Source: an uncultured delta proteobacterium
GTDB lineage: Bacteria > Myxococcota_A > Polyangia > Polyangiales > Polyangiaceae
NCBI GenBank assembly: GCA_903892415.1
Contig: CAITIQ010000574.1
Coordinates: 51,472 to 115,471 of the forward strand
Direction of reading: 5' to 3'
Length of the DNA: 64,000 nt
Every line of letters starts with the position of its first letter. The first letter of the stretch is position 1. Under the pieces are notes generated by a model. The model searched no databases and had not been told where the DNA came from. It saw only the letters and a list, made by a program, of their open reading frames with translations. The translations under genes and the position numbers were made by a program. Below, one piece after another: positions 1 through 64,000 of the stretch.

Positions 1-675
1 GTAACAAGCCACGTAAAGAAGCCCGTTCAGGCCGAACTCAAGCCCGTGAGGAGCAACACAAGTCGAGATGAATTGAGGCTTTGCGCCTGCGTCCCCGAGC
101 GTCGCGGCATCAATTACTGCAACCCTTGCTCGGGCTTTGCTCAGGTCTGTTGGGTTCTTGAGCGCCTGCTGCAGATCAAAGTGGGAAACGACAACCTGCT
201 TCTTGTCCGGCGAGAGCACAATATCACCAGGGTTCGGGTCGACGCGGACCTGCCCCACAACGGTTAAGTCAGCCAACCGCAGCTTTTGCACATAGCCGTA
301 CACCACGGAGGAGCCGTGTGTGTTGTGGGGGCCAGGTGCCGCGTCGGACGCCGGGTAGCTGAGCGCTAGGTACGCGAAGCCTCCGGTCTCATCGATCGTG
401 ATGTGATGCGGACCGTCAACATCGACGGGGTTTCGGCCGACTGGCCGCCGATCGGTAACCGTCATCGACTCGAGATCAACCACGTCCACCGTGTCACCAA
501 GACTGTTGGTTACGAACGCCGCTCGCGCTGGATAATCAATCGCCGGCGGTGGATTGGGGAACGCGTCGCCCTCGTAAGGCTCGACTTCGTAGGTCGTCGG
601 AGCTTCCGAGCAGCCAACAGATCCGAGTAGGAGGCTACCCATAACGGCCGGAATGAACTTTTTTAGCGGGGGCAT
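1..675 (-). CDS. Partial (runs off left edge) lipoprotein with YVTN/beta-propeller-like repeats
   Basis: Reverse complement from ATG at 675 reads MPPLKKFIPAVMGSLLLGSVGCSEAPTTYEVEPYEG...ARAAFVTNSLGDTVDVVDLESMTVTDRRPVGRNPVDVDGPHHITIDETGGFAYLALSYPA..., open to the window edge; lipobox-like GSVGC and YVTN-like blades. Absent from the ORF track because it is truncated. Confidence 0.8.
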   Translation of the reverse strand, partial: MPPLKKFIPAVMGSLLLGSVGCSEAPTTYEVEPYEGDAFPNPPPAIDYPARAAFVTNSLGDTVDVVDLESMTVTDRRPVGRNPVDVDGPHHITIDETGGFAYLALSYPASDAAPGPHNTHGSSVVYGYVQKLRLADLTVVGQVRVDPNPGDIVLSPDKKQVVVSHFDLQQALKNPTDLSKARARVAVIDAATLGDAGAKPQFISTCVAPHGLEFGLNGLLYVACY

Positions 676-812
676 GAAATGTCGAAAACCCAATGAGTTT
701 GCGCCGGGAAGTGTGGCTACATCCTACGCCATGAGGACGCTTCGAGCACGGCCCGTTGACTGACGGGGCTTGCAAGGCCCCCGGCGGTCAGCTAACCCCC
801 CATCCGCTTCGA

Positions 813-3680
813 ATGACATCTGGACGCGCTCTCATCATCGTTGAGTCCCCGGCAAAGGCTAAAACCATCGCTGGTTTTCTCGGCAAGGACTACGTCGTCG
901 AGTCGTCCATAGGCCATATTCGGGACTTGCCGCGCAATGCCAGCGACATCCCGGCGGCGCATAAGAAGGCGAGCTGGGCGCGACTTGGCGTGGACGTCGA
1001 CAACGGGTTCAAGCCCTACTACGTCATTTCCCCCGACAAAAAGCTTCATATTCAGAAGCTCAAGGACCTGCTGGCCAAAGCAGATCAGCTCTATCTCGCA
1101 ACCGACGAGGATCGCGAAGGAGAGAGCATCGCCTGGCATTTGTTAGAGGTTCTCAAACCCAAAGTACCAGTTAAGCGAATGGTCTTTCACGAGATCACCA
1201 AGCCGGCGATCAAGAAGGCCATAGATAACCCGCGGGACGTCGATCGCCGCTTAGTGGATGCGCAGGAAGCCCGGCGTATTCTCGACCGACTTTACGGGTA
1301 TGAGGTTTCGGCGGTCCTATGGAAGAAGGTGATGCCGAAGCTCTCGGCTGGCCGCGTGCAGAGCGTCGCCACGCGCATCATCGTTGACCGCGAAAAGCAG
1401 CGAATGAAGTTTGTTCGGGCTTCCTACTGGGACCTCGACGCCAAACTGAAAGCAGCCGACGGGGAGTTCACCGCTGCGGTGATCTCCAAGGACGGGCAGC
1501 GAATAGCAACTAGCAAGGACTTTGATGACCGCGGCCAACTGACACGGCCAGGCGCCTTGCTGATGGACGAAAAGGCGGCTCGCGCTCTCGCTGAAGACTT
1601 GGACCTAGCGGCGCTCTCGGTGCTCGGGGTCGAGCGCAAGCCCAATAAGCGCAGCCCGGCCCCGCCGTTCATGACCAGCTCGCTGCAGCAGGAGGCCAGT
1701 CGCAAACTGCGAATGAGCGCCAAGCAAGCGATGACCTGCGCCCAGAAACTCTACGAGGCCGGCTACATCACCTACATGCGTACCGATTCGACGCAGCTCT
1801 CTGCATCGGCGCTCTCCAGTGCGCGTTCGCATATCAAGGAGATGTACGGCGCGGAGTACCTGCCGGCCGAGCCACGAATCTACGCCAAGAAGGTCAAAAA
1901 CGCTCAGGAGGCCCACGAGGCCATTCGTCCGGCCGGAGATAGCTTCCGCCACCCGGAGGAGGTCGCCAGAGAGGTTGGGTCGGCCGAGGCCAAGCTCTAC
2001 GAGCTCGTTTGGATGCGAACCATCGCCTCCCAAATGAAGGACTCCATCGGTGAGAGCGTGACCGCGCGGATCGGCGGCAAAACCAAATCGGGCGTTGCCG
2101 TTGAACTCACTGCCAGCGGTCACTCCATTGTATTTCCCGGTTTCCTTCGTGCCTACGTCGAAGGAAGTGATGATCCTTCGGCGGAGCTCGAGGGCCGCGA
2201 GAAGCACCTGCCGAGACTTGCGGAAGGCGAGAAATTGCCGGTCATTGAGGTGTTGCCGAAGGGCCATGAGACGCAGCCACCAGCGCGTTTCACCGAAGCC
2301 AGCTTGGTGCAGAAGCTTGAGGAGCTTGGGGTCGGGCGCCCGTCGACGTACGCCAGCATCATCTCCACCATCATGGAGCGCGAGTATGTTTGGAAGAAGG
2401 GTTCAGCCCTGATTCCCCACTTCAAAGCGTTTGCCGTGATTCAGCTGCTGGAAACGCACTTTGACACTCTGGTTGATTACACCTTCACCGCCCGCATGGA
2501 GGATGAGCTCGATGAAATTGCCCAAGGGCATGAAGAATCGGCTCCATGGCTCGCGCGTTTTTACTTTGGTGATGCCGCGAGCGCACCCAAAGCTCCAAAG
2601 CCTGGAGAAAAGGCCGTCGAGCGAAGCGCCATTCAACTGATGGGGCTGAAGAGCGCAGTCGAAGATCGACTTGAGTCGATTGATGCGCGCGCTATCAACT
2701 CAATCCCTCTCGGTACAGATGTAGACGGTCAGGACATCGTCATTCGAGTTGGCAAGTTTGGACCTTATCTCACTCGCGGAGAGGGTAAGGCCAGCATCCC
2801 GGATGACCTGCCGCCCGACGAGTTGACGGTTGAGAAGGCTCACGAGCTGCTCGAAGCACCGAGCGGAGGGCGGCTCGTGGGAACAGACCCTTCGACTGGG
2901 CTGCCAATCTTCGTTAAGGGAGGTCGCTTTGGTACCTTCTTTCAACTTGGTGAAGTCGCCAAGGACGCGCCCAAAGACGCTGAGAAGCCGAAGACTGCAT
3001 CGCTATTGCCGACCATGGACGCGGCGAGTGTCACCGTTGAAGACGCGTTGCGAATGCTGTCACTGCCGCGAATCGTAGGTACCGATCCGCAGTCCGGTGA
3101 CGAGGTTTCGGCCCAGATTGGGCGATACGGCGCCTACATCAAGCGCGGTAAGGACAGCCGCAGCTTGGCCCGTCAGGAAGACGTTTTCCACATAACCCTC
3201 AGTGGTGCATTGGAGCTCTTGGCACAGCCCAAGACCCGCGGTGCGCAACGTGCGCCTCAGCCTCCACTGAAGGAATTCCCCGAAGACGCTGTTTCCAAGC
3301 AGCCAATCAAGGTCCTGCAGGGCCGCTTTGGGCTCTACGTTACCGACGGTGAGACCAATGCCTCACTACGGAGTGATGACTCCCTGGAGGCCCTCACCCA
3401 CGAGCGTGCGCAAGAGCTGCTTCAGCTACGCAGGGATCGCGGAGACACACCCAGGCCAGGCAAGGGCCGGCGCGGGGCTAAGGCTCCAGCCAAGCGGACC
3501 AAGGTCGCTGCTGCACCGAAGTCGAAGGCCAAGCTCAAGGTCGCCCCCGACCCGCAGGCCGCAGACAAGGCCTCGCCGAAAAAATCTGCAGCCAAGAAGA
3601 CTCCGACGAAGGCTGTTTCCAAGGTCGCAAAGCCGGCCAAGTCGGCTACCTCCGGCGCCAAGCCCACGGCGAAAAAGTAG
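813..3680 (+). CDS. topA: DNA topoisomerase I (type IA) with Lys/Ala-rich C-terminal tail
   Basis: ALIIVESPAKAKTIAGFLG, DEDREGESIAWHL, SAGRVQSVATRIIVDRE, GYITYMRTDSTQLS, GVGRPSTYASII; repeated TopA C-terminal modules (GRFGTFFQLGE, GRYGAYIKRG, GRFGLYVTDG). Start at internal Met 813 preferred to 756. Confidence 0.97.
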   Translation: MTSGRALIIVESPAKAKTIAGFLGKDYVVESSIGHIRDLPRNASDIPAAHKKASWARLGVDVDNGFKPYYVISPDKKLHIQKLKDLLAKADQLYLATDEDREGESIAWHLLEVLKPKVPVKRMVFHEITKPAIKKAIDNPRDVDRRLVDAQEARRILDRLYGYEVSAVLWKKVMPKLSAGRVQSVATRIIVDREKQRMKFVRASYWDLDAKLKAADGEFTAAVISKDGQRIATSKDFDDRGQLTRPGALLMDEKAARALAEDLDLAALSVLGVERKPNKRSPAPPFMTSSLQQEASRKLRMSAKQAMTCAQKLYEAGYITYMRTDSTQLSASALSSARSHIKEMYGAEYLPAEPRIYAKKVKNAQEAHEAIRPAGDSFRHPEEVAREVGSAEAKLYELVWMRTIASQMKDSIGESVTARIGGKTKSGVAVELTASGHSIVFPGFLRAYVEGSDDPSAELEGREKHLPRLAEGEKLPVIEVLPKGHETQPPARFTEASLVQKLEELGVGRPSTYASIISTIMEREYVWKKGSALIPHFKAFAVIQLLETHFDTLVDYTFTARMEDELDEIAQGHEESAPWLARFYFGDAASAPKAPKPGEKAVERSAIQLMGLKSAVEDRLESIDARAINSIPLGTDVDGQDIVIRVGKFGPYLTRGEGKASIPDDLPPDELTVEKAHELLEAPSGGRLVGTDPSTGLPIFVKGGRFGTFFQLGEVAKDAPKDAEKPKTASLLPTMDAASVTVEDALRMLSLPRIVGTDPQSGDEVSAQIGRYGAYIKRGKDSRSLARQEDVFHITLSGALELLAQPKTRGAQRAPQPPLKEFPEDAVSKQPIKVLQGRFGLYVTDGETNASLRSDDSLEALTHERAQELLQLRRDRGDTPRPGKGRRGAKAPAKRTKVAAAPKSKAKLKVAPDPQAADKASPKKSAAKKTPTKAVSKVAKPAKSATSGAKPTAKK

Positions 3681-3784
3681 TTCGCCCAAGCTCCCGCGGC
3701 GAATAAACGCAACTGCACTTAAAGTGCTTGAGGATCTGCGGGGAGTCAGGTACACAGCGGTCCCCTCGTCCTTTGAGGATGAGC

Positions 3785-3859
<75 letters not shown>

Positions 3860-4208
3860 ATTTCTTCTGGCATGTTGAATGCCAGGTCGGCTCTCCCCCA
3901 ATGAGCCAACGTAGGCTCCCTTGCATGTGGACTTGGGGCAACAACTGGCTAGACGTGACTCGGCCACGTTCGATTGGGCTCCCAACTCGCGGATTCCTGT
4001 GGAGGGCAGCGCCCAGTCGAGGACCGCCGCGAGGAGCGCTCGAGGCAATCAACTACTGGCGCTATGACTTGTGCCAAACGGGAAGGGATGGAGCCTTTTC
4101 GGCCGCGTGATTCACTGTCTGCTGCAGCGGCCTTCACCAATCACTCGAGCTAAGGCACTAGGGCGGCTGACCGCTATCTCCCAGTGCACGAGCTTCGACG
4201 AAAATGGC

Positions 4209-4240
4209 AAACCCCCGCGAGGAAGGCCTTCGCGGGGGTT
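4209..4240 (-). terminator. Rho-independent-like terminator for the 4264-4734 gene
   Basis: Inverted repeat AACCCCCGCGA..TTCGCGGGGGTT just downstream of the minus-strand stop, followed on the minus strand by TTTGCCATTTT. Confidence 0.7.
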
Positions 4241-4263
4241 CCAAGTGGAACGGGATTGAACGA

Positions 4264-4734
4264 CTACTTGCCGGTAAGGTGGAGCGTGGTGTTACGACGC
4301 TCGCCCTTGGTGCCAAGCTGCTTGGTCTCCAAAGCGCGCTTGAGCGTTCCGAGCCATTCGCTCTTCTCCATACGGAGCTCCTTGCGGGCGAGCTCCGAAG
4401 TGATACCGGGCTTCGAGCGAACGACCGAGACAAGACGACCGACATCACGGTCGAGGTCTGCGATCGAGCGGCGGATGCGCTTCGCCTTCGGTGCGCCCGG
4501 GGCAGCCTTCTTAGCAGCGGGAGCAGCGGCCTTGGCAGCGGGAGCGGCCTTCGGTGCAGCCTTGGCAGGAGCTTTCTTGGCAGCGGCGGCCGGCTTGGCC
4601 TTGGCAGCTGCGGCAGCGACGGGCTTCGACTCACCGAGCGCCGCGCGGACGGCCGTAAGTGCCTCTTCGCGGATAGCGGTTTCGAGCTTGGAAACAAATT
4701 CCTCTACGAGGACCTGAATCTTTAGGTTCGACAT
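4264..4734 (-). CDS. Ala/Lys/Pro-rich histone-H1-like putative DNA-binding protein
   Basis: MSNLKIQVLVEEFVSKLE... then AAKAKPAAAAKKAPAKAAPKAAPAAKAAAPAAKKAAPGAPKAKR basic linker, then a winged-helix-like C-terminus (SIADLDRDVGRLVSVVRSKPGITSELARKELRMEKSEW). Confidence 0.75.
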   Translation of the reverse strand: MSNLKIQVLVEEFVSKLETAIREEALTAVRAALGESKPVAAAAAKAKPAAAAKKAPAKAAPKAAPAAKAAAPAAKKAAPGAPKAKRIRRSIADLDRDVGRLVSVVRSKPGITSELARKELRMEKSEWLGTLKRALETKQLGTKGERRNTTLHLTGK

Positions 4735-4885
4735 GTTCCGCCTCATCTAGCCGGTATCGCGCTAACTTCCAAGCGGAACTAGTCGTATATCTCAATAAAC
4801 TTCTGAGCGAGCAACTCGGGTCTGCCAATCAGGTCCGTTCCTGATCCATCAATCCACGAATATACGCAGCTTTTAGCAGTGCATT

Positions 4886-4953
4886 GAGGACTCGTGCCAA
4901 ACGCCAAAGGGGCTAGGCCTTCAGCCATCCTGCTGAGGAGGGCACGAGTAGTG
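4886..4953. repeat. Dispersed palindromic repeat, copy A
   Basis: Inverted arms ACTCGTGCC (4890-4898) and GGCACGAGT (4941-4949), shared with copies near 35.8, 40.3 and 63.5 kb. Confidence 0.65.
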
Positions 4954-5000
4954 CGACTTCGGCGGCGATGTGAGTGATACCGCTGAAGCCATCACATCAA

Positions 5001-5966
5001 TCATTGACACTCGGCCAGGTAGTCGAGGCAACAGTCGCCATAGAAGGTGCATGAGTCATCGCAATAGCAGCTCCCATCCAGGGAGGGACCGTCGCATGAG
5101 TCAACACAGCTAGCCAAGCTGGGCTCGGGTGCTTGGCCGGCCTTGCATGCTCCCATACAAACAGCCGCGCAAACCATACCCGGGGCACAAGGACTTAAAC
5201 ACTCTGAAAGATCACAGTGAGCATTCTCACCACAATCAACATCGGCATGGCAGAGCGGAACCTCGGGCTGTACCCGATCAAAAACCTGGGTCACGCTAAA
5301 AGTCTTCTTCGCCCCTTTGGTTTTCAGGCTCCCCGCCACGACCAGGCCATTGGTCAAAGCTTGCTCGGTCAGCATGGCGTTAGCGTCCTCGGGGAGAGCC
5401 AGCGGTGCGAGGTTCAGGTCGGTGACCTGCTTCACTTCCGTGCTGTTGAACTTGCGCGCGAGGAGATTAGGGCAAGGAGCCTGGACGCAAGTAATGGAAG
5501 AGGACTCGACTCTGTGAAGCGTTCCCTCGGCTGCGGCACCGGAGCGATTCGTAAAGCCCTTGGTTGCTACTAATCGACCTATCTCCGGGAACTGCTCGCT
5601 TAGCGGCTGAATGTGTCCCGAAAAGAGGACAGCCCCCGAGGAGGCAACCTCGCGCAACGAAACTGCTTGGGCTTCCGGGAGTTCCATCGCAGCAAGGTCA
5701 AGGTCGGATACGTAACACTCGGTCTGCTTGGAGCCATCCAAGCAAGTCGTCTTGCTCTTGTTGACGGCCTTGATGAAATACCCGCTGCACATTGGGTATG
5801 CGCACTTGCGGAAATCCCGACCCGAAACGACATAGAGAGTTTCAGCCTCGAGGGCACGCGTCTGCTCCTGCCCCTCAACCTCCTCAAGAATTGGTAGCGA
5901 GGTTTCGGGACTACAAGCCAAGAGCGCCGTCGCGAAGCCAATGGGGAGGAACTTTGAGAGCTGCAT
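5001..5966 (-). CDS. Lipoprotein with duplicated N-terminal module and C-terminal somatomedin-B-like Cys-rich domain
   Basis: MQLSKFLPIGFATALLACSPETS lipobox; two related modules (…DLDLAAMELPEAQA… / …DLNLAPLALPEDAN…); C-terminus CVDSCDGPSLDGSCYCDDSCTFYGDCCLDYLAEC. Confidence 0.75.
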   Translation of the reverse strand: MQLSKFLPIGFATALLACSPETSLPILEEVEGQEQTRALEAETLYVVSGRDFRKCAYPMCSGYFIKAVNKSKTTCLDGSKQTECYVSDLDLAAMELPEAQAVSLREVASSGAVLFSGHIQPLSEQFPEIGRLVATKGFTNRSGAAAEGTLHRVESSSITCVQAPCPNLLARKFNSTEVKQVTDLNLAPLALPEDANAMLTEQALTNGLVVAGSLKTKGAKKTFSVTQVFDRVQPEVPLCHADVDCGENAHCDLSECLSPCAPGMVCAAVCMGACKAGQAPEPSLASCVDSCDGPSLDGSCYCDDSCTFYGDCCLDYLAECQ

Positions 5967-6077
5967 GGGCGCCTGTGTAGTCACTTCCCCCACAGCGTCA
6001 ACACTGAATCGTCGGGCGAAGACCCACTTCACAATCCAACATCCCGCTCATTCCCAAGCCAGCCCCGACTCACTAGC

Positions 6078-7046
6078 GTGACCATCAATATGCAGCCCCT
6101 TTACCCGCTCCGCTTCGAGCCCATTTTTAAGCAACAACCCTGGGGTGGAACGGCGTTGCAACCACTACTGAACCGACCGGCGAATGGGCTCGCGACTGGA
6201 GAGGCTTGGCTCGTCTCAGACGTAGACGGCAGTGAGAGCTGCGTCCAGAACGGGCCGCTCCGTGGGACCTCGCTACGTCTACTTGCCACTCAGCGCCGTG
6301 CAGAATTACTTGGACCGATAAACCTATCGCAAGGCCGCTTTCCAATCCTGCTCAAACTCATTGACGCTAAAAAGGAGCTATCGGTTCAAGTTCACCCCAC
6401 GGATGCGCAAGCCGAAGCGAGAGCGCCTGGCCAACTCGGCAAGACCGAAGCTTGGGTGGTGCTAGCGGCCAATGCAGAGAGCAGTCTGCTTTATGTCGGA
6501 CTAAAGCCAGGCGTTGACCGCGCAATGCTCGAGCAGGGTATCGCAGAAGGAACGGCCGCCAAGCTGCTTCATAGCTTCCAGCCCAATGTGGGGGACTGCG
6601 TACTACTCAACGCCGGAACTGTACACGCCATTGGCCGAGACCTACTGCTCTTCGAGATACAACAAACGAGCGACCTGACCTACCGCCTCTACGACTGGGG
6701 CCGGGTGGACGACAAAGGACAAGCACGAACGCTTCACATCCAAGACGGCCTCGACTGCACCGACTTTGCATCTGGCCCTATCGCGCCCGTGCGAAGCGAG
6801 TCGCTAACCACCGGCGAGCAGCTAATCAACTGCAAATACTTCTCCTTGAGCCGCCACACAGTAAGCGGCGTCGAGCGGCTGGGCCTCGACCAGCGATGCA
6901 CCGTCTACATATGTATCGAGGGCGAAGGGAAGCTGGAGGGGGAGCGCTTCGCCCGGGGTGACGTGGTGCTGCTACCTGCGTCGGCTAGCTATGCAACGAT
7001 TGAAACCACACAGCCGATGAAGCTGCTGTCTTGCGAACCGCACTGA
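6078..7046 (+). CDS. manA: Mannose-6-phosphate isomerase (type I phosphomannose isomerase family)
   Basis: FEPIFKQQPWGGTALQ, PILLKLIDAKKELSVQVHPTDAQA, GKTEAWVVL, LNAGTVHAIGRDLLLFEIQQTSDLTYRLYDWGR. Confidence 0.9.
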   Translation: MTINMQPLYPLRFEPIFKQQPWGGTALQPLLNRPANGLATGEAWLVSDVDGSESCVQNGPLRGTSLRLLATQRRAELLGPINLSQGRFPILLKLIDAKKELSVQVHPTDAQAEARAPGQLGKTEAWVVLAANAESSLLYVGLKPGVDRAMLEQGIAEGTAAKLLHSFQPNVGDCVLLNAGTVHAIGRDLLLFEIQQTSDLTYRLYDWGRVDDKGQARTLHIQDGLDCTDFASGPIAPVRSESLTTGEQLINCKYFSLSRHTVSGVERLGLDQRCTVYICIEGEGKLEGERFARGDVVLLPASASYATIETTQPMKLLSCEPH

Positions 7047-7118
7047 CGAGCGATTGCGCGAATCAACGACCGCGGCGTATCAAGTTACGTTCTCGTCGTC
7101 AGGTTGTCACATTGAGCG

Positions 7119-7886
7119 ATGAAAACGCGCTCAGCAATGCTGGACCAGTGGCACAGCGATAGACCAGACCGCGTTCGGCAACAAAGGCTGGGCCTGGGCT
7201 TGATTGTAGGTTTGGTGGGGCTCGCCTCTGTCGTCTACGGAGCCAGCCTGGTGGAAGCCGCACCTCCTGTTGCAGCGGAACAAGAGAAGGAGGTCGAGGT
7301 CACGCTGGTTGAGATGCCGGAGGAACCCAAAGAAGAGCCTCCACCTCCCGCACCCGAGCCGGTGGAGCCTGCACCCACGCTCGCTCAAGCGAAAGTTGCT
7401 CCCGCCCCCGGTCCTGCGCCGGCGCCGGCACCCGACGCGACCAGCGCTGAGAGTGACCCTTTCGCTGCAGCTGATGCACCGGCCAATAGCAAACCTGGGG
7501 GGACGGGAACAGGGACCGGCAACGGCACGGGGAGTGGAACAGGTACAGCATTCGTTCCGCCTCCACCCCCACCGCCACCGCCACCACCTCCACCTCCTCC
7601 GCCGAACCCGGCAGACTATGCACCGCCCAAGTGCAAGCAACGCGGGATCGACGCGGCCCAAGCGAAGGCCATCGGCGTAGAGGGTAGAGTCGTCGTCAAA
7701 TACACAGTTACCGCATCAGGCGCTGTGATCAATGTGCGCGCAGAGAGCGGGCCCTCTGAGCTGCGCGCACTTGCGGTAGCGGCCGTTTCAAGCTGGACCT
7801 GCGAACCGGCGCGCATGAAGTCGGATGGCTCAGCATTGCAGGTTACCAAGAACGTTCCGCTAACCGTTCGACTGAAGACTGACTGA
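7119..7886 (+). CDS. tonB: TonB family energy transducer
   Basis: N-terminal TM, Pro/Glu-rich spacer (EEPKEEPPPPAPEPVEPAP), polyproline run, C-terminal GVEGRVVVKYTVTASGAVINVRAESGP...; followed by exbB/exbD. Confidence 0.88.
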   Translation: MKTRSAMLDQWHSDRPDRVRQQRLGLGLIVGLVGLASVVYGASLVEAAPPVAAEQEKEVEVTLVEMPEEPKEEPPPPAPEPVEPAPTLAQAKVAPAPGPAPAPAPDATSAESDPFAAADAPANSKPGGTGTGTGNGTGSGTGTAFVPPPPPPPPPPPPPPPPNPADYAPPKCKQRGIDAAQAKAIGVEGRVVVKYTVTASGAVINVRAESGPSELRALAVAAVSSWTCEPARMKSDGSALQVTKNVPLTVRLKTD

Positions 7887-7898
7887 ACAGGAGGTATC

Positions 7899-8609
7899 GT
7901 GACATTCGATCTTTCACACATCTGGGCGTCGATGAGCTTCGCCAACAAGGCGATCACCATCTTCATCGCAATGATGGGCCTCTTGTGCGCGGCGGTAACC
8001 TTCGAGCGAATTGTGGCTCTGTCCAAGAGCGCTCGCGTGTCTCGGGCATTCGCTGAGAAAGTACAACCCGTCCTATCTGATTGGAACAGCGTCAAGATTA
8101 TTGAGCTCGCTCGTGCTCACCAAGCGTCATCCCTCGCCCGCCTGTTCGAGGCGCTGGTACTTAAGTATGAGGACGTCGCTGGCCGCACAGGCGGTGGGAT
8201 GCACCCAATCGACATGGTGCGCAATGAGTCAGGTCGCAAGTTGGAGGTACTTGCGGCGGACCTGAAGAGAGGTATGCCCATCTTGGCGACGATCGGCTCG
8301 ATTACGCCGTTCGTTGGGTTGCTCGGCACCGTCATCGGCATCATCGCCGCCTTCCAAGCGATCGGAGCCGCAGGCGCGGGTGGGATCGGAACTGTTTCGG
8401 CGGGTATCGCAGAAGCGTTGATTGAGACAGCCTTCGGCTTGGCGGTGGCCATTCCTGCCGTCATTGCCTTCAACTACCTCACCTCTCGCATTGCCACGGT
8501 GGAGGCAGCCTTGAGCCGCTCCGCTGGTCAGCTCATCGACGAAATGGAGTACCGCCATGTCCCGACGCAAGACCGCATCAGCGACGTACAAGCCCGCGCC
8601 GCCGCTTGA
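7899..8609 (+). CDS. exbB: ExbB/TolQ/MotA-type proton channel
   Basis: PILATIGSITPFVGLLGTVIGIIAAFQAIG...GGIGTVSAGIAEALIETAFGLAVAIPAVIAFNYL. Confidence 0.93.
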   Translation: MTFDLSHIWASMSFANKAITIFIAMMGLLCAAVTFERIVALSKSARVSRAFAEKVQPVLSDWNSVKIIELARAHQASSLARLFEALVLKYEDVAGRTGGGMHPIDMVRNESGRKLEVLAADLKRGMPILATIGSITPFVGLLGTVIGIIAAFQAIGAAGAGGIGTVSAGIAEALIETAFGLAVAIPAVIAFNYLTSRIATVEAALSRSAGQLIDEMEYRHVPTQDRISDVQARAAA

Positions 8610-8994
8610 GCCCGAAATCAACGTTACACCCCTCGTGGACGTGGTGCTCGTCCTGTTGATTATCTTTATGGTCATTGCGCCTAACCTCCAAGAAGGCACA
8701 CCCGTTCTACTGCCCGAGGTTAACGCCACCGACGACAAGGCCAAAACCGAGGGCACAGAGGTCGTCCTAGCAGCAGACGGAACCCTCTATCTGGACGACA
8801 CTGCGCTACAGCGCGAGCAACTTATGGCTGCGCTCCAGCTATTGCTCCAGGAACAACCCGACAAGCCCCTCGTGGTCAAAGCAGATGCAACCCTGCCCTA
8901 TGGCGAGGTGCGAAACGTTTTTGCCTCGGTTCAGCGGCTTGGCTTCCGCAATGTGAGTATGAAAGTGGCAGCTCGAAAGCCGGAGGCGACCTGA
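8557..8994 (+). CDS. exbD: ExbD/TolR family protein
   Basis: EINVTPLVDVVLVLLIIFMVIAPNLQ; overlaps 3' end of exbB. Confidence 0.92.
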   Translation: MSRRKTASATYKPAPPLEPEINVTPLVDVVLVLLIIFMVIAPNLQEGTPVLLPEVNATDDKAKTEGTEVVLAADGTLYLDDTALQREQLMAALQLLLQEQPDKPLVVKADATLPYGEVRNVFASVQRLGFRNVSMKVAARKPEAT

Positions 8995-8997
8995 ACC

Positions 8998-9423
8998 ATG
9001 GGTATGGCGGCGCCCTCTCCCAAAGGCTCAGGACCCAAGCCCGGTATCAATATTACGCCGTTGGTCGACGTGGCGCTGGTGGTGCTAATCATCTTCATGG
9101 TGGTCGCACCGATGTTGACCAAGACCTTCACCCTATCCCTTCCGCCGGAGAGCGTAGACGCGCCCCCGCCAAAGCAGAAACAAGAGCCGCTGGTCATGAC
9201 CATCGACGAAACCGGCGCAATCCGATTGGGCAACCGCTCCGTAGCTCGTGAGGAGCTGAGCGAGGTGTTACCGCAGATTCTTGCCGCGACAGGCGTCAAG
9301 GTATTGAACGTTGCTGCAGATGATCGCGTGGCCTACGGCGAAGTAATCGAGATATTGGATCTGTCGCGCGCCGCCGGGGCCAAGTCAATCGCGGTCATCA
9401 CGAAGAAACTCGACAAACCCTAA
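8998..9423 (+). CDS. exbD: ExbD/TolR family protein (second copy)
   Basis: GINITPLVDVALVVLIIFMVVAPMLTKTF; 3 bp after the first exbD. Confidence 0.92.
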   Translation: MGMAAPSPKGSGPKPGINITPLVDVALVVLIIFMVVAPMLTKTFTLSLPPESVDAPPPKQKQEPLVMTIDETGAIRLGNRSVAREELSEVLPQILAATGVKVLNVAADDRVAYGEVIEILDLSRAAGAKSIAVITKKLDKP

Positions 9424-9431
9424 GGACGCCC

Positions 9432-12371
9432 ATGTTGCGCCATCCCTTCGCGATGTTCGCTGTCGGACTCGCGGGTCTTCCTGCGCTCGCTTTTGCTCAA
9501 GAACCCAGCCCGCCCGAGGTGGTCGCCGAGGACGCGGAGGTACCTGCGGAGGAGGTTCCGAGCGAGGAGGCCCCTTCACTAAATCTCAATGCACCGCCGG
9601 CCAAGGGCAAAGGAGCCATCGTAGGCGTCGTTACCCAGTCCGAAGATGGCGAGCCGGCGATGGACACCTTCGTTGGCATCGTTGGCACGCAAACGGCGGT
9701 GCTAACCGACATCGATGGTAGCTATCGCCTCGAACTGCCTCCTGGCAGCTATACAGTGCAATTCGTCGCCGAGCTAAGGAAGCCGCTGCGAACCGCGAAG
9801 CTTACAGTCCAGAAGGGCCAGCTCACGCGGATGGATGCTGTCGTCGTGCTCGAGCAGGAGCAGGCTGAGCCTGCCGTCGAGACGGTGGTCGAGGTGGAGT
9901 CAGCCTCGGTACAAAGTCTGCTCTTGGAGCGTCAACGCGGTATCGCCAGCGGAGATTCGGTGGGGCGGGCCGAGATTACCAAAGCCAATGATAGAACTGC
10001 CGCCGAGGCCGCAAAACGGGTCGTCGGCGCCAACATCGAGGGGTCGCGCTTCCTGTTCGTACGCGGCCTTGGGGAGCGCTACACCAACGCCCTGCTCGAT
10101 GGCTTCCCCTTGCCCAGCCCAGAGCCGGACCGACAAGCCGTGCCTCTCGACCTATTCCCCTCGCAGATCCTCGATAGCCTTACCGTAGTAAAGACCTTTA
10201 GCCCCGACGTGCCCGGGGACTTTGCCGGCGGCTCGGTGCGCATTGCCACGCGTCGTATACCTAACAAGCTGACCCTGGCCGGTAGCGTCTCCGTGGGCTT
10301 CAACACCGAGGCTACGTTCTCCAACTCACTAAACCACAGCGGCGGCGGGCTCGACTTCTTGGGTATCGACGACGGAACTCGCGCGCTGCCGAAGGACTTA
10401 CCGAGTACCAAAGTCGTACGCGGCGTCGAGCAGTCGGACGGTACCATCATCACTAAGGAGGAGATCGCAGCGTATGGCCGCGCGATGAACACTCCGCTCT
10501 CCGCGCGCCGTTCCTTGGCAGCACCGAACCTTTCGGTCAACGCAGTCGCGGCTGACTCCTTCAGCTTAGGCGACTGGGGTCGGCTCGGAATCATGGGAGC
10601 CTTGGTCTATGACCGTCGCCTCGAGCGAGTAGTCGACGCGAAGCTCCGCACCTACGGTCGTTCCATCGATGAAGAGTCTGATTCGGTGCGTGTGCTCAAC
10701 GATCTGAAGCTTGAGCGCTCGACCCAGCTCGTGAGTTGGGGGGGCCTTTTTGGAACCACCTTGGAGCTTGGCGAAGACCACCGGATCGGCATAACCGGCC
10801 TCTACACGCGAGCAGCCGACATCTCCACTTCGGTACTCTCCGGCTACCATGAGGAGCGCGCGGCGAGTCTGGCAGAGGAGCGGCTAACCTTCATTTCGCG
10901 CCAATTGGCCTTTGGCGACATCACCGGCCACCATCGCTTCAAAGAGGCGAATGGGCTGGAGCTCGACTACGGACTTGGGCTTGCGCGCGCTACGCGCGAG
11001 CAGCCGGACACCCGTGGCGCTACCTATCAATACGACGCGACGAAGGAGGTCTTCGCCTTCGAGGATGACAGCACCAGCGGCTCCCACTTCTTCTCCGAGC
11101 AAGGGGAAAGCACAATAGGCGGGATGGTGGACCTCACGGTTCCGCTGCTAAAGCAGCAAGAGATCATCAAGCTCAAGACGGGCGCGGCATTCAACCTGCG
11201 GGACCGCGAGTTTCTCGCACGACGCTTTCGCTTTCGCCCGGACCGCAAGAACGGCGCGGAAGACTTCGATCTCTGCCCCGGGCCGAGCTTCTCCCTTGAT
11301 TGCCCAGACAAGCTTTTCACCAATGGCAACATTGATTCGCGAGCGCTGGAGCTCGAGGAAAACACAGGCGACAATGACGGCTATAACGCTGGGCTCCGGG
11401 TCATATCCACCTACGTCATGCTGGATACGCGCCCGTTACCCCATTGGCGCTTCACACTTGGGCCGCGCCTCGAGGTCTCTTCGCAAGACATCACTTCCTT
11501 CGACCCCGTCGACCCTACGCAACCTGCCAAAGAGAACCTTCTCGAGGATCTGCAGCTCCTGCCCGCCGCCTTGCTCACGTACACTCCCATACCCAAGGCC
11601 AACCTTCGCTTTTCGGTAACGCGAACCGTCGCTCGGCCGCAACTGCGGGAGCTCGCGCCCTTCGGCTTCGTCGACTACTTTGGCGGACGCGAGACGCGCG
11701 GCAACCCTGATCTTGTCAACACCAGCATCCTCAATGCTGACACTCGCTTCGAGTTCTTCCCAACCTCGCGAGAGGTCATCGCGGTAAGCGCGTTTTACAA
11801 GCAATTCAAGAATCCAATCGAGCAAGTCATCCAAGCAAGCAGCGGAACCGCGGGCGTGGTCACCTTTGACAATGCCCCCTCCGGTAACCTCTTTGGCATC
11901 GAGCTCGAGGCACGTAAGTCGCTCGACTTCCTGAGTGAATTGCTAAGGCCGCTCTCGATCATCAGCAACGTCACCTTCGCCCATTCCTCGGTGGAGCTGG
12001 ATAAGGAGCGAGCCGTTCTACTCACCAGCAAATCTCGGCCTCTTTCACAGCAGGCTCCCTTCATCGTCAACGTTGCCTTGGACTTCGACTACGAGGGTTG
12101 GGGTACGAGGGCACGGCTGCTCTACAACGTCGTAGGTCAGCGGCTAACCCAGGTGGGCCGCAACGGTATCCCAGACATTTACGAGCTCCCACGCCACGTA
12201 CTCGACCTAACGATAGGTCAGAAGTTGGGTCAATTCGTAGAGCTTCGCGGGTCTGCCTCCAATCTTCTCGATTGGCCAACGGTGCGCGAGCACAAGACTG
12301 GCAAGTCCGACATTACCGAAGAGTTCAAGACAGGCACCACCTTCTCCTTAGGGCTTGCGCTCTCTAATTGA
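9432..12371 (+). CDS. TonB-dependent receptor with N-terminal carboxypeptidase-regulatory-like domain
   Basis: Signal peptide; GAIVGVVTQSEDGEPAMDTFVGIVGTQTAVLTDIDGSYRLELPPGSYTVQF; plug region FLFVRGLGERYTNALLDGFPLPSPEPDRQAVPLDLFPSQILDSLTVVKTFSPDVPGDFAGGSVRI; barrel-like C-terminus. Confidence 0.93.
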   Translation: MLRHPFAMFAVGLAGLPALAFAQEPSPPEVVAEDAEVPAEEVPSEEAPSLNLNAPPAKGKGAIVGVVTQSEDGEPAMDTFVGIVGTQTAVLTDIDGSYRLELPPGSYTVQFVAELRKPLRTAKLTVQKGQLTRMDAVVVLEQEQAEPAVETVVEVESASVQSLLLERQRGIASGDSVGRAEITKANDRTAAEAAKRVVGANIEGSRFLFVRGLGERYTNALLDGFPLPSPEPDRQAVPLDLFPSQILDSLTVVKTFSPDVPGDFAGGSVRIATRRIPNKLTLAGSVSVGFNTEATFSNSLNHSGGGLDFLGIDDGTRALPKDLPSTKVVRGVEQSDGTIITKEEIAAYGRAMNTPLSARRSLAAPNLSVNAVAADSFSLGDWGRLGIMGALVYDRRLERVVDAKLRTYGRSIDEESDSVRVLNDLKLERSTQLVSWGGLFGTTLELGEDHRIGITGLYTRAADISTSVLSGYHEERAASLAEERLTFISRQLAFGDITGHHRFKEANGLELDYGLGLARATREQPDTRGATYQYDATKEVFAFEDDSTSGSHFFSEQGESTIGGMVDLTVPLLKQQEIIKLKTGAAFNLRDREFLARRFRFRPDRKNGAEDFDLCPGPSFSLDCPDKLFTNGNIDSRALELEENTGDNDGYNAGLRVISTYVMLDTRPLPHWRFTLGPRLEVSSQDITSFDPVDPTQPAKENLLEDLQLLPAALLTYTPIPKANLRFSVTRTVARPQLRELAPFGFVDYFGGRETRGNPDLVNTSILNADTRFEFFPTSREVIAVSAFYKQFKNPIEQVIQASSGTAGVVTFDNAPSGNLFGIELEARKSLDFLSELLRPLSIISNVTFAHSSVELDKERAVLLTSKSRPLSQQAPFIVNVALDFDYEGWGTRARLLYNVVGQRLTQVGRNGIPDIYELPRHVLDLTIGQKLGQFVELRGSASNLLDWPTVREHKTGKSDITEEFKTGTTFSLGLALSN

Positions 12372-12488
12372 GTAACGTTCGTAGTCAAATCGTCACACGT
12401 GTTTTGATTGCAGGACACAATGACCACTTAGATTGCGCCGCAGCTGAAAGCGCAGCTCACCAATAGCGCTGCGCCTCTGGAGGCTTCT

Positions 12489-13853
12489 ATGAACTTCAAT
12501 CGATCATTCGGCATTCTTTCTGGTCTGGTGCTGTTGGGTTCGACCCTCGCTGCTTGCGGCGACAGCGGGACCGGATCGGGCGGCGCGGGCGGCACTGGTG
12601 GCAATCCCTCGGCTGGTGGAAGTGGTGGCACAGGCGGTGGGCCCGCCAATTCCGAAGAGCTAAGTGGCGAACTGAGCAGCACCACGCTCACGGCCGATAC
12701 ACTGTGGACCCTCAAAGGCGTCGTGTCGGTCCCGGCCGGCGAAACGCTAACCATTGAACCGGGTACCTTGATCGTTGGCGACAAGGCCTCGCTTGGAACG
12801 CTCGTTGTGCAACGCGGCGGCAAGATCGTGGCTGAGGGCACCAAGGACGCGCCGATTGTTTTCTCGAGTGCTCTCCCAGCTGGCGAGCGCGCCGCAGGAG
12901 ACTGGGGCGGCGTGGTCATTCTCGGCAACGCCCCGATCAATGAGCCAGGTGGCGAAGCACAGGTTGAAGGCTTCGCAGACGCGCAACTCTACGGTGGAGA
13001 CGAGGCAGGCGACGACAGCGGTACGCTCAAGTACGTCCGCATCGAGTTCGGCGGGATTGAGCTCGCTCCCGATAATGAGATCAACGGGCTTACGCTTGCT
13101 GGCGTTGGAAGCGGAACCACGATTGACTACGTGCAAGTCAGGCAGACCCTTGATGATTGCTACGAGTTCTTCGGCGGAACGGTCAACGCCAAGCACCTCG
13201 TATGTTATCGCAACGGCGATGACGGCTTCGACTTCGACCAGGGCTACGTCGGCTCGTTGCAGTTCCTCTTCCTACAGCAGGAACCCTCAGCCGCCGATGA
13301 CGCCAATGGCTTCGAGAGTGACAACGACAAGGACGAGCCCACCGTCGCCCCGGTTACCAACCCCAAGGTCTCGAACGTGACGCTGTGCGGTCAGAACGGC
13401 GACCAAGCCAAACAACAATATGGCTTTCTGTTCCGCCGCGGTTTCAACGCGACCATCACTAACGCCATCGCCATGGGCTTCGAGGCCGGCGTGGACTTCC
13501 GCGACGTTCCGCCGACAACCGTCGAGATCTCCAACAGCATAATGTTCGGCAACACAGTTGAGAATGTAGCTTATGTCGAGGATAAGCCGGAGAGCGACAC
13601 GGGCGCTCCCGACGAGGACGACGATGGCGCCTTCGACGAAATCGCTTGGTTTGAAGAGGGAGCCAGCAACACCACGACCGATCCGGGGATCAGCGGTTGT
13701 TTTGAAGAGACGCCCAACCCGCTACCTGCAGCCATGATCGAGGGTGGGACACCGGTTGGCTCAGGCGCCGATAGCGCAGCAACCTATGTTGGCGCCTTCA
13801 AAGACAGCTCGGACAATTGGCTTGATGGCTGGACCGCTTGGTCCGCCGATTGA
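12489..13853 (+). CDS. Lipoprotein with right-handed beta-helix-like repeats, receptor-associated
   Basis: LVLLGSTLAACGDSGTGSGG lipobox; LTIEPGTLIVGDKASLGTLVVQRGGKIVAEGTKDAPIVFSSALPAGERAAGDWGGVVILGNAPINEPGG...GTLKYVRIEFGG...NGLTLAGVGSGTTIDYVQVRQTLDDCYEFFGGTVNAKHLV. Confidence 0.85.
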   Translation: MNFNRSFGILSGLVLLGSTLAACGDSGTGSGGAGGTGGNPSAGGSGGTGGGPANSEELSGELSSTTLTADTLWTLKGVVSVPAGETLTIEPGTLIVGDKASLGTLVVQRGGKIVAEGTKDAPIVFSSALPAGERAAGDWGGVVILGNAPINEPGGEAQVEGFADAQLYGGDEAGDDSGTLKYVRIEFGGIELAPDNEINGLTLAGVGSGTTIDYVQVRQTLDDCYEFFGGTVNAKHLVCYRNGDDGFDFDQGYVGSLQFLFLQQEPSAADDANGFESDNDKDEPTVAPVTNPKVSNVTLCGQNGDQAKQQYGFLFRRGFNATITNAIAMGFEAGVDFRDVPPTTVEISNSIMFGNTVENVAYVEDKPESDTGAPDEDDDGAFDEIAWFEEGASNTTTDPGISGCFEETPNPLPAAMIEGGTPVGSGADSAATYVGAFKDSSDNWLDGWTAWSAD

Positions 13854-13887
13854 TTGACACGTAAAACATCCCTCATCGGGAGAGTCG

Positions 13888-13913
13888 ACGGCCTGGGCAA
13901 ACTCCCAGGCCGT
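13888..13913 (+). terminator. Rho-independent-like terminator
   Basis: Perfect 10-bp stem ACGGCCTGGG / CCCAGGCCGT, 6-nt loop, followed by TTGCGTTT. Confidence 0.7.
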
Positions 13914-13924
13914 TTGCGTTTGAG

Positions 13925-14461
13925 TCAGCGCAGCGCTCGGTCGAGTGCCGCAATCAAGTAGATGGCTGAGGCCGGATTGAAGCCAAAGCCTATGTGAATA
14001 TTGTGCTCGAGCCCGCCAGCGCCGTTGGTCATGAACTGATGGCCGAGTTCGAATGAGAGAACGTCAGCAAAGAAGTGGAGCATCGCGCTGTTGCGCATAC
14101 CTACGCTGGTGTGGGCGAAGGTATCGCCATCCTCCCGCCGACCAACGAGGAACCGCGGCCGGTAGGTGACCCCCAAGAAAGGCGAGCCAAAGCCGATTGC
14201 CCCGGTCAGGTTAAACGCATTGAGGTATCTCGTATCAAACGAGTAGCCGAGTTCTCCACCAACGATCATCCCCCCCTCGAGCAGACCGATCACCCCAGCG
14301 GTTGCGTCCAGGTCGAAGCGAGGCGTCACCGGGTCAAAGAAAATCCCAGGCCCCATCGACAGCCGAGTTACGGGCACCATGAGGAACTCTTCTGCAGCGG
14401 CTGGCCGGGCATGGAACAGCGTGGCAGAAGCGACGAAAGCGAACAGGAGCGAACGAGTCAC
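13925..14461 (-). CDS. Hypothetical secreted/outer-membrane beta-barrel-like protein
   Basis: Signal peptide MTRSLLFAFVASATLFHARPAAAEEF; glycine/aromatic alternation (GVIGLLEGGMIVGGELGYSFDTRYLNAFNLTGAIGFG). Confidence 0.65.
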   Translation of the reverse strand: MTRSLLFAFVASATLFHARPAAAEEFLMVPVTRLSMGPGIFFDPVTPRFDLDATAGVIGLLEGGMIVGGELGYSFDTRYLNAFNLTGAIGFGSPFLGVTYRPRFLVGRREDGDTFAHTSVGMRNSAMLHFFADVLSFELGHQFMTNGAGGLEHNIHIGFGFNPASAIYLIAALDRALR

Positions 14462-14539
14462 GACGCCAGAGTAGATCAGCGGGGGGCAGTTGCATCAACA
14501 AGCGCGGCATTCGCCAACTTGCCCTACAATGTCCGCGCG

Positions 14540-15664
14540 ATGAAGCACGCGTCCAACTCGGGACCTTCAGCCCTTCCGGCCAGCTTGACCCTTCGATCCT
14601 ACGTTTTTGTAGGCCTACTAGCGGCCTGTACCGAGCGTCGTAATGCCGAAGAAGCAGACAGTGTGGAAACCTTCCCAACAAGCGAGGTTGCGCCAGAGCC
14701 TGACGGGCAAGCCGGGACCAACCGCTTCTTTGCCCAGCTCTCCAAGGAGCCAGTCTCTGGTGTGGTCGTCCTGCGAGCGCCGATTCTGCTATTGCCAAGC
14801 GAGAGTGCTGCTCGCGCGCTACCCCGAACGGTTGATGGCGTAGCCGCGCTGCGCGAGAGCCTCTATTCCGCCCGCGTACTGGAAGACCTTGGGGATGTCG
14901 TAAAGGTGGAGACGGAGGCGCCGTACGCTCCCTACCCGGTATTCGGTGGTGGTTTCGAGTTAACTGGCTATGTGCGCAAGTCCTCCCTCTCTCCAGTATT
15001 CTCTCGGACCTTCACGGAAGACTATGGGGATGGCACCTTGGCATCCTTTCTACCGGGTGCAGCGCTGGTGACCGAGCAGGGCCAGTTTGGTGTGGTTCTC
15101 AATGATAAAATCCGCGCTTTCATCGTACCGAACGGTGCGCGCGGCTCCATCGGACTCTCGGCCGAAGCAAGAGACTGGAAGGCAGACCCGCCCGATATTG
15201 GGCTACCTCTTTTCTGCGACGGCGACACCCTGGAGAAGCGACCGCCGCTGGTCTCGGCCAATTGCTCTTTGCCTGAAGACGCTGTGGTGGTGATTGGAGA
15301 TCGATCTTTCCGGGCTGGAACACTGGTCCCCCGCTGCCGTGAGGTTGACGTGACCAAGAACGCCGATGGTCTGCTGTTCGCTGGCTTACCCCTCGAGAAT
15401 GGCTATGCACGTGCACGAATCGAGCGCGGACATCCCACGCAACGGTGTCAGGAGACCGGGACCCGTTCTCCCGGGACGAAGGAGAGGCCGAAGCAAACGG
15501 TAAGGCCGGGAGCGGCGGTGTATTTCCAGTCCGGGGAGCGCGCTGGAACGGTGGGCAAAGCCGCTGTGGCAGTGCTTGAAGCAACCAAGGTCGGGCAGCG
15601 ACTCTGTCACTCCCCAGACCAATTCGATATGCCGTTATGTCACGATCCCAAGGACGTCCGTTGA
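14540..15664 (+). CDS. Hypothetical lipoprotein
   Basis: In-frame ATG at 14540: MKHASNSGPSALPASLTLRSYVFVGLLAACTERRN; lipobox LLAAC. The ORF-track start at 14075 would overlap the divergent 13925-14461 gene. Confidence 0.65.
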   Translation: MKHASNSGPSALPASLTLRSYVFVGLLAACTERRNAEEADSVETFPTSEVAPEPDGQAGTNRFFAQLSKEPVSGVVVLRAPILLLPSESAARALPRTVDGVAALRESLYSARVLEDLGDVVKVETEAPYAPYPVFGGGFELTGYVRKSSLSPVFSRTFTEDYGDGTLASFLPGAALVTEQGQFGVVLNDKIRAFIVPNGARGSIGLSAEARDWKADPPDIGLPLFCDGDTLEKRPPLVSANCSLPEDAVVVIGDRSFRAGTLVPRCREVDVTKNADGLLFAGLPLENGYARARIERGHPTQRCQETGTRSPGTKERPKQTVRPGAAVYFQSGERAGTVGKAAVAVLEATKVGQRLCHSPDQFDMPLCHDPKDVR

Positions 15665-15748
15665 CATCAGCGCACGCACGTCGCGCCTGATAACATGGGC
15701 TACTTTTTCGGCCCCACCCACCTGTACATTGTGGTTGGATCGCCGGCG

Positions 15749-16126
15749 ATGAACTGCCTAGCAATTGCACCGTGTCTTGTAGTCTTCCTGGTTGCTTGTG
15801 GCGGCAACGTGGTCTTCGAATCGTCTAATTCGAGCGGCAACGGCGGCGGCGGGAACAGCGCGGTTGGCGGTTGTGAGCAGTACTGCCAGAAGGCCGCCGG
15901 CTGTCCCGACGTTCCCCAGGGAGACCAATGCGTCACTGGCTGTGAGGAGGGCCGCAGCTTGTATGTGGCGTCGGGTTGCGCGACGGAGTTCGACGACTTC
16001 CTGGACTGTCTCAGCGACCTACCCGACGTGTGCACGCCAGACGCAAACGCCTGCCTCCCCGAGATCAATGCCTTGGGCGCCTGCTTTGGCGGCGGTTTCG
16101 ATGATGGGTCTGGCGGATTCGGGTGA
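15749..16126 (+). CDS. Small Cys-rich lipoprotein
   Basis: MNCLAIAPCLVVFLVACGGNVVFESSNSSGNGGGGNS then CEQYCQKAAGCPDVPQGDQCVTGCEEG...; lipobox LVAC. Confidence 0.75.
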   Translation: MNCLAIAPCLVVFLVACGGNVVFESSNSSGNGGGGNSAVGGCEQYCQKAAGCPDVPQGDQCVTGCEEGRSLYVASGCATEFDDFLDCLSDLPDVCTPDANACLPEINALGACFGGGFDDGSGGFG

Positions 16127-16187
16127 GCTAGTCTCGCTCCAACGGGTGAGTCTTGGCTCCCCAAACCGGAGCCGCTAGCCTCCGCGC

Positions 16188-16625
16188 ATGGACGTCAAAG
16201 GGGCACTCTTGTTCGTGCTTGGCCAGCACCTGCTGAAGGATGATCTGGCATCAGCAAAAGCCGCGCTCCGAGATTGGTCCGGAGCAGACCCCATGGGCTC
16301 CTTGCTGGACGTAGTCATGCTCGGTAGTGCGCTCTTCTTCGAGGCAGAGAAAGCACACAATCCGAAAGTGAACTCCATGACCGACGCGATGGTCTTTGTC
16401 TCAACCTGCCTCTCAGTCGGATACTCGGATATCTTCGCCAAGACCGAACAAGGGAAGCTGATCGCAACGGCGCTACAAATGTTCGGACCGGCGCTCACCG
16501 CCCAGGCGCTAGAGGCCCCGCATATCGCGACGAATCGCATCGAGGAAGACACGCTCGCTGTGCAAAACGACATTCTGACCAAGCTCGACGCCATTCTGGT
16601 CGAGCTGCAGCGGCAGCGACGCTGA
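16188..16625 (+). CDS. Hypothetical protein
   Basis: MDVKGALLFVLGQHLLKDDLASAKAALRDWSG...; intact ORF in a co-directional cluster. Confidence 0.6.
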   Translation: MDVKGALLFVLGQHLLKDDLASAKAALRDWSGADPMGSLLDVVMLGSALFFEAEKAHNPKVNSMTDAMVFVSTCLSVGYSDIFAKTEQGKLIATALQMFGPALTAQALEAPHIATNRIEEDTLAVQNDILTKLDAILVELQRQRR

Positions 16626-16667
16626 AGAACGTTGGGTGTGCGCCTGCGGGCGGCTAGGCTCCAAGCC

Positions 16668-17840
16668 ATGGGTGCGCTGGACTTCTATTTCGACTTCGTC
16701 TGTCCCTACGCCTACGTGGCTTCCAAAACACTGGAAGGCTTGGAACGAGCGGGGCACACGGTCACTTGGTGTCCGATTCTGCTAGGGGGCGTCTTTCGCG
16801 CAATTGGAGGCCCGGACGATCCAAACCAGACCAAGGGACCTGCCAAAGCTCGCTATGGATCACTGGATCTGGAGCGGACGGCGCGTGACCATGGGGTCTC
16901 GCTTTGTAGACCAGCGGGTCACCCGCGAAGAACCGTGCTCGCCCTGCGCGCGACGCTCGCGTCGGGGAATGTTGTCGTCGCCGCGCGGGCACTTTTTGCC
17001 GCCTATTGGCAAGAAGGGCTCGACCTCGAGGATCCCAAGGTTGTCGCCTCATCGCTCGACGGCGTTGGCCTCGATGGCGCGGCCGCGATAGCCGCTGCCG
17101 AAACTGAAGCAATAAAGCAATTGCTGCGGCAAAGGACCGAGCAGGCTGTCGCGAGGGGCATCTTTGGTGTGCCAACCTTTGCCGTCGGCGCAGAGCTTTA
17201 CTGGGGAGTCGATCGCCTGGACCACGTGAAGGCTGCACTGCTGCCGCAGGCTTACTTATCCTTCTATTTCGACTACTCCTCGCCCTACGCCTACTTGGGA
17301 GCAACGCAAGTGCGTGCCTTGGCTGCCCGTACCCGAGCCACGATTGACTACCAGCCGATCCTGCTCGGTGGGCTCTTCCGCTCGATTGGGACGCCCAATG
17401 TTCCTCTCTTTGAGATGCCCGAGGCAAAGCGCAATTACCTTGCCCAGGAGCTGCCACGGTTCGCCGAGCGTTTCGGCGTGCCGTTTCGATTCACCTCTCA
17501 TTTCCCAATGAACACGGTGAAGGCGCTCCGACTCACCTTGGCGGCTGATAACAAGGTAAAGCCAGCCTTGATTGAGGCGCTCTTTAGAGCGCTATGGGTT
17601 GAAGACCGAGACATTTCCAACCTTGCAGAACTTGCAGCCATCGCGAAGAGCTGCGACGCGATCGAAGCCTTGGCTCGGATTGAAGAGCCTGACATCAAAG
17701 CAGCGCTCCATACCTCGACCTCTGCAGCCATAGACTACGGGATATTTGGCGTCCCCTCCCTCGTGATCGAGGGACAACTCTATTGGGGCCAGGACAGGCT
17801 CGCGCAAGCAGAGGCTGCGCTGATGGCCCGCCGCAGCTGA
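16668..17840 (+). CDS. Tandem-fused DsbA-like / 2-hydroxychromene-2-carboxylate isomerase family protein
   Basis: Two homologous halves: LDFYFDFVCPYAYVASKTLEGL...PILLGGVFRAIGG...GIFGVPTFAVGAELYWGVDRLDHVKAAL and LSFYFDYSSPYAYLGATQVRAL...PILLGGLFRSIGTPN...GIFGVPSLVIEGQLYWGQDRLAQAEAAL. Confidence 0.9.
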   Translation: MGALDFYFDFVCPYAYVASKTLEGLERAGHTVTWCPILLGGVFRAIGGPDDPNQTKGPAKARYGSLDLERTARDHGVSLCRPAGHPRRTVLALRATLASGNVVVAARALFAAYWQEGLDLEDPKVVASSLDGVGLDGAAAIAAAETEAIKQLLRQRTEQAVARGIFGVPTFAVGAELYWGVDRLDHVKAALLPQAYLSFYFDYSSPYAYLGATQVRALAARTRATIDYQPILLGGLFRSIGTPNVPLFEMPEAKRNYLAQELPRFAERFGVPFRFTSHFPMNTVKALRLTLAADNKVKPALIEALFRALWVEDRDISNLAELAAIAKSCDAIEALARIEEPDIKAALHTSTSAAIDYGIFGVPSLVIEGQLYWGQDRLAQAEAALMARRS

Positions 17841-17997
17841 AGCCGGCCTATGGCTGGTGGAGATCAACTACGCCAGCCGCTCGGCTAACCCTCGGAAACT
17901 CTTAAGTCCTACAGATTGGGTTGACGAAGCCAATCCCGAAGTAGCACCATCGCCCTTGTGAATCGCGATCGGGGCGGCAGATTCCAAAGGGTGAAAC

Positions 17998-18432
17998 TTG
18001 GTTGAAGTGACCTTCACCCACTGGCCGGTGTTCCTTCTGACGTTGAGCGGCTCGCTCTCCGCTGACGACGCAGAAGCGATAGGAAACCACTTCGATCAGG
18101 CGCTCAGCCGCAAAGAAGCACACGTCAACATTATCGATAGTCGCGGAGTTCGCGAGCGACCGAACGCAATCGTAAGGGCGAAGCTTGCTGAGTATACGGC
18201 TCGCTCAAAGGAGGCCTCCAAACAGTGGGCGCTAGGTACGGCCGTCGTGGTGAACAACGCTCTGCTCCGGAGCGTCATCACAGCCATTCACTGGGTGGCG
18301 CCATCCCCTATCCCAGTGCTCGCCGTCGCCACCGTTTCTGAAGCCGTCGATCGCTGTGAGATCTGGCTCCGAGACAAGAACATGAGCCTCAACGCCGATG
18401 TGGTAGCGGCTTTGAAACGCAACCAGGGGTAA
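17998..18432 (+). CDS. Hypothetical STAS/SpoIIAA-like small protein
   Basis: VEVTFTHWPVFLLTLSGSLSADDAEAIGNHFDQALSRKEAHVNIIDSRGV...; TTG start proposed. Confidence 0.55.
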   Translation: MVEVTFTHWPVFLLTLSGSLSADDAEAIGNHFDQALSRKEAHVNIIDSRGVRERPNAIVRAKLAEYTARSKEASKQWALGTAVVVNNALLRSVITAIHWVAPSPIPVLAVATVSEAVDRCEIWLRDKNMSLNADVVAALKRNQG

Positions 18433-18455
18433 GGCATCTTCGCTAAACTAGCCTG

Positions 18456-20177
18456 GTGAACGAAGCTGCCGCCTTCCGAGACGCCCGTGCTCTGTTGCTG
18501 GAACACGCTACCAACTATCACGAGGCGTACGCCCGATTTCGTTGGCCAAGCCTGACTCACTTCAACTGGGCCCTGGACCACTTTGACCACTTGCCCGAAG
18601 GAGATCTAGCGCTGATCGTGCGGAGTGAAGTCTCTCCAGGGCGCCGCTCCTTCACGTTCGGGCAACTGCGTACAAGTTCGAATCAAGTCGCCAATCTATT
18701 CCGTCAGGCCGGCGTTGCACGCGGAGACCGCCTCTTGCTGATGCTCGGCAACACCCCCGAGCTATGGCTGGTCTTTCTCGCCTGCATGAAGCTAGGCGTG
18801 GTGATCGTTCCCTCCACTACAGCACTATCGCGCAGCGAGCTCGACGATCGCCTCGTACGGGGTGGCGTCAAACACGTGGTCGCGGAGAGCGGCGCGCTGT
18901 CCAAACTGGGCGAGCTCAATGGGCTCGCGACACGTTGGCTCGTCGGTGAGGATCCGCCGCCAGGCTGGCGCAGCCTCGAGGAGGCAACGGCCTTTCCTAG
19001 CGACTTCGAGCCATTCGGGGAGACGCTCGCCAGTGACACGCTACTACTCTATTTTACGTCCGGCACGACCGCTAAGCCGAAGCTCGTGAGACACACCCAT
19101 GCGAGCTATCCAGTCGGGCACCTAAGTACGATGTATTGGATAGGGCTCCGTCCGCGTGACCTTCACTGGAACATCAGCTCCCCAGGTTGGGCTAAGCATG
19201 CTTGGAGCAACATCTTCGCTCCCTGGAACGCTGGCGCCTGCGTGTTCGTGCACGCAACCGCGCGTTTCTCCGCGCGCACGACGCTCGACCTTTTGGCGGA
19301 GGAAGCAGTCACGACCCTGTGCGCACCACCCACGGTCTGGCGGATGCTGGTGCTCGAAGACCTCCAGCAGCGCAATATCTCGTTACGTGAATGTGTAGCC
19401 GCTGGTGAGCCACTCAATCCCGAGATCATCAGCACCGTACAGCAAGCGTGGAACATCACTGTCCGTGATGGCTTCGGCCAAACCGAGACGACCGCGCTCG
19501 TGGGCAACTCCCCGGGGCAGCCGGTAAAGCCTGGCTCGATGGGGCGACCGTTACCGGGCTATCGCATCGTGCTGCAGAACGACCTTGTTGATGCTGGCGA
19601 TGAGCCGCAAGAAGGTGAGCTCGCGGTCGACCTTGCGGCGCCAAGGCCAACCGGGGTCATGGCTGGCTATGCCGATGACGCTGCGCTCTGGAACGAAGCC
19701 TCACGGGGCGATCGCTATCGAACAGGAGACATCGTCAGTAGGGATGCGGACGGCTACATCACCTACGTTGGCCGAGCAGACGACGTTTTCAAAGCCAGCG
19801 ATTATCGCATTAGTCCCTTCGAGCTTGAGAGCGTCCTCCTGGAGCACCCCTCGGTTGCTGAGGCCGCTGTCGTGCCAAGCCCTGACTCGCTGCGCCTTGC
19901 AGTGCCTAAGGCGTTCGTGGTGTTACGCCCCGAAATCCCTCACTCCACCGAGCTCGGACGCGAGCTGCTCGCGTTCGTCCGTGAGCGGGTCGCGCCCTTC
20001 AAGCGAATTCGTCGATTGGAGTTCGCCATGCAGGCGGGCGCGCCGCTCGATGTTGGGCTCACGGTGTTACCCAAGACAATCAGTGGCAAGATTCGACGAG
20101 TCGAACTTCGCGTTCTCGAGACTGGCCGCGATCTTGCCGCAGGCCCCAATGCCAATGAAGTTTGGGATCATGGCTAG
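18456..20177 (+). CDS. AMP-forming acyl-CoA synthetase
   Basis: LLLYFTSGTTAKPKLVRHTHASY, VRDGFGQTETTALVGN, GDRYRTGDIVSRDADGYITYVGRADDVFKASDYRISPFELESVLLEHPSVAEAAVV, PKTISGKIRRVELR. Confidence 0.93.
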   Translation: MNEAAAFRDARALLLEHATNYHEAYARFRWPSLTHFNWALDHFDHLPEGDLALIVRSEVSPGRRSFTFGQLRTSSNQVANLFRQAGVARGDRLLLMLGNTPELWLVFLACMKLGVVIVPSTTALSRSELDDRLVRGGVKHVVAESGALSKLGELNGLATRWLVGEDPPPGWRSLEEATAFPSDFEPFGETLASDTLLLYFTSGTTAKPKLVRHTHASYPVGHLSTMYWIGLRPRDLHWNISSPGWAKHAWSNIFAPWNAGACVFVHATARFSARTTLDLLAEEAVTTLCAPPTVWRMLVLEDLQQRNISLRECVAAGEPLNPEIISTVQQAWNITVRDGFGQTETTALVGNSPGQPVKPGSMGRPLPGYRIVLQNDLVDAGDEPQEGELAVDLAAPRPTGVMAGYADDAALWNEASRGDRYRTGDIVSRDADGYITYVGRADDVFKASDYRISPFELESVLLEHPSVAEAAVVPSPDSLRLAVPKAFVVLRPEIPHSTELGRELLAFVRERVAPFKRIRRLEFAMQAGAPLDVGLTVLPKTISGKIRRVELRVLETGRDLAAGPNANEVWDHG

Positions 20178-20223
20178 TGCGCCAAGCGATGCGGCCTCAA
20201 GCTATCAGTGGTAGGGCTCCTCG

Positions 20224-21168
20224 GTGCTCCGCGTCCTGCGCATCTTCACGGGTGTAGTGTCGTTTCTCTATCTGATTCTGGTCCTCAACCTGGTCCAACT
20301 CGGAAGCTTTCTCTTGTTGCCGATCTCTCGGCGAGCCGTGAGGCGTATCAACAGCTGGTGTGCACGCTCGATATGGGGGCTTTGGGTACTCATGGCCGAG
20401 CGGCAGAACCACATTCAGGTCCGCGTGACCGGGGATGAGCTGCCCCCTCGTGAAAACGTGCTGCTGCTCGCAAACCACCAGAGCATGACAGACGTCCTGC
20501 TCATGCTTTGCCTTGCCTGGCGCGCTAGACGACTTGGGGATCTAAAGTGGTTCGTCAAGGACCCGGTCAAGTACGTTCCTGGACCTGGGTTTGGCATGTG
20601 GTTCTTGGACTGCATCTTCGTTAAGAGGGATTGGCACAAGGACCGGCGCAACATTGAAAGGCTCTTCCAAAAGTACAAGGCCGAACAAATCCCGATCTTC
20701 CTCGTCTCCTTCCTGGAGGGAACCCGGCTCACAGCCAAGAAGCTCGCGGAGACCCAGGAGTTCGCTCGAACCCGTGGGCTCTATGAACCACGCCATACGC
20801 TAGTACCCCGAACCAAGGGTTTCACTTTTACGATGGTGGGCCTACGTGACCACTTGGATGCGGTTTACGACGTCACCATCGGCTACCCGACCAATCCGCC
20901 GCCCTCCCTGTTTGCGTGCTTCGCCGGGGACGTTAAGCAGCTGGATCTCCACGTGCGCCGGTTTGAGAAGGCAACGTTGCCCACTGAAGAAGAGGCACTC
21001 GCCGATTGGGCAACAGCACGGTACCGCGAGAAGGATGAACTACTGGAGCACCGCCGCAAGACCGGCCAATTCCCAGGCAAAGAACTTGGCGGACGGGTGT
21101 TGGTCAGCGATTGGTTCAAGTCGGAGGCTGCGCTACCGGCCTGGGCTGGTGAGCCCCCCACCAGCTAG
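20224..21168 (+). CDS. PlsC-like 1-acylglycerol-3-phosphate acyltransferase family protein
   Basis: NVLLLANHQSMTDVLLMLCLAWR (variant HX4D: NHQSMTD), FVKDPVKYVPGPGFGMWFLDCIFVKRDW, PIFLVSFLEGTR. Confidence 0.88.
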   Translation: MLRVLRIFTGVVSFLYLILVLNLVQLGSFLLLPISRRAVRRINSWCARSIWGLWVLMAERQNHIQVRVTGDELPPRENVLLLANHQSMTDVLLMLCLAWRARRLGDLKWFVKDPVKYVPGPGFGMWFLDCIFVKRDWHKDRRNIERLFQKYKAEQIPIFLVSFLEGTRLTAKKLAETQEFARTRGLYEPRHTLVPRTKGFTFTMVGLRDHLDAVYDVTIGYPTNPPPSLFACFAGDVKQLDLHVRRFEKATLPTEEEALADWATARYREKDELLEHRRKTGQFPGKELGGRVLVSDWFKSEAALPAWAGEPPTS

Positions 21169-21686
21169 TTCTTGACGACCCAGCTCCCGGCCTCGAGCCG
21201 ATACTCTTGATCGTAGTTCTCGTCGTCCTTACTCGCAACCTGGCGCTTTACTTTCTCCTGGCCGCTATCGTCCTCAAAGGTCCACTTCTCATCCCATTTG
21301 TCGTCGCGGTCGAGGTCAATCTTCACTCTGCGTTTGCCGTCCGCCTCCTTGTATAGATTGACCTTATAGCTCTCGCCTTTGATGGCATCCTTCACCTTGT
21401 CAGACGCAATGCCCTGCGCCACCCGGTCGAGCACCTTGCGATCCATCGGGCGAAGGTTGCCGGCAGCTGGAGCTTGCGTCGGTGCTCCCGTAGTAGCAGC
21501 TGGTGCAGCCGTTTTGGCGGGAGCGGGGCCTTGAGCAGACTTCGGTCCTTCAGCGTCCTTGGCTGTGGCGCTGGCGGTAGCCTCCTTCTCACCTTTATTG
21601 CATGCGGAATAGCCTGCGACGCTAGCCCCAACGCCAAGAAGTACGGCACCAGTAATAGCAAGAGCCCTAAACGTCTTAAACTTCAT
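21165..21686 (-). CDS. Secreted/lipoprotein, last gene of the radical-SAM run
   Basis: MKFKTFRALAITGAVLLGVGASVAGYSACNKGEKEATA..., Ala/Pro linker, then charged domain SYKVNLYKEADGKRRVKIDLDRDDKWDEKWTF; ATG overlaps the upstream TGA (21683-21686). Confidence 0.75.
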   Translation of the reverse strand: MKFKTFRALAITGAVLLGVGASVAGYSACNKGEKEATASATAKDAEGPKSAQGPAPAKTAAPAATTGAPTQAPAAGNLRPMDRKVLDRVAQGIASDKVKDAIKGESYKVNLYKEADGKRRVKIDLDRDDKWDEKWTFEDDSGQEKVKRQVASKDDENYDQEYRLEAGSWVVKN

Positions 21687-22585
21687 GAGACAACCTCCAA
21701 GGACCGGGGCATCATGCGCCGTGCGATCGGAACCGTGCAGTTGCAATAGCTGTATTGGCAGGGGCGAGCGTCCTCAAAGAGACGAAAGTCCTGGGTCAGA
21801 AAGTTACCCAGCGACTCGAGCTTACGCCTTCGCGCTGGGTAGCAACGGAAGGTATTGCCCTCATCGTCCATGATAAAATAGCGGCTTCCTGCCCAACATG
21901 GCTGCCCTAGGAAGGACGGATCAATCTCGCCCATTAGATTGTGGCCGCCGAGAGCAAGAAGCTGTGTGCGCTCGTCATCGCTGTAGGCAATGACGTCGCG
22001 GTCCTGCTTCTCAGGCTGCACCTTGAAGGTCACTCCGCGGTCGGTAAATATCTTCTTTATTTCACCAAGGCGCGGCAGCACCGAACGCGTTGCAACACAG
22101 GTGACATGAACACCTGGGCTCGGCAAGGACGGGTCCTGGGCCGCCGTGAGTTGCTGGAGCAGCCAGGCAGCCTTGTCGGCGAAGGGTTCGAGTTTTGGGA
22201 CGTACTCTAGATGCAAGCTGCACGAGACCATGGACACTCGCCCTCGACAGGCCTCGACGAAACGCGACAACTTGCTCTCGTCCGCGCTGAAGTTCGTCAC
22301 CACACCGACGCGGTGCTGCAGTGCCGCAAGTCCCGCTGCAATCTCCAACAGCGTTGGATGAACGAACGGCTCCCCGCCAGAGAGCTTTATCTCCCAGGGG
22401 CCCGACAATCGGCCAAACGCTGCTAAAAATAGCGGGGTATCCCGTGACCAGCGACCACGGTCTTCCTTGAAGCGCTGGGTGCAATAGCTACATCGATAGT
22501 TGCAGGCTGTGTTGATATTCCAGCTGATAACTCCTTCTTTAGGACGTTGGGTCGGTTCAAGCCTCGGAAGAGCTGGCTCGCTCAT
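21683..22585 (-). CDS. Radical SAM protein with C-terminal Cys cluster
   Basis: NTACNYRCSYCTQRF (CX3CX2C), WEIKLSGGEPFVHP; C-terminal CWAGSRYFIMDDEGNTFRC...CQYSYCNCTVP. Confidence 0.9.
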   Translation of the reverse strand: MSEPALPRLEPTQRPKEGVISWNINTACNYRCSYCTQRFKEDRGRWSRDTPLFLAAFGRLSGPWEIKLSGGEPFVHPTLLEIAAGLAALQHRVGVVTNFSADESKLSRFVEACRGRVSMVSCSLHLEYVPKLEPFADKAAWLLQQLTAAQDPSLPSPGVHVTCVATRSVLPRLGEIKKIFTDRGVTFKVQPEKQDRDVIAYSDDERTQLLALGGHNLMGEIDPSFLGQPCWAGSRYFIMDDEGNTFRCYPARRRKLESLGNFLTQDFRLFEDARPCQYSYCNCTVPIARRMMPRSLEVVS

Positions 22586-23463
22586 GGTCCCTCGCCAAGT
22601 AGGTCGTTGCCGACAAGGTCATCTCCGACCCCCTGAATCATGCCTCTGTTCGCTGGCACCGTGCAGGGACAGATGTCGTAGTTGCACCGCGCCGGTGCCT
22701 GACGCCTGGCGAAGGAGCCCTCGAGGACGTTGCCGAGGTACCCCTCGTTGAACCGACGCGCGGTACGACAGCTCCACGCCTCCCCACGCTGCGTAAGAAC
22801 GAAGTAGTCGACACCCGTGTAACAAAGCCGCCCACGGTAGCTTGGTGAAACGTTTGCCTGACGTGGGCTCGGCGCTTCACCAACGAGCGGCAAGAGCCGT
22901 TTACGGTCGCCCTCGGTGTAGTCAAAGACCCCTGACTTCGTCTTCATCAACTGAGGAAAGAACTTGAGACCTCTGGCTGACAAGACGGCCTGCGCACGCG
23001 CCGCAGCTTCGAGTTGGCCCGGCACCATTACGGAGTTGCACACGAGAGTTGCGTCAGCAGCCATTCGCTCTCGCAAGCGGCAAGCCTTGTCGGCAAACTC
23101 CTCCGCGCTAGCGAACTCCAGGTGAAGGCTTGCTGAAACGACGCCTAACCGACCATAGGTCGTCTCGGCAAAGCGATCGAGCACCGCGTTTGGCGCCGAT
23201 AGGTTGGTGAGTACGGAGATCTTATGGGACGTAGTCGCGACCAGTCCCGGGATGATTCGTCCCATGAAGGCCTTGAAGGAGAACGGCTCGCCACCAGTCA
23301 TCTTGATCTCCCAGCGATTGGGTAGACTCGAGAAGAACGCTAGGAACTTCGTCACCTCGTCATCGGACGGGTGGCCCTGGCGGGAGGCCTTGCTCTGAAT
23401 GCAGTACGTGCAGTCGTAATTGCAATGCCCGCAAACCTGCCATTCAATCGTCGGGCGCCTCAT
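22582..23463 (-). CDS. Radical SAM protein, paralogue of the neighbouring gene
   Basis: CGHCNYDCTYCIQSK (CX3CX2C), WEIKMTGGEPFSFK; C-terminal CYTGVDYFVLTQRGEAWSC...CNYDICPCTVP. Confidence 0.9.
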   Translation of the reverse strand: MRRPTIEWQVCGHCNYDCTYCIQSKASRQGHPSDDEVTKFLAFFSSLPNRWEIKMTGGEPFSFKAFMGRIIPGLVATTSHKISVLTNLSAPNAVLDRFAETTYGRLGVVSASLHLEFASAEEFADKACRLRERMAADATLVCNSVMVPGQLEAAARAQAVLSARGLKFFPQLMKTKSGVFDYTEGDRKRLLPLVGEAPSPRQANVSPSYRGRLCYTGVDYFVLTQRGEAWSCRTARRFNEGYLGNVLEGSFARRQAPARCNYDICPCTVPANRGMIQGVGDDLVGNDLLGEGP

Positions 23464-24587
23464 TCGGCCCCCTTGAGGATTGGCAAACGCCGCCTCGACG
23501 AGAACTTCGGCTGGGCTCCCAAAGCTCGCCCCGTGACAGCGAGCAGCTCGACCTCCCCGTACTTCTGAGCAAAGGCCCTTGAGAGCTTAACGTTCTGGTT
23601 GAACTTACCGCATTGCCGACAACTTTCGAGATAGTCGCCACGGTGAAACCGTTCACGCCATGCGGACCAGGCCTCTCCGCGCCATAGCTGACGAAAGTTA
23701 GAGGAGGGTGAGAGGCGCCCAACTTCTACTTCTGTATTGCAACAATAGAGCACAGTGCGATCCACCAGCACTCGTGCGTAGGCGTACCCCATAAAGCAAC
23801 CTACCTCAGAGATCGGCGCCGTTGCTTCGCCTCCCGCGAGCAGCTGCTGTCCAAACACCGCGAGATTGGTCTCGACCCCAAGCTCTTTGGCTCGGCTAGT
23901 AGCCGCGGCAATATTCTCACCAAGCAATTGCTCCCGCTGACGCTCATCGACTCGGCAACGTTCAGTGCCAGCCCGCAGGGAGGCGAGCTTGAAGTTCACC
24001 TGGGATGCGCGGTAGTTGGCCGCAAACTCAATCATCGCCACGAGCTCATGCGCGTTGGTGTTGGCAATGACATGGACGTGCTTGAAGCGCCGCGCGCGCG
24101 CTTTGAACCGGTCCAACATCGCCAGGAGCTTCTGCCACTCAACCGCGCGAAAGTTCGGGTGGAAGGCGAGGTAGCTCTGCTCCGAGGCGCCGTGAATACC
24201 GATCAACAACTGGTCGACCCCGCTATCCACGATACGATCGGCGTCGGTCGCCACCAGGTTGCTGATGATCGTTAGAGAAAGTCCACGGTCTTTGACTGCC
24301 TCGATCATCTCGTAGACGTCGGGGTGGGTGAAGGGCTCGCCCATACCGCTAAGGACGATGTTCTTGGTGCCTCCGAGTGCCTGCAGCTCAGCCAGCAGGG
24401 AGACGACGTCCTCGACGCGGGCGCGGTTGCGCTTCCACTGGGAGGTCTGCGCAACATCGAGCAGCGGCGAGTGATCCCAACAGGTGATGCAGTTGGTATT
24501 GCAGCCGTTGGTGATGTCGATGTGAACCGTCTCTGGTCCTTGCGCAGGCTGCCTCTCGAGCATGGCCTTGAGCACGTGTTTGCTCAT
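23460..24587 (-). CDS. Radical SAM protein with SPASM-like C-terminus
   Basis: IDITNGCNTNCITCWDHSP (CX3CX2C), NIVLSGMGEPFTHPDV; C-terminal CFMGYAYARVLVDRTVLYCCNTEVEVG...CRQCGKFNQ. Confidence 0.9.
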   Translation of the reverse strand: MSKHVLKAMLERQPAQGPETVHIDITNGCNTNCITCWDHSPLLDVAQTSQWKRNRARVEDVVSLLAELQALGGTKNIVLSGMGEPFTHPDVYEMIEAVKDRGLSLTIISNLVATDADRIVDSGVDQLLIGIHGASEQSYLAFHPNFRAVEWQKLLAMLDRFKARARRFKHVHVIANTNAHELVAMIEFAANYRASQVNFKLASLRAGTERCRVDERQREQLLGENIAAATSRAKELGVETNLAVFGQQLLAGGEATAPISEVGCFMGYAYARVLVDRTVLYCCNTEVEVGRLSPSSNFRQLWRGEAWSAWRERFHRGDYLESCRQCGKFNQNVKLSRAFAQKYGEVELLAVTGRALGAQPKFSSRRRLPILKGAE

Positions 24588-26254
24588 TGCTGACTCCCTG
24601 GCTCTTCTTGAGCGTCTTCTTCCCCGGACCCCACGGAGCTCGCCAGTTGGTCAATCGCTACAGGGTCGCGCGAGCAAGCGAGCATCCGCTCGATTCCCCG
24701 ATAGAGGTCGAGCTTTTCCTGCTGCAACTCCGAAGTAACTCGCTCAATGAGCAAGATGGTCGCCTCGATCTCGAGCTCGCCACCTTGCAGAGCGGCGCGC
24801 AGGAAGGCGCCTGCGGCTCGCCAATCATTGAAGGGAGTCAAACACTGAAGCAGCCGTAGGCTTGCATCGCCTCGCGCTGGAGGGGTAGCCAGCTCGAACC
24901 GTTTGAGGAAGAGCGCGGCGGTTCGCAGTGCGGCTTCCTGTTCGATACCCAAGGACAGGACGCCCCTCGACCAAGCGAGCGCGGCCGCAGCCGTCTGCTT
25001 CGACAATGATTGCGGTAGACCGGAGACCACCGGATTCAGTAGCTGGCAGGCCCGAACGAACAGTGCTTCGGCTGTGTCGTGCTCCAAGGCAAGCGCTAGG
25101 ACCTCATCACCATACGCTTCCTCCGCGGCTTCCACCTCCCCCGCCCCAATCACCAACTTGAGCAGTTGCGCGGCGGCCCGCCGCGCGCCGAGCATCGCCC
25201 CAAGCTGCCGCCAACCCGCTCGCGCTTGGACTTGAGCCTCAGGCTGGTAAAACTGAGCAACCGCTCGTTCGAGCTCGGACGCGACCACAGGTCGCGGAAC
25301 GATGACCGCGCTTCCAACCGCCACAGCAGCAAGCGCTCTCTCATCCTGCTCGTCGGCAACCTTGCGTTGCGGGATGAAGACGGCGGGTACTCCCGACTGT
25401 CTCAGCTCCACGAACGAGTTGTAGCCGGCGCCGGAGATAGCCACGTCGGCCGCCCGCAAGAGCCGTGCGTACCCCGGAGTCTGAAGCCAGCGAAGCCGCG
25501 CTCCAAATTCAGGCACTCCACGATGAAGTGGGCCTGCCCCCAGGACTAAATAGCTATCTTGCTCAGCTGATCCGAGTACCGCCTCCCGGGTTACCGCTAA
25601 ATCTTTCGCCGCGCCTGGGTCACCTCCGCCACCGGCCGAGGCGAAAACCACTCGAGCCGCTAGCGGCAAATCGAGCTGTTTGCGTGCTTGCTCGCGCGAA
25701 AGCAGCTCAACCTCCTCTCGAATGGCGACCGGACCGACGCAGCTAACTCTCGACCTAGCTTGCACAGGGACGGGTAGGCGAAGGGTGTCCTCGGGGACAA
25801 TCAGCGCATCATAGAGGCCGAGTGTCGCCTGAAACTCAGGTAGGTCCGCCAACTCCGGCTTCACCGGCCGATAGATGAAGGCACGTTTGCGACATAGATC
25901 GAGGCACGCCGGCAGCTCGCCAAAGCTGCCACGTGGAAAGGTGTCCACCACGAACAGGTCTGGCCGTAACAGCCCTACCGAGTGCCATATCCACTGTTTG
26001 ACAAGGCCAATGAAGGCGAGCTTGTCGAGCCCGGCCGCTGCGGCCATCGACTTCGACGGCACTTTGAAGGATGGGAAGCCCTCAGAATAAAGCAGGGTGT
26101 CTGCCTCACTCGAGCTGAGGAAGATAGGTTCGAGTTTGACCCCGGCGTGGGCCGCGTAGCGGCGCATCCAGCGCGCAATAGCGCAAAGTCTTGTGGCGTG
26201 ACCGACGCCACCACCATTGATGGCGTAGAAGACAACGCGAACGCTTCGCGCCAT
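24584..26254 (-). CDS. MurG/GT-B-like predicted glycosyltransferase with extra C-terminal helical region
   Basis: VVFYAINGGGVGHATRLCAIARWMRR; LLRAADVAISGAGYNSFVELRQSGVPAVFIPQRKVADEQDERA, typical of GT-B nucleotide-sugar transferases. Confidence 0.8.
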   Translation of the reverse strand: MARSVRVVFYAINGGGVGHATRLCAIARWMRRYAAHAGVKLEPIFLSSSEADTLLYSEGFPSFKVPSKSMAAAAGLDKLAFIGLVKQWIWHSVGLLRPDLFVVDTFPRGSFGELPACLDLCRKRAFIYRPVKPELADLPEFQATLGLYDALIVPEDTLRLPVPVQARSRVSCVGPVAIREEVELLSREQARKQLDLPLAARVVFASAGGGGDPGAAKDLAVTREAVLGSAEQDSYLVLGAGPLHRGVPEFGARLRWLQTPGYARLLRAADVAISGAGYNSFVELRQSGVPAVFIPQRKVADEQDERALAAVAVGSAVIVPRPVVASELERAVAQFYQPEAQVQARAGWRQLGAMLGARRAAAQLLKLVIGAGEVEAAEEAYGDEVLALALEHDTAEALFVRACQLLNPVVSGLPQSLSKQTAAAALAWSRGVLSLGIEQEAALRTAALFLKRFELATPPARGDASLRLLQCLTPFNDWRAAGAFLRAALQGGELEIEATILLIERVTSELQQEKLDLYRGIERMLACSRDPVAIDQLASSVGSGEEDAQEEPGSQQ

Positions 26255-27559
26255 TCAGGAAGGGTCCAAGAAGCCGGCGCGCTCATTGCTCGCGTCCGGG
26301 TAAGGGTCTGCTACGTGAACCGCGCGCTCGGCGTCATCATGATAGTCATCCCGCGCATACTGGTAATTGGGATATTGCTGATGATGGCTTGCCACTTGGG
26401 GAATGAAGTCTCCGTCGATTCGGCCGTCCGTCATCAGGTCCCACCAGAGAAAGTCCTGCACAAGGCTGCCGCGATCATAGCGGTCGAATACGTAGACCGT
26501 GTCAGAGGTATGCTGGTAGCGGTGCCATCGTTTCTGATAGCGCTCGCGTATAGGTCTAAACCGCTGTTGGTACTTTTCCGTTGGGATAGCTAGATAAGCG
26601 TTCTTCGCTCGCGAGTACTTCTCTGCCTCTCGCTGGGCCCTGGCCTTCCCCTCGTTGATCTCCCTTTGCAGCGAGACCAGCTCCGATTGGCGCAAGCCAT
26701 CAAGGTAATCTAGCTTTGCTCCGAGGCCGAAAACTCGCTTCGCCAGAATATCCAGCTCTGGTATCTGGGCTAGACGAGGGCCGATTGCCGACGAACCGCT
26801 GTCGACGATGTGTCTGCCCAAGTGTGCCCGGAGATTCGAGAGTGTGCGCTCGGCCAGCGTCTCCTGCGCGTGCCGCAACGTCGCGTGGTTGCGATCCTGC
26901 TCGGCGCCCTTGCGCAATAGCTGGTCTATCTCCTTGGCACGTTGCGCCAAGCTCTCGAGGGATTCCACCGACCGTTGATACTCGTCGCGGAACTCGCTGA
27001 AGGTCTTCCCTGGGAAGTTCACCAGGATCGCGTCGGCGGCCTCCCAATCGGTGTAATAAGAGAGCCGCCAAAAGGGTACGTCATAGGCCGGGGTTCCGTA
27101 GCCGACGGCGAGGAGATGCGGCAGACGAGGGTGGTCAGCGGCAGCAACCAACGGCTCGATGCTACGTCGTGCACCGTCAAGCTCTGCCAATTCGAGAATG
27201 AGCTTTCCGCCGCGTGGATCTCGCAGGTGCTCTCGATGAATGAAGTTCGGGTCTTCCTCGATCGCTTGGATCTTTCTTGCGAGGTCGGCGGCTTCGGCAG
27301 ACATGCGCTCAATCGGCTGACCGGCCACGAGAGGTGTGTAGCCGGTGAGACCGGCCGCGTGCGCCAAGTGCTCACGGGTCAACGTGGGAAGAAGTATTGA
27401 GACCAACTCAAAGAGCGCATGGTTGGCTTGAGCGTTGACCTCGTAGCGGCGTTGGTCGTGCTTGACCAGCAGCTCACTCGTGTAGCGGTCCGCTTGGTCG
27501 AGTTCGGCATACTGGGTTCGAGCGGCACTCGCCCATTCGTGGCCGTAGATGAAACTCAT
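26255..27559 (-). CDS. Hypothetical coiled-coil-rich protein with Tyr/His/Asp-rich C-terminus
   Basis: Intact 434-aa ORF whose stop abuts the next gene's ATG; helical Glu/Arg/Lys-rich centre, C-terminal QYPNYQYARDDYHDDAERAVHVADPYPD. Confidence 0.75.
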   Translation of the reverse strand: MSFIYGHEWASAARTQYAELDQADRYTSELLVKHDQRRYEVNAQANHALFELVSILLPTLTREHLAHAAGLTGYTPLVAGQPIERMSAEAADLARKIQAIEEDPNFIHREHLRDPRGGKLILELAELDGARRSIEPLVAAADHPRLPHLLAVGYGTPAYDVPFWRLSYYTDWEAADAILVNFPGKTFSEFRDEYQRSVESLESLAQRAKEIDQLLRKGAEQDRNHATLRHAQETLAERTLSNLRAHLGRHIVDSGSSAIGPRLAQIPELDILAKRVFGLGAKLDYLDGLRQSELVSLQREINEGKARAQREAEKYSRAKNAYLAIPTEKYQQRFRPIRERYQKRWHRYQHTSDTVYVFDRYDRGSLVQDFLWWDLMTDGRIDGDFIPQVASHHQQYPNYQYARDDYHDDAERAVHVADPYPDASNERAGFLDPS

Positions 27560-27900
27560 GGTCGAATCAGCCGCCCCTTCATTCCAATCACACGCAGAAA
27601 GTGTTCGGCCGCATGTTCCAGGGATGCCGCGCTCTCGACCTCCGCTTCGTCGATGAGCAGGATGAAGAACTCACCATTCCTCATGCGAGCCTCGAGCTCA
27701 CTGATAACGATAGGAGTAAGCTCCTCCCGATCTCCAGCCTCCGACGTTAGGTACTCGTAGCCCACTCCCCGCTGAGGATCGAAGCCATCGAGGTGAATAA
27801 CCTTGCCCGCTACGTGGAGCGGGTGGTGTTCGACGACGGCGAGCCCCGCCGCGAGAAAACAGCGTTTGAGGACTTCGGTTCCAGCTTGCTCCGTCAGCAC
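27556..27900 (-). CDS. Hypothetical small protein
   Basis: 114-aa ORF, GTG start at 27900 directly after an in-frame stop; ATGA overlap with the following gene (27556-27559). Confidence 0.65.
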   Translation of the reverse strand: MLTEQAGTEVLKRCFLAAGLAVVEHHPLHVAGKVIHLDGFDPQRGVGYEYLTSEAGDREELTPIVISELEARMRNGEFFILLIDEAEVESAASLEHAAEHFLRVIGMKGRLIRP

Positions 27901-27959
27901 AGCGGCAGCCTAGCGGCCGATTGCTCGATGAAGCAACGGCGGACCGAGCGCCGCGAGGA

Positions 27960-28247
27960 TCACTTCCCGAGCGGAGCTTTTGCCGATGCCGAGGTTGACG
28001 CTGAAGCGTTTGCGGTTACCGAGGCAGAGCGCGCCCACTCGAGCGACTCCAACTCGACGAAGCCATCAGGCCAGGGCGGCTCTTCCACCGTCGCAGCGGG
28101 TCGCGGCACGTAAAATTTTGGCTCCTCTACTGGGGTAAGCAGCACCACCAGCGCTGCGATGCCAGCTGCCGTGGCCAGGACTGCGAGAGAGATGGCCCGC
28201 AGTCGGAACGCAGGCACCTGAAATTCGGGGGTCCGCCGCAGTCTCAC
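27960..28247 (-). CDS. Small single-TM protein coupled to the Ser/Thr kinase
   Basis: GTG at 28247 overlaps the kinase TGA (GTGA): VRLRRTPEFQVPAFRLRAISLAVLATAAGIAALVVLLTPVEEPKFYVPRPAATVEEPPWPDGFVELE. Replaces the longer ORF-track model starting at 28850. Confidence 0.6.
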   Translation of the reverse strand: MRLRRTPEFQVPAFRLRAISLAVLATAAGIAALVVLLTPVEEPKFYVPRPAATVEEPPWPDGFVELESLEWARSASVTANASASTSASAKAPLGK

Positions 28248-30175
28248 GGGACAGCTCGCTTGAGGGTCGACTGCAGGCGAGTAGGCGCGGTGTCGCGAGG
28301 CAGCAACTGAGCGAGCTGCCACTTCTGAAATAGCAGCTCTCGCTCTGCGGTCAGCAGCTCGTCGCGCATTTTTCCGGCGAGTAAAGCTGGCGTAACCACG
28401 CCAAGCACGCTGACCATCAACAGCGCCACTAGGGCATAACCTTCTTTGAAGCTGGTCATGCGCGGCAAGAGAGAGATTGCGTCTGTCGTCACGGCCATCG
28501 ACGGCGCGAGTACTCCCGAGAGTTCGAGCACCAGTGGTCCTACGATCGTCAGGCACCCAAGCACCAAAGCCAGCGCTCGGTACTTTCGCGGTGCTTGCGC
28601 GACGAACAGCATGGTGGTCGTTGCCACGAAACCTGGGACAAATACCAAGGGACCAAAGACGAAGGAGAGCAGCACCGCATGAAACAGAACAGCGACGAAG
28701 ATCGCCAGGCGAAAGCCGGGTGCGTAGCGCTGCGTCTTCAGCAGCATCAAACTTGCGGCCAAGATTCCAACCATCAGCGCCGCAACTCCGACCACCAACT
28801 CGATACGTCGTACGCCCATCACAAATAGAAAACCAAAGAGCGGAAACCACGCAACGACCCTCGCCACGCTACCGCGCAGAATTGTCTTTAGATGACCCGC
28901 GAAGAGGTCCGCTTCTTCAGCTCGCACTTCCTTAGGCAGCACACTCGGAGGCGTGGCGAACAGACCAAGAATCACTCGTCTCGCGGATAGGTTGTCGGGT
29001 GCGAGCGCCAGCGCTTGCCCGGCCTCATGCATGGCGAGCGAACGAAACTTCTCATTCTCGCTCGTGTTTTGCGATAGCGCACTATCGGCATATCCGCGCG
29101 CAGCCTCGGCTCGTTCCTCGGCTAGCTTCGTACGTAACGCCATATCGCGGTCCCCATCGAGAAAGCTCTCCACCGCACGTGCAAGATCGCGAGCAGTAGT
29201 GTTGCGGTCAACTGGGCGAAACCGGGTTGCGCGGTCGACGAGCGCACAGAGTTCAGGTGGAGCGTCGGCGATCGACGGAGTCACGCGCGAAGGGGACAAC
29301 GTCTCCTGCAAGATGGCCCCAGTCGATGGTCCGGTGAAGAGCGGCCGCCCAGCGAGGAGTTCGAATAGGATGCAACCGAGCGCAAATACGTCGCTGCGCT
29401 CGTCGACGTCGTTGTCGACGTTTACGATCTGCTCCGGGGACATGTAGCCGGGAGTGCCCACCATTTCTCCTGGCTGCGTAGCACGTGGCTCCTCGTCTGG
29501 CGTCACCTCGTCCTGATCCAGGCGCATGAGTTTGGCGACCCCCCAATCTAGTACGTAGACCTCGCCGTACAGCCCCAACATGATGTTGTCTGGCTTTAGG
29601 TCGCGATGCACCACTCCGCGAGAGTGCGCATAGTCGAGGGCCTCGCACACAGTAACGAAGGCTCGCAGCAGCTTATTGCGGCTGACCGTAACGAGAGCTT
29701 TGCCGCTCACCGCTGGGGCTTGTTGTTGCGCCAGGATCTCGAAAAGAGTGCGACCGTGGATTCTCTTCATGGTGAAGAACGGCAGCCCACGAGGATCATT
29801 GCCTATCTCATAGACAGGTACGATGCTCGGATGCTCGAGCAGAGCCTGCACGCGAGCCTCACGCAAGAAACGTTCAGTGGCTTCGCGCTGCATTTGCGGC
29901 GGAGGCTCAATCATCAACTTGAGTGCGACCTCACGCCCGATTCGTTCATCGCGGGCTCGCGCGACCTCGCCCATGCCCCCGCGCCCCAAGACAGAAAGCG
30001 TCCGATAGCGATCAACGTGCGTGTCTTCGTCGACGAACAGGTGAGCAAGCGACTCGGCTACCCGAGTGGACTCGCCCACTTCACCTTCAGAGCCCCGCAA
30101 TGCCTGGGCCTCCTCACTTCGTGGTTGACGAAGTCGAACAGTAGCTCGCTCGACGTCGATGGCATCGCTGGGCAT
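28244..30175 (-). CDS. Membrane-anchored serine/threonine protein kinase
   Basis: YRTLSVLGRGGMGEVARARDERIGREVALKLM, HSRGVVHRDLKPDNIMLGLYGEVYVLDWGVAKL, GTPGYMSPEQI; several C-terminal TM segments. Confidence 0.95.
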   Translation of the reverse strand: MPSDAIDVERATVRLRQPRSEEAQALRGSEGEVGESTRVAESLAHLFVDEDTHVDRYRTLSVLGRGGMGEVARARDERIGREVALKLMIEPPPQMQREATERFLREARVQALLEHPSIVPVYEIGNDPRGLPFFTMKRIHGRTLFEILAQQQAPAVSGKALVTVSRNKLLRAFVTVCEALDYAHSRGVVHRDLKPDNIMLGLYGEVYVLDWGVAKLMRLDQDEVTPDEEPRATQPGEMVGTPGYMSPEQIVNVDNDVDERSDVFALGCILFELLAGRPLFTGPSTGAILQETLSPSRVTPSIADAPPELCALVDRATRFRPVDRNTTARDLARAVESFLDGDRDMALRTKLAEERAEAARGYADSALSQNTSENEKFRSLAMHEAGQALALAPDNLSARRVILGLFATPPSVLPKEVRAEEADLFAGHLKTILRGSVARVVAWFPLFGFLFVMGVRRIELVVGVAALMVGILAASLMLLKTQRYAPGFRLAIFVAVLFHAVLLSFVFGPLVFVPGFVATTTMLFVAQAPRKYRALALVLGCLTIVGPLVLELSGVLAPSMAVTTDAISLLPRMTSFKEGYALVALLMVSVLGVVTPALLAGKMRDELLTAERELLFQKWQLAQLLPRDTAPTRLQSTLKRAVP

Positions 30176-30331
30176 GACGGCAGGCTGACCTCGATTGCCG
30201 CGGAGCTCAAGCGCGTTGATCCCACGGAAGGCCGAGGTTCTACTCGCTTTGCCGTGGGCTCGCTGGTAGGGTCCGCGCGCTCTTGACTTTTCAAGGGCTC
30301 TGACGTGCGGCTAACGCACGAGAGGACTTGG

Positions 30332-32608
30332 ATGCTTGATCTCTCTCTTGTCGAGAAGCTCGGACAGAGCCTATTCGACGCACTATCACAAAAAGGGTTT
30401 GAAACCCTAACGCCCGTTCAACAGGCGATTCTCGCGAGTGAACACGCTGGACGGGATCTGCGTATCAGCTCGAAGACGGGCTCCGGTAAGACGGTGGCCA
30501 TGGGGCTGCTCGTGCGCGACTTGCTCGAGGGCTGCGAGGCTGGCCCCCGCGTACTCGTGATTACGCCCACGCGCGAGCTCGCAAAGCAGGTTGAAGAGGA
30601 GCTGGCTTGGCTGTTCGCCCCAATGAAGGCCGGTGTGGCTTCGGTTACTGGTGGCTCGGGCGGCATGGGTTACCGGCAAGAGCGCCGCGCGCTGTCGCTC
30701 AAGCCTGCGATCGTGGTGGGAACGCCTGGTCGTATCCTGGATCACTTGGATCGCGGCGTTTTGATCGGGGAAAATCTCGCGGCGGTCATGCTGGATGAAG
30801 CGGATCGCATGCTCGATCTCGGGTTTCGCGATGACATCGAAGCCATCCTCAAGAAGGCCCCCACGACGCGCCGAACCCACTTGGTGTCGGCGACATTTCC
30901 TCCGGAAGTCCGTGCCCTCGCCGACTCGATTCAAACCAACCCCGTTCGTATCGAGGGAACTCCACTCGGCAGCGCCAATGAAGACATTGACCACTTGGTC
31001 CACCTGATCGTCCCCGAGCAGCGGCTATCGGCCATCATCAACCTGTTGCTGACCACGCCCTCGGATCCGGTGCTGATCTTCGCCAAGACCCGCACCGACG
31101 TCTCTCAACTTACTGCGGATTTGCGCGATGCGGGCTTCATGATTGGCAAGCTCTCCGGGGAGATGGACCAGACGGATCGCAACCGAGCTCTGGCCGCCTT
31201 CCGCCGTGGGCAGCTGGACGCGATGGTCGCCACCGACGTTGCCGCACGCGGCATTGACGTGCAGGGCATTGCTCGAGTCATCCACACCGAGCCGCCGATG
31301 GACCCCGATGCCTATATTCATCGCTCCGGGCGCACTGGCCGCGCTGGGAACAAGGGTCTCAGTTCGATGCTCGTCTCCCAAGGCAACCTGATGAAGGCAG
31401 AGCGCCTACTGGCACGAGCGAGGGTCAACTTTCGCTTCGAACCGATCCCCACCGCTGCGGACATTCGCACGCGACGAGACGAACGCTTCCTCGCGCTCTT
31501 GACGGCGGATACTCCGGTCGACCCGCAAGCAGGGGAGATCAGCTCGCCCGCGCAGAAGGCGCATCTGCGAACGCTGGCCGAACGCATCCTGAAGCTCGAC
31601 AATGCGCTGCAAGCGGTAACCAATCTGCTCGAGAAGGCACGCGCGAGCGGTCCGACCGAGCCCAAGGAGATCACTGCGATCACGCCGCCAGAAAAGCGAG
31701 CTGGTCGTGGACCCGAGGGCCGTGAGCGACGTCCTCGCGAAGACCGAGCCCCTCGTGACAATAATCAATCCTTCGATCTGTTCCGGATTGCATGGGGGCA
31801 AGAGCACGGTGCGGACGCTCGTCGCTTGGTGGCGATGGTTTGCCGCCGCGGCAATATCGAGAGTCGCTCGATCGGCGCCATCCGTGTTCAACGCACCTTT
31901 TCCACGGTTGAAATCGAGACGTCAGCCGCGCCTGCCTTCGAGGAGCGAGCAGCGATGCCCGACCCCCGCGATCCGCGTGTGACCATTCGTCGCTTCACGG
32001 CGAAACGCCCTGAAGAAGACCGGCCCAAGAGCGACGGAACTACCGCGGAAGCACCTCGCTTGGACGCCCCAGCGCCCGGACGCGACGTCGAACGCGATGG
32101 TCCCCCGCGCGGGGAGGGCTTTCGGCCAAACCCCAAGCCCGGCTTCCCGCGGCGAGAGTTTCCAGGTCGACCGCCGTTCAGGGCCGAGGGACAAGGTCGA
32201 CCGGACTTCGCGAGGGGCAGCGATCAACCTCGCTCGTTCCGCTCCGATGCACCGCCGCGGCAAGAAGGCGGCGGCAGACCGTTCCGCTCGGATGCGCCGC
32301 CGCGTCGCGAAGACGGCGGCAGGCCGTTCCGTTCGGATGCGCCGCCGCGGCAAGAAGGCGGCAGCAGGCCGTTCCGCTCAGACGCACCCCCGAACCGCGA
32401 TTCTTTTGGTGGTGGCTCCAAGTTCGGTGGTGGTCCCAAGCGCACCTTCGGGCCGAAGCCGTTTCGCGATGAGACCCGAGCAGGGCTGCGCCCCGAGCGG
32501 CCTGCTTCCCCGGAAGGCCGGGAAAAACCGGCCGAGTCGCGGGAAAAGCCGCGACCCAAGAAGGCAGCGGACGCACCGGCTCGCAAGTTCAAGGGCAAGC
32601 CGCGCTGA
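30332..32608 (+). CDS. DEAD-box RNA helicase with repetitive Arg/Gly-rich tail
   Basis: ISSKTGSGKTVAMGLL, PTRELAKQ, VGTPGRILDHL, DEADRML, SATFP, RGIDVQGIARVIH, HRSGRTGRAG; DbpA-like region FDLFRIAWGQEHGADARRLVAMVCRRGNIESRSIGAIRVQRTFSTVEI. Confidence 0.95.
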   Translation: MLDLSLVEKLGQSLFDALSQKGFETLTPVQQAILASEHAGRDLRISSKTGSGKTVAMGLLVRDLLEGCEAGPRVLVITPTRELAKQVEEELAWLFAPMKAGVASVTGGSGGMGYRQERRALSLKPAIVVGTPGRILDHLDRGVLIGENLAAVMLDEADRMLDLGFRDDIEAILKKAPTTRRTHLVSATFPPEVRALADSIQTNPVRIEGTPLGSANEDIDHLVHLIVPEQRLSAIINLLLTTPSDPVLIFAKTRTDVSQLTADLRDAGFMIGKLSGEMDQTDRNRALAAFRRGQLDAMVATDVAARGIDVQGIARVIHTEPPMDPDAYIHRSGRTGRAGNKGLSSMLVSQGNLMKAERLLARARVNFRFEPIPTAADIRTRRDERFLALLTADTPVDPQAGEISSPAQKAHLRTLAERILKLDNALQAVTNLLEKARASGPTEPKEITAITPPEKRAGRGPEGRERRPREDRAPRDNNQSFDLFRIAWGQEHGADARRLVAMVCRRGNIESRSIGAIRVQRTFSTVEIETSAAPAFEERAAMPDPRDPRVTIRRFTAKRPEEDRPKSDGTTAEAPRLDAPAPGRDVERDGPPRGEGFRPNPKPGFPRREFPGRPPFRAEGQGRPDFARGSDQPRSFRSDAPPRQEGGGRPFRSDAPPRREDGGRPFRSDAPPRQEGGSRPFRSDAPPNRDSFGGGSKFGGGPKRTFGPKPFRDETRAGLRPERPASPEGREKPAESREKPRPKKAADAPARKFKGKPR
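32237..32398 (+). repeat. In-frame ~45-bp tandem repeat (FRSDAPPRxExGGxRP) in the helicase tail
   Basis: Units begin at 32237, 32282, 32327 and 32372 (last partial). Confidence 0.85.
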
Positions 32609-32644
32609 GTAGGCCGCACTGACTAGTGCCTCCACCTTCGGTGG

Positions 32645-32679
32645 AACGCCGCAAGCCTCCTCACGAAGCTTGCGGCGTT
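32645..32679. terminator. Bidirectional-type terminator between convergent genes
   Basis: 12-bp perfect inverted repeat AACGCCGCAAGC / GCTTGCGGCGTT, followed by T on the + strand, between the helicase and rhomboid genes. Confidence 0.7.
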
Positions 32680-32684
32680 TGACG

Positions 32685-33770
32685 TTATCTGGCGTGCACA
32701 GGAGGCAGGGTTGGTTTCGCCGGGCGAAGCAAGTACGCCATGCCCACCCCGCCAACGAACCCGCCGACGTGAGCGAGCCAGGCTACATGGTTGTCCTTGT
32801 CGAGCAGCATCAGGAACTGCATACCTACCCAAACAAGTAGGTAGTAGATCGCGCGTAGCTTGAATGGGATGAAGAGAAAAACGACCCATACCTTGACGCG
32901 TGGAAACAGCACAAAATAGGCGCCCATCAACCCGGCAATCGCCCCTGACGCTCCAACCATGGGCTGCAATGAGCCAAGGTTACCGAGCCAGTGCGACAAG
33001 CCTGCAATCACTGCCGTAACCAGATAGAGCACCGTAAACTTCTTGCGCCCGAGCGCGTCCTCCACGTTGTCGCCAAAGATCCACAAGAAGTAGAGATTGC
33101 CCAACAAATGGGCGATTGACCCGTGGAAGAAGGCATACGTCAGCGCATTGTAGATGTGGCCTTGCTCGAAAGACTGCGACACGAAATACAGATTGAGCAG
33201 CGCCGCTTCATTGCCGCTGCCCATCATCACCAATTGACCAATAAAAATAAGCGTCAATAGGGCGACCAGCCCGTGCACCAGGACGGGTTTCCGCCTAACA
33301 GGGTTATACGCCTCGATCGGAATCGTGGTGACCAACTGCAGCAGGTACACAGCAACGATGCCCACGGTGCCGTGTTTTGCCCCGGGCCTGGCATTCGCCT
33401 CCTTGGCCACGCCCGTGATGGCCTGTAGCGCTGGGCCTTCGTTCCTGTCCAGCCACAAACCGTAGCAGTGACCACAGGTATCAATCTCAACCTGGCGATC
33501 CTCATGCTGAAGCAAGTGGCTCCACATCGGACCGTGGCCGGCAGGACAGCTGAGCCGGCTAATGTGGGGTGGACGCGCTACCGCTTCCGGTGGCCAGTTG
33601 GCGGGGTCCGCATTGGGCCCCAACGCAACGGCGGTTTCACCCCAATCAAAGAAGCTGCCGCCACAGCGATAACAGTGGTCGATATAGACATGCCCCACCG
33701 GCAGCGCGTTCATCGGGTAGGTGCAACGAGGGCAGTAACGACCGTAGGAGTATTGCTGGTAGTTGGACAC
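32685..33770 (-). CDS. Rhomboid-family intramembrane serine protease with two N-terminal zinc-ribbon-like modules
   Basis: CPRCTYPMNALPVGHVYIDHCYRCGGSFFDWGE and CPAGHGPMWSHLLQHEDRQVEIDTCGHCYGLWLDRNE; then FFHGSIAHLLGNLYFLWIFGDNVED, GASGAIAGLMGAYFVLFP, AWLAHVGGFVGG. Confidence 0.92.
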   Translation of the reverse strand: MSNYQQYSYGRYCPRCTYPMNALPVGHVYIDHCYRCGGSFFDWGETAVALGPNADPANWPPEAVARPPHISRLSCPAGHGPMWSHLLQHEDRQVEIDTCGHCYGLWLDRNEGPALQAITGVAKEANARPGAKHGTVGIVAVYLLQLVTTIPIEAYNPVRRKPVLVHGLVALLTLIFIGQLVMMGSGNEAALLNLYFVSQSFEQGHIYNALTYAFFHGSIAHLLGNLYFLWIFGDNVEDALGRKKFTVLYLVTAVIAGLSHWLGNLGSLQPMVGASGAIAGLMGAYFVLFPRVKVWVVFLFIPFKLRAIYYLLVWVGMQFLMLLDKDNHVAWLAHVGGFVGGVGMAYLLRPAKPTLPPVHAR

Positions 33771-33837
33771 CGCGGCGGGAGACTATCAGCGGTTGACGAG
33801 AAGCGTCGCTGCTTCGTACGAGGTGTCCGCGGTGGCT

Positions 33838-34806
33838 TCAGACCCAATTCATCAGGGCGCTGGCAAGCGACAGAATCCGCTCTCGAGGAGATCTTCTCCG
33901 TTCACATGAGACCTCGAGTACACGAGCACGCTCGGCCCCCTCCAGCAGGTAGTCGTCACTCGTGACCAAGCGGTCGACGAGCCCGAGCGACAGAGCCTTG
34001 GTGCCATACCAGTACTCGCCGGTCGCGACCGCCTCGATATCGAGCGAGGGCCTCATCTCCTTGACGAAGTCCTTGAACAGCGTGTGCGTTTCCTCGAGCT
34101 GGTCCTTCAGCTTGGCCTTGCCTTCGGCGGTGTTGGGTCCGAGTAGGCTCGTGGTCCGCTTGTACTTCCCGGCCGTCACGTCCTCATAGTCGATGCCCAA
34201 CTTCTCGAGCGCGCGATGGAGATTGGGCACCGGCGCTACGACTCCAATCGAACCGATGATCGCAAACGGAGCCGCGACGACGTGGTTTGCAACGCAGGCC
34301 ATCATATAGCCGCCACTCGCTGCCACACGGTCGACGGCGATCGTTAGTCGAACCCCACGAGTCCGCAGCCGTCCGAGCTGCGAAGCGGCGAGCCCGTAAC
34401 TGTGAACCGCTCCTCCGGGGCTCTCCAATCGCAGCACCACCTCGTCATCAGGCTTAGCGATGCCAGCGATCGCCGTTACTTCCTCGCGCAAGTCCTCGAC
34501 CGCCGAGGCCAACACGTCCCCTTTGAAGTCGAGAACGAAGAGTCTTTTGTGCGGCGCGATTCCTTTTTTGCGCTCGGCCTCGGCCAGCTTCCGCGCTGCC
34601 TTCTGCTCGGCCACGGGCAAGAGGCCGATGCGGACCCCTTCTCGCATGTCCCGCCAGCGAGCACTGACGTCGCGAATGCGAATGGTTGGGTCCTCATGGG
34701 AAGGCCTGCGCATTCGACCGGCAATCAACATCATGCAGCCGGCAAACGTGATGAAGACCACCAGCGCCTTGGCGGCAAAGTCGAGAATGCTAAATAGCGT
34801 TTCCAC
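33838..34806 (-). CDS. sohB: Peptidase S49 family (SohB/SppA-like)
   Basis: VLDFKGDVLASAVEDLREEVTAI, VLRLESPGGAVHSYGLAASQL, IAVDRVAASGGYMMACVANHVVAAPFAIIGSIGVVA, EYWYGTKALSLGLVDRLVTSDDYL. Confidence 0.9.
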   Translation of the reverse strand: METLFSILDFAAKALVVFITFAGCMMLIAGRMRRPSHEDPTIRIRDVSARWRDMREGVRIGLLPVAEQKAARKLAEAERKKGIAPHKRLFVLDFKGDVLASAVEDLREEVTAIAGIAKPDDEVVLRLESPGGAVHSYGLAASQLGRLRTRGVRLTIAVDRVAASGGYMMACVANHVVAAPFAIIGSIGVVAPVPNLHRALEKLGIDYEDVTAGKYKRTTSLLGPNTAEGKAKLKDQLEETHTLFKDFVKEMRPSLDIEAVATGEYWYGTKALSLGLVDRLVTSDDYLLEGAERARVLEVSCERRRSPRERILSLASALMNWV

Positions 34807-34837
34807 GAAGGCTCCATACTCCGGCTAAGCTGCGGCC

Positions 34838-35284
34838 ATGGAGCGACCTTTTCGTGTCTTGGGAATTCAGCAGATTGCGGTTGGGGGCAATTCCAAGGCG
34901 AGCCTACGCCGGCTCTGGGTGGACCTGCTTGGGCTGGTTCCGGAAGGCAGCTTTCAGAGCGAAAAGGAGAACGTGGACGAGGACATCCTGTCGGTGGGCG
35001 AGGGAGACGCTCGGGTCGAGATTGACCTGATGCAGCCGCTGGATCCCGACAAGAAACCCAAGGTCAACGAGCCAGCGCTCAACCACATAGGCTTGTGGAT
35101 CGACGATCTCCCCAAGGCTGTGGCTTGGCTAGCAGAGCAAGGCGTCCGCTTTACCCCCGGCGGCATCCGACGTGGCGCCTCGGGTCATGACGTCTGCTTT
35201 ATCCACCCCAAAGGCAATGAAGAAACTCCGCAGGGAGGAGAAGGGGTCTTGATTGAGTTGGTCCAAGCCCCTCCTCGACCTTGA
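34838..35284 (+). CDS. VOC-family protein, probable methylmalonyl-CoA epimerase-like
   Basis: [98 protein letters not shown]. Confidence 0.75.
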
Positions 35285-35790
35285 GGGTCTGCGCCTCAAT
35301 CGGTGCAGGGGATGTTGCTGTAGCGTTCGTCCTCTTCTTGCGCGACCTCAACTTGGCAGCTGCTGACGAAGGGGCTTGCTTGGCCAGCAGCAATTACCGT
35401 CCGCTCTGCGAGTTCACGCAGGGTAGAGGGCTGGGACGTCTGGCTGGCATTTGTTTGATCCATAGGTTCAGGTGAGCAAGGGCTGTGCCCGCGACCGAAT
35501 TTGACGCACTGTGCGGGCGATTTCCGCTTATCGAAGTGCCGCAACGATCCGTAAGCGCGCGACCATTGTCAGTGGCAGTCAATGAATCTCAACCACTTGC
35601 CGCGGACCGAACCAGACACTCTAGAGGCGGTGGTGGATGGCTCAGCGCGTTGAGCTTGCACAAACCTGGCTTCATTGCCGCCGTGCATCACGACTGAGCA
35701 GCTGACGAGCCGCGTTCGTGATTTCGCATGCGTAAACTCGTTTGCAGCTCGAGTATGCGAAGCCGCCGCCAAGGCCGGATTAGTCGATCG

Positions 35791-35960
35791 ACTTGGCACG
35801 AGTCGTTCCGCCGAAGGCGGATGCAGCAAACAAAATGACTCGAGCCTTACTTGGCACGAGTGGTTCCGCCGAAGGCGGATGCAGCAACAAGAATGACTTG
35901 TGCCCTCTTCAACAAGAACGGCCGAAGGCCCCTTGCTCCTTCAAAGTGGCGCAAGTCATT
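35791..35960. repeat. Dispersed palindromic repeat, copy B (partial unit plus full unit)
   Basis: TTGGCACGAGTCGTTCCGCCGAAGGCGGATGCAGCAAACAAAATGACTCGAGCC then a second unit through AACGGCCGAAGGCCCCTTG...GGCGCAAGTCATT. Confidence 0.75.
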
Positions 35961-35996
35961 TACAGGCTGGAGCAGGCGGAGGAGAGTGAGGCTCCC

Positions 35997-36218
35997 ATGA
36001 GCACAGAGAAGCCGAAACCGACCTGTCCTTGTGGGCACGACCGAACTCACCATATGGTCTCACCCAACGCGAACTACACGTTCACTGGCTGGTGTCTCAA
36101 CGTGATCGGGATCACCGCCACACCAACCGAGATTCGCTTTGTCTGCCGCCGCTGCGACACGACGATTGAACGAATCACCGATCCAAAGGAAATGGAAGGG
36201 ATCCGCATCTATGGCTGA
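35997..36218 (+). CDS. Small Cys-containing zinc-ribbon-like protein
   Basis: MSTEKPKPTCPCGHDRTHHMVSPNANYTFTGWCLNVIGITATPTEIRFVCRRCDTTIERI; 8-bp overlap with astB start. Confidence 0.6.
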   Translation: MSTEKPKPTCPCGHDRTHHMVSPNANYTFTGWCLNVIGITATPTEIRFVCRRCDTTIERITDPKEMEGIRIYG

Positions 36219-37569
36219 GCCGCTGGGGGAGTTGAACTTCGACGGCCTCGTAGGGCCCACCCACAACTTTGCCGGCCTCAGCCCTGGGAACCTTGCCAGC
36301 ACGCACAACCGCGAGGCCCCGTCGAATCCGCGAGCGGCTGCGCTGCAAGGACTCGACAAGATGGCCCACGTGCGAAGCCTCGGGGTTGCTCAAGCGGTGC
36401 TGCCTCCCCAGCTTCGCCCGCACCTACCAACGCTGAGAAGGCTTGGTTTCCGCGGCAGTGATGAGCAAATGCTAGCGGCCGCCGCAACCGCGGAGCGCAC
36501 CCTGCTGCGTCGGGTCTCGAGCGCGTCTTCGATGTGGGTCGCCAACGCGGCGACGGTTGCGCCGAGTTCAGACACCCGGGATGGACGCTTGCACCTCGTC
36601 ACCGCCAACCTCAACAGCATGCTGCATCGCAGCCTCGAGGCGGACTTTACGACACGGCTGCTCAAGCGTCTTTTTGCAGACGAGCATCGCTTTGCCGTCC
36701 ACGACGCCCTACCGGGCTCGGAAGCGCTCAGCGACGAGGGCGCGGCCAATCACACACGACTCTGCGGCGCGAGCGGCGGAGTGCACCTCTTCGGCTGGGG
36801 CCGCAGCGCGAACCAATCGCCGTCGCGCCTACCCGCAAGGCAAAGCTTGGAAGCCTCGCGCGCTGTCGCTCGGCTGCTCGACCTCCCTGATGAACGAGTG
36901 GTGTTTGCGCAACAGGATCCAGTCGGAATCGACGGTGGAGCATTTCATTCCGACGTACTGCTGGTCGGTAACCGCAACTTCCTGATGCTTCATGAACGCG
37001 CTCTGCTCGAGCACGAGGCTGTTCTACAACAATTGGAAGATCGGCTGGGAGAGCCGCTCCAAGTGGTTCTGGCGAAGGAAACGGAGCTGCCTCTGAGCGT
37101 CGCTGTCTCTTGCTACCCATTCAACTCGCAGGTGCTCAGCGTGCCTTCACTGAATGGAGAAACCATGGTGATCGTGGCACCGAAGGACGCGGAGGAGAAC
37201 GCGCTCACGTTGCAGTTCTTGCAGCGAGTCACCCGCGAGGTCGACGCTGTAAGCCGCATCGACTTCCTCGAGCTGCGACAGTCGATGCGCAACGGCGGGG
37301 GGCCTGCCTGTCTTCGCTTACGGGTGCCAACGACGGCGACGGAACGCGGCGCGCTCCAAGGACGAGTGCTGTTAGACGAAACCCTCGACCGAGAGCTTCG
37401 CGCGTGGGTTAACCGACACTATCGGGACCAACTCGAGCCTCGTGATCTGGCGGATCCGTTGCTAATTCGCGAAGTTCTGGTCGCCTTGGACGAGCTCACC
37501 GCGCTTCTGCGACTCGGGTCGGTCTATGAGTTCCAGACCTCAGGAGAATGTGGCAGGATGGCCCCGTGA
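36211..37569 (+). CDS. astB: N-succinylarginine dihydrolase
   Basis: ELNFDGLVGPTHNFAGLSPGNLASTHN, MWVANAATVAPSSDTRDGRLHLVTANLNSMLHRSLE, NHTRLCG, FAQQDPVGIDGGAFHSDVLLVGN, SMRNGGGPACLRLRVP. Confidence 0.95.
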   Translation: MAEPLGELNFDGLVGPTHNFAGLSPGNLASTHNREAPSNPRAAALQGLDKMAHVRSLGVAQAVLPPQLRPHLPTLRRLGFRGSDEQMLAAAATAERTLLRRVSSASSMWVANAATVAPSSDTRDGRLHLVTANLNSMLHRSLEADFTTRLLKRLFADEHRFAVHDALPGSEALSDEGAANHTRLCGASGGVHLFGWGRSANQSPSRLPARQSLEASRAVARLLDLPDERVVFAQQDPVGIDGGAFHSDVLLVGNRNFLMLHERALLEHEAVLQQLEDRLGEPLQVVLAKETELPLSVAVSCYPFNSQVLSVPSLNGETMVIVAPKDAEENALTLQFLQRVTREVDAVSRIDFLELRQSMRNGGGPACLRLRVPTTATERGALQGRVLLDETLDRELRAWVNRHYRDQLEPRDLADPLLIREVLVALDELTALLRLGSVYEFQTSGECGRMAP

Positions 37570-38159
37570 AGCGCACGAAGAGTTTCGTTCTGACCCTTTG
37601 CCTTGCTCTTTCCGCCTGTGGGGGCTCGATTCAATACGACTACGCGAAAGAGTACGATCCTCGGAAGAACGAGTACGTGATCGGCGCAGCCGACGGGCTG
37701 AACATCAACGTTTGGCAGAACGCTGACCTATCCACCACCGCTGTTGTACGTCCGGACGGAACCATCACCCTCCCATTGGTTGGAGACATTCAGGTCGCCG
37801 GCAAAACGCCGAGCCAGGTGCGCGACGATATCAAGGTCCAGATCTCGCAGTTCGTCAAAGCGGAGGCTGCAATCGTGACCGTGGCGGTAACTGCCATTGA
37901 GAGCTATCGCTTTACCGTGACCGGCGCTGTTGCCAACCCGGGCTCATTCTCTGCTTCGTATTACGTGTCTATCGCTGAGGCGATCGCGATGGCGGGCGGA
38001 CCAACGCGGTTCGCCGACACCAGCCAAATCGAGATTATCCGCACCAGCCAGAACGGGAAGCAGCGGCGCATTCCCATCGACTACGACGACATCAGCACTC
38101 GCCGTAGGCCCGAGGCCAACCTGATCTTGGTGGCAGGCGATACCGTCTTCATCCCGTAA
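37566..38159 (+). CDS. Wza-like polysaccharide export lipoprotein (SLBB domain)
   Basis: GTG start overlapping the astB stop: VKRTKSFVLTLCLALSACGGS; YVIGAADGLNINVWQNADLSTTAVVRPDGTITLPLVGDIQVAGKTPSQVRDDI; FTVTGAVANPGSFSASYYVSIAEAIAMAGG. Confidence 0.9.
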   Translation: MKRTKSFVLTLCLALSACGGSIQYDYAKEYDPRKNEYVIGAADGLNINVWQNADLSTTAVVRPDGTITLPLVGDIQVAGKTPSQVRDDIKVQISQFVKAEAAIVTVAVTAIESYRFTVTGAVANPGSFSASYYVSIAEAIAMAGGPTRFADTSQIEIIRTSQNGKQRRIPIDYDDISTRRRPEANLILVAGDTVFIP

Positions 38160-38187
38160 GGTACGCGGCGGTCATTGTGGAAGGAAC

Positions 38188-38210
38188 GCGGCGGTCCCCA
38201 CGACCGCCGC
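38188..38210. terminator. Possible terminator hairpin between convergent genes
   Basis: GCGGCGGT / ACCGCCGC, 7-nt loop. Confidence 0.4.
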
Positions 38211-38245
38211 ACCGCTTTCCACCACGTCATTCAACCGACGGTCAT

Positions 38246-39469
38246 TCAGCCTGCGTAACCCTGTTCCCCGTGTTGCGACACGTCGAGCCCTTCTCGTTCG
38301 TCCGCCGGCGCCACTCGCAGATCGAGGAAGCTTCGGATCAGACGCAATAGCCCCCAGGTACCAACCACAGCGACGACGATCGCAACCAGCGACGCGAGCG
38401 CCTGAATGAGCAACAGCCTGGCGTTTCCGAACAGCAGGCCGTTCGCCCCGACGGTTACGCCGTCGAGCGAGCGCTCCTCGGCGAAAACACCAGTAAGGAG
38501 CGCACCAACGACTCCGCCTACACCGTGGACGCCGAAGGCATCGAGCGAGTCGTCGTAGCCGAGGCGGTACTTCATCAACACGGCCAGAAAGCAAGCTGCG
38601 CCGCCAAGCGCCCCCATGACAAACGCCGCCCAAGGAGCGACAAAGCCGGCAGCTGGAGTGATGACGACGAGCCCCGCCACGAGTCCCGACGCAACGCCCA
38701 GCGCCGTGCCCTTACCGCCATGCTTCCACTCGAGCACCACCCAGCCCAACGCTCCACCGGCCGCACCTAGATGGGTATTGATGAAGGCCAACGAAGCGAG
38801 CTGACCCGCCCCCAACGCGCTGCCCGCATTGAAGCCGAACCAGCCAAACCACAGCACCCCTGCACCGGTCATGGTCATCGTCAGATTGTGTGGTAGCGGC
38901 CGCTCCGCTGGGTACTTCAGACGTGGCCCTATCACGATCGCGCAGACCAGCGCTGAAACTCCGGCGGTAATATGGATGACGGTGCCACCCGCAAAATCGA
39001 GCGCCCCGAGTTTGAACAGCCATCCGCCTTCATTCCAAACCCAATGGGCCATTGGGCAATAGACAATCAAGCTCCAGACCACCGCGAATACCAGATAGGC
39101 CGAGAAGCGCATGCGCTCTGCGAACGCCCCCGAGATCAACGCTGGCGTAATCACTGCGAACATCATCTGAAATGAAACGAAGGCCAGGCTCGGGACCGTG
39201 CCCCGCTGCTCGCCGATCAGGCCGCGCAAAAGAAAGTGGGAAGTGTCACCAATCCAACCATTCACGGTTGGTCCAAACGCGAGCGAGTAGCCAAAGAAGA
39301 GCCATAACGCGCTGATGATCGGGATGGCAGAGACCGAATGCATGATCGTGGAAAGCACGTTCTTGCGTCGTACGAGCCCGCCATAGAACAAAGCCAGAGC
39401 CGGGGTCATCAGCAGCACGAGTGCGCTGGAAGCAAGCAACCACGCAGTATCGCCAGTGTCGGGTTTCAT
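38246..39469 (-). CDS. amt: Ammonium transporter
   Basis: TAWLLASSALVLLMTPALALFYGGLVRRKNVLST, GTVIHITAGVSALVCAIVIGPR, GVLWFGWFGFNAGSAL, DDSLDAFGVHGVGGVVGALLTGVFA. Confidence 0.95.
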   Translation of the reverse strand: MKPDTGDTAWLLASSALVLLMTPALALFYGGLVRRKNVLSTIMHSVSAIPIISALWLFFGYSLAFGPTVNGWIGDTSHFLLRGLIGEQRGTVPSLAFVSFQMMFAVITPALISGAFAERMRFSAYLVFAVVWSLIVYCPMAHWVWNEGGWLFKLGALDFAGGTVIHITAGVSALVCAIVIGPRLKYPAERPLPHNLTMTMTGAGVLWFGWFGFNAGSALGAGQLASLAFINTHLGAAGGALGWVVLEWKHGGKGTALGVASGLVAGLVVITPAAGFVAPWAAFVMGALGGAACFLAVLMKYRLGYDDSLDAFGVHGVGGVVGALLTGVFAEERSLDGVTVGANGLLFGNARLLLIQALASLVAIVVAVVGTWGLLRLIRSFLDLRVAPADEREGLDVSQHGEQGYAG

Positions 39470-39548
39470 CGTCCGGCAGCAGACCCGCTCCATTGTTTCC
39501 GCAAGGTTTCGGCTGTGTTTCGCGGACGTTGCGGCTAGCCTCGAGGGC

Positions 39549-40244
39549 GTGAAAAGTCACGGAGCGAAGGCGTCCACTCGCCGCTCGAGCGAGCTGCTCG
39601 TGAACGTCACCGGTGGAGCCGTCCCCGTCCTCCTGAGCCCGGCTGAGCGCTTGCTCTTGATCCTGGCGCACGGAGCAGGCGGCACCAGCGAAGACCCACT
39701 GCTCGACGGCCTCGCGCGAAGGCTTCCAACACTTGGCATCGCTGTCGCACGGGTCAGCTTCCTCTATCGAACCCAAGGCAAGAGGCTCCCCGATAAACAG
39801 TCCGTACTCGACCAAACGTTCCACGAGCTGGCGTTAGCGTTGATGCAAAAGTTCCCCGCAGCGCCGGTCATACTCGGAGGCAAATCGATGGGCGGCCGAG
39901 TTGCCGCACGCGTCGCACAGTCGACCGGCATCGGCGCCGGCGTGTGTTTGCTCTCCTACCCGCTGCGGCCCAAAGCGCGCGTGACCGAGGCCAACTTGCA
40001 GGGTAGGCAACAAACGCTCGAACGACTCTCGTTGCCCTGCTTCGTAGCCCAGGGAACGCGAGATCCGTTCGGAGGTCCTAGCGAGGTGGGTGCTCACCTG
40101 CAAAAGGGCACCGTCTTTCCCGTCGAGCTAGGCGACCATGATCTGCGAGCCCCTCGCCGGAGCGCGACAAGCGACGAACAACGGCTCGATGCGCTGAGTC
40201 TTGCCATCGATCAATGGACGGCCAGCCTCACGGGTGTGCGCTGA
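39549..40244 (+). CDS. Alpha/beta hydrolase (dienelactone hydrolase/TEX30-like)
   Basis: LLILAHGAGGTSEDPLLDGLARRL, PVILGGKSMGGRVAARVA, CFVAQGTRDPFGG, ELGDHDL. Confidence 0.85.
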   Translation: MKSHGAKASTRRSSELLVNVTGGAVPVLLSPAERLLLILAHGAGGTSEDPLLDGLARRLPTLGIAVARVSFLYRTQGKRLPDKQSVLDQTFHELALALMQKFPAAPVILGGKSMGGRVAARVAQSTGIGAGVCLLSYPLRPKARVTEANLQGRQQTLERLSLPCFVAQGTRDPFGGPSEVGAHLQKGTVFPVELGDHDLRAPRRSATSDEQRLDALSLAIDQWTASLTGVR

Positions 40245-40293
40245 TTCGACCGAGCTGCTCGTAGCGAGCCTCAATCGACAGAGCTTCGACATT

Positions 40294-40390
40294 TCCACCA
40301 AAGGTGGATGAGTGAACAGAATGACTCGGGCCCTCTTCAAAAAGAACGGCCGAAGGCCCGTTTGTCCTTCGACTTGGCACGAGTCATTTT
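40294..40390. repeat. Dispersed palindromic repeat, copy C
   Basis: CCACCAAAGGTGGATGAGTGAACAGAATGACTCGGGCCCTCTTCAAAAAGAACGGCCGAAGGCCCGTTTGTCCTTCGACTTGGCACGAGTCATT. Confidence 0.75.
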
Positions 40391-40497
40391 TCGAGGGCCG
40401 CTAACCCTTGGCGAGCGTACGATTTCGCCTTCAAAGGGAGTTCTCCTTGCCCATGCTTACCTTTTCACGCCGCTTGCCCGCTCGCGGGCGTTTTTCG

Positions 40498-42588
40498 ATG
40501 AAGACGAGTCTGCTCCTCAGCCTTTTGACCACGCCGCTGCTCTGGAGTTGTTCGGATTCCGATACCAAGCCGCCCCCCACGCCGCCAAAGTGGGAGTGCC
40601 AGCTCGAGTCCGGGAGCGATCCTGATTCGGCAGGCCAATTGGGCTGCCAGGCCGACTACGACATCCTCTCGAGCCAGCCCGCCGACGCGAGCATCCCGGG
40701 GGCTACCTCGGTCAAGACGATCGTCGACCGGGCGGATGAAGAGGCGCTCTACTTCCAAAACTCAAAGCGCTACTGCATCCATTGGGACTTTGCTTTTACC
40801 CACTTGAGCGGTGACGGGCGGCCGGTCGTGCCGGAGCTCTCGCAGTTCAACTCGACAGAGTATTACAGCCCCGACCGCCGCTTCATCCTTGGCGCGCTAT
40901 CGTATTATGAGGGCCCTCAAAAATGGGTCTATGAGATATCGCCTTACGACAACGCTGACGCCGAGCTGATCGCCGCCGCGTTTCGTAAGATTCAATCGAA
41001 CGTTTGGATCGGGGAGGAGCTCTCCTTCCACCCGACGAGCGGGGCGGTGGAAGAGGTCGCTAAGCAGCTGCCGGCGGACATTCCGATCACGAGCACCGAC
41101 GCGCTGTACGAGGGCGTTGACTACCAACCGCTCAATCCGGGGCTGAGCACCGGTATTCTTCGCTTCCGCAAGGCGAGTGAGGTGGACGGCACCTTTACAC
41201 CCTATCGCGAGATCGTCGTGCTCGACGCGGTGCCCAATGACATCTCGATTGTCTCCGGCTTGATTACTGCTCAATTCCAAACGCCACTGGCGCATATCAA
41301 CGTGCTCTCGGTGAACCGCGGTACGCCCAACATGGCGCTTCGTAACGCGCTCGAGGATCCCGAGCTCAAGGCGCTCGAGGGTAAGTGGGTCGAGCTCAAG
41401 GTTGGCGCCTTCGATTGGTCGGTCAAAGAGATCAGCGAAGAAGAGGCAGACGCTTGGTGGGAGTCTCACAAGCCGGAGCCGCTCGAGGTGCAACCGATGG
41501 ACCTAGCCGTGGTCGATCTGCGCGAGACCAGCGAGATGCTCGATCTCGACGCGCTCGATCTGCGTGACGCGATCTCGGAGGCCATTCCCGCCTTCGGCGC
41601 AAAAGCCACTAACTACGGCGCGCTCGCCAACGCACAGCTCGCTGGCGCCTTCGACAGCCTCCCGGGGGACAACGGGGACGGGCCGATTCAGCCCGGGTTC
41701 GGCGTGCCCATGTACTTCTACGATCAGTTTATGGCCGACAATGGTCTCTACGATCGACTCGACGAGATCATGGCCGACCCCAAATTCAGCGACCCTGTGT
41801 TTCGTGGGCAAGCGCTCGAAGACTTCAAAGATGAGCTGCGTTCCAAGCCGATGCGACCGGAGGTGGTGGCGCTGGTCGTCGCCCGCGCAGCCGAACTCTT
41901 CCCAGGCGAGAAGCTTCGCTTTCGCTCCAGCACCAACTCGGAGGACTTAGGCAAGTTCACCGGCGCTGGCCTTTACAACTCGGAGACGGGGGACCCGGCC
42001 ATCTCTCCCAGCGGGGAGAAGGACTCAGTGGAGTGGGCCATGAAGAAGGTCTGGTCCCAGGTATGGAATCCGCGCGCCTATGAAGAGCGGGACTACTACT
42101 CAATGGACCATCTCAAGGTCGGTATGGCGCTCCTGGTGCACGCGAACTTCCCAGTTGAGGAATCGCAAGGCGTGGCCATCACCAACAACCCGTTTGACGC
42201 GAGCGGGCTCGAGCCGGCCTTCTACGTCAACGGCCAGATCGGCAACAACGACGTCGTCACGCCTGACCCCGGCGTCACCGCGGACGCTTACCTTCACTAC
42301 TTCTATAGCCCTGGCCAACCGATCGTTTACCTCCAACACAGCAATCTGATCGACGAGGGCGAAACGGTACTGAGCGCTGATCAAGCGGTTGGACTTGGCG
42401 TCGCTTTGGACGCTATCCACCTCTACTTTCAGAGTGCCTACGCCAAAGCAGGCGAGTTCTACGCTCTGGAAGTGGATTGGAAGTTCGACGACAAGCTGAG
42501 CCCCGGGAGCCCTCGCCTATTCATCAAACAGGCGAGGCCCTACCCGGGCTGGAACACCGAACCGTCAGCCGCATGCGGGGCGCAATAG
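40498..42588 (+). CDS. Lipoprotein with PEP-utilising (phosphohistidine-like) and PEP/pyruvate-binding ATP-grasp-like domains
   Basis: MKTSLLLSLLTTPLLWSCSDSDTKPPP lipobox; SIVSGLITAQFQTPLAHINVLSVNRGTPNMALRNA; KLRFRSSTNSEDLGKFTGAGLYNSETG...AMKKVWSQVWNPRAYEERDYYSMDH. Confidence 0.85.
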   Translation: MKTSLLLSLLTTPLLWSCSDSDTKPPPTPPKWECQLESGSDPDSAGQLGCQADYDILSSQPADASIPGATSVKTIVDRADEEALYFQNSKRYCIHWDFAFTHLSGDGRPVVPELSQFNSTEYYSPDRRFILGALSYYEGPQKWVYEISPYDNADAELIAAAFRKIQSNVWIGEELSFHPTSGAVEEVAKQLPADIPITSTDALYEGVDYQPLNPGLSTGILRFRKASEVDGTFTPYREIVVLDAVPNDISIVSGLITAQFQTPLAHINVLSVNRGTPNMALRNALEDPELKALEGKWVELKVGAFDWSVKEISEEEADAWWESHKPEPLEVQPMDLAVVDLRETSEMLDLDALDLRDAISEAIPAFGAKATNYGALANAQLAGAFDSLPGDNGDGPIQPGFGVPMYFYDQFMADNGLYDRLDEIMADPKFSDPVFRGQALEDFKDELRSKPMRPEVVALVVARAAELFPGEKLRFRSSTNSEDLGKFTGAGLYNSETGDPAISPSGEKDSVEWAMKKVWSQVWNPRAYEERDYYSMDHLKVGMALLVHANFPVEESQGVAITNNPFDASGLEPAFYVNGQIGNNDVVTPDPGVTADAYLHYFYSPGQPIVYLQHSNLIDEGETVLSADQAVGLGVALDAIHLYFQSAYAKAGEFYALEVDWKFDDKLSPGSPRLFIKQARPYPGWNTEPSAACGAQ

Positions 42589-42610
42589 CGCCCAATCGAG
42601 CAACGACGAA

Positions 42611-43309
42611 TCAAACTCCGAGCAGCCGCTTGACGTCTTCTTCAAACGTCGAGCGGATGTGCTCGATCACTGCACCGCGAAGGCGATCCTTGGTGGCCGA
42701 AAAGGCGGTGCGCGATAGTTGGCCGAGCTTGACCGCTGTTGCCAGGGCCGACGGCAGCACCTCGGCAGCCGCGACCACCTCATCAAGGTAGCCGGCGGCG
42801 CGCGCCTCAACTGGATTGTAGATGTGGCCGAGCAACGTCGCTCGCGTCAGCTCCGTCGGCACGAGCCGTGCGCGCGCGAGCTCCATGGCCAGGATGGGCA
42901 CCGGCATGCCAATCGCTACCTCGTTGAGGCCGAGCTTGAAGGCGCCGTCCGCACCAACGCGATGATCCGCGGTGAGCGCCACGAGCGCTCCACCGGCTAG
43001 CGCATGGCCGGTGCACGCGACGACCAAAGGCAAGGGCGTAGCAAACAGCTTCAATAGAAGGTCGGCGCCCTGCTTGAGCAGCGCTTTGGCGGCGTCGGGA
43101 CCGCTCATCATCACGCGCAGATCAAAGCCGGCGCAAAAGCGCTCCGGCCGACCGGCGAGGACGATCGCTGTTGCCTCTTTTTCTGCACGATCGATTGCCG
43201 CGTTGAGCGCTTCAATCATCGGCACCGACAGAGCGTTGGCTTTGCCGTCGTCCATCTGCAAGAGGGCAACGGATTGATCGAGGGAGTAGGTCAGGGGTGT
43301 TTCAGCCAC
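42611..43309 (-). CDS. Enoyl-CoA hydratase/isomerase family protein
   Basis: LQMDDGKANALSVPMIEALNAAIDRAE, IVLAGRPERFCAGFDLRVM, PLVVACTGHALAGGALVALTADHRVGA, LNEVAIGMPVP; GTG start at 43309. Confidence 0.9.
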   Translation of the reverse strand: MAETPLTYSLDQSVALLQMDDGKANALSVPMIEALNAAIDRAEKEATAIVLAGRPERFCAGFDLRVMMSGPDAAKALLKQGADLLLKLFATPLPLVVACTGHALAGGALVALTADHRVGADGAFKLGLNEVAIGMPVPILAMELARARLVPTELTRATLLGHIYNPVEARAAGYLDEVVAAAEVLPSALATAVKLGQLSRTAFSATKDRLRGAVIEHIRSTFEEDVKRLLGV

Positions 43310-43405
43310 GCTGGGGAGGCTACTCGCCGGGACTCGAGAAGCAAGCAGTGTTCGCGCACACCGCCGCCCGTGGACGCGCGCGACGAACCCGCTTAACCGA
43401 GCGCA

Positions 43406-45235
43406 GTGAGCCCCGAAAAGTCGCCGTCCGAAGAGCGCGCAGTCGTTGAATCCGCGACGAATGAAGGCCCCGAGAGCCTGGACCTGCCTGCCCTTCCGCC
43501 GCGGCGCACAGGGCTGTGGCTGGGCGTCACCGCGCTCGTGCTCGGGCTCGCGGGCTTTGGGGCGTACACCCTGGCGACGCAGCCCGACCCGCTGCGGGTC
43601 CTTGTCGCGATCGACATCGAGGGCCAAGCCTGGGACGGCTCCAAGCCTGCTGCGGCCGTGGCCGACAGCGTCGGCAAAGGGCTCGAGAAGATCGGCTTCG
43701 AGCCGGTGGATGGCGGCGACCCCAAAGTCGATAAGGTACTAACGAGCGAGAAGGATCTGATTCGCGCGGCGCGCAAACTCGAAGCCGGCTTCGTCGTCTC
43801 TGGCGCGCTCAACCCGGAGGTGATCGAACACCCGATCGCCGGTGGCCTGTTCGAGGTTCGAACCAAGACGACCCTGACCGTGCGTAACACCAAGGAAGCT
43901 CGCGGGGTCGAGGTGCCGCTCGAGGTTTGGAGCTACGGTCGCACCAAAGAGGCCGCGCTCGAGTCCTTGGCCGAAACCGTCTCGGCGCGCATCTTCGACG
44001 GCGCGGTACCCACCCTGCTCGATCATCCGGTGATCAAGGAGAAGCTCAAAGGCGACATCGCCACGCAAGCTCGACTGGCCTTGGCGGAGAAGTATGTGGC
44101 CGCCCGCGAACGGCAGCTCAAAGACGTAAAGCTGCAATACGAGAAGCTCGATCAGGAGCACGCAGCGTTCACCGCGACGCCCTTTCCGATTACCTATTAC
44201 GGCAGCTTCAGCGAGGACGTTCGGCTGGGCGGCGCCACCGACGTTGGCCCAGTGTTTCGCTCAGCCGATGTATCGCCGTTCGTGCGCCCTGGCGACATTT
44301 CGCTGTCCTGGGCCTACCAATTAGAGACGCTCGCCGTGCGCGACAGAGAGCGCAAAGACAATGTACTATGGAGCGGCTACCACATTCTCGAGACGCCGGG
44401 CGCCGCGCCGGAGGGCTTTCCCATCGTCTTCTCCGAGGACCTACTTGGGTTCGCCAAGACCGTGACCGTGGTGGAAAAAGGCGGTGCCTCACGCAGGCTG
44501 CTCGTGCACCCGGAAACGCGTTATTACAACCCCAAGGTCAGCCCGGGCGGAGCGTATGCGGCCTTCCACGAAAAGCCGTGCCGCAACTGCTCGCGTGAGC
44601 TCGCCGTGATCGATCTGCAAAGCGGGCAAACGCTTTATCGCCGAGTGTCTGGCGATAAGGGGCCCGATGAACGACTTGGTGGTTACGCCTGGCTCAGTAA
44701 AGATGAGCTCGCCTTCGTTGGCGACCCCCACCCAGCGATCGTGAGCGCACCGCCGGCGAATGAGGAAAAGGTCGCAGAGGAGGAGCCGCCGGCGATTGCC
44801 TTGGGAGAGTTGCGGGTGGTCAAGGTATCGAGCACGCCGGCGCTGGAGCGACTGGTCTATTCGGCTGGGCGCAGCTGCTCCGAATTAGCGGCCTCTCCCG
44901 CGACGGGGCAAATCGCTATGACCTGTAGCGGCGATGGCGCGGGCTTTCTGATGCTGGTCGATGGGAAAACCGGGGAAGGTCGGGATAGCGGCTTTTCAGG
45001 TGAAGGCCTTGAGTACTCGCGAGACGGTCAGCGCTTGGTGCTCGAGGTGCAAGGAGATTTGGCGCTGGTTGAATTGAAGAGCCAGACCTTTACCGCATTG
45101 ACCAGGACGCCCTTCGACGAACGTGCACCTCGGTTTTCACCCGACGGCAAACGCGTCTATTTCGAGTCGCGCGCCCTCGACCCGATTGTGCCCAATAGGC
45201 GAGTGAGCGTGATTGGCTCGTTGGAGGTCCCGTGA
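43406..45235 (+). CDS. Membrane-anchored TolB/WD40-like beta-propeller protein
   Basis: N-terminal TM (GLWLGVTALVLGLAGFGAYTLA); blade motifs (YYNPKVSPGGAYAAFHE, GLEYSRDGQRLVLEVQG, RAPRFSPDGKRVYFESRA). Confidence 0.8.
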   Translation: MSPEKSPSEERAVVESATNEGPESLDLPALPPRRTGLWLGVTALVLGLAGFGAYTLATQPDPLRVLVAIDIEGQAWDGSKPAAAVADSVGKGLEKIGFEPVDGGDPKVDKVLTSEKDLIRAARKLEAGFVVSGALNPEVIEHPIAGGLFEVRTKTTLTVRNTKEARGVEVPLEVWSYGRTKEAALESLAETVSARIFDGAVPTLLDHPVIKEKLKGDIATQARLALAEKYVAARERQLKDVKLQYEKLDQEHAAFTATPFPITYYGSFSEDVRLGGATDVGPVFRSADVSPFVRPGDISLSWAYQLETLAVRDRERKDNVLWSGYHILETPGAAPEGFPIVFSEDLLGFAKTVTVVEKGGASRRLLVHPETRYYNPKVSPGGAYAAFHEKPCRNCSRELAVIDLQSGQTLYRRVSGDKGPDERLGGYAWLSKDELAFVGDPHPAIVSAPPANEEKVAEEEPPAIALGELRVVKVSSTPALERLVYSAGRSCSELAASPATGQIAMTCSGDGAGFLMLVDGKTGEGRDSGFSGEGLEYSRDGQRLVLEVQGDLALVELKSQTFTALTRTPFDERAPRFSPDGKRVYFESRALDPIVPNRRVSVIGSLEVP

Positions 45236-47430
45236 GCGCTGAGAACGAGTTGGATGATCTGGTCCCCGAGGCGTTGTTCTTTGGCGTATCCGCGGCGCGT
45301 ATGCGCAGCCGCGCGCGCTGGTGTGCGGTGCTCCTGCTGCTCACCTGCGTGGTCCCGTTCGACGTCGTTGGGAGAACGCCCATCTTCCTTTGGACGATCG
45401 CCTCGGAGCTGCACCTCTCGGCGCTCCTCGGCGCGCTAGCGCTGCCGCTGGCCGGTGCTGTGATTGGGCTGGGTTCCTTCATCGCCAAACGTGGGGGCTC
45501 GCTCGGCTTCTTGGTGCTCGCGAGCCTGCTATCCGCCGTCCTGCTGCGAGCCTTTGGTTTGGAGCGAGCCGCCTGGGACGCGAGTACACTGCCGGATAGC
45601 CTCGCCGCCAAGCCCGCCTTTGCGCTGGTGAGCTTGGCGCTTGTGGCAGCCGCGGGAAACCTCTCCTTCCGAGCGGCGACCAAGAAGGTAGTGCCCTATG
45701 CCTTGGGCGCGGCTGCGCTCTCTGCGGCGATCTTTTACGCCTACCCTGAGCGCGGTGAAGCTCCGCTGATGACGGTGGTCCGCGGCCTGGCCAGTCTGCC
45801 GGACCTGCCCGACTTTCGCTTTCAGCTGGGCACTATCATCCTGGTCTTTATTGCATTGTGGCCGTTGCTGATCTGCCTGGCGAGCTTCTTCCTATTGAAG
45901 CTGCCCGCGGGCAAAGATGAACCAGCCATCTCGCTGCTCGCGACCTGGGGGCTCCCGCTACTGCTTGCCTTTCTCGGCGTGCGCGCCCTCGGCGTACCTG
46001 AGGCCGGTTTTGGGCTCTTGCTTCACACCGCGATGGTGCTCTCAGTAACGGCCGTCAGCGGCTTGCTTTCCTCTGCGTTGCTTGTCTGTTGTGAGACCTT
46101 CTTCGTCAAGGCCGGGGATGACGCACCAGCTTCTCGCAGGATGCCCACCGCGATCGAGGAAGAGGCTGACGTATTCGGTAAGCGGCAGTCTGCCGCGACT
46201 CCGCGAGCTGCCGTAGGGCTCGCGCCAACGCGAGCTGCAGCCTTTGCTGGCGGAGCGGTGCTCGTCATTGCCATCGCCGGGTTTGTGCTCTCTCGTCCGC
46301 CCCAAAAAGGCACAGACTGGGAGCTCAAGCCAGCCACCGCCACCTCGGACAAAGTGTTCGACGAGCTGCTCGTGAGCTGGATGATCGCGCGCCGCAATTG
46401 GGACTTCTCGACGCGCAACGACGCGGGCGGGGCGCAAGATCGCTTGCTGGTCAAAGAGCGCGGCAAGAAGCTCAGCCAAGCGGCCAAGGAGCTTGATAGT
46501 GCGTTAGGTGAGGCTGTGCGGGCGATGACCGAGGAGAGTGATGATCTCGATTTGGGCGGCCGCAAATGGGGACGCCTGGTCGAGGGGGTGAACGAAGCGA
46601 GCCGCAAAGCTGGCCTCCCCTACTTCCTCGATCCCGACGTGGTGACGCGCATCGAGAAGGACGATCTGCGGCAGAGCTTCGCCGTTTTTCCTTATCGCAT
46701 TGAACAGGTCCAGCAATTCGACGTAGACGGTCGGGCCTTTGCCACGTTGCGCGTCCATCGCATCAGCAATAGCCAGCGAGTGCACGGACGGCTCGGCTAT
46801 TCGCGCGATAGTCTGCCCTTCGCCTTGGTGATTCTCGAGGAGACGGAGCAGCAGGGGGAAGGCTTCGCCTCGCTCGTTCGAATGGGCTACTGCATTGACG
46901 CGCCTGCCTTCAATCAGGAGCTCTATAGCGGGCTCGACCGCTGTGGAAAGCTGTTCAAGGACTACGCTGGTTCGGATCCGACGCGCGTCTCCAAGGCCGT
47001 GCTGGAGGGTACCGAGCGTCACGAACTACAACATCAGATCGATGGACCCCACCTGCCGATGGCTCCGATCGTGATTGAGACGATGGGCGGCTACGCGAAG
47101 TCCTCGCAAGATCGGGTCAATCGTGAAGTCAGCGCCTTCCTCGCCGAGGCCACTGCCGGGGGCGCCGCACCGAAGGTCGCGCTGGTCCAACTCGCGCAAT
47201 ACATGCTGGTGCGCGACGATAACAATGGGACGTACAGCAAGACTGCCGTGGCCTGCTTCGAGGCGCTGTCCAAGAAGAAGATCCGCCGCGGTAACCGTTT
47301 GGATGGGGACGCATTCTGGAAGGTATACGAAGAGCTATTTCTGCTCTCCGATGACGAGCTGCGACAAAGAGCGCGGCTAGCTTGGAGCGAGCAATTCGAC
47401 GCGGAGCTTGTCGAGCCCAAGCCTCGCTGA
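45232..47430 (+). CDS. Polytopic membrane protein with HELQH metallopeptidase-like motif
   Basis: Multiple N-terminal TM segments, another TM near the middle, then soluble C-terminus with VLEGTERHELQHQIDGPHLPMAP; GTGA overlap with the preceding gene. Confidence 0.75.
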   Translation: MSAENELDDLVPEALFFGVSAARMRSRARWCAVLLLLTCVVPFDVVGRTPIFLWTIASELHLSALLGALALPLAGAVIGLGSFIAKRGGSLGFLVLASLLSAVLLRAFGLERAAWDASTLPDSLAAKPAFALVSLALVAAAGNLSFRAATKKVVPYALGAAALSAAIFYAYPERGEAPLMTVVRGLASLPDLPDFRFQLGTIILVFIALWPLLICLASFFLLKLPAGKDEPAISLLATWGLPLLLAFLGVRALGVPEAGFGLLLHTAMVLSVTAVSGLLSSALLVCCETFFVKAGDDAPASRRMPTAIEEEADVFGKRQSAATPRAAVGLAPTRAAAFAGGAVLVIAIAGFVLSRPPQKGTDWELKPATATSDKVFDELLVSWMIARRNWDFSTRNDAGGAQDRLLVKERGKKLSQAAKELDSALGEAVRAMTEESDDLDLGGRKWGRLVEGVNEASRKAGLPYFLDPDVVTRIEKDDLRQSFAVFPYRIEQVQQFDVDGRAFATLRVHRISNSQRVHGRLGYSRDSLPFALVILEETEQQGEGFASLVRMGYCIDAPAFNQELYSGLDRCGKLFKDYAGSDPTRVSKAVLEGTERHELQHQIDGPHLPMAPIVIETMGGYAKSSQDRVNREVSAFLAEATAGGAAPKVALVQLAQYMLVRDDNNGTYSKTAVACFEALSKKKIRRGNRLDGDAFWKVYEELFLLSDDELRQRARLAWSEQFDAELVEPKPR

Positions 47431-47450
47431 GCCTGCGCGTCGAGCCCGCG

Positions 47451-48209
47451 TCATTGAGCGAGCGTTCGCGCGGTCTTCGCGAAGGGGCTAGCTGGATAAC
47501 GCGCTAAAAAGCGAGCCGCGGCCGCGCGCGCGTCTTCCCTGCGACCAGCCCCAAGCAGGGCCCGTATCGTGAGGATATCGCGCTCCTCCTGCAGGCTCTT
47601 CGACGGAGCGGCGGCCTGGCTCTGGAGCGACTGCAGGGCCGCCGCCGGATCTTCCGCAAGTTGCGCGCGAGCGTTCGCCAACTGCTCGACCTCGGTGGCG
47701 AGCTGGCTCTTCTGTGGAGGCGCGACCAAAGCCTGCGCCGGCGCGGGTGCGCGCAGCGAGGGAAGGGAAGCCGACGGAGCAGAAGCAGAGGGCACAGCAG
47801 CGGCCACTGGCTGCGGCTGCTCCAAGTTGACCGGCGCGCGCGGCGTCGGCGCTACGCCCGATACCGCGCTATCGGCTAGCGAGACCGCGGATAGCGCATT
47901 CGTCCGCTCGCATAGCACGAGGGGCGAGCGAGCGTCTTCGCTCGAAGGTCGCGGACCGATCCCGATGGCCAGGCTCGATAACACAGTAAAGCCGAGCAAC
48001 TTCGCCAACAGCGACGGAGCGAAGGAGAGCGACTTGAGCGTCACAGCGCCGCTCTTCAGCTGAGCCGGAGCGAGCGCGCCGGTTGCAACGGCCCCGAGCG
48101 AGACCGTGGCAGCGGCGAACCTCGCGGCCCCGCGCTCGACGTCGACCTTGGGCGTGAACGCGCGAATGGCGGCGAGATCCGACTCGATGGTTGAGACCAC
48201 GCGGCTCAT
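47451..48209 (-). CDS. Single-TM protein with TPR-like C-terminus, coupled to ECF sigma (putative anti-sigma role)
   Basis: Starts in a 4-bp overlap with the sigma gene; TM LLAKLLGFTVLSSLAIGIG; C-terminal LRALLGAGRREDARAAAARFLARYPASPFAKTARTL. Confidence 0.65.
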   Translation of the reverse strand: MSRVVSTIESDLAAIRAFTPKVDVERGAARFAAATVSLGAVATGALAPAQLKSGAVTLKSLSFAPSLLAKLLGFTVLSSLAIGIGPRPSSEDARSPLVLCERTNALSAVSLADSAVSGVAPTPRAPVNLEQPQPVAAAVPSASAPSASLPSLRAPAPAQALVAPPQKSQLATEVEQLANARAQLAEDPAAALQSLQSQAAAPSKSLQEERDILTIRALLGAGRREDARAAAARFLARYPASPFAKTARTLAQ

Positions 48210-48817
48210 TGGGCGAGCTCCTTCTTGGTCAAGAGCGGCCGAGAAAGACTCAGCCGTTCACGCACGATCGTCAGCAGGCTGGGCTTGCTGGCCGGCGCAA
48301 CAAGGTTCGCCTCGTAGGCGGTCCGGAACTGTTTGCGCGCCGTGTGGAGCCGCGAATACACAGTACCGACGGGGACGCCTTGAGCCCGCGCGACCTCCTC
48401 GGCGGAGGCCTGCTCAATTTCAACCATCACGAACACGAGCCGGGCCTCTTGGCTCAAGGACTCGAGCGCGGCTGCGACCCGCTCGAGCTTCTGCCGTAGT
48501 TCAGCGCAATCCAAGGGATCGGCGCCTTGGGCCGAGACCTGACCGAGCGCGGTTTCATCGTGCACCGTGGGCCTCCGCCGCCTTGTTCGCCTGACGTTGG
48601 AGGCCACTCGCAAAGCGATCTCGGCGAGCCAGGTCTTCTCGCAGGCACGGCCAGGGGTGAAGCCTCCACGGCGGTGGGCCACCAGGAAGACCTCTTGCAC
48701 GGCGTCCTCGAGATCGGCCGGAGGCACGCCAACGCGACCCAACATGCGGGCGACGAACGGCGCCCAGGTGCGGAAGAGCTCCTCGGCCGTAAGCGATTCT
48801 TCGTTCAAAGAAGGCAC
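48206..48817 (-). CDS. ECF-family RNA polymerase sigma factor
   Basis: PPADLEDAVQEVFLVAHRRGGFTPG, TWLAEIALRVASNVRRTRRRR, LVFVMVEIEQASAEEVARAQGVPVGTVYSRLHTARKQFR. Confidence 0.93.
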   Translation of the reverse strand: MPSLNEESLTAEELFRTWAPFVARMLGRVGVPPADLEDAVQEVFLVAHRRGGFTPGRACEKTWLAEIALRVASNVRRTRRRRPTVHDETALGQVSAQGADPLDCAELRQKLERVAAALESLSQEARLVFVMVEIEQASAEEVARAQGVPVGTVYSRLHTARKQFRTAYEANLVAPASKPSLLTIVRERLSLSRPLLTKKELAQ

Positions 48818-48880
48818 AGCTCACTCAATGTCCGCCTGCCGCAATTCCTTCAGAAAAAACCAACGACCTAGCCAAGCGGC

Positions 48881-49945
48881 CTAAAGCCAGTCGGTGACGA
48901 CACCGAGAGAGAAGGCCAGCGCGAACGGCCCGAGGTCCTCGGTCTCTTGCTCGGGCCAAACGTTTGAGGCCGGCAGCACGATGTCTTCGGGGGCCAACGG
49001 GAAAAGCGCATCAGCGCCCAAGGTGACGCCCACGCGCGAAGTAACGCGCCACGTCCCCTCCACCCGCGCGCCGGCAACCATGGCGAAGGTCGAGCCTCTG
49101 GCGTCCCCAGAGAAGCCACCGAGCATCGCGCTAGCGCAGGCTCTCGCACGAACGTCGGCGTGCAGCACTCCGCCACAACCGTCGACGCGCGCTGTAACGA
49201 GGCTCAACCACACGTCACGTTCGAGCAGACTCGAGTGGTTTGGGAGCGAGGCGAAGATCCCCGCGCGCCCGGAGATCTCCGGCGCAAGCTCGGCGGGCGG
49301 CGCATAGGCGACGTCAAACAAGGCCGAGGTGGTCATCGACGCGGCCGCGGTCAACGCTACCCCGACGCCGACCTCGGCGGCGACTCCGGCGCGCAAACCA
49401 CCACGTGCGGAGGAAGGCTCGGTCGCGCGGTTGGGCGGAGCAGGAGGCGAGGAAGGAGCCGCGCTGTGAAGCGATTGGACGGCGGGGGCGTCTGGCTCGG
49501 GAGGAGGCTCAGGCGCTCGGGGTTGTGACGCTGGTTCGCGTGCAAGCGTCGGCTCGAGCGCCGGCTCAACAGCAGGCGCGGTTTGCGAAAGACCTGCGTC
49601 TTCGAGCGCGACCGTCACTGCCAAAAGCGCAGCACGAAGCTGATCCTCGCACAAAGCATCGCCGGTCTCGATCGAGCGGGTGCCGAGCAGCGCTCCGTCT
49701 TGCAGCACCGACAGTGCAATCAAGCCTGCGCGCTCTTGCACGCGGATGGTGACCGCTTGGCTCAACTGCAGCGACCGTAACTGCTCTTGCATCGCCGCAG
49801 CGTTGGCCAACTTGAAGCACGGCCCCTCGACGATCTCGACCAGCACAGGCGCAGCTTCAGCCGGCTGAGCTGCGGCTCGGCTGGGCAGACAACAAACGAT
49901 GGCGCCGAAAGCGACCGCATAGTCACGTACCCAAAGGCTTCTCAC
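48881..49945 (-). CDS. Hypothetical secreted/envelope protein next to ECF sigma
   Basis: Signal peptide VAFGAIVCCLPSRAAAQPAEA, Pro/Ala-rich centre, glycine-rich barrel-like C-terminus. Confidence 0.7.
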   Translation of the reverse strand: MRSLWVRDYAVAFGAIVCCLPSRAAAQPAEAAPVLVEIVEGPCFKLANAAAMQEQLRSLQLSQAVTIRVQERAGLIALSVLQDGALLGTRSIETGDALCEDQLRAALLAVTVALEDAGLSQTAPAVEPALEPTLAREPASQPRAPEPPPEPDAPAVQSLHSAAPSSPPAPPNRATEPSSARGGLRAGVAAEVGVGVALTAAASMTTSALFDVAYAPPAELAPEISGRAGIFASLPNHSSLLERDVWLSLVTARVDGCGGVLHADVRARACASAMLGGFSGDARGSTFAMVAGARVEGTWRVTSRVGVTLGADALFPLAPEDIVLPASNVWPEQETEDLGPFALAFSLGVVTDWL

Positions 49946-50076
49946 GGCGTCCTGCGCTCCCTCGATGCCCTATCGGCGCCCAACATTCATTAAGCCGAGA
50001 TCGAATCGGGACGCTCATCAACTAACCAGGGCGGAGGGGCTCGACCCTCGAATTTCAGCGCTCTAGGAGGCCTCGC

Positions 50077-50514
50077 TTGAAGCTCTGCTCAATCGCTCAA
50101 CGCCACATATTGTCCTTCACCGTCCTCTTCCTTGGTCTTGGCTGCTTCCACACACCCAAAGAGGGCGAAGCCATCGAGGACGTGTGCAAAGAAGAGAACA
50201 ACGGCAAAGAAGTGAGCGTCTCGGGCTACCTCGTACCGCCCAAGATGATGACCTTCTGCAGCGATAGCTGCACTCTGCGCATCTCACCGAAGAAGGTGGA
50301 ACAAGAACCAACCTTGATCACGGCCTTCATGGTTGGAGACGGCAACGCGCAGATGAAGAAGTTGCCCGAGAAGTTCACCGCCAAAGACATTGATGTAACC
50401 GACTCGAGCGGCAAACACTTCGGCACCGGGGACGCCGTGAGGCTCACCGGAAAGCTGATGGTGAACGATAACCTCTGTTCGATGTTCAAACCGGAGAAGA
50501 TCGAGGCGCTATAG
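50077..50514 (+). CDS. Hypothetical lipoprotein, possible OB-fold
   Basis: ILSFTVLFLGLGCFHTPKEG lipobox; NGKEVSVSGYLVPPKMMTFCSDSCTLRI...DAVRLTGKLMVNDNLC. Confidence 0.7.
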   Translation: MKLCSIAQRHILSFTVLFLGLGCFHTPKEGEAIEDVCKEENNGKEVSVSGYLVPPKMMTFCSDSCTLRISPKKVEQEPTLITAFMVGDGNAQMKKLPEKFTAKDIDVTDSSGKHFGTGDAVRLTGKLMVNDNLCSMFKPEKIEAL

Positions 50515-50573
50515 GACTGCCGGCCGCAAATGCGTTGCTGGATTCAACTCCGGCCGGTACTAGGCTGTCGCCC

Positions 50574-50918
50574 ATGGATGGCGACAAACTGGAGCGGCTC
50601 GCGGACGAGCTCTTTGCAGGCCGAAACAGCCAAGATGAAGTCGCGCTTGATGCGCTGGCCGAACACGTAGCGCCATCGAACCTATCAACCGACGAGCTCG
50701 ACCTCTTGCTGAGCAAGCTCGAGGCGAAGGGCTGTGAAGTGGTGGTCGGCGTGCAACCGAAGCTCGTTGAAGAGCTCAAGCTGGTCATGCCGGCAGTGAA
50801 GCGCTTCATGGTGCGCGAAAAGCGCAAGCCAACGGTGGCTGAGGTGGCGGCCGAGGCCGACTGCGAGCCGCTGGTGGTTTGGCGGGCGCTTCGCTATGGG
50901 CAGGTCATCGGGCGTTAG
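50574..50918 (+). CDS. Hypothetical protein with HTH-like C-terminus
   Basis: MDGDKLERLADELFAGRNSQDEVALDALAEH...KPTVAEVAAEADCEPLVVWRALRYGQ. Confidence 0.6.
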   Translation: MDGDKLERLADELFAGRNSQDEVALDALAEHVAPSNLSTDELDLLLSKLEAKGCEVVVGVQPKLVEELKLVMPAVKRFMVREKRKPTVAEVAAEADCEPLVVWRALRYGQVIGR

Positions 50919-51002
50919 TACGCACAAAGTTGCGAAGCCATGGGCAATTCGATCATGGTTGCGCAGCGCCAGCGGCCCTTTTGTCGCGAAACAGCGCGCT
51001 GA

Positions 51003-51440
51003 ATGTTCTGGCCTACTCAGTGCATCCGACTGTGCATGGAACAAGGTCCAAGCAACGAGAGCAGTGCAGAAAGCTCCCGCTCAGTGAAAACTGAGCGACG
51101 TTCGCATCGTCGAACGAAGCTGGACCGGCCGGTGTTGCTGGAGACCTCGACGCGCACGGCCACGGTCCGCTCGGTGGACGTATCCGGAGGTGGCATCGCC
51201 GTCCGCAGCGATATGGCGTTGCAAGTGAACGAACGCGCGGAGCTCTATTTTGAGCTGCCGATTGGCTACGCCGTTGAGGCGCGCGTCGAGGTGGTGAGGC
51301 GGCAGGGCGACTTGTTGGTGTTGCGCTTCGTCGAGTTGGCCCGCGAAGCCGAGATCGCCGTACGAGCCTTTTGCCGAATCAGTGGGATGCAATCCGCGGT
51401 GAGCGGCGCGGCTGTGACGGAGCGCGGCTCAAGCCTCTAG
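51003..51440 (+). CDS. PilZ-domain protein (putative c-di-GMP receptor)
   Basis: TERRSHRRTKLDRPVLLETSTRTATVRSVDVSGGGIAVRSDMALQVNERAELYFELP (RxxR and D-SGGG PilZ motifs). Confidence 0.85.
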   Translation: MFWPTQCIRLCMEQGPSNESSAESSRSVKTERRSHRRTKLDRPVLLETSTRTATVRSVDVSGGGIAVRSDMALQVNERAELYFELPIGYAVEARVEVVRRQGDLLVLRFVELAREAEIAVRAFCRISGMQSAVSGAAVTERGSSL

Positions 51441-52754
51441 CCGCTCTTCCAGACGCTGCACCGGCGACGGGGAGACGGCCACCGTCGGGTTAGGAATGAC
51501 GAAGCCGACGACGCTGCCACCGCCCTTGTTGGGGCGCGTCATCGCCTCTCCACCGTGCGCTCGAGCAATGCGACGAACAAGCGCCAAGCCGAGCCCGAGC
51601 GACTCCGACGTGCCCGCTTCCGCAGAGAAGAAGGCCTCAAACACGCGTTCGCGGTTCTCATCGGAGATGCCAGGGCCGCGGTCTTCAACCTCGACCACGA
51701 GTTCATCGCGGCTAAAGCGCAGGGTAACGGCGGTCGCGCCGCCAGCGTGTTTGCGAGCGTTCTCCAGCAGGTTGGATAGGGCGCGCGCAAACAGCGTCGC
51801 GTCGCAAGCGACCGGCACGACCTTGCCAGAGACGTTGGGGACGAGCTCAGCACCGGCTCGCTCGATCGTCCGCTTCACCAAGGCGAGTACGTCGGTGGAG
51901 CGGATGCTCAAGGCCGAAAAGTCCAAGCGGCTCTGAGCGAGCAGGCCGCCGACGAGGTCGTCGATCTCGACGATCTCCTGCTCGAGATCATCGAGCAGTT
52001 TGGCCTTGCGAACGGCGCTCGATTCATCCCGCAAGAGCTCTGAAAGCAGCCGCACGCGCGCCAAAGGCGAGCGGACTTCATGGGAGACGGTGGCCAGGAG
52101 CTCGCGCTGATCCGAGAGCTGCTTCTTGATGCGCTTGGCCATGTCGGCAACGGCGCGGCTGAGCCGCATGATCTCCGGAGGGTCATGCCGACCGCAGGGG
52201 ATGTTGACGTCATACTCGCCGCGACCGATCGCGTCGGTGGCGTTGACCAGCGCCGATATCGGGCGGCCTATCAAGCGTGAAACCCGGTGCGCCAGCAACC
52301 ACAACACCACGCCGGCGGTGAACAAGCCGAGCAACAAGGAGATCCCGCGCGCCCCGCGGTTCTTGGTGCAGATGTCGACCTTACCGACCGCCTGACCGTC
52401 TTGCGTGGGCGTAAAGAAGGCGTCGGGCCGGTCACAGGGTGCACCGATCGCCTCGATCGTCCGACCGGATTCGTCCCGCAGGGTGACCTCGACGTCGAGC
52501 TCGCTGGCGATCTGGTGCGCCAAGCGTGAGCGCTCTGCCTCGTCATCCCAAACTTCGGCGAACTTCGCTGAGGCGATCCTGCGCGTCCCTTGCAACACCC
52601 GGCGCCATTCACCGGAGCCGCTATCGAACAAATGCGTGACGAACGCGCCGGCGAACAAGCTCAGCAGGATGGCTACGCCAAACCAGCCGAAGATCCTGCG
52701 GTGCATGGGCGAAATCGCCTTGGCACACGTTGCGATGAGACGCTGTTCACCCAC
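51429..52754 (-). CDS. Sensor histidine kinase (HAMP, HisKA, HATPase)
   Basis: LLATVSHEVRSPLARVRLLSELL, LARALSNLLENARKHAGG, VEVEDRGPGISDENRERVFEAFFSAEAG, LGLGLALVRRIARAHGG. Confidence 0.95.
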   Translation of the reverse strand: MGEQRLIATCAKAISPMHRRIFGWFGVAILLSLFAGAFVTHLFDSGSGEWRRVLQGTRRIASAKFAEVWDDEAERSRLAHQIASELDVEVTLRDESGRTIEAIGAPCDRPDAFFTPTQDGQAVGKVDICTKNRGARGISLLLGLFTAGVVLWLLAHRVSRLIGRPISALVNATDAIGRGEYDVNIPCGRHDPPEIMRLSRAVADMAKRIKKQLSDQRELLATVSHEVRSPLARVRLLSELLRDESSAVRKAKLLDDLEQEIVEIDDLVGGLLAQSRLDFSALSIRSTDVLALVKRTIERAGAELVPNVSGKVVPVACDATLFARALSNLLENARKHAGGATAVTLRFSRDELVVEVEDRGPGISDENRERVFEAFFSAEAGTSESLGLGLALVRRIARAHGGEAMTRPNKGGGSVVGFVIPNPTVAVSPSPVQRLEERLEA

Positions 52755-52767
52755 CGTTAAGCTCCGT

Positions 52768-53472
52768 TCAGCCCTTGGGATCAGAAGGTGGTGGAGCCTC
52801 GCTGGCCTCGCGCGCGAGCACGTAGCCCACGCCGCGCACCGTCTTGATCAGCCCACCGTCTCCAAGCTTTTGCCTTACGTGCGAGATGTGAACGTCGATC
52901 GTCCGCTCGGAGACCACGACGTCCCCTCGCCCAGCCGCCGACAACAAACGATCACGCGGGATCACTTGGCCCGCGCGGCGAGCCAAGGCCGCGAGGATGT
53001 CGAACTCGATCCCGGTCAGGTCGAGCAGGCGGTCTGCAAAGGTGGCTCGGCGTCCCGAGAAGTCTACCGTCAGCGCGCCCACCACGATCCGCTCCGCCTC
53101 GCCGTCTGGGCGCACTCTGCGCAAGATCGCCCGCAAGCGCGCGAGTAGCTCACGCGGATTGAAGGGCTTGGGCAAGTAGTCATCAGCGCCGAGCTCGAGC
53201 CCAACGATGCGATCCGTTTCATCACCACGTGCCGTGAGCATCAGGATGGGCACATCCGACTTGCGCCTTATTCTGCGACACACCTCGAGGCCGTCGAGGC
53301 CCGGCATCATCACGTCGAGCAGCACCGCGTCGAAGGTGTCTGTCTCCAGCTTTGCTAGCGCGGCGAGCCCATCGAGCGCCCGAACGACCTCGAAGCCGTT
53401 CTGCGTCAGATACGACGAGAGCAATTCATGCAGACGCAAATCATCATCAACGACGAGAACCCTGGATGCCAT
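52768..53472 (-). CDS. OmpR/PhoB-type response regulator
   Basis: MASRVLVVDDDLRLHELLSSYLTQNGFEV, DAVLLDVMMPGLDGLEVCRRIR, ILMLTARGDETDRIVGLELGADDYLPKPFNPRELLARL, winged-helix C-terminus. Confidence 0.95.
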   Translation of the reverse strand: MASRVLVVDDDLRLHELLSSYLTQNGFEVVRALDGLAALAKLETDTFDAVLLDVMMPGLDGLEVCRRIRRKSDVPILMLTARGDETDRIVGLELGADDYLPKPFNPRELLARLRAILRRVRPDGEAERIVVGALTVDFSGRRATFADRLLDLTGIEFDILAALARRAGQVIPRDRLLSAAGRGDVVVSERTIDVHISHVRQKLGDGGLIKTVRGVGYVLAREASEAPPPSDPKG

Positions 53473-53563
53473 GGCGCTGGAGGAGCCTACAGCACCCGCG
53501 CCGATGTTCGCATCGGGATCGTGAGCGCTGTAGCTTCTCCAGGCGGGGCGATTCATCGAGGGC

Positions 53564-53809
53564 TCAATGGTCGCCATGCGAACGGTGACCGCGTCGGAGC
53601 GGGCGGTCTTCGTCGACAGCGGGGGACTCGGTCGAACCATCGACGTTCTTCGCCGCCTGCACGCAGACCTCAGCGACATGACGCTCGAAGGCCTGTTGCC
53701 GATGCTTTGCTCGGCAGCCCATGCTGCGGAAGCCGGAGGCAAAACCGCCCACGGTGCCCAAGGCCAGAAGCGCGATCAGTGCTTTACGTTTCATGCTGAA
53801 GTTCCTCAT
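53564..53809 (-). CDS. Hypothetical small exported protein
   Basis: MKRKALIALLALGTVGGFASGFRSMGC signal-like N-terminus, between the CpxP/Spy-like gene and the two-component genes. Confidence 0.45.
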   Translation of the reverse strand: MRNFSMKRKALIALLALGTVGGFASGFRSMGCRAKHRQQAFERHVAEVCVQAAKNVDGSTESPAVDEDRPLRRGHRSHGDH

Positions 53810-53811
53810 GG

Positions 53812-54279
53812 TCAGACGGCCACACTTTCACTGCGATACGGTCCACGACGGTGTCCCCAAACGAAGCCGCGACGTTCAATCAGCGCCGCGAGCTCATTGC
53901 GTTGACGGGCATCGAGCACGCCGTGCACCTTGCCGAAGGCGTTGCTGGTGAGAGCGCGCATCTCGGCGAGCGCCTGATCATGACGGGCAAACACAGGCTC
54001 GAGCAGCGCCGGGTCGAAGTTCTCCGCGCGCAAAATCTCAGCGACCTGCGCCCGCGTTGCGGCGAGCTCGGGCATGGCCTTGCGTCCACCGGCGCGCACG
54101 TCGGAGATGGCGTCGACGATCACGTTCTCCTGGCTCGGACTGGTCTCCAGCCGCGAGAAGATCCTCCCGAGAATACGGCCGCGCCGCCCCCACCCCATCC
54201 TGCCGCTCCAATGTGGGGCGCGCAGCACGCGAATGAGCCCGATGAGACAGGCGGTACCGACAATGAATCCAAACATCAT
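53812..54279 (-). CDS. Spy/CpxP-like periplasmic or membrane-anchored protein
   Basis: N-terminal TM; AMPELAATRAQVAEILRAENFDPALLEPVFARHDQALAEMRALTSNAFGKVHGVLDARQRNELAALIERRG (LTxxQ-like helical pattern). Confidence 0.65.
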   Translation of the reverse strand: MMFGFIVGTACLIGLIRVLRAPHWSGRMGWGRRGRILGRIFSRLETSPSQENVIVDAISDVRAGGRKAMPELAATRAQVAEILRAENFDPALLEPVFARHDQALAEMRALTSNAFGKVHGVLDARQRNELAALIERRGFVWGHRRGPYRSESVAV

Positions 54280-54402
54280 TCCTCCTGAGTAGTGGTGGAG
54301 ACTCTCGACGTTGACCTGAGTCAGCCCGTCGCGAGACCATCCTGACGCTCGCTTCGTGAATCCACGTGCTGATTCCGATGAAGAACCGTTAAGTCGTGGA
54401 GC

Positions 54403-55680
54403 TTGCTTCGAGCCTGTTTCAGCAGCAGAGTCCGGGCCTTGTCCGCTAGCAGCGCTTTTTCGATCCTCGCGCAGCCCAATGTCCGCAGCTGGGTCACCGC
54501 TCGTTTCTGCTCGGGCACCGGCGTCAGCATGTTGCGGGCCACGGCCATTTGGGATGTCTACGCGAGCACCGGTTCGTCGGTGAACGTCGGGCTGCTCGGG
54601 CTGCTCTCCTTCGTACCTGCGCCAGTGCTCGCGTTGACCGGCGGCGTGGTCGCGGACCGCGCGGATCGCAAACGCATCGTGCTGCTAACGCAAGCGGTGG
54701 AGCTCGCCTGCGCCGTCGCCTTTACGTTGAGTCGCCTGAGCAACCAACTGCCGATGTGGCTGCTGTTCGCGCTCTACATGCTCAATGGAGCCGCAATCGC
54801 CTTCGAATCGCCGGCGAGGCAAGCGGTGCTTCCGAGCCTGGTGCAGCGGGAAGATTTGGGTCGCGCGGTCACCGTGATGTCGACAGCGCACGCGCTCTCC
54901 TTCGTCTCGGGGCCCGCGGTCGCGGGCTTGCTGCTCGCCTCGTTCGGCACCGGCTACGCGTACGGAGGCGCGGCCGTGCTGCTGGCGATCGCGTGGAGCT
55001 TCGTCGCGCGCGTCTCGCTCGTGCACACCCCCTCGACCGAAGCCAAGCCATCACCGCTTGCCTCGCTGCTCGAGGGCTTTCGCTTTTTGCGGCACAACAG
55101 GCTTGTTTTGGGCGCGATGACGCTCGACCTTTTTGCGGTGATCTTCGGTGGCGCGACGGCGATGTTGCCTGTTTACGCCGACAAGATCCTGAACGTCGGG
55201 CCGCGCGGCTACGGCATCTTGACCGCTTCGCTCGACGTCGGAGCGGTGATGACGAGCTTGGTCTTGCTGATGCTCCCGCCGATCAAACGGCTTGGGCGCA
55301 CGGTCGTACTCGGCGTGCTCGGTTACGGTGCAGCGACGATCGCCTTCGGCCTCAGTCGCAACTTCGAGCTGTCGATCGCCGCGTACGTTTGTGTGGGCAT
55401 TGCCGATCAATTCAGCGTCGTGAGTCGCTCGGCGCTGGTGCAACTCTCGACGCCAGACGAGCTGCGCGGTCGCGTCAGTTCAGTCAATACGCTTTTCATT
55501 TTGGCCTCCAACCAACTCACCCTGGCCGAGAGCGGCTTCCTTGCCGCGGTGACAAGTCCGACGACCAGCGTGGTCGCCGGGGGCGTGGTCGTGTTCGTCG
55601 TAACCGGGCTGGTGCTGCTGTTTGTGCCGGAACTCTACAGTTCGACGCAGCGCGCCGCGAACGAGGAGCGTCAAAGCTGA
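54403..55680 (+). CDS. MFS transporter
   Basis: VGLLGLLSFVPAPVLALTGGVVADRADRKRIVLLTQAVELACAVAF, AIAFESPARQAVLPSLVQREDLGRAVTVMSTAHALSFVSGPAVAGLLL; ~12 TM pattern. Confidence 0.88.
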   Translation: MLRACFSSRVRALSASSAFSILAQPNVRSWVTARFCSGTGVSMLRATAIWDVYASTGSSVNVGLLGLLSFVPAPVLALTGGVVADRADRKRIVLLTQAVELACAVAFTLSRLSNQLPMWLLFALYMLNGAAIAFESPARQAVLPSLVQREDLGRAVTVMSTAHALSFVSGPAVAGLLLASFGTGYAYGGAAVLLAIAWSFVARVSLVHTPSTEAKPSPLASLLEGFRFLRHNRLVLGAMTLDLFAVIFGGATAMLPVYADKILNVGPRGYGILTASLDVGAVMTSLVLLMLPPIKRLGRTVVLGVLGYGAATIAFGLSRNFELSIAAYVCVGIADQFSVVSRSALVQLSTPDELRGRVSSVNTLFILASNQLTLAESGFLAAVTSPTTSVVAGGVVVFVVTGLVLLFVPELYSSTQRAANEERQS

Positions 55681-55736
55681 CGCACGGAGGCCGAGAACTC
55701 GACAGACCGTCGCGCTGCTCGGGTTATGATGACGAC

Positions 55737-56285
55737 GTGTCAGAGCTTTTGACCGAACGGCTGCGGCTGGTGCCGATCACAGTGCCGCTGGTAGAGGCCG
55801 TACTCGAAGCCAACCGTCACAAGGCGGAAGCCATTCTCGAGGCGGAGTGCCCGGTGGCTTGGCCCAATCGAGGCTTGGTCGAGCGCGCCTTCTACGCTTC
55901 GCTCGACGCCATTCGCAGCGCGCCGCACGTGCGACTCTGGGGAGACCGCGTGATGATCACGCGCCACGGTGCGCCGCGCGTGGTTGGCAGCGTGGTGTTT
56001 CACGGCGCGCCCGACGAAGGCGGCTCGGTCGAGGTTGCCTACGGCGTGGAAGAGGACTCGCAGCGCAAAGGCTTCGCCACCGAGGCCACGCGGATCAGCG
56101 TCGAGTGGGCGCTCGCGCAGCCGGACGTGCAGGTCGTACGCGCCGCCACGCCGGTGTGGCACGTCGCATCGCAAAAAGTGCTGATGGCCTGCGGCCTCGT
56201 ACGCACCGGAGAGCGTGACAGCCCGCTCGGAGATCTGTGGGAGTTCGAGCGCTTGCGTGTGCCTCCGCACATTCATGATCGCTGA
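55737..56285 (+). CDS. GNAT-family N-acetyltransferase
   Basis: SELLTERLRLVPITVPLVEAV, VEVAYGVEEDSQRKGFATEATRISVEWALAQPDVQVVRAATPVWHVASQKVLMACGLVRTGE; GTG start at 55737. Confidence 0.9.
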   Translation: MSELLTERLRLVPITVPLVEAVLEANRHKAEAILEAECPVAWPNRGLVERAFYASLDAIRSAPHVRLWGDRVMITRHGAPRVVGSVVFHGAPDEGGSVEVAYGVEEDSQRKGFATEATRISVEWALAQPDVQVVRAATPVWHVASQKVLMACGLVRTGERDSPLGDLWEFERLRVPPHIHDR

Positions 56286-56336
56286 ACGGCGGTTCGGACT
56301 TACAGCCTCGCGAGCGACCGTGCTAAGGGATGCGCA

Positions 56337-56543
56337 CCGTGGTTCGCGACCTTCGGGTCGCGCGTTGGGCAGCTAACCCAACGCCGGGAAGCCAGTGAAA
56401 CTCTGGCACGGAGCCGCCGCTGTAACTCGCAAGGAAGTCTCGCAAGGACTTCCATGTTGGACCACCACCACAAACCTCTCGGGGTTTGGAAGGTGCCAGG
56501 TCTCCCGCAAAGGAGGTCGAGAAGTCAGAACATCGGACCACGG
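56337..56543 (+). promoter_or_regulatory. Cobalamin (B12) riboswitch
   Basis: Conserved core CCGGGAAGCCAGTGAAACTCTGGCACGGAGCCGCCGCTGTAA (B12-box-like) and 3' element GAAGTCAGAACATCGG; closing stem CCGTGGT (56337-56343) / ACCACGG (56537-56543) pairs perfectly. Confidence 0.93.
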
Positions 56544-56603
56544 CGCTCAGGGCGATCACTCGTCAGGAGCAAAGAACGACGGGCGCGAGCATCGCCCGGA
56601 GGG

Positions 56604-64000: not shown

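Follow-up and report, generated by a model that had tools for sequence, protein, structure and literature searches.

A new family of directional palindromic repeats, probably mobile and non-autonomous, in the genome of an uncultured myxobacterium

Introduction

Palindromic elements that spread within protein genes are best known from Rickettsia. Among other short repeats, the mini-elements derived from IS200/IS605 carry hairpins near their ends and are inserted 3′ of a short fixed target with no target duplication, end-to-start junctions also being possible, and the BOX elements of Streptococcus pneumoniae are modular, with an optional inner module. The Rickettsia palindromic elements (RPE), of about 100–150 bp, are found in intergenic DNA as well as in frame inside conserved protein genes, with uncertain target duplication and no known transposase (PMC2229807, PMC10969869). 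REP sequences consist of a 20–40 nt palindrome with a GTAG or CGTC tag at one end, and the CGTC families also occur without a dedicated transposase (PMC3733652). Bacterial MITEs such as Correia/NEMIS, RUP and ERIC are characterized by terminal inverted repeats with TA ends and by target duplications (PMC2229807).

A further repeat family is described here from the 10.85-Mb genome of an uncultured myxobacterium, in which it was recognized in a window of 64 kb (the whole stretch of DNA that was analysed). This host is Polyangiaceae-like, and for the topoisomerase encoded in the window a Polyangiaceae MAG is the best named relative, with 68% identity. The repeat, which was compared with RPE by description only, is like them in size, in being palindromic, in occupying both intergenic and in-frame genic sites (including 33 residues in the conserved gene of a CBS-domain protein), in its uncertain target duplication and in having no known transposase. 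Unlike RPE, it resides in a host of a different phylum and composition, most of its copies are intergenic, the hairpin at its 5′ end is separate and directional, its RTT↓Y target (the arrow marking the point of insertion) is clear, and its arrays run head-to-tail. With the IS200/IS605 mini-elements it shares hairpins near both ends, insertion 3′ of a short target that leaves at most a TT duplicated, and possible end-to-start junctions; however, this target comprises about four bases of which only TT is fixed, and the assembly contains no Y1 transposase (PF01797), so that no autonomous relative with the same ends was found. As in BOX elements, an optional module is present in some copies, here an additional stretch of about 70 nt that separates the hairpin from the palindrome and is clearest in L222 and L224, but sequence, ends and host differ, and the myxobacterial arrays repeat the whole unit rather than an inner module. 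Many dispersed palindromes, some of them inside genes, are also typical of the GTAG and CGTC REP superfamilies (PMC3733652), from which the repeat differs in being untagged, three to four times longer and arranged head-to-tail instead of head-to-head, with no RAYT found. Like Correia/NEMIS, RUP and ERIC, it is shorter than 200 bp, non-coding, multicopy and folded (PMC2229807), although its two outer ends are unlike and TA is replaced by TT. Taken together, the location of the repeat recalls RPE, while its ends and target recall elements of the IS200/IS605 type, and it cannot be assigned to either; we regard it as a new family of palindromic repeats that are mobile but non-autonomous.

Size and anatomy of the family

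The first-pass annotation of the window had noted a dispersed palindromic repeat with at least four loci and proposed a genome-wide covariance search with a count of copies. The family proved to be real and larger than was stated: far from further copies being scarce in the genome, at least 147 matches (a lower bound, 150 candidates having been scored) were obtained with a covariance model based on 19 copies, and they occupy 112 places, 86 with a single copy and 26 with clusters of 2–6 units. Within the window, the arm AATGACTCGTGCC was matched 12 times with up to 2 mismatches, against 1.77 matches expected, a number reached in 0 of 100 shuffles. Genome-wide, with up to 1 mismatch, the same arm gave 313 matches and the reversed control 5, and for the 5′ hairpin TTCCRCCGAAGGYGGATG the numbers were 162 against 0. 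Such copies break assemblies, several contigs ending within them.

The consensus of 114 intact copies, ATTCCACCGAAGGTGGATGCAGCAAACAGAATGACTCGTGCCCTCTTCGAGAAAAACGGCCGAAGGCCCCGTTGGACCTTCGACTTGGCACGAGTCATT, is about 99 nt long, and unit lengths cluster at 97–100 nt. Each unit has two parts and a direction: a small 5′ hairpin (TTCCRCC-GAA-GGYGG, with the stem CCRCC/GGYGG), which starts at the left edge, is followed by a spacer of 11–13 nt, of several types, and then by a 70-nt imperfect palindrome, which extends to the right edge and ends in GAGTCATT. The palindrome is composed of a 13-nt arm, a core of about 44 nt carrying a GGCC-GAA-GGCC mini-hairpin, and a second 13-nt arm ending in CATT. As single-stranded DNA, three sample sequences, two of which are both strands of one copy, folded well below shuffles (z −3.5 to −5.0). 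Additionally, four of the six reading frames of the consensus are open, and the 114 copies have on average 2.9 open frames of six, against 1.65 in shuffles.

Table 1. Units and remnants of the repeat in the 64-kb window
Feature	Position	Strand	Covariance-model match
Weak diverged remnant, palindrome only	4886..4953	-	26 bits, E 0.005, model positions 34-95
Remnant: 5′ hairpin TTCCACCGAAGGTGGA directly joined to degraded 3′ arm (GGCACTAGTCAGT), core deleted	32618..32647	-	
Residual 3′ arm (GGCACGAGTCGTT) of truncated upstream unit	35795..35807	+	
Internally deleted unit: 5′ hairpin, arm, 6-nt core remainder, 3′ arm	about 35805..35865	+	39.3 bits (35805-35861)
Full unit, G-C type 5′ hairpin (CCGCC-GAA-GGCGG)	35863..35960	+	108 bits
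Full unit, A-T type 5′ hairpin (CCACC-AAA-GGTGG), short spacer variant	40292..40388	+	104 bits
Full unit, G-C type 5′ hairpin	63519..63617	-	119.7 bits

The loci of the window are listed in Table 1. The stretch 35791-35960, which had been read as one copy, is actually a head-to-tail array in which a residual arm is followed by a unit lacking most of its core and then by a full unit. The locus at 4886-4953 could be retained as a related remnant of the palindrome, but it is without a recognisable flanking hairpin, and the remnant at 32618-32647 is an extra locus beyond the four originally given. The copy at 63519..63617, which belongs to the seed of the covariance model, has the top score in the genome. 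Other repeated or structured features of the window are three 45-nt coding repeats (32235-32400) in the C-terminal region of a DEAD-box helicase gene (30305-32608), a cobalamin riboswitch at 56324-56555 (RF00174, 61.7 bits), and a 43-nt repeat in three tandem copies at 63670-63798 (GGTACCCC...CCTACCTTTGTGACGCG), directly after which a short motif is repeated around GTGACACAAACCG / CGGTGACACGAACCGG (63870-64000).

Pairing in the 5′ hairpin

It had been proposed that the flanking stem is compensated, CCGCC/GGCGG being exchanged for CCACC/GGTGG, and this was confirmed across 121 copies. In these, the third stem pair is A-T (64 copies), G-C (54), G-T (2) or T-T (1), and the second is C-G (107), A-T (12) or A-G (2); the three main stem types are each found with all spacer types. 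The long arms show almost no compensation and little variation, with an unpaired G/A at arm position 10 in 38 of 120 copies. These counts support the maintenance of pairing in the 5′ hairpin, and to this extent the suggestion that paired changes imply selection on structure stands, since pairing is kept in nearly all copies. However, independent compensation is unproven, because the copies share ancestry and the tree of such short sequences has little resolution, with 33 and 11 minimum changes and only 2 well-supported independent pairs each. It is possible that exchange of the hairpin as a block, or copy errors that correct palindromes, could give the same stem pattern.

Borders, target and arrays

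The left edge lies directly 3′ of TT, in an (A/G)TT↓(C/T) target, and the right edge carries an ATT of its own, so that isolated copies start after TT and end in ATT. TT was found before the stem in 126 of 130 copies. Outside this count of 130, insertion sites were chosen by a motif search expecting a TTC start. The base before TT is A in 47, G in 21, T in 10 and C in 2 isolated copies and A in 36 of the 38 array-internal ones, and the base following the right ATT is C or T in 78 of 91 cases. Apart from the shared NTT, the flanks showed no target duplication of 3 nt or longer. The presence of TT at both edges fits a 2-bp TT duplication as well as a target plus the element's own ATT; varied bases before TT in isolated copies and A in arrays are what would be expected if the left TT came from the target and the right ATT from the element.

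Array units stand head-to-tail with one ATT common to neighbouring units, and in the clusters nearly all units lie on the same strand, at steps of 94–98 nt. The two outer ends, TTCCRCC... and ...GAGTCATT, do not form an inverted repeat, and the 13-nt inverted arms begin about 29 nt inside the left edge.

Insertion sites and gene context

At the level of sequence, copies can be shown to have been inserted into pre-existing sites. The gene for a CBS-domain protein (L169, at contig and position C563:12559) encodes a 33-residue insert that is absent from homologues at the same alignment position, in an alignment of seven homologue rows of which two, in the wrong frame, were not counted. The RNA-ligase gene L149 (C452:9050) is split by a 103-nt copy, which shifts the frame, at the place where a solved homologue reads R-V-Q; the left-edge GTT encodes V, and therefore the old site would have been CGA-GTT-CAG or close to it. 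At C9:15804, a copy disrupts a gene belonging to a multicopy ATPase-like family, and a paralogue about 97% identical to that gene (C334:8327-8657) is unoccupied; the junction is imperfect, the GCTT of the paralogue corresponding to ATTC, so that the exact cut is ambiguous. Another copy, at C512:9333, is in frame within a 533-residue reading frame, no homologue spanning the site.

The ATPase-like family itself has at least 10 members of 72–97% identity, several of them truncated or at contig ends, on contigs C9, C334 (two), C482, C248, C92, C661, C95, C81, C174, C606 and C393 (L200-L211), and two repeat insertions lie within or adjoining its pieces. At C599:43799 (L260), a copy is bordered on one side by sequence about 92% identical to C440 and on the other by 36 nt belonging to this family; with flanks that match two unrelated sequences, it looks like a recombination joint, as does C334:5219, where the flank changes inside the element. 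Apart from a few loci, the flanks of copies were unrelated to each other in a blastn comparison of all loci. On contig C408 (L139), a two-unit array (2001-2193 and 2200-2287) lies 7 nt past the 3′ end of a predicted SRP RNA gene (bacterial small SRP RNA, RF00169, minus strand), and a group II intron domain (3523-3597; RF00029, 47 bits) lies 1.3 kb from an array, which raises the thought that the genome may hold an active reverse transcriptase.

Copies occur between genes, at their ends and within them. The earlier statement that all are intergenic holds within the window; genome-wide, however, predicted genes, as delimited by a simple codon-bias gene caller, are overlapped in 21 of the 112 places. 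Since the flanks have a coding fraction of 83%, most surviving copies thus lie between genes, mainly in short gaps near gene ends (median 42.5 nt). No preference in orientation relative to the flanking genes was observed, 22 copies being sense and 26 antisense between tandem gene pairs (p 0.67), and convergent gaps were not enriched (8/70). Ten opposite-strand genes end at a TGA in the right edge of the element.

Distribution and age

No match to the repeat was found in 38 relatives, two of them of the same genus, nor, under stricter filters, in 290 members of the class. The exact arm pair is absent from the 84,980 genomes of GTDB r220 and from IMG/VR, and plasmids and phages yielded no similar DNA, although these collections may lack records close to the window. 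The 5′ hairpin had no match in the same-genus genomes and single two-mismatch matches in three other genomes, which is the control level. In the open-access literature, no description of this repeat in myxobacteria was found. Because the genomes placed in the same genus have only about 65–74% DNA identity, over short matched stretches, the family may be restricted to a narrow, poorly sampled lineage. A search with joined flanks for empty sites added no clean new site.

Dispersed intact copies have a mean mutual identity of 78%, with a median of 91% between nearest neighbours, and the identical or near-identical copies are mostly array neighbours (98–100%). The mean of 78% indicates that the dispersed family was not freshly amplified, and it can be inferred that the arrays changed more recently than the dispersed family.

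Proposed origin and movement of the repeats

The repeat is probably a non-autonomous mobile DNA element, RPE/MITE-like in kind, moved in trans by a putative enzyme that recognises its folded ends. The first-pass annotation had offered a REP/MITE-like element among its readings, and this is borne out as far as dispersion, mobility, copy number and folded ends are concerned, but not as to a Y1/RAYT gene, a tag or a classical MITE signature, none of which was found. Elements of the IS630 type make a 2-bp target duplication with TA, and the TT at both edges would likewise fit a 2-bp duplication made by a MITE in the narrow sense, that is, a DDE insertion sequence shortened by deletion and bounded by short terminal inverted repeats, as would the size; such an origin is nevertheless unlikely, given outer ends that are not mutual inverted repeats, arms set well inside the left edge and no parent element with these ends among the orphan ends examined. 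Short, palindromic, dispersed, directional and clustered units without long target duplication would be expected if a REP-associated tyrosine transposase (RAYT), an enzyme of the IS200/IS605 superfamily, had mobilised the units as a REP/BIME family. Linkage to such a transposase, which had been suggested as a check, was not borne out: PF01797 gave 0 matches in the genome, where 5 of 14 control genomes were positive, although in an assembly 92.8% complete a Y1 gene could have been missed. Moreover, the unit measures about 99 nt instead of 20–40, the consensus edges bear no GTAG or CGTC tag, and the arrays are head-to-tail only, whereas head-head and tail-tail dimers dominate REP families (PMC3733652), so that membership in the REP/RAYT group is unsupported and we consider it quite unlikely.

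A structured RNA or a transcription terminator or attenuator useful to the host and kept by selection, as had also been suggested, would account for pairing kept in the 5′ hairpin despite three main stem types, for the location of most copies near gene ends and for two terminator-like sites within one copy. This reading is very unlikely: terminator-like sites, 7 against 5.1 in shuffles, are at background level, sense copies are not in excess and convergent gaps are not enriched, both same-genus genomes are without the repeat, and copies lie inside genes and break them. Nor did Rfam match the repeat, yielding only tRNA and the cobalamin riboswitch in the window and, at E 0.1 for four loci, only the SRP RNA and the group II intron, neither at the repeat. 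Passive spread through recombination and duplication of DNA already holding copies is in keeping with the near-identical array neighbours and with the two copies at joints between unrelated sequences, but the largely unrelated flanks, the precise edges with their target rule and the precise insertion into conserved genes make it highly improbable as the sole process.

For the preferred reading, a mobile element moved in trans, a putative transposase encoded elsewhere, and perhaps lost, would recognise the folded ends, its left cut following NTT and its right cut following the ATT that belongs to the element. To judge from the shape of the ends only, cutting would probably take place on single-stranded DNA, as with HUH enzymes of the IS200/IS605 kind. 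The ATT end of a resident copy would be the target for the next copy, and because a resident copy ends in ATT, itself a target, directional arrays with one shared ATT would result, to which tandem duplication would then add near-identical neighbours. The survival of insertions in frame and at gene ends is made possible by the four open frames, out of six, of the consensus and by the opposite-strand TGA that the right edge provides. No recurrent neighbouring gene or transposase emerged from the blastn comparison of all loci or from 120 neighbour proteins (the 25 commonest of 172 Pfam families), and no autonomous parent was found among the orphan hairpins and arms examined, which are truncated, internally deleted or decayed copies; all copies come from one assembly, 92.8% complete, of one strain. 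A more specific proposal, which is tentative, is that a directional two-hairpin cassette is brought into RTT↓Y sites by an enzyme family new to mini-elements, for which the ATT end of each resident copy serves as the next target, with one-way growth of arrays and the cassette doubling as an in-frame protein insert.

Significance

The repeat is apparently a separate case of gene-invading palindromes, in a large myxobacterial genome. Since its insertion sites are readable, its target rule is clear and its arrays are directional, the mechanism of movement becomes testable. In a genome rich in repeats, it also gives rise to in-frame protein inserts of about 32 residues, provides genes with new stop codons at their ends and may serve as a joint for recombination.
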